Assembly (NCBI GenBank): GCA_017472635.1
Contig: JAFUPU010000025.1
Span: 1-37,310 of the forward strand
Source: Bacteroidaceae bacterium
Lineage (GTDB): Bacteria > Bacteroidota > Bacteroidia > Bacteroidales > Bacteroidaceae
DNA length: 37,310 nt
Reading direction: 5' to 3'
The stretch's first letter is position 1, and every line of letters starts with the position of its first letter. Below the pieces are notes generated by a model that worked only from the letters and a program-made list of their open reading frames with translations, was not told the origin of the DNA and did no database searches. Shown piece by piece: positions 1-37,310 of this stretch. The translations under genes and the position numbers were made by a program.

Positions 1-142
1 TGACGCAGATTTAGCGGATGACCGCGGATTATTTATTATATGCAACTATCAACTCCTCAACCCTTCAACCAATTTAATGGCACGCAGATGACGCGGATTT
101 AGCGGATGACCGCGGATTATTTAATATATGCAACTATCAACT
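1..142. repeat. 54-bp direct repeat, two copies
   Basis: Positions 1-54 and 89-142 are the same 54-bp sequence with two mismatches. Each copy starts with a GCGGAT-rich part and ends in TGCAACTATCAACT. GCGGAT-rich intergenic repeats of this sort are familiar in Bacteroidales genomes (general knowledge). Only two copies are in view and the first begins at the window edge, so the array may continue to the left. There are no CRISPR-like regular spacers. Confidence 0.85.
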
Positions 143-190
143 GTCAACTATCGACTATCAACGATGAACTATCAACAATGAACTATCAAC
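131..190. repeat. short imperfect ACTATCAAC repeats
   Basis: The motif ACTATCAAC, with variants such as ACTATCGAC and AACTATCAAC, recurs about every 10-20 bp across this stretch. It looks like slipped-strand expansion of the tail of the neighbouring direct repeat. No coding frame is supported. Confidence 0.6.
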
Positions 191-229
191 TATTTAGAAG
201 GGGTTGAAAGGAGGATGAAACGTCCTCCC

Positions 230-284
230 TTCACCCGTAACAGTTTGTGTCACATTGAGATATGGGTGAAATGAAACGAACGGA
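230..284. repeat. dispersed intergenic repeat, family 1, left copy
   Basis: A 55-bp element opening with TTCACCC and closing near GGGTGAAATGAAAC. It matches 34295-34349 at 47 of 55 positions by hand alignment, in the same orientation. The ends TTCACCC and GGGTGAA are inverted and can form a stem, with an inner TGTG-t-CACA hairpin. It lies in a gene-free stretch and is likely a non-coding dispersed repeat. Confidence 0.75.
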
Positions 285-294
285 GGGGAGTGAA

Positions 295-368
295 GGAATG
301 ACAGTTAGTGGTTGAGGGTTGATAGTTAGTAGTGGAGGAATGACAGTTAGTGGTTGAGGATTGATAGT
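295..368. repeat. 32-bp direct repeat, two copies at 42-bp period
   Basis: Positions 295-326 and 337-368 carry the same 32-bp sequence beginning GGAATGACAGTTAGTGG, with a single mismatch. The period is 42 bp. There is no coding frame, and the repeat sits directly downstream of the family 1 repeat. Confidence 0.75.
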
Positions 369-439
369 GGAAATTGTCCGCTTTTCACTTTCCTTTCTTT
401 CACGTTCGATTATCGGCCAAAGAAAAGTCCCAGGACTGA

Positions 440-530
440 GGGTGCCGGGTGGCAGGACCCAGCCCCGCCAGTCGCAGGACAGAACCGCATGAGTCCCAGG
501 ATAAAACGGCGTGAGTCCTGGAGATTTTTC
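440..530. repeat. dispersed intergenic repeat, family 2, left copy
   Basis: This stretch contains several units related to GTGAGTCCTGG: GCAGGAC, CGCATGAGTCCCAGG and GGCGTGAGTCCTGG. The same kind of units (GCAGGACTCA, GCGTGAGTCCTGC, CTGAATCCTGCC) occur at 34553-34610. Family 1 precedes family 2 in both places. The match is by eye and imperfect, so boundaries are approximate. Confidence 0.55.
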
Positions 531-813
531 AAGAAAAGAAGGATATTTTCCAAGAAAGAGAGCGGAACTTTCTGAAAAGAATGAAGAATCGTCCTCCCCT
601 ACCCGGGAAAAAGTTTTTTCAGACGGGGAGAAAAACTTTTCAGGTGAGGGAGGGAAATGGCGGAGGTGAAGGTAGGGAAAGCAACCAAGAAAAAGGTGAC
701 GCCAAGAGTTGAACAAGAATTGCTACAATGGCAAAGGTGAAGAATCCCAAGTGAAAAATCGTCATTCTTCAGAAGGACGAAAAAACAGAAATTCATAAAT
801 AGTTGCTCTATTT
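531..813. other. gene-free purine-rich stretch
   Basis: No credible gene is seen here. The stretch is strongly purine-rich on the plus strand and includes an inverted repeat, AAAAGTTTTT (609-618) against AAAAACTTTT (631-640). The open frames crossing it on either strand have no recognisable protein character and are probably spurious. Confidence 0.5.
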
Positions 814-845
814 TTTGCACAGTTAACCATTTTTGCATATATTTG
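814..845 (+). promoter_or_regulatory. Bacteroidota-type promoter for the 850-1016 transcript
   Basis: TTTG at 814-817 (-33 box) and TATATTTG at 838-845 (-7 box, TAnnTTTG) are separated by exactly 20 bp. This is the closest match to the Bacteroidota housekeeping promoter in the first kilobase. A start of transcription near 850-852 is expected. The next gene starts at 1170, so the promoter serves either a long leader or an independent small RNA. Confidence 0.7.
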
Positions 846-849
846 CCCC

Positions 850-1016
850 GTCAAATACTTGCAGGGGCAGGTGTTGACGACTGACATTGTGGAAAATATA
901 GCGTTTGCTGTTATTCTATATCGTTGTTGAAACTTAGGAACTTTCAAAGATTATACGGTAAAGAGTAAGATGGCAGATGCCTGCGTATAACGTAGGTACA
1001 TCTTGTTCCTTTTTTT
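850..1016 (+). ncRNA. candidate structured small RNA, about 165 nt
   Basis: The interval runs from a strong promoter (814-845) to an intrinsic terminator (975-1016) and has no convincing ORF. Visible pairings include ATATAG (896-901) with CTATAT (916-921), flanked by TGACGAC facing GTTGTTG (some G-U pairs). ATAC..GCAGG (855-865) could also pair with CCTGCGTAT (980-988) as an alternative to the terminator. Length and a long-hairpin shape would suit a 6S-like RNA, but I do not recognise the sequence and do not claim that identity. The alternative is an attenuated 5' leader of the caspase operon. Confidence 0.5.
975..1016 (+). terminator. intrinsic terminator
   Basis: AGATG-CCTGCG (975-985), loop TATAA, then CGTAGG-TA-CATCT (991-1003) forms an 11-bp stem with a 2-nt bulge and one G-U pair. 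A short spacer and a run of seven T (1010-1016) follow. It ends the candidate small RNA and separates it from the gene starting at 1170. Confidence 0.65.
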
Positions 1017-1169
1017 ATTCCATAACCCGGATTGCCAAAGCTTTCAATATACGAAAGAATCTCAAAAAAAGATGTACGTGCGTTTTTTATATGATTCCTT
1101 TTAGAATATATTGCTTTCACTATCTTTTCTGCTAACCAAGAGAGAGAGAAACAAAAGACGAAACTATAT

Positions 1170-3197
1170 ATGAAAACACTATTAAAAGGGATCCTTACCG
1201 CATTAATCATAGGAATAGGAAGCTGTTGTACAACAACTTACGCACAAACGGAAAAAGAGTCTAAGACTGAGTACACCTACAATCAAAAGGAAACTCCACA
1301 AGGCATAGACAATTATTTATTAGCAACTTATTATTATAACGGAAAGAAAACATTCAATCTCCGCAACTACTATATCAGCTCCACCTCGGGAGAGGTTATT
1401 TCTATGAAGATCAATCCTTCAGGAAGTTCTTTTGCCTTATTGACTCGCAAAGATCAAACAAATAGAGTTAGCATTCACGATCTTTGGGAAACCGAAAAGA
1501 AATTACATGAATTCAATAACTTATATAAACCTCAAAGCATATGTTATACTCCTGACGCCAAGAATCTTATAGTTGGCACTGAAAAATTCATTTTCACTTT
1601 TGACGCACGGACATATACAATAAAAGACAGAATGTCTATTCCCTTTGCCGCCCATTTAATAACAGTTAGCCCCAATGGATATTACTTAATTCGAAAAGAA
1701 TTTGAAATAAACGCTAAGATCAATTGTATTGCATTTTCTGATGACAGTAACACGTTTGCCGTTTTAACCGATGACGGGATTCTCTCCACTTATGAGACCA
1801 GTCAATTTTTCATTTTGCAAAACTACGAGGCCATGGGAGAAGCCTTGTACTGTGAATTTCACCCCGATAACAAATACATTTCTGTTGTTAGTAGTGACAA
1901 ACGCATTGCCATAATCAACCTTTTAGATGATAGTGACCGAACTTATATAGACAACTATACAGGCGGTACTTCTGAAACTCGTTTTGTAAAAGACAGAAAG
2001 ACACAAATTTTATTAGTCTATAACACTACCAACGGTGTCATCTACAAGTTAATGAGCGAACTCCCCCCTTACTATACCAAGTTGTTGGCTGATGAATTGG
2101 AAGCCAGAATGAATGATTGGATGAAACAAATGCCTAACGAAACATTGGAAGAATATAACTTGCGTGTCAACGAAGAGACCCGTATACAACAAATGCATTT
2201 ATTCGAGCAAGAAATAGCGACCCGCATGGCAGACAATATGGTACAAATGGCAAACATCTCTTTCGGTGATTATAATCCCGAATCAAACATGTTAGCTATC
2301 AAATTCGACAACATGCCTACCATTTATTTAGATGTACCAACTGATGAATTAAATTACTTTACAAATCCTAAAGATTTAGAATTCTATAACGTTAAATATG
2401 GTCTGACCAAAGAAGATAAATTTGAGCTTATATACGCTCATGTCCACAACAAAGTGACCGGCAAGACCTATATCTTTGACAACCAGAAACGCCAATCATT
2501 GGAATATTTAAAGTCTGATGAAAAGTTTGTACCAATTGAAGTAATCAAAGAATCCAACATGAAAGAATTGCGATTGATAGAAATCAAAGAAAATGTAGTA
2601 CAAATCGCAAAACAAAGCAATACAATTTCAGACCATACAAATATTTCTATTAAATCAAACGTCATCTCATCCACTGATGCTAACGGACAGAAGATTATGA
2701 ATTATGTGGTCAATTTCTCCTATCAAGTTAAATTAGGTTTTTCAGCACAAGAGGATTTTTCCCCTGGCAAATATAGAACCGAAGAATCAGGTGCAGCAAT
2801 GTCGATGCTTGCCATCATCAAACAGGCTTTCGAAGAAGAATTTTCGCCTTTTGTCGAAAGCGGCAAAAAGCTCCAAGTAAAGATTACGGGTATGGCTGAT
2901 GCACTTCCCATCAATGGACGCATTGCTTACGATGGTTGCTATGGGAACTACACCAACGAACCTGTTTATGTAAACAACGAACTGAGCAACCTCACCGTAG
3001 CCAGTACAAAAGGAGTGACCCAAAACGAACAATTAGCATTTTTGCGTGCATTGGGTGTTAAAAACCATATTTCAAAAAACATCAATGGTTTCTCAATCAT
3101 GAACACCGACTATAAATACTATATTGAAGTAAACCAAGGTAAAGGAGGAAAATTCCGTCGAACCAATGTAGAATTGACATTTATCGATGCATTATAA
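1170..3197 (+). CDS. exported beta-propeller-like protein, first gene of caspase operon
   Basis: 675 residues with an N-terminal export signal (hydrophobic segment about 5-25, ending TTTYAQ). SCC at about 18-20 could alternatively be a lipobox. Residues about 70-295 show repeated short beta-rich units with WD40-like phrases (ISMKINPSGSSFALL, INCIAFSDDSNTFAVL, ALYCEFHPDNKYISVV), suggesting a beta-propeller. Residues about 311-446 form a module also found in the next protein, with the core W..(Q)MPNETLEEYNLRVNEETR and a later TGKTYIFD. The C-terminal part (about 505-675), including KLQVKITGMADALPING, may be a peptidoglycan-binding or OmpA-like fold, but that is weak. The next start codon overlaps this gene's end, or lies 22 nt after it. 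I know no named family. A sensor or scaffold role for the caspase is inference from linkage. Confidence 0.8.
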   Translation: MKTLLKGILTALIIGIGSCCTTTYAQTEKESKTEYTYNQKETPQGIDNYLLATYYYNGKKTFNLRNYYISSTSGEVISMKINPSGSSFALLTRKDQTNRVSIHDLWETEKKLHEFNNLYKPQSICYTPDAKNLIVGTEKFIFTFDARTYTIKDRMSIPFAAHLITVSPNGYYLIRKEFEINAKINCIAFSDDSNTFAVLTDDGILSTYETSQFFILQNYEAMGEALYCEFHPDNKYISVVSSDKRIAIINLLDDSDRTYIDNYTGGTSETRFVKDRKTQILLVYNTTNGVIYKLMSELPPYYTKLLADELEARMNDWMKQMPNETLEEYNLRVNEETRIQQMHLFEQEIATRMADNMVQMANISFGDYNPESNMLAIKFDNMPTIYLDVPTDELNYFTNPKDLEFYNVKYGLTKEDKFELIYAHVHNKVTGKTYIFDNQKRQSLEYLKSDEKFVPIEVIKESNMKELRLIEIKENVVQIAKQSNTISDHTNISIKSNVISSTDANGQKIMNYVVNFSYQVKLGFSAQEDFSPGKYRTEESGAAMSMLAIIKQAFEEEFSPFVESGKKLQVKITGMADALPINGRIAYDGCYGNYTNEPVYVNNELSNLTVASTKGVTQNEQLAFLRALGVKNHISKNINGFSIMNTDYKYYIEVNQGKGGKFRRTNVELTFIDAL

Positions 3198-3219
3198 CAA
3201 AAAATATAAGATATACAGA

Positions 3220-5763
3220 ATGAAAAAATATACATTATTGCTATTCTTTTTATTTGGAGTATCCACGAACTTCCAGTTATCAGCACAAAGCCTCGAAGAT
3301 GCAATCAACAGTCATCTGCTATTCAAGAAATTACGTATAGAAAATGCACCTAAATCTGATATCTACGATGCTCTTTATGATTGCTACACAAAGTATGTAC
3401 CTCTCTTATTTGAGAATACCCCTAACACACAAATTTATGAGCGAGCCAAGCATGGTCTATACGAAATTCATCCTTTCCTTCAAAATGGCGCGTCGTATTA
3501 TTCAAGCCAAGGAATGCAACAAAAAGCATTATTGTTTGCACAAGCCTATATGGATATTCCTATGATGGAAGCTTTCAAAAATGATGTTTTTGCACGAAAA
3601 GAACATTTTGCCACAATAGCCTATTTTGCTGCCGCAGGTACATTCAACATACAGGATTATGGCAAGGCTATCAACTACTTCAAGGCATATTTAAGCACTA
3701 ACGAACAAGAACACCGCAAGGATGTATACACTTTTATGGCAAAGGCTTGCATAAACATAAAAGATTACGAGCAGGCTATGAACGTTCTTGATGAAGCGTG
3801 CGAACAATATCCATCAGATTTCAACCTACTTTCTAGTGCTATCAATCATTGCATAGAGCAAAAGGATTACACGAATTTACAACGGTTTATAGCCAAAGCT
3901 ATAGAACTTCGTCCCGAAGACGATACTTTACAAAATATTCAAGGTATGCTTTATGAAGAGACACTACAATTTCAAAAGGCATTACATATCTATACCCGCA
4001 TGAAACAAGCGAATCCTAACAGTCTAAGCATCAATCAACATATAGCTTTAAACTATTATAACTTAGGTGTATTACATTACAACAAAGCGAGTATCGAGAC
4101 TGACAAAAAAGATGCCAATCGATACAGACGCCAATCCCAAGAATATTTCTCAGCCGCTGCCACAACTTTAGAAACCATCATTGCCAACATCCCCAATTCT
4201 ACAAAATATATGCAAGCATTAGCTATAGCTTATAGCTGCATTGGAGACCAAAAACAATTAGAGACCGTTAATAGCAAATTATCAGACATAGGAGGAGAAA
4301 TCATTACCGTCAATACAATACCAGCGCTTATTTCTTACTCTGATAAGGAAACAACATCACCATCCTCTCCATCAGAACCCTATAATGACGAATTCTACAC
4401 ATCTAATTCCCACAAAGTGCCACGCTATTCACAATATGCCAAGGAATATGTAGAAAGTCGAATTAAAACATGGCAAGTCAAAGATCCTTATGAAACAGTT
4501 GCCGAGTATCAAATTCGAGTAAACGAGCAAAGTCGTGATGCCAAGGTTAAAGAACTTTTAAAAAAAGCGGAAGAAGAGTACATTGATAACTATGCTAAAC
4601 TCATACGTCTGAATGACCTCAATTTGCATACCTACGATGCTGATCATGAAACCTTCTTAATCGAATCAAAATACGGAAATTTGGTACTCTCCGTTCCCCG
4701 CGCCAATAACGAAGCCCGCATATTTGAAAACAGTTGGAGTGGCATACAGCTTAAAGACCCACTATTTTATATCAACAATGACAAGTTAATGTTACTAAGT
4801 TTGACTTTCGTTACACCTACTGGCAATACTTACCGTTACGACGGTGATAAAGCGTTAGACTATACAGAAACGGTAGTAAACATCAACTTCGATCCCATAC
4901 AAGGCGATTTGTATGCATCTAATTCAAACAATAATATACAACAAGGTAATATCAATCGCCAAGAAGTAAAAGCTGTATTACCACACTCTGATGTGGATAT
5001 TAATATCCCAAAAATAAAGAAAAAGAAAGAAAGTGTTTATGCACTAATTATTGCTAATGAGAACTATAGTATGGTATCAAAAGTACCTTATGCCCTGAAT
5101 GATGGTGAAATATTTGCCCAATATTGCGAAAAGACATTGGGATTGCCGTCACGAAACATACTGCTTTACCGGGATGCCTCCTATGGTATCATGCTCAACG
5201 CCATGGAAAGAATCAAGCGACTCTCCAAGGCACGTGGAGGCGACATAAAGATCATCTTCTATTATGCCGGACATGGTGTTCCCGATGAAACCAGCCGGGA
5301 AGCCTACCTGCTTCCTATTGACTCTGACGGCAAACAGACAAAGGTCTGTTATCCGCTGAACGACCTCTACAAAGAGTTAGGTAACCTACAAGCTGAATCA
5401 GTCGCAATATTCTTAGATGCGTGTTTTAGCGGAGCCAAACGCAATGGTGGCATGGTCACCGATGCACGCGGTGTAGCCATCAAACCACGTCCTACAGCAC
5501 CGACCGGTCGAATGGTGGTATTCAGTGCAGCCTCAGACACCGAAACAGCCCTACCCTATGAAGAAAAAGAGCACGGCATGTTCACCTACTTCCTGCTTAA
5601 GAAGTTGCAAGAGACTAAAGGCAATGTCACCATGAAAGAATTAGGAAATTACATTCGTAAACGTGTAACCAGCGAGTCGGTACTTATCAACAACAAATTG
5701 CAAACCCCAACTGTCAGACCATCGGATAACATTTCCGAAATTTGGGAAGATATGAAGTTATAA
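3220..5763 (+). CDS. exported TPR-caspase-like (C14) protease
   Basis: 847 residues from the ATG at 3220, chosen over the ATG at 3187 because it gives a clean signal peptide (MKKYTLLLFFLFGVS..LSAQ). Residues about 130-350 are TPR-like helical repeats (KDYEQAMNVLDEACEQYP, QFQKALHIYTRMKQANP). Residues about 412-549 repeat the module of the preceding protein (W....DPYETVAEYQIRVNEQSR, later TGNTYRYD). A lysine-rich hinge at about 597-603 leads into a caspase-like p20 domain. There the catalytic pair is visible: His685 in YYAGHG and Cys735 in LDACFSG, both intact. The length and fusion are unusual. Base composition rises sharply around 5150, inside the protease domain. The target is unknown, and activity after export is inferred. 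Confidence 0.88.
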   Translation: MKKYTLLLFFLFGVSTNFQLSAQSLEDAINSHLLFKKLRIENAPKSDIYDALYDCYTKYVPLLFENTPNTQIYERAKHGLYEIHPFLQNGASYYSSQGMQQKALLFAQAYMDIPMMEAFKNDVFARKEHFATIAYFAAAGTFNIQDYGKAINYFKAYLSTNEQEHRKDVYTFMAKACINIKDYEQAMNVLDEACEQYPSDFNLLSSAINHCIEQKDYTNLQRFIAKAIELRPEDDTLQNIQGMLYEETLQFQKALHIYTRMKQANPNSLSINQHIALNYYNLGVLHYNKASIETDKKDANRYRRQSQEYFSAAATTLETIIANIPNSTKYMQALAIAYSCIGDQKQLETVNSKLSDIGGEIITVNTIPALISYSDKETTSPSSPSEPYNDEFYTSNSHKVPRYSQYAKEYVESRIKTWQVKDPYETVAEYQIRVNEQSRDAKVKELLKKAEEEYIDNYAKLIRLNDLNLHTYDADHETFLIESKYGNLVLSVPRANNEARIFENSWSGIQLKDPLFYINNDKLMLLSLTFVTPTGNTYRYDGDKALDYTETVVNINFDPIQGDLYASNSNNNIQQGNINRQEVKAVLPHSDVDINIPKIKKKKESVYALIIANENYSMVSKVPYALNDGEIFAQYCEKTLGLPSRNILLYRDASYGIMLNAMERIKRLSKARGGDIKIIFYYAGHGVPDETSREAYLLPIDSDGKQTKVCYPLNDLYKELGNLQAESVAIFLDACFSGAKRNGGMVTDARGVAIKPRPTAPTGRMVVFSAASDTETALPYEEKEHGMFTYFLLKKLQETKGNVTMKELGNYIRKRVTSESVLINNKLQTPTVRPSDNISEIWEDMKL

Positions 5764-5807
5764 CCTATAATAGAGATATTATTAACAGACAAAAATATGT
5801 AAAAAAA

Positions 5808-6680
5808 ATGAAAGTCTTTCACCTATATATCACCTTATACCTATTTTTATCTTCCGTTGTACTCCACGCCCAACAGACAGAAAAGGTGCGTGCCGAATAC
5901 ATCTATTATGCACCTGAGAATGTAACTTTGGAGGCAGCCAAGCGCACTGCATTGGAGCGTGCCAAAATACAAGCCATTGCCGATGAATTCGGCACAATGG
6001 TGTCGCAAAGCAATGCCACCTTCATGACCAATCGGGATGGAGAGTCGAACACCGACTTCTTCTCTTTGGGAGGAAGTGAAGTGAAAGGTGAATGGATAGA
6101 GACCATCGGCGAACCTGCGTACAGCATCAGCTACGAACAAGGGATGTTGGCGGTAAAATGTGTTGTAAACGGACGGATACGTGAAATCACAACCAATCAG
6201 GTTGACTTAAAGATAGAGATTTTACGCAATGGAACTGAAAAGAGGTTCGAATCGGACAGATTTAAAAACGGAGATGACTTCTTCCTCAATTTTCAGTCCC
6301 CCAAAGACGGTTACCTTGCAGTCTATCTGGTTGATGGCACCCAAACAGCCTACTGTCTGTTGCCATACCGTTCGCAGACCGAAGGCATATTCCCGGTAAA
6401 AGCGAACCAGCCGTATACGTTATTCTCTATCAAACATGCCCCTATAGCAGAGAGGCAACTGGTTGACGAATATGTGATGACAACCGCCCAAATGGCTGAA
6501 TACAACCAAGTTTATGTCATCTATTCGCCCAACCCTTTCACTAAAGCGATAGATATGCGCGGAGGAACACTCATCCCCCGCACACTCTCGTTTGAAGATT
6601 TCCATAAATGGCTTGCTGATTGCCGCAAGTCAGACAAAGAGATGCAGGTGAGAAACAGCACCATCTTGATTGAGAAATAA
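5808..6680 (+). CDS. exported DUF4384 protein, third gene of caspase operon
   Basis: 290 residues from the ATG at 5808; an upstream in-frame ATG at 5742 overlaps the caspase gene and would hide the signal peptide (MKVFHLYITLYLFLSSVVLHAQ). Residues about 40-65 (LEAAKRTALERAKIQAIADEFG) resemble the N-terminal part of LPP20/FlgT-like proteins. Residues about 133-245 fit DUF4384: KRFESDRFKNGDDFFL, DGYLAVYLVDG, and a later YVIYSPNPF. DUF4384 domains are known to occur beside or fused to caspase-like proteases, which matches the neighbour. It follows the caspase stop by 44 nt and is probably cotranscribed. Its function is unknown; envelope location is inferred from the signal peptide. Confidence 0.8.
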   Translation: MKVFHLYITLYLFLSSVVLHAQQTEKVRAEYIYYAPENVTLEAAKRTALERAKIQAIADEFGTMVSQSNATFMTNRDGESNTDFFSLGGSEVKGEWIETIGEPAYSISYEQGMLAVKCVVNGRIREITTNQVDLKIEILRNGTEKRFESDRFKNGDDFFLNFQSPKDGYLAVYLVDGTQTAYCLLPYRSQTEGIFPVKANQPYTLFSIKHAPIAERQLVDEYVMTTAQMAEYNQVYVIYSPNPFTKAIDMRGGTLIPRTLSFEDFHKWLADCRKSDKEMQVRNSTILIEK

Positions 6681-6723
6681 CGTACAATATCGGTCTGATT
6701 CTCTACACCTCCATCTCAGTATA

Positions 6724-6795
6724 AGTGAAGAACTCACTAAAGAGTTACCCCACGGCATCTACATTGTAGGTGGAAAGAAAGTGGTAATCAAATAG
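6724..6795 (+). pseudogene. remnant of a C-terminal secretion/sorting tail
   Basis: An open frame ends in ELPHGIYIVGGKKVVIK and a TAG stop at 6793-6795. The pattern LPxGIYIVxGKKVVIK is the typical last strand of the type IX-like C-terminal sorting domain of secreted Bacteroidota proteins (from memory of such tails). No start or body of a gene precedes it, and its frame differs from the DUF4384 gene. It is likely the 3' scar of a deleted gene. It is short, so chance resemblance is possible. Confidence 0.5.
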
Positions 6796-6836
6796 ATGCC
6801 ACATAGTAGGTTTTAATAAGGAACTGATTACAGATA

Positions 6837-6864
6837 GAGGACGCTCCCCGGTGGAAGCGTCCTC
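6837..6864 (+). terminator. terminator hairpin after caspase operon
   Basis: GAGGACGCT (6837-6845) and AGCGTCCTC (6856-6864) form a perfect 9-bp stem with a 10-nt loop, followed by a pyrimidine-rich but not T-only tail. It most plausibly ends the transcript of the caspase operon or of the lost gene upstream. Confidence 0.55.
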
Positions 6865-6964
6865 TTCCTGTAGTATATAAGTTGAAGAAGGCAACTCCGT
6901 GAAGCTATTCACTCGGGTAAGTCGGGCTACTCACTTAGTGTAGAGCAATCTACTCATCCGATAT

Positions 6965-6996
6965 GAACCGACCGATTCACGTGAGTGAGTCGGTTC
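6965..6996. terminator. hairpin downstream of the GntR gene
   Basis: GAACCGAC (6965-6972) and GTCGGTTC (6989-6996) are a perfect 8-bp inverted repeat enclosing TCACGTGA. It lies about 60 bp beyond the end of the minus-strand GntR gene and may end that operon, although there is no clear T run. Confidence 0.4.
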
Positions 6997-7054
6997 AGGA
7001 AGATGGATTCTCGGGCTGACGAGACCTTGTACATAGGCCCAAGAAACATTATGA

Positions 7055-7423
7055 TTAAGGGTTATCCTTGAGATACTCCCCATAGAGACGTGCCACCCCT
7101 TCGGGTGAGAGTCCCATTTCGCGGAACTGTTTCAATATCTCCGGCAACTCCACCTGCATAAAGTGGGTTTTACGTTGCTGTCTTATAGCCTCAACAGCTC
7201 CGTGTGAGACAAAATAGCCTAACCCGCGCTTGTTGTAGATGATTTCCTGACTCTGCAGGTAATCGTAGCTACGTACCACAGTGTTGACATTGACCTCAAC
7301 GGTAACGGCATATTCGCGTACAGAGGGGATACGTCCCTCTTCGACATAAAGTCCCTGACAGATTTCGTCGCAGATACGGTCTGCAATCTGCAGATAGATG
7401 GGGCAGCTCTCTTTAAACTTCAT
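7055..7423 (-). CDS. GntR-family transcriptional regulator, YtrA type
   Basis: 122 residues. The N-terminal winged helix-turn-helix is clear: PIYLQIADRICDEI, then GRIPSVREYAVTVEVNVNTVVRSYDYL and the wing IIYNKRGLGYFV. Only a short tail follows instead of a large effector domain, which is the hallmark of the YtrA subgroup. These regulators normally repress ABC-transporter operons of which they are part. Here the ATG shares one base with the permease stop (TGATG), indicating translational coupling. The operator is probably the dyad at 9239-9278, which would make the operon self-repressed. The inducer is unknown; in other bacteria it is often cell-envelope stress. Confidence 0.9.
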   Translation of the reverse strand: MKFKESCPIYLQIADRICDEICQGLYVEEGRIPSVREYAVTVEVNVNTVVRSYDYLQSQEIIYNKRGLGYFVSHGAVEAIRQQRKTHFMQVELPEILKQFREMGLSPEGVARLYGEYLKDNP

Positions 7424-8313
7424 CAGGCAATAATCTTTATACGGGTGAAAAACTTATAAGAGAGCCAATAGTGGAACAGTGTCAACAGGCAAAGCAGCCA
7501 GGTTGCTCCATGCATCACCATCCGTCCGTAAGCCTCCAACTCTTCCACATCGAGGTGTTGTAACTTCTCGGCAAGTCCGAATATCCAATTATAGACATCG
7601 ATATAGTACTCATGCAACAGAGTGAGCACCAGCAACGAGCCAACCGAGAATAGCACAATGCAGCCAACCACAATGCCCAGAAGGACCTTTACGGCTGCAC
7701 TTTTCCGCCAATAGTTGGCAAGCAGGCAGACCATATAGAGCGACTGGAACCAGGCAAGGAAGGCATAATAGATGAAAGGTGTACCCGCCACAAAGAGTCC
7801 GTTTGCCGATATGCCTATATCCTCAGAGAGGGAGACAGGTGCTCCGCTAAGCAACAACATCGAATAGCCGGCAGGCATATCGAAGAAGAGATTTGCCAAA
7901 AGGTATGCTGTGATGTCAGCCAAAAGCAAACCGAAGAGACAGAACAAAAATGCACCCAATGTGACGCGAAGAAGGCAGGCTGCAAATTTCTCGGAGTTGC
8001 TTGCCGGAAGCATCAAGGTGTTCACCCGCTCTTCTTTTGTGTTTACCCCCTGAATGGCCGTCACTGCAAACATCATCAGCAGCAAGAATCCCCACGACTG
8101 TGCGCTCATATACATACCCATATAGTCAATCGTAGAAATGTGTCCGATGACTGAAGCGGTATAGGCACTACCAAGGAACTTATAAAGCAAGATACCCACA
8201 TAAAATCCGCCATAGGTCAGATAGGTCTTTTTATTTTCAGTCCAATCTTTCTTGAGTAACCATCCCAAGCGGGTGGCACTGAATGTCTTATTCATTATTG
8301 CATTATCCATCAT
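7423..8313 (-). CDS. ABC-2 type transporter permease subunit
   Basis: 296 residues with about six hydrophobic segments, for example YGGFYVGILLYKFLG, GFLLLMMFAVTAIQG, VLLGIVVGCIVLFSVG and the last one at the C terminus (LLCLLTLFHYWLSY). The N terminus is a short amphipathic cytoplasmic stretch (RLGWLLKKDWTEN), as in ABC-2 permeases. Three in-frame ATG codons (8313, 8310, 8295) could serve as start. The ATPase gene lies upstream by about 50 bp and the GntR gene overlaps the stop. The substrate cannot be told from sequence. Confidence 0.85.
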   Translation of the reverse strand: MMDNAIMNKTFSATRLGWLLKKDWTENKKTYLTYGGFYVGILLYKFLGSAYTASVIGHISTIDYMGMYMSAQSWGFLLLMMFAVTAIQGVNTKEERVNTLMLPASNSEKFAACLLRVTLGAFLFCLFGLLLADITAYLLANLFFDMPAGYSMLLLSGAPVSLSEDIGISANGLFVAGTPFIYYAFLAWFQSLYMVCLLANYWRKSAAVKVLLGIVVGCIVLFSVGSLLVLTLLHEYYIDVYNWIFGLAEKLQHLDVEELEAYGRMVMHGATWLLCLLTLFHYWLSYKFFTRIKIIA

Positions 8314-8364
8314 TTTTCAATTTTAGCAGTAATCATTCTTTTTTTTCTTTATCAGTACAAGCTA

Positions 8365-9207
8365 TCAGTCGGTAAAGACCTGTGCCATCTGCTGAGGATG
8401 AGCCAATGTAGCATTGAAGAGGAGTTCGAGATTGAGCGTTGTATGCTCCTCGCCCAATCGGTTAGGAAGGACGACGCTTTGCCCCTGCACCGAAGGTTGG
8501 GTATAGAGTTCGTCCCCTGTAAGTTCACCGGCTGTGAGTTCGGCAAAGCAGAGACGACGACAGATATCACTCACCGAACGGTTGAGCAACGTGCGGCTAC
8601 CATCGATGATGATGACATGGTCGAGCAGGCTGTCTATATCTCGTACCTGGTGGGTAGAGATGACAACCGTTTTATCTTCAGTCATACCCGAAGCCACTGC
8701 ACGCCGGAACTGACTCTTAGAGGGGATGTCCAATCCGTTGCTCGGCTCGTCCATCACTAAAAACCGGGTGTTGGTAGCGAGGGCAAAACACATGTACGCT
8801 TTCTTTTTCTGCCCCATAGAAAGTTCGCCCAAATGGATATCTTCATTCATGTCAAAATCGCGCAAGCAAGAGCGAAGCAACTCATCGCTGAAACGTGGAT
8901 AGAAAGAGCGATTGAGGCTGACATACTTCCGAAGAGTGACACGTGGCAATGCAAATTCTTCGGGAACGATAAACATTTCACCCAATGTTTGGGGAAGGCG
9001 GTGTCTTACATCTATACCTTTATAATATATACCCCCCTTTTGTGGACGAAGGAGACCGGTCATCAAGTAGAGCAAGGTTGACTTACCGGTCCCATTCTTC
9101 CCCAACAATCCACAAATTTTCCCTTCGCCCAGCGAAAGAGAAAAGTTCTCAAAAACTTTCTGCCTGCGGTTGTATCCGAAGGTCAGTTCTTTTACTTCCA
9201 TCATCAT
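8365..9207 (-). CDS. ABC transporter ATP-binding protein
   Basis: 280 residues from the first of three consecutive ATG codons (9207, 9204, 9201); an upstream TTG at 9219 is possible but less likely. All nucleotide-binding motifs are present: Walker A GKNGTGKST, signature LSMGQ, Walker B FLVMDEPSNGLD and switch His in STHQ. It is the first gene of a three-gene operon with the permease and the YtrA-type regulator, so it is the ATPase half of an ABC-2 exporter or envelope-stress transporter. The C-terminal extension after about residue 205 is not a recognised domain. Confidence 0.92.
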   Translation of the reverse strand: MMMEVKELTFGYNRRQKVFENFSLSLGEGKICGLLGKNGTGKSTLLYLMTGLLRPQKGGIYYKGIDVRHRLPQTLGEMFIVPEEFALPRVTLRKYVSLNRSFYPRFSDELLRSCLRDFDMNEDIHLGELSMGQKKKAYMCFALATNTRFLVMDEPSNGLDIPSKSQFRRAVASGMTEDKTVVISTHQVRDIDSLLDHVIIIDGSRTLLNRSVSDICRRLCFAELTAGELTGDELYTQPSVQGQSVVLPNRLGEEHTTLNLELLFNATLAHPQQMAQVFTD

Positions 9208-9238
9208 AGTTTTATTCAATTAATATGTGTATTAGTTA

Positions 9239-9278
9239 TCTATTACACTGCAAAAGTATACGTTTACGCTGTAATAGA
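9239..9278. promoter_or_regulatory. dyad operator, probable GntR (YtrA-type) binding site
   Basis: TCTATTACA (9239-9247) and TGTAATAGA (9270-9278) are perfect inverted 9-mers. They are symmetric about GTATAC (9256-9261), which shares the same centre. The dyad covers the spacer and -7 box of the promoter at 9251-9282, so a protein bound here would block transcription. The regulator encoded at the end of the same operon is the obvious candidate (inference). Confidence 0.7.
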
Positions 9279-9282
9279 CAAA
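9251..9282 (-). promoter_or_regulatory. promoter of the ABC-transporter/GntR operon
   Basis: On the minus strand TTTG (9282-9279) and TACTTTTG (9258-9251) are 20 bp apart, a full Bacteroidota promoter match. The expected start of transcription near 9245 leaves a leader of about 40 nt before the ATG at 9207. Confidence 0.7.
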
Positions 9283-9331
9283 TAGTACACCTTAAATTCC
9301 CTTCTTTTTAAGGATGATTAACATTCAAGCA

Positions 9332-9375
9332 CCATTCATACTGCCGTTCATCCTCCAACAGACCTATATGAATGG
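9332..9375. repeat. inverted repeat in intergenic region
   Basis: CCATTCATA (9332-9340) and TATGAATGG (9367-9375) are perfect inverted 9-mers 26 bp apart. No gene lies between 9283 and 9427. The role is unknown; it could be a hairpin or a regulator site. Confidence 0.5.
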
Positions 9376-9427
9376 CTTACTTAGAATTTACACCTCCCCT
9401 ACCGCTTGTTTCAAATTGAGGCAGAAA

Positions 9428-9461
9428 AAAGGCTGTGTCAATTAAACCTGACACAGCCTTT
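9428..9461 (-). terminator. terminator of the GH105 gene
   Basis: AAAGGCTGTGTCA (9428-9440) and TGACACAGCCTTT (9449-9461) form a perfect 13-bp stem with an 8-nt loop. On the minus strand a T run follows (A run at 9425-9430 of the plus strand). It lies 30 bp beyond the stop of the gene at 9491. Confidence 0.85.
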
Positions 9462-9490
9462 CTTATTATCAAAAAAATGGTTGCTCTCTT

Positions 9491-10630
9491 TTATTTCAGC
9501 TTATAGACTTCAACACCTGCAAGCAGGAAGCATCCCAATCCATAATCCTCAAAGTCAGGAACACTCTCGTAAGTAACGGGTTGACCGTCTTTCGGCTCCT
9601 TACCGGTTCCTTGCACATAACCGAGGAATCCATTGGGATGGACAGCCTCTTTCACCATTGCATTCCATGCCTTGAGCAAAACAGGCAGGTATTCTTTACG
9701 ATCAAGAATACCCTTGCGGATACCCCAAGCCATACCATAGACAAAGAGTGAAGTGCCGCTGACCTCCTTACCACCATAGTTGCTCTCGTCATGCATACTC
9801 ACATTCCAATATCCATCTTTGCGCTGGCAAGCCTTGATAGCCTTACTCATAGCTACAAAATCGTTGATATAGTCTTGACGATGCTTCTCGTCAGCCGGGA
9901 TTTCATCCAACACACGTACAAGTGCTGCATAAACCCATCCGTTTCCGCGTGCCCAATAACAGTCTTCGCCATTCGGTTCTTTATAGGGAGGATCGAAATC
10001 GTGGTCGCGCCACCAAAGACCATCCTTGGGGTTATACATTCCATGCTCGCCATGTTGGTTGCGGGTGTATGAATACATATCCCACATCTTGTCGAAGTAG
10101 CGTTGGTCGTTTCCTTTCTCTACACCCAACTTGGCAAAGATGGGCATCGCCATCTGCACGGCATCAATCCACCACCAATCATTCACCTGAGGTGTATTGA
10201 CCAACATCGTCATACAGGCATCGATGCTACGAATCATACGACGGTCGCCGGTCAAGCGGTACATATCAATATAGGTTTGTCCACAGCATTGGTCATCAGC
10301 ATCGCGACTGGTACTACCATTACGTATCAGCCAATCGTGGCTCTCACCCCAGCGATAGGTATAATCGTAATACTCCTCTGAAGGATAGATGCCATAGAGT
10401 GCCATCAATCCTTCATAATATACGGCACGTGTCCACAAATGACTGGGACGCATCTTATTGCGCACAAAAGTAGGAATACCGGGGTCGGCATTCTTGTTCA
10501 TAAAATACTTGTTCACCTTAATGAGTGTCTTCAATGTCTCCTTTTGATCGGGTAATGTCTGAGCAGTCACTACCGAAAAAGCAGCCGACACCACTAAAGC
10601 CAATGCGATTAACAGTGTTTTTTTCTTCAT
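9491..10630 (-). CDS. GH105 unsaturated rhamnogalacturonyl hydrolase
   Basis: 379 residues with a signal peptide (MKKKTLLIALALVVSAAFSVVTAQ). The fold signature of GH88/GH105 alpha-barrel hydrolases is present: RDADDQCCGQTYIDMY, NDWWWIDAVQMAMP with the presumed catalytic Asp, and CYWARGNGWVYAALVRVLDEIP. Such enzymes remove the unsaturated galacturonic acid that rhamnogalacturonan lyases leave at oligosaccharide ends. It is divergent from the PL11 lyase gene and shares its intergenic control region. GH88 is a less likely alternative; the context with PL11 and rhamnose mutarotase favours GH105. Confidence 0.88.
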   Translation of the reverse strand: MKKKTLLIALALVVSAAFSVVTAQTLPDQKETLKTLIKVNKYFMNKNADPGIPTFVRNKMRPSHLWTRAVYYEGLMALYGIYPSEEYYDYTYRWGESHDWLIRNGSTSRDADDQCCGQTYIDMYRLTGDRRMIRSIDACMTMLVNTPQVNDWWWIDAVQMAMPIFAKLGVEKGNDQRYFDKMWDMYSYTRNQHGEHGMYNPKDGLWWRDHDFDPPYKEPNGEDCYWARGNGWVYAALVRVLDEIPADEKHRQDYINDFVAMSKAIKACQRKDGYWNVSMHDESNYGGKEVSGTSLFVYGMAWGIRKGILDRKEYLPVLLKAWNAMVKEAVHPNGFLGYVQGTGKEPKDGQPVTYESVPDFEDYGLGCFLLAGVEVYKLK

Positions 10631-10693
10631 TGTTTTGAATAGTTTTGCGGTTATTTAACTTATTGTTTCATTCCAAATCATATCTTTATGGCG

Positions 10694-10701
10694 CAAATAT
10701 A
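10694..10701 (-). promoter_or_regulatory. -7 box for the GH105 gene
   Basis: TATATTTG on the minus strand (CAAATATA on plus) fits TAnnTTTG and lies about 65 bp upstream of the GH105 start. No matching -33 TTTG is found at the right distance, which would fit a promoter needing an activator. Confidence 0.5.
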
Positions 10702-10790
10702 AGAATAAAACTTTGTTTTTAAGAATAAAAAAGATACCTTATTGTATTTTTTTTGCTTTTTATGTCAGAAAACTCACAAACACGATAAAA

Positions 10791-10805
10791 TATATCGTCG
10801 ATATA
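10791..10805. promoter_or_regulatory. dyad upstream of the PL11 promoter
   Basis: TATATCG-T-CGATATA is a perfect 15-bp dyad. It ends 11 bp before the -7 box of the rhamnogalacturonan operon, where the -33 box would be. It is a candidate regulator site for the divergent pectin-degradation genes; the regulator is not in this window. Confidence 0.5.
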
Positions 10806-10816
10806 AGTTTAATTTG

Positions 10817-10824
10817 TATATTTG
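10817..10824 (+). promoter_or_regulatory. -7 box of the PL11-GH105-mutarotase operon
   Basis: TATATTTG fits TAnnTTTG, followed by GCAGCAC and a leader of about 35 nt to the ATG at 10866. There is no TTTG at the -33 position; the dyad at 10791-10805 sits there instead. Confidence 0.6.
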
Positions 10825-10865
10825 CAGCACCATTAATTACTCAAACACTTCAAAACAATTATCAA

Positions 10866-12971
10866 ATGAACATTGCAAGAATGACCAAAACATGCATTGC
10901 ACTGCTAACATGCAGTGTAATGAGCACAGCACAACCGCATTATGATTTCACACAGATGCAGCGTGAAGAACTGGGACGCGGAGTAGTAGCCCTCAAACAA
11001 GATGAGAAGACTGTATGCATCAGTTGGAGGTATCTCTCGACCGACCCAATAGAAACGAAGTTCAACATTTACCGGGACGGAACCCAAATAGGTACAACCG
11101 GATCTACACAACCGACCATGTGGGTTGACACGGATGCAACAGCAGGGCAGGCACACGTATATGAGGTACGCCCGGTAGTGAATGGCATCGAGGCAAACGA
11201 GAAGCAAGGGAGATTCACCCTCTCCACACAAAAAGAGGCCGGATACTTGAACATCCCACTGAACCGTCCACAAAAAGGAAAAACCCCAATGGGCGATGAA
11301 TATAGCTACAATGCTAACGATGCCAGCATCGGTGATGTGGATGGAGACGGAGAATATGAGATTATCCTAAAATGGGATCCAAGTAACGCACACGACAATG
11401 CACACGACGGATATACAGGCAATGTAATATTTGACTGCTACAAACTGACCGGTGAACAACTGTGGCGTATCGATTTGGGAAGAAATATCCGTGCCGGAGC
11501 ACACTACACCCAATTTATGGTATACGACCTTGATGGAGACGGAAAAGCCGAAGTGGTGATGAAAACATCAGACGGAACCATTGACGGCACAGGTGCTGTC
11601 ATCGGTAACCCTGATGCTGATTACCGTGAGATGGGAGATACCGTAGGATATGCCAAGCGCGTAGCTGAGATGAGAAAGAGATGGGCAGAACGAGAAAAAG
11701 AGATGAAAGCCGAATGGGCAAAAATGGAACAAGAACGTAAAGAACGGGAAGCACGCGGTGAAAAGTTTGAACCACGTCCGGGGGATAGGAACAGACGTCC
11801 TGCACCTCAAGGCGGACAGCGCAGATGGAGGTTCCGGAACCCTGCTCCCAAAAACCAAGGACGTATCCTCACCGGCAATGAATACCTGACAGTCTTCAGC
11901 GGAGAGACAGGAAAGGCGCTGGCTACTATCGACTATGTGCCTGCACGCGGTGATTTAAGAGGTTGGGGAGATGGAAATGCCAACCGAAGCGACCGCTATC
12001 TGGCATGCGTTGCCTATCTCGATGGCAAACGTCCCAGTGTTGTAATGTGCCGTGGATATTATACCCGCACTGTATTAGCCGCTTTTGACTGGGATGGGAA
12101 GAACCTGACAAAACGTTGGGTATTTGACAGCAATGATGACGGCAACAAACATTATGCAGGACAAGGCAACCACAACTTGCGAGTAGGTGACGTAGACGGT
12201 GACGGATGCGATGAAATCATCTATGGCTCAATGGCTGTGGATCATGATGGAAAAGGGCTCTACACCACCCGAATGGGACATGGAGATGCCATGCACCTGA
12301 CTGCTTTCTATCCCGACTCAGAAAAGTTGCAAGTGTGGGATTGCCACGAAAACAGAAAAGACGGCTCTACTTTCCGCGAAGCAGCTACCGGAAAGGTAAT
12401 CTTCCAACTGAAATCAAACATGGATGTCGGACGTTGTATGGCTTCTGATATTGACCCCACTTCATGGGGAGTGGAGATGTGGTCATTAGCATCGGGAGGA
12501 ATCCGAAACGTTAAGGGGAAAGTAATCAATAAGGAGGTTAGAGGATTGCCATGCAACATGGCAGTATGGTGGGACGGTGACTTGTCACGCGAACTGTTAA
12601 ATGGAACTGCCATATCAAAATACGACCACAAGAGTGGTACCTGCAACAGAGTAGTCACTTTCGAAGGATGTGTATCAAACAACAGTTCCAAATCAAATCC
12701 TGCTTTGCAGGGAGATATCGTAGGCGACTGGCGCGAAGAGGTGATTGTGCGCACAGAAGACAATAGCGCATTGAGAGTCTATGTCTCTACCATTCCCACA
12801 GAATACCGCTTCCACACATTCCTCGAAGACCCGGTTTACCGCATCAGCATTGCCACACAAAATGTGGCTTACAACCAACCGACCCAACCCGGATTCTACT
12901 TCGGAACGGACTTGAAAGAGGGCTTATTCAGAGGATTCAACATCAAAAAAACAAATAACCCGAAAAAATAA
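10866..12971 (+). CDS. rhamnogalacturonan lyase, family PL11
   Basis: 701 residues from the ATG at 10866, chosen because it gives a signal peptide (MTKTCIALLTCSVMSTAQ); the frame is open further upstream but lies across the promoter. A fibronectin-like N-terminal domain (about 25-120) is followed by the PL11 beta-propeller with calcium-binding loops DVDGDGEYE (about 157), DLDGDGKAE (about 221) and DVDGDGCDE (about 490). It cleaves the rhamnogalacturonan I backbone by beta-elimination, probably in the periplasm or on the surface. A strongly charged insert at about 262-332 (RKRWAEREKEMKAEW..., then Pro/Arg-rich) interrupts the propeller and makes it longer than the usual roughly 600 residues. 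First gene of a three-gene operon. Confidence 0.92.
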   Translation: MNIARMTKTCIALLTCSVMSTAQPHYDFTQMQREELGRGVVALKQDEKTVCISWRYLSTDPIETKFNIYRDGTQIGTTGSTQPTMWVDTDATAGQAHVYEVRPVVNGIEANEKQGRFTLSTQKEAGYLNIPLNRPQKGKTPMGDEYSYNANDASIGDVDGDGEYEIILKWDPSNAHDNAHDGYTGNVIFDCYKLTGEQLWRIDLGRNIRAGAHYTQFMVYDLDGDGKAEVVMKTSDGTIDGTGAVIGNPDADYREMGDTVGYAKRVAEMRKRWAEREKEMKAEWAKMEQERKEREARGEKFEPRPGDRNRRPAPQGGQRRWRFRNPAPKNQGRILTGNEYLTVFSGETGKALATIDYVPARGDLRGWGDGNANRSDRYLACVAYLDGKRPSVVMCRGYYTRTVLAAFDWDGKNLTKRWVFDSNDDGNKHYAGQGNHNLRVGDVDGDGCDEIIYGSMAVDHDGKGLYTTRMGHGDAMHLTAFYPDSEKLQVWDCHENRKDGSTFREAATGKVIFQLKSNMDVGRCMASDIDPTSWGVEMWSLASGGIRNVKGKVINKEVRGLPCNMAVWWDGDLSRELLNGTAISKYDHKSGTCNRVVTFEGCVSNNSSKSNPALQGDIVGDWREEVIVRTEDNSALRVYVSTIPTEYRFHTFLEDPVYRISIATQNVAYNQPTQPGFYFGTDLKEGLFRGFNIKKTNNPKK

Positions 12972-12975
12972 TCAC

Positions 12976-14385
12976 ATGAAAGTAAAGACCCTAAGCATGA
13001 TGGGGGCTATAGTACTCTTATCTATTACAGGTGAGGTCTATGCCCAAAAAAAAGAGAAAGAGATAAACGACTCAAACACACCGTTGCATTTGCTGAAGCC
13101 TGACTACCAGACTCCCTATGGCGCTCCCACGGTCGAACAGGTTAAAGCAACCATGGATCGCGTGCTGAACTACCTTGAGGGATGTACCCCAACCCGAGTC
13201 GTAAACAAAAACAATGGGAAAACCATCACCGACTATGCCCACATGGGACCTGAAGCACAAGTCGAGCGCGGAACCTTCCGACTAACCAGCTATGAATGGG
13301 GGGTAACCTATTCAGCAATGTTAGCTGCAACAGAAGCCACCGGTGACCCGGCATATAGCAATTATGCAATCAACCGCTTCAAGTTTTTGAACGAGGTGGC
13401 TCCGCACTTCAAGAAACTGATAGAGAAACACGGGAAAGAGATAGACCCACTGATGCGTCAGATGTTAACTCCCAAGGCATTGGACGATGCCGGTGCCGTA
13501 TGTGCAGCTATGATAAAGGCACAACAGAAAGATCCTACGTTGAACTTAAACCAGCTGATTGAGAATTACATCGACTTCATTGTCAACAAGGAGTACCGAC
13601 TTGCCGACGGAACCTTTGCACGTACCCGTCCATTCTACAACACCTTGTGGTTAGACGACATGTTCATGGGCATCCCTCCTATTGCCCAATATGCAACAAT
13701 TGCCGGTGAAAAACAAGCACACTATCTTGCAGAGGCAGTCAGACAGATATTGCAATTCAAGGAACGCATGTGGGTGCCTGAGAAGAATCTGTTCCGCCAT
13801 GGTTGGGTAGAAGAGATGCAAGACCATCCGGCATTTCATTGGGCACGTGCCAACGGATGGGCTTTGCTAACCCTATGTGAAGTGTTGGATGTATTACCTG
13901 ATAACTACCCACAGCGCGACAAGTTAATGGAGTTATACCGCAATCATGTACGCGGATTGGCTGCCCTCCAAAGTGGTGAAGGACTTTGGCACCAACTGCT
14001 CGACCGTCCCGACTCATACTTGGAGACATCAGCAACAGCCATCTATGCCTACTGTATTGCACATGGTATAAACAAAGGATGGATTGATGCAATGGCATAT
14101 GGTCCGGTTGCCACATTGGCATGGAATGCTGTAACCACCCAAATAAACGAAAAGGGACAAGTAGGAGGAACTTGTGTCGGCACAGGTATGGCTTTCGACC
14201 CGGCATTCTACTGTTACCGTCCTGTAACAGTATATGCAGCCCATGGTTATGGTCCGGTTATCTGGGCAGGAGCTGAAATCATCAATCTACTGAAAAATCA
14301 GCATCCTAAAATGAATGACAGCGCAACCTTGTTTTATCAGACAGAGCAAACCACCAATCAACCGATTTTCCACGAAAAGAGATAA
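12976..14385 (+). CDS. GH105 family hydrolase, second paralogue
   Basis: 469 residues with a signal peptide (MKVKTLSMMGAIVLLSITGEVYAQ). GH105/GH88 features: TLWLDDMFMGIPPIAQY with the presumed catalytic Asp, HWARANGWALLTLCEVLDVLP and SGEGLWHQLLDRPDSYLETSATA. It starts 4 bp after the PL11 stop and is surely cotranscribed. It is 90 residues longer than the GH105 at 9491 and only distantly similar to it, so the two may act on different unsaturated oligosaccharides made by the lyase. The exact substrate is not visible. Confidence 0.88.
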   Translation: MKVKTLSMMGAIVLLSITGEVYAQKKEKEINDSNTPLHLLKPDYQTPYGAPTVEQVKATMDRVLNYLEGCTPTRVVNKNNGKTITDYAHMGPEAQVERGTFRLTSYEWGVTYSAMLAATEATGDPAYSNYAINRFKFLNEVAPHFKKLIEKHGKEIDPLMRQMLTPKALDDAGAVCAAMIKAQQKDPTLNLNQLIENYIDFIVNKEYRLADGTFARTRPFYNTLWLDDMFMGIPPIAQYATIAGEKQAHYLAEAVRQILQFKERMWVPEKNLFRHGWVEEMQDHPAFHWARANGWALLTLCEVLDVLPDNYPQRDKLMELYRNHVRGLAALQSGEGLWHQLLDRPDSYLETSATAIYAYCIAHGINKGWIDAMAYGPVATLAWNAVTTQINEKGQVGGTCVGTGMAFDPAFYCYRPVTVYAAHGYGPVIWAGAEIINLLKNQHPKMNDSATLFYQTEQTTNQPIFHEKR

Positions 14386-14410
14386 CATTAACCCATAAAA
14401 GTAATATAAT

Positions 14411-14725
14411 ATGAGAAGAGAAGCATTCAAAATGTTCTTGAAGCCAGGCTTTGAGGAAGAATATGAAAGACGTCACGCTGCCATTTGGCCTGAGTTGAAA
14501 GAGTTATTGTCGAAAAACGGAGTCTTTGATTACTCTATCTATTGGGACAAAGATACCAATATCCTTTTCGCTTTCCAGAAAGTAGAGGGCGAAGAGTCTT
14601 CACAAGACATGGGAACCAACCCCATCGTACAGAAATGGTGGGATTATATGGCTGACATCATGGAGGTGAACCCAGACAACTCTCCCATCAGCATCCCATT
14701 GCCTGAAGTATTCCACATGGATTAA
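14411..14725 (+). CDS. rhaM: L-rhamnose mutarotase
   Basis: 104 residues, the normal length of the family. Hallmarks are RREAFKMFLKPGFEEEYERRH with the catalytic-type His, IWPELKELL, YSIYWD and VQKWWDYMADIM. It interconverts the alpha and beta anomers of L-rhamnose and acts in the cytoplasm, as there is no signal peptide. It follows the GH105 stop by 25 bp in the same operon, so the locus supplies rhamnose released from rhamnogalacturonan I to catabolism. The isomerase and kinase are not in this window. Confidence 0.93.
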   Translation: MRREAFKMFLKPGFEEEYERRHAAIWPELKELLSKNGVFDYSIYWDKDTNILFAFQKVEGEESSQDMGTNPIVQKWWDYMADIMEVNPDNSPISIPLPEVFHMD

Positions 14726-14750
14726 TCCCACTCCGGTTGAGAGAACAAAA

Positions 14751-14790
14751 AGAGGGCTTGCCACATCTGACAACGTAAGGCAAGCCCTCT
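14751..14790 (+). terminator. terminator of the rhamnogalacturonan operon
   Basis: AGAGGGCTTGCC (14751-14762) and GGCAAGCCCTCT (14779-14790) form a perfect 12-bp stem followed by CTTTCT. It begins 25 bp after the mutarotase stop. Confidence 0.85.
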
Positions 14791-14846
14791 CTTTCTAATC
14801 TCTACTACATAAACTCAGTTACTATCCTATATATATCCATAAAAAA

Positions 14847-15236
14847 ATGAAAGAGATAAAAGATTTTCTAAAGAATGACCGTTTTGCAGCCAATGCAGGA
14901 GTTGAGCTCATAGAAGTGCATGAGAAGTATGCCAAGGCACAAATGAGAGTAACAGCCGAACACTTGAATGCCGGAGGGGTTTGCCAGGGAGGTGCCCTTT
15001 TTACACTTGCCGACTTGGCATATGCTGCAGTAGCAAACAACGAAAAAGCATTGACTTTTTCTATCACAGCCAATATCACTTTCGTTCATGCAGCCAAAGA
15101 GGGAGAAATCATCTATGCCGAAGCTGAAGAGATTGTCAACCATCCGCGCATCCCTTTCATTGAAGTGCGTCTGACAAACGGACAAGGCGAACTACTCGCT
15201 ATCTTCACCTCCTCAGGCTACCGGAAGAAGAGCTAA
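14847..15236 (+). CDS. PaaI-like hotdog-fold thioesterase
   Basis: 129 residues. The motif NAGGVCQGGALFTLADLAYA (hotdog helix) and the strand ALTFSITANITFVHAA are typical of the PaaI/YdiI acyl-CoA thioesterases. It is cytoplasmic. It stands alone after a strong terminator, so it has its own promoter, not recognised here. The acyl substrate is unknown. Confidence 0.88.
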   Translation: MKEIKDFLKNDRFAANAGVELIEVHEKYAKAQMRVTAEHLNAGGVCQGGALFTLADLAYAAVANNEKALTFSITANITFVHAAKEGEIIYAEAEEIVNHPRIPFIEVRLTNGQGELLAIFTSSGYRKKS

Positions 15237-15365
15237 AGATTACTCTATCACCATCGCAAACAGCCTTATCCCCTTTACTGGTTTTTACTTTTTTAACAAA
15301 ACCTTATCCGTTTATAAATCAGAATCTTAACAATCAAGAAGCTATTATTTGTTTCACATACGGCA

Positions 15366-15397
15366 TTTGCACAAGAGCGAAAAAAACACTATTTTTG
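15366..15397 (+). promoter_or_regulatory. promoter of the coiled-coil gene
   Basis: TTTG (15366-15369) and TATTTTTG (15390-15397) lie 20 bp apart, a full Bacteroidota promoter match. A transcript start near 15404 supports translation from the ATG at 15443 rather than at 15410. Confidence 0.7.
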
Positions 15398-15442
15398 TAG
15401 GGAAAATCAATGTTTAACCCTCAAAAAAGAAAGGATAAAGTC

Positions 15443-15754
15443 ATGTCAAAAACGTATGATTTACAAGTAGAGAAAGCACGTCTTTTAGTCGAAGGACTGA
15501 AAAAGAATTATCAACAAGTAGCCCCCTATGGCATCACAGAAAGTGCCTTGTCGAAATTAGCCGATGATGCCAATGAGACCGAACGTTTGAGCAACGAGCT
15601 GGATGCTTTACGCGTTCAAGTAAATGAAAAGGCCTCCATTGCAAACCACAAATTAAACGAGTTACGGGAAGAGTTACAAGAGATGAAGCAAATTATCAAA
15701 AAGAATTTCGAACAAACCCAATGGGAGTCTCTCGGCATCCCCGATAAACGATAA
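15443..15754 (+). CDS. small coiled-coil protein of unknown function
   Basis: 103 residues from the ATG at 15443; an in-frame ATG at 15410 lies only a few bases after the predicted transcript start. The protein is soluble, highly charged and mostly helical: the stretch ANETERLSNELDALRVQVNEKA and the following KLNELREELQEMKQIIKK have heptad-like spacing. It ends in EQTQWESLGIPDKR. No enzyme motif or membrane segment is visible. It is monocistronic, with its own promoter and terminator. Confidence 0.8.
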   Translation: MSKTYDLQVEKARLLVEGLKKNYQQVAPYGITESALSKLADDANETERLSNELDALRVQVNEKASIANHKLNELREELQEMKQIIKKNFEQTQWESLGIPDKR

Positions 15755-15763
15755 GAAGTATTT

Positions 15764-15825
15764 TAACTCAAATCGGTCATTAACCCGCATTGAAGGACAA
15801 TACGATTAATGACCGATTAGAGTTA
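15764..15825. terminator. bidirectional terminator between convergent genes
   Basis: AATCGGTCATTAA (15771-15783) and TTAATGACCGATT (15806-15818) form a perfect 13-bp stem, extended by TAACT (15764-15768) against AGTTA (15821-15825). It separates the coiled-coil gene (plus) from waaA (minus) and probably serves both. Confidence 0.8.
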
Positions 15826-15848
15826 AATCACTTTTGGGGTCGACCCAT

Positions 15849-17072
15849 TTATTTCACCAACCCAACTTTGCGCAAGATTACATCAGTAGCCCCAGTGTTA
15901 TCAGCTACATAGCGACCGGCTTTTTCTCCACACTGCCGCAGGTAATTGCTATCAGCAAGCATCCGGTCAAGCAAGGCTGAGAAATCGGCATAGTCATGAA
16001 CTTCAAACCCTCCGCCTGTTTCCAACAAACCGCATGCCTCACGGAAACGTTGGTTGTTGGGACCAAACAAAACCGGAATCTCATAGACAGCAGCCTCCAA
16101 CACATTATGAATGCCGACACCAAACCCACCACCTACATACGCAATTTCACCATAGCCGTAGATAGACGACAACAATCCATAGCAATCGACAATCATACAA
16201 TCAGCTCCAACACTCCCCGATTCTACCGCTTGAGTATAGCGCACACTGGCTCTCTTCAACATCTTCTCTATTTCACTCAGATGCTCTTCACTGACCACAT
16301 GGGGAGCTATTATCATCTTCAGTCCGGGATGTGTATTGAAATACTCGATAAGCAAAGCCTCATCGGGTTGCCATGAACTACCGGCAACAAGTACCATACT
16401 ATCACCCTTAAACCGCTCGACTACTGCCAACGACGTAGCTTGAGCATGAATCTCTGCAACCCGGTCGAAACGCGTATCTCCCACCACAGTCACATTCGTT
16501 ACCCCCCGTGTAGCCAACAACTGGCGCGACTGTTCATTCTGCACAAAGAAGTGAGTGAACAAGGTCAACACCTTATAATATTGTCCGCCATACCAACGGA
16601 AGAAAATCTGTTCACTCCGGAAAATAGAAGAGACACTATAAGTAGGTACTCTACGCTGTTTCAACGCTTTCAGATAATTCTGCCAAAATTCATACTTGAT
16701 AAAAAACGCCATACAAGGGTTTGCCAACTCCAAAAAGCGCTGTACATTGCGTGGTGTGTCAAACGGCAGATAGCAAATCACATCAGCTCCCGAATAATTC
16801 TTGCGGACTTCATACCCTGAAGGTGAAAAAAAGGTAAGCAATATCTTATACTCGGGATGAATGCGACGCATACGTTCCATTAATGGTCGCCCTTGTTCAA
16901 ACTCGCCTAACGAGGCGGCATGAAACCATACATAACGTTCATTTTTGTCAATTTGGTCACGCAACAGTTCAAAGACCTGCTTATGCCCATCAATCATCAA
17001 TTTCACCTTCTTGCTAAAAAGAGAGGCTATCTTTGCAGCAAACAGATATAGATATATAATGATTGTATACAT
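15849..17072 (-). CDS. waaA: 3-deoxy-D-manno-octulosonic acid (KDO) transferase
   Basis: 407 residues, normal for the family. An N-terminal membrane-anchoring helix (YTIIIYLYLFAAKIASLF) is followed by the glycosyltransferase-B fold. The acceptor-side motif WFHAASLGEFEQGRPL contains the catalytic Glu, and the CMP-KDO side has GGGFGVGIHNVLEAAVYEIPVLFGPN. It attaches KDO to the lipid A precursor at the cytoplasmic face of the inner membrane. It follows gltX by 4 bp on the same strand, so the two are cotranscribed. Confidence 0.93.
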   Translation of the reverse strand: MYTIIIYLYLFAAKIASLFSKKVKLMIDGHKQVFELLRDQIDKNERYVWFHAASLGEFEQGRPLMERMRRIHPEYKILLTFFSPSGYEVRKNYSGADVICYLPFDTPRNVQRFLELANPCMAFFIKYEFWQNYLKALKQRRVPTYSVSSIFRSEQIFFRWYGGQYYKVLTLFTHFFVQNEQSRQLLATRGVTNVTVVGDTRFDRVAEIHAQATSLAVVERFKGDSMVLVAGSSWQPDEALLIEYFNTHPGLKMIIAPHVVSEEHLSEIEKMLKRASVRYTQAVESGSVGADCMIVDCYGLLSSIYGYGEIAYVGGGFGVGIHNVLEAAVYEIPVLFGPNNQRFREACGLLETGGGFEVHDYADFSALLDRMLADSNYLRQCGEKAGRYVADNTGATDVILRKVGLVK

Positions 17073-17076
17073 GCTT

Positions 17077-18639
17077 CTACTTCAAAGTTTCTATTGCCTT
17101 CTGCATACGTTTTAAGGTCTCCTCCTTACCTAAGAAGGCTGCCAATTCATACATGTCAGGTCCTTGACCGGTACCTACAAGGCAGACACGCCATGCATTC
17201 CAAGGTCTCTTCTCTTCGGTTTCTGCCCAAGCATCTACTGCCGCCTTCAAGTTATCAACCGTAAATTCATCAATTTGTTCCACTAACCCAGCCAACTCAG
17301 TCATCTCATCAGCCGTTCCTTCTTTCCAATTCTTACGGATGAACTTGTCTCCTTCTTTGTCAAAACTTTCCGGAGCCTTGAAGAAGAACTCGCAAAGTGG
17401 CCACAAGTCACTGACAAAACTTACATTCCTTTTCTTTTTGTTTCCCTGTTTGTCAGTATACTCCACTACCTTCTGTTTCATCATCGCCACTACCATAGCT
17501 TCCCGCTCAGGTGTTGATTCTATGCCATTGGCACGCAATATCTTATCAAACTCAGGTGTCCAAGCCAAATCATCTTGTTTCAGCAAATATTGGTGATTAA
17601 ACCAAACTCCTTTCACATAGTCAAAACGAGCACCGCTTTTTGAACATTTGCCCAAATCAAACAGTTTCACCATCTCATCCATTGTCATCAGTTCCTGATC
17701 GTTTCCAGGATTCCAACCCAGCAACGCCAAGAAGTTTACTACTGCCTCCGGCAAATAACCTGCTTCGCGATAGCCCGATGAGATTTCTCCACTTTTCGGG
17801 TCATGCCATTCCAACGGGAATACGGGGAAACCAAGTTTGTCACCATCACGTTTTGAGAGTTTTCCATTACCTTCAGGTTTCAGCAACAAAGGCAAATGAG
17901 CAAATCGGGGCATCGTTTCTTCCCAACCAAAAGCACGATAGAGTAATACATGCAACGGAGCCGAAGGCAACCACTCTTCTCCTCTGATTACATGCGAAAC
18001 CTCCATCAAATGGTCATCTACGATGTTTGCCAGGTGATAAGTGGGCAATTCATCTGCCGACTTATAAAGCACCTTGTCATCCAATATGGTCGAATTGATT
18101 ACAACATCTCCACGAATCAGGTCGTCCACATGCACCTCCTCGCCCGGTTCAATCTTAAATCGTACAACATATTGACAACCATCAGCAAGCAACTTCTCCA
18201 CCTCTTCTTTAGGAAGAGACAACGAGTTACGCATCGACAGACGGGTTGAAGCATCATATTGGAAATTTTGTATCTCGGCACGCTTGGCATCCAACTCTTC
18301 CGGTGTGTCAAAAGCCATATATGCCTTGCCCTCATCCAACAGTTGCTGCACATACTTCTTGTATATTTCACGACGCTCAGATTGACGATAGGGACCATAA
18401 TTTCCCCCAAAGCTCACACCTTCATCAAACTGTATACCTAACCATTTGAAAGACTCTATGATATACTCTTCAGCTCCCGGAACAAAGCGGCTGCTATCTG
18501 TATCCTCTATGCGGAAAATCAAATCGCCCCCATGTTGGCGGGCAAACAAATAGTTATATAAAGCAGTGCGCACACCACCTATATGTAACGCCCCCGTAGG
18601 ACTGGGCGCAAAACGTACTCTTACTCTTCTATCGGTCAT
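17077..18639 (-). CDS. gltX: glutamyl-tRNA synthetase
   Basis: 520 residues. The class I signature [26 protein letters not shown] (HIGH-type motif) is at the N terminus and KLSKRDGD (KMSKS-type) is in the middle. The C-terminal anticodon-binding helices are complete, ending at MQKAIETLK. It charges tRNA-Glu. First gene of the gltX-waaA pair. Confidence 0.96.
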
Positions 18640-18656
18640 AGTTGATTATTTTTCGG

Positions 18657-18689
18657 CAAAAATACGGCTTTTTCCTGAATTACTGCAAA
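18657..18689 (-). promoter_or_regulatory. promoter of gltX-waaA
   Basis: On the minus strand TTTG (18689-18686) and TATTTTTG (18664-18657) are 21 bp apart, a good Bacteroidota promoter match, 18 bp upstream of the gltX start. Confidence 0.6.
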
Positions 18690-18786
18690 AAAAGAGATAG
18701 AACTATCATCTTGCCAGAGAAAAAGCAATGCATCAATCGTTTTTTTTTGTACTTTAGCCGCGTTAAACAATAAAAAGACGACGCAT

Positions 18787-20853
18787 ATGAGCAGATATAA
18801 CACCCCCCACCGCATGAGCCGCGCAATGATGCTTTACAAGATAGGAATCACTGTCGCCACTATAGCACTTATTGTATACTTCTTGCCCAGAGAACGGAAA
18901 TACACTTACCAGTTTGAGACGGGCAAACCGTGGAGATATGGCCAGTTGATAGCCACATTCGACTTTCCCATATACAAAAATGAAGCAACCGTAAAAAATG
19001 AGCAAGACAGTGCGTTGAAACAGTTTCACCCATACTACAAACGCGAAAATAATGTAGCACAAGACAAAACCAAAGAACTGGAAATCCACTGGGGAGCAGA
19101 GATAAAAGCCGGCAAGACCTCCCCTAATGCAAGATACCAAAGCTACATCCGACAGACGTTGCGCCAACTATACCGACAAGGCATAATAAGCAGTGAAGAC
19201 CTAAAGAAGTTGGAAGAAGACAATATTAAAAAAATCCGATTGGTCGAAAACAATATAGCCACCATAGTGGATATCAACGAACTGCTCACCGTAAAACAGG
19301 CATACGAACGCTTGGTGACAGGAGATAGCACCGAATACAGCCCGAGCATCCTCAGGGGATATAACCTACATGAATTTTTAACGCCAAACATCATATACGA
19401 CAAACAAAAATCAGAAGCTGCCATAAACGAACTATTGGCTGCTATCCCATGGAGCAGTGGTATGGTAGTAACCGGAACCAAAATCATAGACCGGGGCGAG
19501 ATCGTAGACGAACGCACCTATAATATATTAGAATCGCTTTGCAAAGAGACCGACAAAAGAAGCGAGACCACTACACAGAAACGTTTGACATTAGGCGGAC
19601 AAATTTTATTCACCACCATACTTATTGCCTGTTTCATATTTTATCTTGACCTGTTCAGACTTGACTATTACAATCGCCGACGAACCATCCTCTTGTTGAT
19701 GGGATTGTTGGTATTCTATCCTGTCATCACATCACTGATGGTCAGTCACAACTTACTGAATGTCTACATCATCCCCTTTGCCATGGCTCCAATGATTGTG
19801 CGGGTATTCATGGATTCACGCACAGCCTTCATGTTACACATTGTCATGATTCTCATCTGTTCGATGACACTGCGTTATCCCTACGAGTTCATTCTGGTAC
19901 AATTCATAGCCGGTCTTACTGCTGTATACAGTCTGCGTGAGTTGTCTGAACGTTCACAACTGCTCAAAGCGGCTCTGCTTGTGACATTGGCAAGCATGCT
20001 CCTCTATTTCGCCTACGAACTGATGCACACCGATGACCTCACCAAATTGGATACCAACATGTACATCTATCTGACCATAGGCGGCATCTTACTCTTATTT
20101 ACCTACCCGTTATTGTTTATGCTGGAGAAGACTTTCGGTTTCACCAGCAATGTGACATTGGTGGAACTTTCAAACATCAACACTCCATTGCTACGAAGAA
20201 TGTCGGAAGTAGCACCAGGCACATTCCAACACTCACTGCAAGTGGCAAACTTGGCTACCGAAGCGGCACGTACGGTAGGAGCACGCAGCCAACTGGTACG
20301 TACAGGGGCTTTGTATCACGACATCGGGAAAATAGAGAATCCGGCATTCTTCACCGAGAACCAGTCGGGAGTAAATCCGCATCAGAGTTTAACTGAACAA
20401 GAGAGCGCTCAAATAATCATAGGACATGTTACCGACGGATTGAAACTTGCCGAGAAATATGCACTACCGGGAGTGATAAAAGATTTCATTGCTACACACC
20501 ATGGAGTGGGAATGGTCAAATATTTCTATATCTCCTACCTCAACAACCACCCCGATGAAGAGATAGACAAGCAACAATTCACTTACCCCGGTCCTAATCC
20601 GTCGACACTCGAAGAGGCAATTTTGATGATGGCTGACGCTGTAGAGGCGGCATCCAGAAGCCTGCCCGAATATACCGAAGAAGCCATTGCCGAACTGATA
20701 GAGAAAATCATAGACGGACAAACGGCAGATGGTGTATTCCGCCAATGCCCCATCACTTTCAAGGACATCGAGAGCATAAAGGGTGTATTCAAAGAGAAAC
20801 TCAAGACCGTATATCACACCCGAATCAGCTACCCGGAAATAAAGAAGAAATGA
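18787..20853 (+). CDS. 7TM-HD domain phosphodiesterase, PgpH type
   Basis: 688 residues. One N-terminal membrane helix (about 14-32) precedes an extracytoplasmic domain of about 230 residues of the 7TMR-HDED kind. A cluster of about seven membrane segments follows (about 270-465), then a cytoplasmic HD domain. There FQHSLQVANLATEAA, LYHDIGKIENP (HD at residues 511-512) and THHGVG supply the metal ligands. Proteins of this architecture (PgpH/YqfF) hydrolyse cyclic di-AMP. The stop overlaps the priA start (ATGA), giving translational coupling. Confidence 0.9.
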   Translation: MSRYNTPHRMSRAMMLYKIGITVATIALIVYFLPRERKYTYQFETGKPWRYGQLIATFDFPIYKNEATVKNEQDSALKQFHPYYKRENNVAQDKTKELEIHWGAEIKAGKTSPNARYQSYIRQTLRQLYRQGIISSEDLKKLEEDNIKKIRLVENNIATIVDINELLTVKQAYERLVTGDSTEYSPSILRGYNLHEFLTPNIIYDKQKSEAAINELLAAIPWSSGMVVTGTKIIDRGEIVDERTYNILESLCKETDKRSETTTQKRLTLGGQILFTTILIACFIFYLDLFRLDYYNRRRTILLLMGLLVFYPVITSLMVSHNLLNVYIIPFAMAPMIVRVFMDSRTAFMLHIVMILICSMTLRYPYEFILVQFIAGLTAVYSLRELSERSQLLKAALLVTLASMLLYFAYELMHTDDLTKLDTNMYIYLTIGGILLLFTYPLLFMLEKTFGFTSNVTLVELSNINTPLLRRMSEVAPGTFQHSLQVANLATEAARTVGARSQLVRTGALYHDIGKIENPAFFTENQSGVNPHQSLTEQESAQIIIGHVTDGLKLAEKYALPGVIKDFIATHHGVGMVKYFYISYLNNHPDEEIDKQQFTYPGPNPSTLEEAILMMADAVEAASRSLPEYTEEAIAELIEKIIDGQTADGVFRQCPITFKDIESIKGVFKEKLKTVYHTRISYPEIKKK

Positions 20854-23312
20854 CAAACTGCCCAGAAACTTTTGTCGACGTCATCCTCCCACTTCCTTTA
20901 GCCAACTTCTACACCTACCTGCTGCCTGCAGCATGGGTGGGAGAGGTTAAAAGAGGCTGCCGGGTAATTGTACCTTTTGGAGTAAAGAAATTCTATACAG
21001 CCATTGTCATACGCATCCACAACAGCCGACCATCCGGATACGAGGTGAAGAGTATTACAGAGATACTCGACAATCACCCTATCCTGCTTCCCGAAGGATA
21101 CAAATTATGGCAATGGATATGGAACTACTACCTCTGTAAACCGGGTGATGTATATAAAGCAGCACTCCCATCAGGGCTAAAATTGGAGAGTGAAACAGTG
21201 GTTGAAGCCAATCCCGATTTTATAAAGACAGGACCTTTCACCGAGAAAGAAGAACGCCTGATGGCATTACTCCCACCCGGCAAAGGAAAAGATCTCAGCA
21301 CGCTCATCAAAGAGAGTAGCCTGAAAAACATAGCTACCCTATTAAAAGGATTGATTGAAAAAGAGGCTGTACACATCAAAGAAGAGGTCAAAAGCTACTA
21401 TAAACCAAAAACGGAAATACGCATCCGGTTAGCTCGTGAATTCCAGAATGAAAAAGGGATTGAAAATCTGAAAACAATACTCAAACGGGCACGCAAACAA
21501 CAAGAGGTATTGCTTGCTTACCTCGCCTTGACCAACAACGGGCAAACAGAAATAAGCAAAAAAGAGTTGCAAGAGAAGACTACAACATCCAATGCCATCA
21601 TCAACCAACTGACCGACAAAGGAGTCTTTGAACTCTATGAGCATGAGACCGGCAGGTTAAACCAGCATGAACAGCCGGAACAGCATACCGTCAATCCGCT
21701 GAACCCTTTTCAAGAAGAGGCACTCAACCAAATCAACCAGTTATTCAAGGAAAAGAATGTATGCTTGCTGCATGGAGTCACTGCCAGCGGAAAGACGGAA
21801 GTATACATACATCTGATAGAGCAGACATTAAAAAAGGGGAAACAGGTTCTTTTCTTATTGCCCGAGATTGCATTGACCACTCAAATCACCGAAAGACTCA
21901 AGCGAGTGTTCGGGAACAGATTGGGAGTCTATCACTCAAAGTTTCCTGATGCCGAGCGCGTTGAGGTATGGAAAAAACAGCTCTCCACACAAAGCTACGA
22001 CATTATCTTAGGAGTACGCTCTTCCATCTTCCTCCCATTCCGCAACTTAGGATTGGTCATTGTTGATGAAGAACATGAACAGACCTACAAGCAACAAGAC
22101 CCTGCCCCCCGATACCATGCACGAAACACCGCCATCGTATTGGCTTCGCTATATGGTGCAAAAACCCTTTTAGGAACAGCTACTCCCTGCATCGAGAGCT
22201 ACTACAATGCATTGACGGGGAAGTACGGTATGGTCAGACTCACCAAACGTCACCAAGAGATACAGCTGCCTGAAATAGAAATTGTAGATATAGGTGAACT
22301 GGCACACAAACGAAGAATGAACGGTCCATTCTCACCCCGCTTGCTTGAACTGATGAACAAAGCGTTGCTGCAACACGAGCAAATCATCCTCTTCCAAAAC
22401 CGACGAGGATTTGCCCCTATGATTGAATGCAACGTATGCGGATGGGTACCCAAATGCAAAAACTGTGATGTTAGTCTGACTTACCACAAACGGATGAACC
22501 AACTCACGTGCCACTATTGCGGATATACGTACCAGATACCTGCCGAATGCCCCGCATGTGGAAACACCGAACTACGCAACAAAGGATTCGGCACCGAACG
22601 TATAGAAGAAAACATACGAGAGATATTCCCACAGGCACGTACCGCACGTATGGACCTTGACACCACACGAAGCCGACGGGCATACGAGCAGATTATACAT
22701 AGCTTCCAAGCCGGAGAGACTGACATTCTGATTGGTACACAAATGGTCTCCAAGGGATTGGATTTCGAGCGGGTCAGCCTTGTGGGCATACTCAATGCCG
22801 ACTCTATGACCAATTTTCCTGACTTCCGTTCACACGAACGTGCATTCCAGCTGATGGCACAGGTGGCAGGAAGGGCAGGAAGAAAGAACAAACGCGGACA
22901 CGTCATCCTGCAAACCCGCAACAAAGAACTGCCTGTTATCAGACAGGTGGTTGAAAACGACTATGAAAGTCTCTACCACGAACAACTGGCTGAACGTCTT
23001 CTCTTCAGATACCCGCCACACTTCAGGCTCATCTATGTTTACCTGAAGCACCGCGATGAAGCACGCATTGAATGGATGGCGCAAGAGATGGCGACTTACT
23101 TGAAACAACGGTTCGGATACAGGGTGTTGGGACCTGACAAGCCTGCCGTAGGCAGAATACAGACGCTCTTCATCCGGAAAATCATGCTGAAAATCGAAGT
23201 CTCCGCTTCGCTCGCCAAAGTCAGGGAGGAGCTGGAAAACATCAGGGCAACCCTGCAGAACAACGAACAGTTCCGTTCACTCATCATCTATTACGATGTT
23301 GACCCTTGTTGA
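20850..23312 (+). CDS. priA: primosomal protein N' (replication restart helicase)
   Basis: 820 residues from the ATG at 20850, which overlaps the upstream stop. An N-terminal 3'-DNA-binding domain (VDVILPLPLANFYTYLLP) precedes the helicase core with Walker A GVTASGKTEVY, the DEEH box (IVDEEHEQTYKQQD) and GTATPCIESYY. Eight zinc-binding cysteines follow (CNVCGWVPKCKNC ... CHYC ... CPAC). Helicase motifs V and VI (GTQMVSKGLDF, QVAGRAGR) are intact. It restarts stalled replication forks. The C-terminal domain is complete. Confidence 0.96.
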   Translation: MTNCPETFVDVILPLPLANFYTYLLPAAWVGEVKRGCRVIVPFGVKKFYTAIVIRIHNSRPSGYEVKSITEILDNHPILLPEGYKLWQWIWNYYLCKPGDVYKAALPSGLKLESETVVEANPDFIKTGPFTEKEERLMALLPPGKGKDLSTLIKESSLKNIATLLKGLIEKEAVHIKEEVKSYYKPKTEIRIRLAREFQNEKGIENLKTILKRARKQQEVLLAYLALTNNGQTEISKKELQEKTTTSNAIINQLTDKGVFELYEHETGRLNQHEQPEQHTVNPLNPFQEEALNQINQLFKEKNVCLLHGVTASGKTEVYIHLIEQTLKKGKQVLFLLPEIALTTQITERLKRVFGNRLGVYHSKFPDAERVEVWKKQLSTQSYDIILGVRSSIFLPFRNLGLVIVDEEHEQTYKQQDPAPRYHARNTAIVLASLYGAKTLLGTATPCIESYYNALTGKYGMVRLTKRHQEIQLPEIEIVDIGELAHKRRMNGPFSPRLLELMNKALLQHEQIILFQNRRGFAPMIECNVCGWVPKCKNCDVSLTYHKRMNQLTCHYCGYTYQIPAECPACGNTELRNKGFGTERIEENIREIFPQARTARMDLDTTRSRRAYEQIIHSFQAGETDILIGTQMVSKGLDFERVSLVGILNADSMTNFPDFRSHERAFQLMAQVAGRAGRKNKRGHVILQTRNKELPVIRQVVENDYESLYHEQLAERLLFRYPPHFRLIYVYLKHRDEARIEWMAQEMATYLKQRFGYRVLGPDKPAVGRIQTLFIRKIMLKIEVSASLAKVREELENIRATLQNNEQFRSLIIYYDVDPC

Positions 23313-23318
23313 CAAAAC

Positions 23319-23353
23319 AAAAAAGACCGATGTTCACGCACCAGTCTTTTTTT
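23319..23353 (+). terminator. terminator after priA
   Basis: AAAAAAGAC (23319-23327) and GTCTTTTTT (23344-23352) are inverted, with a run of seven T completing the structure just after the priA stop. The stem is A/T-rich, so it is only moderately stable. Confidence 0.6.
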
Positions 23354-23458
23354 AAAAAAAGCTCAATACCCTTTTCTCACGAGAAGCTGTATTGATATTC
23401 CTATTAGAATATTAGAGAGAGAAAATATTAACGATAAGAAAACAACCGGAAACAAGAA

Positions 23459-23977
23459 ATGGTTCACACTGCCTACAAAAAAATCGACCTGCAATTTTCA
23501 ATCCATACCGAATGGATAGACATCACCCTGCAAACCGGCATCCGAAAAGACTTCTACACCCGGTCGTCACCGGGGCAAGTTATCCTGTTTTGTCCACCCG
23601 GAACTGATTTCTACCAACCGGAAAGACAACAATGGTTGTACAAGGTGGTCGAACGCATCATCAGGCAACAAGCCACCTTGCTGCTTCCGGCACGCCTACA
23701 GCAACTCTCCCTAAAGCATAACCTGCCGTTCAAACAAGTGAAAATCAATGTGAGCAAAGGACGATGGGGAAGTTGCTCAAGCCACAAGAACATCAACCTG
23801 TCGTGCTACCTGTTGATGTTACCTCCCCACTTGGTCGAGTTTGTCATGCTACATGAACTTTCACACACCATAGAGATGAACCATGGTCCTGCTTTTCATG
23901 CCTTGCTCAACAAACTGACCGATGGGCAGGAAAAGAGTCTGCAGAAAGAGTTGAGAACATTCACCATGAGCTCGTGA
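23459..23977 (+). CDS. YgjP/SprT-like (DUF45, M48-type) metallopeptidase
   Basis: 172 residues. The metalloprotease motif MLHELSHTIEMNHGPAFH gives the HExxH-type zinc site with a third His. It is preceded by the characteristic KGRWGSCSSHKNINLSCYLLMLPP of the DUF45/YgjP family. No signal peptide is present, so it is cytoplasmic. It is convergent with the carbonic-anhydrase-like gene, 9 bp apart. The substrate is unknown. Confidence 0.87.
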   Translation: MVHTAYKKIDLQFSIHTEWIDITLQTGIRKDFYTRSSPGQVILFCPPGTDFYQPERQQWLYKVVERIIRQQATLLLPARLQQLSLKHNLPFKQVKINVSKGRWGSCSSHKNINLSCYLLMLPPHLVEFVMLHELSHTIEMNHGPAFHALLNKLTDGQEKSLQKELRTFTMSS

Positions 23978-23986
23978 ACGTCGCTA

Positions 23987-24502
23987 CTACTCCTTATACC
24001 AGCCGGCATACATAATGTAGCCATTCGCAATCTTTTCATTAATCTCTTTGGCTTGGTCGGGTGCAACCTTTTTGACAAACTTTGCAGGCACACCTGCCCA
24101 CAGTTCACCCGGACCAATCTGTGTATTGGCAAGCACAAGAGCTCCGGCAGCCACAATGGCGCCACGCCCCACATGAGCATGGTCAAGCAACGTAGCCCCC
24201 ATACCGATGAGGGCAAAGTCATCGACATCCGCCCCATGGATAGTCACATTATGCCCCACAGAAACATCGTCGCCAATGCGGATGGTCGATTTTTCATAAA
24301 GCGTATGGAGCACACTGCCATCTTGAATATTCACACGATTCCCTATGCGGATACTATTCACATCACCGCGCAACACCGTATTAAACCAAATGCTGCATTG
24401 GTCCCCCATCACCACATCGCCTACGATGGTTGCATTCTCTGCCAGGTAACAATCTTTTCCAATTTGGGGAGTAAATCCCCTTACCGATTTAATCAAAGCC
24501 AT
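23987..24502 (-). CDS. gamma-class carbonic anhydrase-like hexapeptide protein
   Basis: 171 residues of left-handed beta-helix hexapeptide repeats (for example ATIVGDVVMGDQCSIWFNTVLRGDV, NRVNIQDGSVLH). The zinc-ligand histidines of the gamma-CA family are in place: GSVLH, SVGHNVTIHG. The family includes YrdA/PaaY-type proteins, so true carbonic anhydrase activity is possible but not certain. It lies 28 bp downstream of the aminopeptidase gene on the same strand, probably cotranscribed. Confidence 0.87.
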   Translation of the reverse strand: MALIKSVRGFTPQIGKDCYLAENATIVGDVVMGDQCSIWFNTVLRGDVNSIRIGNRVNIQDGSVLHTLYEKSTIRIGDDVSVGHNVTIHGADVDDFALIGMGATLLDHAHVGRGAIVAAGALVLANTQIGPGELWAGVPAKFVKKVAPDQAKEINEKIANGYIMYAGWYKE

Positions 24503-24530
24503 ATATCTTTCCTATTATCTGCTGCTAAAT

Positions 24531-26285
24531 TCATATTCTCTGCGTTTTCTCCTTCAACCAGCGTCTCTCTTCTTCATCCAGATGGGGAGCCAATGCCTCA
24601 TACACCCGTTGATGATAGCCATTGAGCCAGTCGAGTTCGTCAGTTGTCATCATTTCACGGACGATAGGGCGGGTGTCAATCGGACACAGTGTCACAATGT
24701 CAAAACGATAGAACTTACCGAAATCCGTCTCTCTTGCTTCGGTTACCACCATCATATTCTCTATCCGCACCCCATGTTTGCCGGCACGATAGATACCCGG
24801 CTCATTGGTCACCACCATGCCGGGTCGCAATGGTGTGGGCACATGGTTCATCCTTATCTGATGAGGTCCTTCATGTACATTCAGGTACGAGCCTACGCCA
24901 TGTCCGGTACCATGCAGGTAGGTAACACCCTCTTTCCACATGGCTATACGCGCCAACACATCCAGTTGTGTCCCGCATGTCCCCTGTGGGAAGTGTGCGG
25001 TTGCCAGGTTGATATGTCCCTTCAGCACCCATGTGTAGTCACGACACGCTTCGTCAGTAAGCGGTCCGAGAGCGATGGTGCGGGTAATATCGGTCGTCCC
25101 ATCAAGGTAATGTCCTCCACTGTCGAGCAATAAAAATCCTTGCGGCAACAGCGTTGAAGCACTTTCGGGAGTTGCTTCATAATGCACAATGGCACCGTGT
25201 GCGCCATATCCGGCTATGGTGTCGAAGCTGATGCCACAAAACTTCGCTTGCTGTGAACGGTAGTGCAACAAGGCATCGTCCAATGCCAACTCTGTCACTT
25301 CACCGGCAGGCACCGTCTGCTCCAACCAACGCAGAAAACGTACCATAGCAACCCCGTCTCTTACCTGTGCGGTGCGCAAGCCTTCCAGCTCCGTCCGGTT
25401 TTTCACAGCCTTCATCAGTGCTACCGGAGTCTCTGCCACCACCGTGGCATCGGGCATACGTTCACGCACTGCCAACATACTTGATGCCGGCAATTTCATT
25501 GTGTGACTATTATACCCACCGACCTCATGCAAGAAACAGTCATAGGGGCGCAATTGCACTCCCTCCTCCTGCAGATAGTGCATGACGGAAGCGGAAACTT
25601 TCTCAGGATTACAATAGAACAGGGCTTCTTGTTGGGTTATCACCAGATAGCTCATCACCACGGGGCAGCAATGCACATCGCTTCCCCGCAAATTCAATAT
25701 CCAGGCTATCTCGTCTAATGCCGACAGCACAATGCCACCCGAAGAGAGTTGTTGACGGATACGCTCCAACTTGCTGCGACAGCTCTCCCCGCTATACTGC
25801 ACCGGATGTATCACGACCGGTCCGACAGGCAGTTGGGGACGTTCTCTCCACAACTCATCCCACATCTGTTCCGGTGCAGGCAGCAACTCGATACCTGCCT
25901 GAGCCAAGGCTGCCTGCCACTCACCCGCCCTCTTCAGGCTGGTCACTTGGGCATCTATCGCCACCTTGCTTCCGCATTGCAGCTGACAACCTAACCACTC
26001 TGTTATTTCCGGTGTATCAGGCACCCCCTCTTTCATCAGCTCCACCTCTGGCAGCAACTGGGATGCGGCTTGCAAGAAGTAGCGTGAGTCTGTCCACAAG
26101 GCTGCCTTGTGCATTGTCACCACCAAGGTTCCCGCTGAACCGGTAAACCCGCTCAACCACTCACGCACCTTCCAGTGTTCGGGCAGATATTCACTGCCAT
26201 GAGGGTCACTGTCCACCACAATCACCGCATCCAGCGATGCCTCCTTCAGAAAGTTGCGTACAGCTTGCAGTTTCATACTCTCCAT
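24531..26285 (-). CDS. Xaa-Pro aminopeptidase (aminopeptidase P, M24B)
   Basis: 584 residues in three domains like the long eukaryote-type aminopeptidase P. Two creatinase-like N-terminal domains (about 1-300) precede the pita-bread M24 domain. Metal ligands are visible: two Asp in LLLDSGGHYLDGTTDITRT, His in HGTGHGVGSYLNVHEGP, Glu in VTNEPGIY and Glu in GVRIENMMVV. It removes N-terminal residues before proline and is cytoplasmic (no signal peptide). It starts 1 bp after the stop of the HD gene, so they are translationally coupled. Confidence 0.94.
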   Translation of the reverse strand: MESMKLQAVRNFLKEASLDAVIVVDSDPHGSEYLPEHWKVREWLSGFTGSAGTLVVTMHKAALWTDSRYFLQAASQLLPEVELMKEGVPDTPEITEWLGCQLQCGSKVAIDAQVTSLKRAGEWQAALAQAGIELLPAPEQMWDELWRERPQLPVGPVVIHPVQYSGESCRSKLERIRQQLSSGGIVLSALDEIAWILNLRGSDVHCCPVVMSYLVITQQEALFYCNPEKVSASVMHYLQEEGVQLRPYDCFLHEVGGYNSHTMKLPASSMLAVRERMPDATVVAETPVALMKAVKNRTELEGLRTAQVRDGVAMVRFLRWLEQTVPAGEVTELALDDALLHYRSQQAKFCGISFDTIAGYGAHGAIVHYEATPESASTLLPQGFLLLDSGGHYLDGTTDITRTIALGPLTDEACRDYTWVLKGHINLATAHFPQGTCGTQLDVLARIAMWKEGVTYLHGTGHGVGSYLNVHEGPHQIRMNHVPTPLRPGMVVTNEPGIYRAGKHGVRIENMMVVTEARETDFGKFYRFDIVTLCPIDTRPIVREMMTTDELDWLNGYHQRVYEALAPHLDEEERRWLKEKTQRI

Positions 26286-26286
26286 G

Positions 26287-26919
26287 TTACATCATCTTTC
26301 GTTCCATCAGGTTGGCAGCCATCTGGTCTGCAGCCTGAATCAGCGACACCAACGGTGACTTCTCGCTTGCCTTATTCAGACTACCTACCATCTCCTGACT
26401 ATGCAGCGAGAGGTCCCAAGCCGCCATGTGCCAACGAATAGCCAATATCTCATCTTCAGTGAGTTCAAATCCACTGCGTAGCAACATTATCACCGATTTC
26501 TCGCCATGACCAAGTGGCAAAGCCGTATAGTCTATGTTGTAAGTCTCATAGCTTTCCCATATGCCCACCTCGTTTTTTTGCTTACGCACTACCCGCTGGT
26601 AGATGTTCGACTTGCACACATCGTGCAAGAGCGATGCCACTATCACACTGCTGCGAGGCAACAAGGATTCCAGGTCAGGACGTTCAGCCAACACCTGCTC
26701 ACGTATCAGCAATGCCATTTTGCACACATTCAACGAGTGGTGTACCAGCCCGCCCTCAAAACAGTTGTGTTTGCTACGCGAGGCAGGAGCTTTAAAGAAG
26801 CCCCATTCTTCCAAGTCTTCAAGCAGATAGTCCACGTCCTGTTCGTCTTCACGCTCAGACTGACGGAGCAAGGCTATAAACTCTTCTTTCTCTTTGTTTA
26901 TTTGTTCTTTATCAGGCAT
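26287..26919 (-). CDS. HD-domain phosphohydrolase
   Basis: 210 residues from the ATG at 26919; a longer frame back to 26982 runs through the terminator hairpin and is rejected. Metal-binding residues: HH in GGLVHHSLNVC, HD in SLLHDVCK, and later His in GHGEK and IRWHMAAWD. The HD superfamily hydrolyses phosphate esters, often nucleotides, but the substrate is unknown. First gene of the run with aminopeptidase P and the gamma-carbonic-anhydrase-like protein. Confidence 0.85.
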   Translation of the reverse strand: MPDKEQINKEKEEFIALLRQSEREDEQDVDYLLEDLEEWGFFKAPASRSKHNCFEGGLVHHSLNVCKMALLIREQVLAERPDLESLLPRSSVIVASLLHDVCKSNIYQRVVRKQKNEVGIWESYETYNIDYTALPLGHGEKSVIMLLRSGFELTEDEILAIRWHMAAWDLSLHSQEMVGSLNKASEKSPLVSLIQAADQMAANLMERKMM

Positions 26920-26942
26920 ACTTCCGACGTTTACTATGAAAA

Positions 26943-26978
26943 GTCCCCCTCGCAACCCTACAAAGGGAGGAGGGGGAC
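26943..26978 (-). terminator. terminator after the secreted-protein gene
   Basis: GTCCCCCTC (26943-26951) and GAGGGGGAC (26970-26978) form a perfect 9-bp G/C-rich stem. On the minus strand it is followed by TTTTC and lies 33 bp after the stop at 27011, so it ends the SusCD operon. Confidence 0.75.
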
Positions 26979-27010
26979 CCAATCTTATGAAATTACTCTA
27001 AAGTTCGCAA

Positions 27011-27928
27011 TTACTTAACGATAACCTTAACAACCTTTACAGTACCGTCAGCCAAAGTCTGCTTAACCAAGTTGATACCCTTTGCAGGAGCAGAGATAGC
27101 TTGACCAGCTACAGTGTAGTATTGAGAAGCTACAACTTCAGCTTCAGCTACGTTTGAAGCGATATTGCTGCTACCATCAGCAGTCAACAACACCTTTTCA
27201 CCCGGAACTTCACCCTTGATAGAAACTTGTACATCACCTTCTTTATCAAAGTAAGCACCACCGAAAGAAATCTTAGAACCACAGGCGTTAACCAAATACT
27301 TCAAATCTTTGAAAACTGGGAATTTGATAACACCAAGCCCGCTACCTTTTACAGCACTTGCCTCATCGCCTGTAAATATAACCTCCGGCCAAGGAATAGG
27401 ATTTTGTACATAATTGAACTCACCCTCACCTGCCACTGTAATATCCAACAGGTTAAAAGTGTTGTCTTGCATAGCCAAACGATAACCAATAGCAGTTCCT
27501 TCTTCAAAGACTGTATAGTTCTTGTTGGTTGACAATTTACCATAAACGTAAACATAACCATCAGCCTTTGCATCAATCTGCAATACAGCACCACCTGTGG
27601 CAGGTTGTGGAGGAGTCAATGTAGCAGGATTGCTACCATCTGCAGTCTTAGGGTTATTGCTACCCTGAGCACCTTTTGAAGCATCAAGTTCTGTAGCATC
27701 AAATACGATAGTAGTGTAGTCATTGGCTGCAACAGAAGTGCTCTTATAAGAATCATCAAAAGCAATGCTGAGTTTAATATCGTCGTTTTCACCGATAAGA
27801 GTTCCAGCTGTCAAAGCAACAGCATCTCCTGACAATCCCAAACCTTCAGGATCTACCTGAACATAACTTTGTGCATTTGCACACATGCCAGCTGCAAGGG
27901 CAGCCACGAAAAGTAAATTTTTCTTCAT
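27011..27928 (-). CDS. secreted protein with C-terminal sorting-type tail
   Basis: 305 residues with a signal peptide (MKKNLLFVAALAAGMCANAQ). The middle is beta-rich with a Pro/Asn/Thr-rich stretch (SNNPKTADGSNPATLTPPQP). The last about 45 residues (VVASQYYTVAGQAISAP, INLVKQTLADGTVKVVKVIVK) resemble the C-terminal secretion tail common in Bacteroidota exported proteins, although with Ala where Asn/Gly is usual. No enzyme motif is seen. It is the last gene of the SusC-SusD operon and probably a surface or extracellular partner of the transport system, for example a binding protein. Confidence 0.75.
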   Translation of the reverse strand: MKKNLLFVAALAAGMCANAQSYVQVDPEGLGLSGDAVALTAGTLIGENDDIKLSIAFDDSYKSTSVAANDYTTIVFDATELDASKGAQGSNNPKTADGSNPATLTPPQPATGGAVLQIDAKADGYVYVYGKLSTNKNYTVFEEGTAIGYRLAMQDNTFNLLDITVAGEGEFNYVQNPIPWPEVIFTGDEASAVKGSGLGVIKFPVFKDLKYLVNACGSKISFGGAYFDKEGDVQVSIKGEVPGEKVLLTADGSSNIASNVAEAEVVASQYYTVAGQAISAPAKGINLVKQTLADGTVKVVKVIVK

Positions 27929-27989
27929 AATAGCTTTAGTTTAATTAATTTATAAATAAATGACCTTCAGGTCTTAGTTACAATGGTAA

Positions 27990-28019
27990 GGGGACAGGCA
28001 AACGGCATAAGCCTGCCCC
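27990..28019 (-). terminator. hairpin between lipoprotein and secreted-protein genes
   Basis: GGGG-A-CAGGC (27990-27999) and GCCTG-CCCC (28011-28019) form a 9-bp stem with a bulged A. It sits 8 bp after the lipoprotein stop. There is no T run, so it is more likely an RNA-stabilising or partial-termination hairpin that tunes expression of the last gene. Confidence 0.5.
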
Positions 28020-28026
28020 CAAATTT

Positions 28027-28512
28027 TTATTCGGTCAACGAACCGCTAAAAGAGAAGGTGTAATCATAAGATTTACGACCTGATTTCACAGTTTTTACAA
28101 AATTGATTGTGGCAATTTCATTATTATCCGCGTCGTAACGCACATAACCACGGAAGTTGTTTGCACCTAAACCATTTTCTGTAGAATTGTTGTAGAAAAC
28201 AAATCCATAGCTTGCCTCTTTTGCGATATTTGCAACACTCTTCAATCCGTCATCCAAACCAATTGCAGGACATGATACAATTACATCCACACACCAAGCA
28301 GAATCTGTCGGGACTAAAGCCAAGGTTCCAACTTCAACAATTGTGTCTGTATCCAAAACACGCATCCATTCACCTTCGTAAGTACCTGCCACTTGTGCTT
28401 GTTCATCAACCTCGGCTGGATTTAAACCTGTTTCAGCATCTTCACGACAGGCTACAAAAGTTGCGCCCATTGCAAAGAACATAAATGCTGTATATAAAAA
28501 CTTTTTCATCAT
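28027..28512 (-). CDS. lipoprotein of unknown function in SusCD operon
   Basis: 161 residues. The lipoprotein signal is clear: hydrophobic FLYTAFMFFAMGATFVAC with the lipid-modified Cys at residue 22, followed by acidic RED, which in Bacteroidota can direct surface export. The mature part is beta-rich (GTYEGEWMRVLDTDTIVEVGTLALVP) and may be a small beta-sandwich or calycin-like fold. No family is recognised. It follows susD by 25 bp, where surface glycan-binding lipoproteins are usually encoded, so a ligand-binding role is inferred. Confidence 0.75.
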   Translation of the reverse strand: MMKKFLYTAFMFFAMGATFVACREDAETGLNPAEVDEQAQVAGTYEGEWMRVLDTDTIVEVGTLALVPTDSAWCVDVIVSCPAIGLDDGLKSVANIAKEASYGFVFYNNSTENGLGANNFRGYVRYDADNNEIATINFVKTVKSGRKSYDYTFSFSGSLTE

Positions 28513-28537
28513 CTATTACTTTTTAAATTCATAAAAA

Positions 28538-30376
28538 TTAATAACCAGGATTCTGATCTGCACTTGTTAATGCAGTATTTGATGCCATTTCTTCATTAGG
28601 AATGGGACGATACCACTTAACTTCACCCAACGCATTACTCATGTCGCTGACATCACTAATCAGAGAGTTAAATTGTACATTGTAACGAACCAACTGGCGA
28701 GTACGACGCAAGTCCATCCAACGCTGATTCTCTGCATATAATTCGCGGGCACGCTCATCCAAAATCAAATCGAGCATAGTCAATGCATCTTTTTGAGGAT
28801 AGTCGGGCAAATAATTGCTCAATGAATTGTTCAAGTTAGCAGCCTTTGCACGTGTACGAACGGCATTAATCTTTGCCCAAGCATCAGCCTCTTTACCTGC
28901 CATATAGTAAGCCTCTGCGGCAACCAAATAAAGGTCGCTGGCATGAAGCAACACGATATCGCGATATCCGTTAGAAGTATTACCAGCTGCTAACGCAGTA
29001 GTGGGGTCATCATACTTGCGCACAGTCGGTGTAAAGTTCAACTCTGAAGCCAATGTAGCACTATTGTAAGCTTTGCCTTCAGGACTCTTGAATGAACCAT
29101 CAGCATTGAATGAGTATTTCTTCACCGGATTACCCATCAGATAAGCATACGGAGTATTCACATAGTTACCTTTCGCAAAACGAGCCTTGTTTGCAGTCAA
29201 GAAAGCTTCAAAATCAGCTTGTGACATATAGTAAGGAGCGTAATAATATGCGATAGGCAATGTTTCCCATGAAGCATTGTTATAATATGCATAATAACCT
29301 GTAGCTGATGAAGTTCCCCAACTAGTGGCATCCCCGTCATAGTTAACCAAAGTTGTCATAAAAGTTCCCGAGTAACGTTCGTCACCTTCACCCCACAAGT
29401 AGAGAGATTTTTCTGTAGGAACCTTTACTGAACTACTTACCTTACAGCCATTGGCATCTTGCGCACCGTAGTATGAACCGAAATCATTTTGCAAACCATG
29501 TCCACCACTATTGACATCACCCGGATAACCGGCTTTATCATACTGAATAGTGAAGAATGTCTCCGGATTGGTATCTTCGTTAGCAGCAGCCCACTTCTGA
29601 GTAAAGCTCTGAGTCAAAGAGATGCCTGAAATAGCCTTTTCAGCCCAACTTGCAGCCTCAGTAAAATAAGCGCTATTTTCAGATTTGCTATAGGTACCCT
29701 TAGCAGCATCTGTCAACGTTGTTTCCAAGTCCCAACCTGCAGCCAGATTCAATTTTGCCAACAAAGCGGCTACTGCCTTACGGTTTACTCTACCATCGTT
29801 GGAAGTTTCAGGCAACGAAGCGTCTTCTGCTATTTCCACCAAGTCAGCAATACAATTGTCATATATGGTCTTCAGATCTTCGCGCGGATATTCACGAGTT
29901 GCATCATTGATGTACTTGTCAGAATAAGGAACCGCACCAAAGTGTTGGGTCAACATGTAATAGCCGTATGCACGCAAGAACTTAGCCTCTGCTGCATACT
30001 TTTCCCCACCATAATAGATCAACCCGTTTGCGTTATTAATCAACTGGTAGCAAGCTATATACAAATTCTTCACATCACCATTCTCGGGAGTGGTGGTATA
30101 TTGTTGGAATTGGGTAGGAGTCTTGCCACGACTCGGTTGATAGAGGTCTGTACCATCTTCATATATATCTGTCCAAGTAGACATATTCCGCAACGAATAG
30201 TAAGCATAATTGCGGAAAGACTCCAGACCTGCCTCTGTGCCAAAAAACTCTTCAGCTGTTTGTCCACCAGCGGTCTTGTTTTCAGCCTCAAGAAAATCAT
30301 CACAGCTACTGAATGCACCGGCAGTCATCAGAGCCAACGCTGACATATAAAGTATTTTCTTCATTTTCGTAATCAT
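28538..30376 (-). CDS. SusD/RagB family nutrient-binding lipoprotein
   Basis: 612 residues (608 from the second ATG at 30364, MKKILYMSALALM). The lipobox AGAFSSC with acidic residues after it (CDDFLEAE) predicts a surface lipoprotein. SusD features are the TPR-like helical core (EEFFGTEAGLESFRNYAYY, AEAKFLRAYGYYML) and the C-terminal RARELYAENQRWMDLRRT. It forms the lid of the SusC transporter encoded directly upstream. The ligand is not evident. Confidence 0.95.
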   Translation of the reverse strand: MITKMKKILYMSALALMTAGAFSSCDDFLEAENKTAGGQTAEEFFGTEAGLESFRNYAYYSLRNMSTWTDIYEDGTDLYQPSRGKTPTQFQQYTTTPENGDVKNLYIACYQLINNANGLIYYGGEKYAAEAKFLRAYGYYMLTQHFGAVPYSDKYINDATREYPREDLKTIYDNCIADLVEIAEDASLPETSNDGRVNRKAVAALLAKLNLAAGWDLETTLTDAAKGTYSKSENSAYFTEAASWAEKAISGISLTQSFTQKWAAANEDTNPETFFTIQYDKAGYPGDVNSGGHGLQNDFGSYYGAQDANGCKVSSSVKVPTEKSLYLWGEGDERYSGTFMTTLVNYDGDATSWGTSSATGYYAYYNNASWETLPIAYYYAPYYMSQADFEAFLTANKARFAKGNYVNTPYAYLMGNPVKKYSFNADGSFKSPEGKAYNSATLASELNFTPTVRKYDDPTTALAAGNTSNGYRDIVLLHASDLYLVAAEAYYMAGKEADAWAKINAVRTRAKAANLNNSLSNYLPDYPQKDALTMLDLILDERARELYAENQRWMDLRRTRQLVRYNVQFNSLISDVSDMSNALGEVKWYRPIPNEEMASNTALTSADQNPGY

Positions 30377-30390
30377 TTATTAATGGTTAA

Positions 30391-33300
30391 TTAAAATTTG
30401 ACGCTTGCACCAAATTGCCATGTTACAGTGCTCGGACCATCATTCTTCAAAGAAGCGTCAGCCCATTCAGGATCAAATCCCTTATAATCTGTGAATACAA
30501 ACGGATTGGTAACTGTTGCATACAGACGCAATTTTTGCAAACCAATCTTCTTCAAGACTTTCTTATTGAATGTATAACCCAATGTGATGTTCTTCACCTT
30601 TACGTAAGATGCATCGACATACTTATTGGTACCACCAATCCACAAGTCTGAGCCGACACCACCATTAGCACCTCCGTTATTGGGGAAAGGATATGAACCA
30701 TAATGAGTTTCCTTCTGGTATACAGGATTAACATAAGTTCCATCCGCATTCACACCATCGCAATCGATGAGTGTACCGGCAGGAATATAATAGTCAACAT
30801 TCAACTTGGCACGTCCACGGTCTCCCCAGTTAAGGTTCTCACCATAGAAGTTTGAAGATACAGTATAATCTTGCTTGGTGTAGAGAGAGAATGAAAGATC
30901 CCACTCTTTGTAACTCAAGTTAGAGGTAAAGCTACCCGTCCAAGCCGGAGTTGCACTATATACCTTCTTGTCTTCATCACCGAACTTACCATCACCATTG
31001 CGGTCGTTGATGATTACTTGTCCTTCAGTCCAGCCATAGCATTGATAGTAGTAATCATACTCTTTCATGGTTGAACCCGGAGTCAAGCCTTTCAAACGAG
31101 CGATTTCATTATCAGGTACCACCATGTTTTTATCGCTGACAATACCGGTCCACTCGTAACCATATACATTATGGAAAGGCTGACCGATAAAGAGACCTGC
31201 ACTTGGCATATCTTCTTTCAGACCATTAACATCCTTCACCTCATTGTCATTTGCAGCAAAAGAGAAAGTTGTTTCCCAGTGCCAATCCTTATTTGTCACG
31301 TTCACTGTTGTCAAAGAGGCTTCAATACCACGGTTTCTCACCTTACCGATATTGGTGTTCATCGTAAGAGTTCCACCACTACTGTTAGCACCTGCTTCCA
31401 AGGGGAGAGGAACACCGAAAAGAATGTCTCTTGAATCTTTCTGATACAAATCAATGGTACCGGTAATGCGGCTATTGAAGAAACCGAAGTCAATACCGAA
31501 GTTCACCTCTTCAGAAGTTTCCCAAGACAATGCTCTATCCACAATACCACTGGGGTAGAAAGCATTTGCGTATGCTGAGCCAAAAGGCAAAGCAAGCGGT
31601 CCGGCAACAGTCTGTTGGGTCGCATAGTTTCCGATACCATCGTTGTTACCTGTCATACCATAGCTCAAACGCAACTTCAAGTTACTCAACCATTCGCGCT
31701 TCATCCATGACTCCTCAGACATACGCCATGCAACAGCCAATGAAGGGAAGCTACCCCACCGATGACCATCAGCAAAACGTGAAGAACCATCCCAACGTAC
31801 CGTACCGGTAAACATATACTTACCTGCATAGGTATAGTTGGCACGAAGAGCGTATGAAATCATACTGCTCTCAGAGAATGAATTCTTAGAGGTTTCAGAA
31901 TCTGTGATAAGACCACCTGACGAAAGGTTATTCCAGTCAGAACCGTCCAACACGCCCCAAGACTCAAATGTATCATATTCAGTATTTGCACCTTCCATAC
32001 TGAACAATCCCATCAAATCGATAGAATGCTTCTCAGCAATGGTGGTATTATAGTTTACGATGTTATCCCATGTCCAAGAGAATGCTCTGCTTGTTGTCTT
32101 TATTGCACGATTGTTCTCTGCATAAGCACTAATCAAGCCATCCTCGCTCTTTTTATTGAAAGTTCCTTCGCGATAGTAGCTATAATTGGGAGAGAATGTG
32201 GTTTTCAAGCTCAATCCCTTGATAGGCTTAATCTGCAAGTAGAAGTTTCCGAGCATACGCCATGTTTCACGCTCTTTCGTTTGGTTATCGATATAAGCAA
32301 AAGGAGTAGGCTGATCAGAGAATTGATAGCCGTTATCTGCACCCATTGCCACATAATCACCGGGTTTCGGATTCATATTACCTTCTGCATCGTATGGCTG
32401 CATGAAAGGATTCATACGATAAGCATTCTGCACTGCATCGTCATTGGCATAGCTCTTGTCAATACGAGCCATATTGAAACTAAAACCGGCAGATACATAC
32501 TTATTAATTTCAGCATCGATACTACCTTTGAAGTTTATGCGGTTCTGCTCATCGCCTTCGTAGATTCCTTCTTCGCTGTTATAACCAATACCCATATGAT
32601 AGCCCAACTTGTCCGTACCACCACTCATTGACAAATAATGGTTTTGTTGGTGACCATCTTGAGTAACCAAATCAGGCCAATCATAAGTTTGTCCGGTAGC
32701 TACCAATTCTTTCAAACGTGAGATTCCTTTTTCAGAATTCCACAAAGACATCTGTTGATAAGGTCCCATTGCATAAGCGGGACGACCACTTGTTGCAGTA
32801 GCAGAACCACCCTCAGCATAAACCAAGAATTTCATGAAACGATAGTCATAGAACTGCTGTCCATCCATGAAGTCCGGCATACGAGCTGTTTTGGTAATAC
32901 CATAATAACCATCATAAGAGATGCTGGGCTTGACTGTCTTAGACTTAGTTACACCCGAACCACTCTTGGTTGTCACCATCACAACACCGGCTGTTGCACG
33001 AGAACCGTAAATAGCGGTTGAAGAAGCGTCTTTCAACACGTCCATACGCTCGATATCCTGAGGATTCAAAAAGTCAATATCATCACAAATAACACCATCG
33101 ACAACATACATTGGAGTTGTTTCTGAGTTAATTGAGGACTTACCACGGATTTCAATATCAAAACCACCACCGGCACGACCAGAAGACTGAGTAATTGAAA
33201 CACCAGGCACAGAACCCTGCAAGTTTTCCAATACAGAAGGAGCACCCTTTGCCAACAGTTTTTCAGTACCGATAGAAGCAATAGAACCGGTAAGGTCGGT

Positions 33301-33654
33301 CTTTTTCATAACACCATAACCCACAACTACCACTTCATCAAGAGCCTCTGTGTCTTCTTTCAGTTCTACTTTAATAACATTTCTATTTCCCACTTTCACA
33401 TTCTGGGTAACAAAACCCATGTATGAAACTTCAATGACGTCAGAAGGTTTTACATTGTTCAAGCGAATTTTTCCATCCAAATCGCTGACTTGACCATTTG
33501 ACGTACCTTTCACTAACGCACTTACACCAATCATCGGTTCACCCAAATCGTCAACGACTGTAAGGGTAACGGACTTTTGCGCATAAGCAAAAAGACAAAG
33601 CATGCTTAACAAAAGCGTTGCAGATGCCTTCTGAATGATTCGTTTAAAATCCAT
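30391..33654 (-). CDS. SusC/RagA family TonB-dependent transporter
   Basis: 1087 residues. A signal peptide (to FAYAQ, about residue 26) is followed by a carboxypeptidase-regulatory-like domain (about 27-100), the TonB-box region DEVVVVGYG (106-114) and the plug (LENLQGSVPGVSI, IRGKSSINSETTPMYVVDGV, MDVLKDASSTAIYGSRATAGVV). The 22-strand barrel ends in WQFGASVKF with the terminal aromatic residue. It imports a large ligand across the outer membrane together with the SusD protein 14 bp downstream. There is no N-terminal STN domain, so signalling through an anti-sigma factor is unlikely. Confidence 0.96.
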   Translation of the reverse strand: MDFKRIIQKASATLLLSMLCLFAYAQKSVTLTVVDDLGEPMIGVSALVKGTSNGQVSDLDGKIRLNNVKPSDVIEVSYMGFVTQNVKVGNRNVIKVELKEDTEALDEVVVVGYGVMKKTDLTGSIASIGTEKLLAKGAPSVLENLQGSVPGVSITQSSGRAGGGFDIEIRGKSSINSETTPMYVVDGVICDDIDFLNPQDIERMDVLKDASSTAIYGSRATAGVVMVTTKSGSGVTKSKTVKPSISYDGYYGITKTARMPDFMDGQQFYDYRFMKFLVYAEGGSATATSGRPAYAMGPYQQMSLWNSEKGISRLKELVATGQTYDWPDLVTQDGHQQNHYLSMSGGTDKLGYHMGIGYNSEEGIYEGDEQNRINFKGSIDAEINKYVSAGFSFNMARIDKSYANDDAVQNAYRMNPFMQPYDAEGNMNPKPGDYVAMGADNGYQFSDQPTPFAYIDNQTKERETWRMLGNFYLQIKPIKGLSLKTTFSPNYSYYREGTFNKKSEDGLISAYAENNRAIKTTSRAFSWTWDNIVNYNTTIAEKHSIDLMGLFSMEGANTEYDTFESWGVLDGSDWNNLSSGGLITDSETSKNSFSESSMISYALRANYTYAGKYMFTGTVRWDGSSRFADGHRWGSFPSLAVAWRMSEESWMKREWLSNLKLRLSYGMTGNNDGIGNYATQQTVAGPLALPFGSAYANAFYPSGIVDRALSWETSEEVNFGIDFGFFNSRITGTIDLYQKDSRDILFGVPLPLEAGANSSGGTLTMNTNIGKVRNRGIEASLTTVNVTNKDWHWETTFSFAANDNEVKDVNGLKEDMPSAGLFIGQPFHNVYGYEWTGIVSDKNMVVPDNEIARLKGLTPGSTMKEYDYYYQCYGWTEGQVIINDRNGDGKFGDEDKKVYSATPAWTGSFTSNLSYKEWDLSFSLYTKQDYTVSSNFYGENLNWGDRGRAKLNVDYYIPAGTLIDCDGVNADGTYVNPVYQKETHYGSYPFPNNGGANGGVGSDLWIGGTNKYVDASYVKVKNITLGYTFNKKVLKKIGLQKLRLYATVTNPFVFTDYKGFDPEWADASLKNDGPSTVTWQFGASVKF

Positions 33655-33731
33655 ATTAGTTTTACATTTTAAAGTTATAAAAAAGCTGTTTTTTCTTATT
33701 TATCCACCAAGGGAATTTCACATTAATTGTG

Positions 33732-33739
33732 CAAATATA
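33732..33739 (-). promoter_or_regulatory. -7 box of the SusCD operon
   Basis: TATATTTG on the minus strand (CAAATATA on plus) fits TAnnTTTG. The -33 region has no TTTG, so an activator may be needed. The leader to the susC start is about 70 nt. Confidence 0.6.
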
Positions 33740-33788
33740 CGGTTTTAATCATATAACGAATAATTTTTTAGCAAAAAAAATGCATTTT

Positions 33789-33802
33789 ATGTTATATAAC
33801 AT
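33789..33802. promoter_or_regulatory. palindrome upstream of the SusC promoter
   Basis: ATGTTATATAACAT is a perfect 14-bp palindrome centred about 70 bp upstream of the expected transcript start of the SusCD operon. The position fits an activator site. The regulator is not in view. The local sequence is very A/T-rich, which raises the chance of random palindromes. Confidence 0.45.
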
Positions 33803-34294
33803 ATTTTTAAAGGGTGTCAATAAACTTTTTCTCCAAATTTCTATGTGTACTTATCTTATTTTCTTCGTCTGGCAGTAAGCCGAAGAGCCAGGAGCTTAGC
33901 ATACGCCTTTTGTACAGGATGTATAAAAAGGCACCACGTCTTACATATCCTATTCCTATACGATACATGCAACTCATTCACCTCTCCATTTCACCTCTAT
34001 ATTGCTGTACTTCATAGCTTTATGAGTGAAAGGAGTTTCTTTCAACGCACCTTCACCTCTTCCACTGTTTAATTGATAGCGCTTCGCACAGGTGAAGGAG
34101 TTGAAAGGTTGATAGGTTGAGAGTTTGAAATAAAAAAATCCGCGCCATCCGTGCCGTCCGTTCCTTAAAAAGGTAGAGAAGTTTGAGAAGATTGACCGAA
34201 AGGCAGTCATAATCAGTTAGAGCATAGCCCTCATCAGCTTCGCAGTCATAAATCTAAAGTTGAAGGGTGTGGAAGGTGAATGGAAGCACCACCT

Positions 34295-34349
34295 TTCACC
34301 CGTACCACATTGAGTCACAATGCGATATAGGTGAAATGAAACAAACGGA
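34295..34349. repeat. dispersed intergenic repeat, family 1, right copy
   Basis: 55 bp matching 230-284 at 47 of 55 positions in the same orientation, beginning TTCACCCGTA and ending AATGAAACAAACGGA. The inverted ends are TTCACC and GGTGAA. Confidence 0.75.
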
Positions 34350-34416
34350 ATGAGGAATGAGAATAGTAGTATAGGAAGAGGGATGAGAATATCAATTTTG
34401 TAGCAACGGATATAAC

Positions 34417-34459
34417 AAATGTCTCATTCCACACCTATCGTGCATAGAATGAGACATTT
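34417..34459. repeat. long perfect inverted repeat
   Basis: AAATGTCTCATTC (34417-34429) and GAATGAGACATTT (34447-34459) are perfect inverted 13-mers around a 17-nt loop. Neither strand has a proper T run, so a simple terminator is doubtful. It may be part of a small non-autonomous element or an RNA hairpin downstream of metY. Confidence 0.6.
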
Positions 34460-34552
34460 ACAAAAAGGGGTGTTTCGAGGCTGATTGATTGTTTGACAAA
34501 GCGGACTATATCCTCGATATTTTAAAAAATCTCCTGGACATATGTCCACCGG

Positions 34553-34610
34553 TTGCAGGACTCAGCCGCGTGAGTCCTGCAACAGAACGGTCTGAATCCT
34601 GCCACCCATG
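34553..34610. repeat. family 2 intergenic repeat with 12-bp hairpin
   Basis: TTGCAGGACTCA (34553-34564) and TGAGTCCTGCAA (34571-34582) form a perfect 12-bp stem with loop GCCGCG. A further related unit, CTGAATCCTGCC, follows. It starts about 10 bp beyond the metY stop (minus strand) and could end that transcript, but no T run follows. Related units occur at 440-530. Confidence 0.6.
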
Positions 34611-34620
34611 CTGACTGATT

Positions 34621-35901
34621 TCAGCAATGAAGTGCCTGTTCTATATCGGCAATAATGTCATCGGCATTCTCAATACCGACGGAGAGGCGAATCAAATCGG
34701 GGGCAACACCTGCTTCGACCAACTGTTCGTCGGTAAGCTGGCGGTGGGTGTGACTTGCCGGATGCAACACGCAGGTGCGGGCATCTGCCACATGGGTGAC
34801 AATGCAAATCATTTTCAGGCTGTCCATAAACTTGATGGCATCTTCGCGAGTACCTTTTAAACCAAATGCAATGACTCCGCATGAACCATTCGGCATATAT
34901 TTTTGAGCCAGGTCGTAATACTTGCTGCTCTTCAAGCCGCAATAGTTGACCCATGCCACCTGTTCGCTGGCTTCAAGGTATTCGGCAACACGTTGGGCAT
35001 TCTGGCAATGGCGGGGCATACGAAGGTGGAGGGTCTCCAGTCCCAAATTGAGCAGAAAGGCGTTTTGGGGCGATTGGATAGAACCCAAGTCGCGCATGAG
35101 TTGGGCAGTGGCTTTGGTCATATATGCCATTTTGCCAAATGCCTTGGTATAGGTAAGCCCATGATATGACTCATCGGGTTGGGTAAGGCCGGGGAACTTG
35201 TCGGCATGTGCCTCCCAATCGAAATTGCCACTGTCGACGATTACGCCTCCGACACAAGTGGCATGTCCGTCCATATACTTGGTGGTGGAATGGGTAACGA
35301 TATCTGCCCCCCACTCGAAAGGACGGCAGTTGATGGGGGTGGCGAAGGTGTTGTCGATAACCAAAGGTACACCATGGCTATGAGCAATGCGGGCAAACTT
35401 CTCGATATCGAGCACGGCACAACTGGGGTTGGAGATGGTTTCACCGAAAAGGGCTTTCGTGTTGGGACGGAAAGCTTTACTGATTTCACTTTCATCGGCA
35501 TCGGCATCAATAAAGGTCACTTCTATGCCCAACTTCTTCATGGTCACGGCAAAGAGGTTGAACGTACCGCCATAGATGGCTGACGCGCAAACGAAATGGT
35601 CTCCGGCTTGACAGATATTGAATATTGCATAGAAATTGGCAGCCTGACCGGAAGAGGTGAGCATGGCACCTACCCCACCCTCTAAAGCAGCTATCTTGGC
35701 AGCCACCGCATCGTTGGTAGGATTTTGCAGACGGGTATAGAAATAGCCGTTATCTTCCAAATCAAACAAACGAGCCATCTGTTCGCTTGTCTCATATTTG
35801 AACGTTGTACTTTGATAGATAGGCAATACACGAGGTTCACCCTTCCCCGGTGTCCAACCGGCTTGCACACAAAGGGTTTCAAGATTCATTTTCTTTTCCA
35901 T
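34621..35901 (-). CDS. metY: O-acetylhomoserine aminocarboxypropyltransferase (sulfhydrylase)
   Basis: 426 residues, full length for the Cys/Met-metabolism PLP enzymes of the homocysteine synthase branch. Seen: LPIYQSTTFKYETSEQMARLF, the PLP-phosphate loop TSSGQAANFYA, VIDNTFATPINCRPFEWGADIV, and the PLP lysine in HSTTKYMDGHATCVGGV. The C-terminal HPASHTHRQLTDEQLVEAGV and LIRLSVGIENADDI are conserved. It makes homocysteine from O-acetylhomoserine and sulfide in methionine synthesis. It is monocistronic here. The close relatives cystathionine gamma-synthase and lyase are shorter, about 380-400 residues. Confidence 0.93.
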   Translation of the reverse strand: MEKKMNLETLCVQAGWTPGKGEPRVLPIYQSTTFKYETSEQMARLFDLEDNGYFYTRLQNPTNDAVAAKIAALEGGVGAMLTSSGQAANFYAIFNICQAGDHFVCASAIYGGTFNLFAVTMKKLGIEVTFIDADADESEISKAFRPNTKALFGETISNPSCAVLDIEKFARIAHSHGVPLVIDNTFATPINCRPFEWGADIVTHSTTKYMDGHATCVGGVIVDSGNFDWEAHADKFPGLTQPDESYHGLTYTKAFGKMAYMTKATAQLMRDLGSIQSPQNAFLLNLGLETLHLRMPRHCQNAQRVAEYLEASEQVAWVNYCGLKSSKYYDLAQKYMPNGSCGVIAFGLKGTREDAIKFMDSLKMICIVTHVADARTCVLHPASHTHRQLTDEQLVEAGVAPDLIRLSVGIENADDIIADIEQALHC

Positions 35902-35938
35902 ATTATGTCAGTTTCATTGTTCTATTTCATACAGGCTG

Positions 35939-35946
35939 CAAATTTA
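35939..35946 (-). promoter_or_regulatory. -7 box of metY
   Basis: TAAATTTG on the minus strand (CAAATTTA on plus) fits TAnnTTTG, 38 bp before the metY start. No -33 match is seen and no SAM-riboswitch-like leader could fit in this short distance. Confidence 0.5.
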
Positions 35947-35996
35947 CGCATATTCTTATGAATTACCATCTATATACGACAAAAAAACACAAAAAA

Positions 35997-36023
35997 AGAG
36001 ACCGCTTTTGACAAGCGGTCTCT
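35997..36023 (-). terminator. terminator of the rpoA-rplQ operon
   Basis: AGAGACCGCTT (35997-36007) and AAGCGGTCTCT (36013-36023) form a perfect 11-bp stem with loop TTGAC. On the minus strand it is followed by TTTTTTTGTGTTTTTTT. It lies 27 bp after the rplQ stop and ends the ribosomal protein operon. Confidence 0.9.
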
Positions 36024-36050
36024 CTCTTTATATGATATAAGACTTCAGAG

Positions 36051-36554
36051 TTATTCAGCCTTAGGAGCTTCCTCTGTAGCTTGAGCAGTCTCTTCAGCAA
36101 CAGGAGCAACAGTCTCGGCAGCAGCTGCAGCAGTGTTCTTCTTAGAACGACGAGTACGAGTTGCTTTCTTGGCTGTCTTCTCCTTAGCCATGTTTTCATC
36201 ATAGTCAACCAACTCGATGAAGCACATTTCGGCATTGTCTCCCAAACGATGACCTGTCTTGATGATACGGGTATATCCACCGGGACGATCAGCAATCTTC
36301 ACAGAGATTTCCTTAAACAATTCGGTTACGGCATACTTGTCTTGCAAGTTGCTGAACACAACACGACGTGAGTTAGTCGTATCGTTTTTGGCCTTAGTCA
36401 ACAAAGGCTCAACATACTTCTTCAAAGCCTTAGCTTTGGCGAGAGTCGTAGTGATTCTTTTGTGCTTAATCAAAGAGCATGCCATGTTAGCCAACATTGC
36501 ATTTCTGTGAGAAGCAGTACGACCCAAATGATTGAATTTCTTATTATGTCTCAT
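36051..36554 (-). CDS. rplQ: 50S ribosomal protein L17
   Basis: 167 residues. The core (1-125) is typical: [49 protein letters not shown] and [21 protein letters not shown]. Residues about 125-167 are a low-complexity tail, first Lys/Arg-rich ([10 protein letters not shown]) and then Ala/Glu-rich ([17 protein letters not shown]), as in Bacteroidota L17 proteins, which are longer than the roughly 120 residues usual elsewhere. It follows rpoA by 3 bp. Confidence 0.97.
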
Positions 36555-36557
36555 TTC

Positions 36558-37310
36558 TTATTCTTTATCTAATTTATATCTAGAAATATCAGTTCCAAAC
36601 GACAGATTCAGACTCTCGAGCAAATCATCAAGCTCAGTGAGCGATTTCTTACCAAAGTTACGGAACTTCAAGAGGTCAGTCTTATTGAACTGTACCAAGT
36701 CGCCCAATGTTTCCACATCAGCAGCCTTCAAACAGTTAAGAGCACGAACAGAGAGGTTCATATCGACAAGCTTAGTCTTGAGCAACTGACGCATGTGCAA
36801 TACTTCTTCATCAAACTCTTCGTTGCCATCCAATTCTGAATTCTCCAATGTAATCTTCTCGTCAGAGAAAAGCATGAAGTGATAAATCAGAATTTTTGCA
36901 GCCTCTTTCAGAGCTTCCTTCGGGTGAATGGAACCATCCGTAGTAATCTCAAGCAACAGTTTCTCATAATCGGTCTTCTGTTCAACACGATAATTCTCAA
37001 TCTGGTACTTTACATTACGAATCGGAGTATAAATTGAATCAACCGGAATAACATTAACATCGAGGCAGTACTCACGATTTTCCTCAGAAGTAACATAACC
37101 ACGACCCTTGTTAATGGTCAATTCAATCTTCATGGTTGCTTTAGGATCCAAATGACAAATAACCAATTCAGGATTTAACACTTCAAATCCATTCAAATAC
37201 CTGGCTATATCACCTGCCTTGAACTCGCTGGTGTTTGCAACCTCAATGCTGACAGTCTCAAGACTAAACTCCTCTACAATTTTCTTAAAGCGAACTTGCT
37301 TCAGATTCAA
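36558..37310 (-). CDS. rpoA: DNA-directed RNA polymerase subunit alpha, 5' end outside window
   Basis: About 250 C-terminal residues of a protein normally about 330 long; the gene runs off the right edge, so the first codon seen (TTG at 37310) is internal. Visible are the later part of the N-terminal dimerisation domain ([51 protein letters not shown]) and the complete C-terminal domain ([41 protein letters not shown]). It is cotranscribed with rplQ. Confidence 0.97.

What the first reader, a model, noticed from the sequence alone, without database searches (positions are those of the whole stretch)
1170..6680. Three-gene exported caspase operon: propeller-like protein, TPR-caspase, DUF4384 protein
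Three tandem genes encode proteins that all carry export signals. The middle one has an intact caspase-type His/Cys pair (YYAGHG, LDACFSG). Prokaryotic caspase-like proteases are mostly discussed as cytoplasmic defence or regulated-death effectors; here the whole set looks periplasmic or envelope-bound, with a possible sensor (propeller) and a DUF4384 partner. The gene order and the shared module argue for one working system rather than chance neighbours. It is the best candidate here for an undescribed system.
Basis: partly seen in the sequence, partly recalled or inferred. Interest (0 to 1): 0.85.

Follow-up and report, generated by a model that had tools for sequence, protein, structure and literature searches.

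The report
Envelope-anchored bacterial caspase gene cluster
An uncultured bacterium, apparently of the Bacteroidetes group, carries a conserved set of exported proteins that appears to tether an intact caspase-like protease to its own cell wall, outside the cytoplasm where bacterial caspases are usually discussed; what the protease cuts is not known.

Summary
Three tandem genes (1170-3197, start-corrected 3220-5763, 5808-6680) encode proteins with export signals ending in the Bacteroidetes A|Q pattern. Protein 2 has TPRs, a linker module and a caspase domain with intact His696/Cys746. In two homologues an outer-membrane beta-barrel stands in place of the propeller. Protein 3 is a DUF4384 protein.

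The set is conserved: 12 of 12 examined protein 1 homologues sit directly upstream of a TPR-caspase, and a protein 3 homologue lies nearby in 9 of 10 propeller-type loci (6 families). Of 393 genomes of the order, 42 have protein 3; 41 of these also have a related caspase. The trio is one version of a larger exported cluster that also involves a 225-aa family and a transglutaminase-like family.

Best reading: a peptidoglycan-tethered periplasmic caspase complex for envelope surveillance or processing. Export and linkage are well supported; trigger, substrate and outcome are inferred. Seven literature searches listed no description, but a 2012 survey already noted OmpA domains in metacaspase operons.

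The parts
1170..3197 (+). P1: exported propeller / shared module / OmpA-like protein (675 aa)
   Evidence: ORF; Pfam; homologues; alignment
1170..1244 (+). P1 signal peptide, predicted cleavage A25|Q26 (a possible lipobox IGSC lies inside it)
   Evidence: sequence; scan
1365..1998 (+). P1 WD40-type beta-propeller region (about residues 66-276)
   Evidence: Pfam propeller/WD40 matches, best E 2.8e-12, all below curated cut-offs; 10 of 12 homologues match; solved WD40 protein 2ymu, E 1.2e-11
2067..2540 (+). P1 copy of the shared module (about residues 300-457)
   Evidence: hhalign to the P2 module: probability 98.7, P 2.6e-16
2745..3191 (+). P1 divergent OmpA-type peptidoglycan-binding domain, with D577 and R626
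   Evidence: hhalign to 24 OmpA domains of related genomes: probability 93.2, P 2.9e-7; eight other domains at most 1.6; D577/R626 and an RR pair in 15 of 15
3220..5763 (+). P2: exported TPR / shared module / caspase protein (847 aa from ATG 3220)
3220..3285 (+). P2 signal peptide, cleavage A|Q
   Evidence: scan
3601..4089 (+). P2 TPR region
   Evidence: Pfam TPR_14 1.7e-8 and related models; solved TPR proteins by sequence
4396..4896 (+). P2 copy of the shared module (about residues 404-570 of the 858-aa ORF)
5038..5718 (+). P2 caspase domain (Peptidase_C14); His696 codon 5272-5274, Cys746 codon 5422-5424
   Evidence: Pfam 68.7 bits, cut-off 21.4; H and C invariant in 14 of 14, aligned in 67 of 68
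5808..6680 (+). P3: exported DUF4384 protein (290 aa from ATG 5808)
6261..6530 (+). P3 DUF4384 domain
   Evidence: E 7.7e-6, 26.3 bits, cut-off 27
814..845 (+). possible Bacteroides-type promoter (TTTG-N-TAnnTTTG, motif recalled), weak
   Evidence: 5 matches in the window, 2.0 expected, 7 of 100 shuffles reach 5: not significant

Best explanation
The three genes encode parts of one periplasmic protease complex held at the cell wall. Supported by sequence evidence: all three proteins are exported; P2 carries an intact caspase; P1 ends in an OmpA-type domain with the peptidoglycan-binding residues; P1 and P2 share a homologous module; the gene set is conserved as a unit. Inferred: P1 anchors the complex to peptidoglycan and offers its propeller (or, in some homologues, an outer-membrane barrel) as a sensing or docking surface; the shared modules let P1 and P2 assemble with each other or with a common partner; the TPRs bind clients; the caspase cleaves envelope proteins when a stress or assembly cue is met; P3, and the 225-aa and transglutaminase-like proteins encoded in related clusters, act as regulators, substrates or downstream enzymes. 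I lean to envelope surveillance or remodelling rather than cell suicide, without direct evidence for the outcome.
For: Export: A|Q signal peptides across homologues. Anchor: OmpA-profile match with flat controls and both DAP ligands in 15 of 15 (Asp271 and Arg286 of A. baumannii OmpA are named as DAP ligands in the passage of PMC5974059; their place in the motif is recalled). Envelope context: two of 12 P1 homologues match an OMP barrel model (PF13505, best E 4.6e-8; that these are L039 and L041, which lack the propeller, is read), and OMP barrels lie inside the second own-genome cluster. One system: P1-P2 adjacency in 12 of 12 examined loci, gaps -20 to 195 nt; 11 of the 12 were found with P1 itself as query, the one in G042 through its caspase. 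P3 in 9 of 10 propeller loci. P1 and P2 distances correlate at 0.90, 0 of 5000 permutations (shared species history alone could give this). Caspase fused to the P1 C-terminal domain in G255 and G232. 41 of 42 P3 genomes have a caspase, versus 107 of 351 without P3 (Fisher P 2e-18, no phylogenetic correction). 31 of 47 P3 genes have a caspase in the fetched stretch on either strand, 28 within 2 kb. Modular input: ten related caspases scanned carry LRR_5 (4), WG-repeat (3), TPR (2) or WD40 (1) N-termini.
Against: No structure supports it: the single-sequence model of the module plus OmpA part had mean pLDDT 40.6. PF00691 is not listed for the window P1, and a profile search of the PDB gave no OmpA hit. 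16 of 47 P3 loci show no caspase in the fetched stretch, some but not all at contig ends. The transglutaminase-like and 225-aa families also occur together with no caspase in the stretch read (L189, L190). In the window neither of these two partners lies next to the trio; the own genome has them elsewhere. The P3 of G297 is so distant that the single-sequence search missed it. Substrate, trigger and activity are unknown.
Confidence: 0.5

Rival explanations
1. Surface-protein maturase: the caspase processes exported fimbrillin-like or Lcl_C lipoproteins before display, as the clan-CD protease Arg-gingipain does for fimbrillin precursors (recalled).
For: In G002 the genes after P2 are a CarboxypepD_reg protein and a lipoprotein with Mfa_like_1 (6.5e-20) and a sub-cut-off Lcl_C match; G005 and G010 have homologues of both. 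A lipoprotein profile built from these also matches genes beside other caspases, e.g. L067, L068, L069.
Against: No gene of these families was labelled next to the window trio or in G266, G290, G409 or G433 in the stretches read. The iterated lipoprotein profile may have drifted to a common domain. Protein 1's cell-wall anchor is not explained by this role.
Confidence: 0.17
2. Regulated-death or anti-phage module acting from the envelope: an infection or damage cue unleashes the caspase to break the envelope.
For: Patchy distribution (P3 in 42 of 393, P1 at E < 1e-50 in 7 of 393), several caspases per genome (four in this one) with varied N-terminal repeat domains, generic PADLOC caspase model hit (E 2e-11).
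Against: No other PADLOC model hits the trio; the window neighbours that were scanned are pectin-degradation, SusCD-type, regulatory and housekeeping genes; an exported location is unusual for phage sensing.
Confidence: 0.13
3. Type IX secretion accessory, comparable to PorE.
For: The second caspase cluster of the same genome follows porL-porM-porN by about 0.9 kb. PorE combines TPR, propeller, CRD and OmpA_C (PMC5053529, passages), domain kinds found here on separate proteins.
Against: G266 carries the exact trio yet has no GldM match although 96% complete (50 contigs), and GldM is in 245 of 267 genomes, so co-occurrence says nothing.
Confidence: 0.06
4. Secreted toxin or toxin-processing protease acting on other cells.
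For: Caspase domains occur as processing or toxin domains of polymorphic toxins, in Bacteroidetes too (PMC3482391, passages).
Against: No further domain was found after the caspase; P1 would hold the complex at the producer's own wall. Immunity genes were not searched for.
Confidence: 0.05

Closest known systems
Prokaryotic metacaspases / orthocaspases (PF00656), survey PMC3501461 (passages seen)
   Same: Same catalytic domain and His-Cys dyad; TPR and WD40 partners are common; the survey found OmpA domains in 14 of 217 predicted metacaspase operons and N-terminal membrane segments that might be signal peptides.
   Different: The passages read describe no conserved exported gene set with a DUF4384 partner, shared module or peptidoglycan anchor.
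PorE / PG1058 of the type IX secretion system, PMC5053529 (passages seen)
   Same: Periplasmic, outer-membrane-linked protein with propeller and OmpA_C-like domain; TPR and CRD also present.
   Different: All four domains are in one chain and none is a protease; here propeller plus OmpA-like (P1) and TPR plus caspase (P2) are separate, and a trio-bearing genome has no GldM match (G266).
DUF4384 proteins (PF14326), including an alphaproteobacterial pseudo-orthocaspase clade, PMC6426788 (passages seen)
   Same: DUF4384 is linked with caspase-type proteins.
   Different: There it sits on QC-dyad pseudo-orthocaspases; here it is a separate exported protein beside an intact HC caspase.
OmpA / Pal / TolB systems (recalled)
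   Same: Peptidoglycan-binding domain combined with a propeller or barrel at the envelope.
   Different: No protease component.
Arg-gingipain fimbrillin processing (recalled)
   Same: Clan-CD cysteine protease acting on exported Bacteroidales proteins.
   Different: Family C25, brought to the cell surface by T9SS; no wall-anchored partner of this kind.

Membership tests
Peptidase_C14 (caspase family) | Domain score over the curated cut-off | tested here: met
   68.7 bits against 21.4, profile positions 3-224 of 233
Peptidase_C14 (caspase family) | Catalytic His-Cys dyad | tested here: met
   H696 and C746; 67 of 68 related caspases
Peptidase_C14 (caspase family) | Proteolytic activity | not testable with these tools
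   needs protein
OmpA_C-like peptidoglycan-binding domain | Profile similarity to OmpA domains | tested here: met
   hhalign 93.2, P 2.9e-7; eight control domains at most 1.6
OmpA_C-like peptidoglycan-binding domain | Match to Pfam PF00691 | tested here: not met
   not among the 11 families listed for the window protein at E <= 1; the list by members was cut at 25 of 64 families
OmpA_C-like peptidoglycan-binding domain | Asp and Arg that bind diaminopimelate | tested here: met
   D577 and R626 in 15 of 15; 48 residues lie between them, against 14 in A. baumannii OmpA by the residue numbers
DUF4384 | Score over the curated cut-off | tested here: inconclusive
   26.3 against 27 in the window protein; 21 of 28 homologues match at E <= 1
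PorE | TPR, propeller, CRD and OmpA_C in one chain | tested here: not met
   P1 has propeller and OmpA-like only
Type IX secretion component | Occurs only with the T9SS core | tested here: not met
   G266 has the trio and no GldM match at E <= 0.001; its assembly is 96% complete
Cytoplasmic caspase-type defence effectors (TPR-CHAT/Craspase, CBASS-like; recalled) | Cytoplasmic protein beside a nucleic-acid or nucleotide sensor | tested here: not met
   A|Q signal peptide; no such gene named among the window proteins scanned
Gasdermin-protease pairs (recalled) | Gasdermin gene next to the protease | tested here: inconclusive
   none named among the neighbours scanned, but not every neighbour was scanned
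Transglutaminase-like superfamily (FRX partner, not in the window trio) | Cys-His-Asp triad motif | tested here: met
   C, H and D conserved in 21 of 21; DUF553 21.0 bits against 20.5 in L186, below cut-off in L045

The most novel reading that the evidence does not exclude
Bacteroidota use a modular, exported caspase surveillance machinery: interchangeable sensor regions (TPR, LRR, WG-repeat, WD40) feed a constant active caspase in the periplasm, tethered to peptidoglycan or the outer membrane by a dedicated anchor protein and working with DUF4384, 225-aa and transglutaminase-like partners to read and act on envelope damage, an extracytoplasmic counterpart of cytosolic caspase pathways.
Probability: 0.3. 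Interest if true: 0.85.

Novelty: new variant of a known kind. Interest (0 to 1): 0.62.

Why it matters
Bacterial caspase homologues are mainly discussed in cytoplasmic death and defence. A conserved, wall-anchored, exported version with a defined set of partners would give these proteases a different job and a clear place to look for substrates, and makes the role of DUF4384 and of exported caspases in Bacteroidota testable by simple gene removals and fractionation.

Tried and rejected
T9SS link: the porLMN neighbour of the second cluster suggested it; GldM is near-universal (245 of 267) and has no match in trio-bearing G266, so it was dropped as a requirement. Relation of P3's N-terminal part to the 225-aa family: hhalign 2.4, not supported. 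PDB searches for the P1 C-terminus, P3 and the caspase domain gave nothing useful (best E 0.29, 1.7, 0.15). Viral-contig searches with P1, P3 and the caspase domain found no relative. Sigma-70 and terminator scans were within two standard deviations of the shuffles. The single-sequence structure model was too poor to use (mean pLDDT 40.6), so no fold search was run. The first OmpA extraction read half of the loci on the wrong strand; it was redone before any comparison.

Method limits: my ORF picker dropped real genes hidden by longer reverse ORFs, for example the transglutaminase-like gene of L046 seen only, so neighbourhood counts are lower bounds. The genome searches scored few candidates per genome (at most 3, 6), so presence counts are lower bounds too. 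One further P1 fragment (G297:C67) was not examined. Duplicate loci L110 and L056 were left out of the counts; the 47 P3 loci do not repeat a P3 gene (48 rows, one gene split over two rows). Weak P1 hits that match only the module, the WD40 part or the C-terminus were not counted as P1. Which taxon the window comes from was not tested; Bacteroidota is inferred from the A|Q pattern, the one named relative and the GldM matches.
Full report
What is there. The window is one contig (C89) of a 2.14 Mb, 65% complete genome in 119 contigs. The A|Q signal peptides, a named Bacteroidetes relative and GldM matches point to Bacteroidota (inference). Three plus-strand genes run from 1170 to 6680. Reading the joints puts the second start at ATG 3220 and the third at ATG 5808, with gaps of 22 and 44 nt. 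Each product starts with a charged, hydrophobic leader followed by Ala|Gln, the Bacteroidetes Q-rule for signal peptidase I (PMC5837995, abstract and outline). A simple scan finds this pattern in 15 of 15 ORFs labelled P1 (12 full homologues, three partial), 50 of 68 caspases and 40 of 51 P3 homologues, versus 70 of 307 other ORFs of 200 aa or more in the same loci. It is not SignalP, but the consistency makes misassigned signal peptides unlikely.

Protein 2. Pfam gives TPR repeats and a full caspase domain (PF00656, 68.7 bits, cut-off 21.4). His696 and Cys746 are invariant in the 14-sequence alignment and aligned in 67 of 68 related caspases. Between TPRs and caspase lies a roughly 165-residue module.

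Protein 1. The N-terminal half matches WD40-type propeller models, all below their curated cut-offs, and a solved WD40 protein (E 1.2e-11); 10 of 12 homologues match the propeller models, best E 3.3e-26. A module homologous to that of protein 2 follows (hhalign 98.7, P 2.6e-16). The last 150 residues looked OmpA-like by eye, although no Pfam OmpA match was listed for the window protein and a PDB profile search found nothing. I therefore aligned 24 OmpA domains, out of the 32 PF00691 matches found in six related genomes, and compared profiles. The P1 C-terminus scores 93.2 with P 2.9e-7, while eight other domains of this system score at most 1.6 against the same OmpA profile. The match pairs D577 with the Asp of the G-H-T-D motif and R626 with the Arg of LSxxRA. 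Asp271 and Arg286 of A. baumannii OmpA bind diaminopimelate (passage of PMC5974059; that these are the same motif positions is recalled). Both residues are present in 15 of 15 homologues. Two of the 12 P1 homologues match an outer-membrane beta-barrel model instead of the propeller (PF13505, best E 4.6e-8); from the alignment these are L039 and L041, the classic OmpA layout.

Protein 3. DUF4384 scores 26.3 against a cut-off of 27; 21 of 28 homologues match at E <= 1. Its N-terminal part has no confident family.

Conservation. P1 was sought in the 15 held genomes of the genus (4 with a match) and in 393 genomes of the order (24 with any match, 7 at E below 1e-50). Twelve P1 homologues could be examined in context, 11 found with P1 as query and one (G042) through its caspase. 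All twelve lie directly upstream of a TPR-caspase on the same strand, at -20 to 195 nt. Ten carry the propeller, in six families of the order (own family, G266, G290, G370 and G433, G409, G297). Of these ten, the P3 gene is directly next in five (window, G266, G290, G433, G409), lies a few genes downstream in three (G005, G010, G370), lies upstream as a distant homologue in one (G297, missed, found by profile), and is not seen in one whose contig ends (G002). P1 and P2 sequence distances correlate at 0.90, which shared ancestry alone may explain.

A larger system. P3 was found in 42 of 393 genomes, the caspase domain in 148 of 393. 41 of the 42 P3 genomes have the caspase, against 107 of 351 others (not corrected for phylogeny). 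In 47 P3 neighbourhoods, 31 contain a caspase gene and 28 have one within 2 kb; 26 contain a second small exported protein of about 225 aa; 11 contain neither. A further partner, called FRX here, has a transglutaminase-like domain with Cys, His and Asp motifs in 21 of 21 sequences and one member over the DUF553 cut-off. FRX is present in 95 of 393 genomes and in 30 of 42 P3 genomes, and in 11 of 11 P1-bearing genomes searched, with the 225-aa family in 9 of 11. The window's own genome has a second cluster on C86: 225-aa protein, DUF4384 protein, barrel, two caspases, barrel, FRX. Ten caspases of related loci keep the same C-terminal domain while the N-terminus varies: LRR_5 in four, WG repeats in three, TPR in two, WD40 in one. 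In G255 and G232 the P1-type C-terminal domain is fused to a caspase, which independently ties anchor and protease together.

Interpretation. Supported by the sequence: export, intact catalytic dyad, OmpA-type domain with its ligand residues, shared module, conserved linkage. Inferred: that P1 tethers P2, that the propeller and repeats sense something, and that cleavage of envelope proteins is the output. I put 0.5 on the peptidoglycan-tethered envelope protease model. The best rival is maturation of surface lipoproteins, suggested by fimbrillin-like or Lcl_C-bearing lipoproteins in the same gene group of three close relatives but not labelled beside the window trio. A defence or death role is not excluded. 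A T9SS role was considered because the second cluster follows porLMN, and is disfavoured because GldM is nearly universal and has no match in G266, which has the exact trio.

What is known. The 2012 survey of prokaryotic caspase homologues (PMC3501461, passages) reports OmpA domains in 14 metacaspase operons, 98 sequences classed as membrane, the majority with an N-terminal helix that might be a signal peptide, and multi-metacaspase operons in Bacteroidetes among other groups. PMC6426788 (passages) mentions DUF4384 on an alphaproteobacterial pseudo-orthocaspase clade. PorE/PG1058 (PMC5053529, passages) shares domain kinds. The passages of PMC4933709, a Baltic metacaspase survey, do not mention such a system. 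Seven searches for the combination (open-access library only) listed no paper on an exported Bacteroidota caspase-DUF4384 set; searches matched 454, 781, 1,104 and 40 papers, of which 20 each were listed. So the parts are known and the conserved wall-anchored combination appears undescribed in what I saw: a new variant of a known kind.

Limits.

Noticed in passing
G000:C86 (L046 4267-11612): Second exported caspase cluster in the same genome (225-aa protein, DUF4384 protein, OMP barrel, two tandem caspases, OMP barrel, transglutaminase-like protein), starting about 0.9 kb after porL-porM-porN of the type IX secretion system.
   Followed up: partly
L189 4551-11822 (G010:C20), L190 2492-8339 (G290:C28): The 225-aa and transglutaminase-like families also occur together with no caspase in the stretch read; in L189 they flank a PEGA/FGE-sulfatase protein and a protein with a sub-cut-off LPP20 match. 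The two further genes of this group in L190 look similar but were not scanned.
   Followed up: partly
L186 3186-5399 (G005:C23): The transglutaminase-like partner carries a C-terminal WG-repeat match in this genome, the same repeat type that heads some of the caspases.
   Followed up: no
L120, L123, L124, L125 (G398, G142, G333, G245): In this genus the DUF4384 gene is followed by a conserved 611-aa exported-looking protein and no caspase was labelled in the stretch.
   Followed up: no
window 9491-14725: Pectin-degradation group: two GH88 proteins, a family 11 rhamnogalacturonan lyase and L-rhamnose mutarotase.
   Followed up: no
window 7055-9219: Minus-strand GntR regulator, a protein without Pfam match and an ABC ATPase directly after the caspase trio, convergent with it.
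   Followed up: no
window 18787-20853: 7TM-HD receptor-type phosphohydrolase ORF overlapping the start of the mechanically called PriA-type helicase ORF.
   Followed up: no
L112 and L148, TPR-caspase genes: In these two loci the shared module of protein 2 was not detected; in L112 a CARDB match stands in its place, while protein 1 keeps its module.
   Followed up: no
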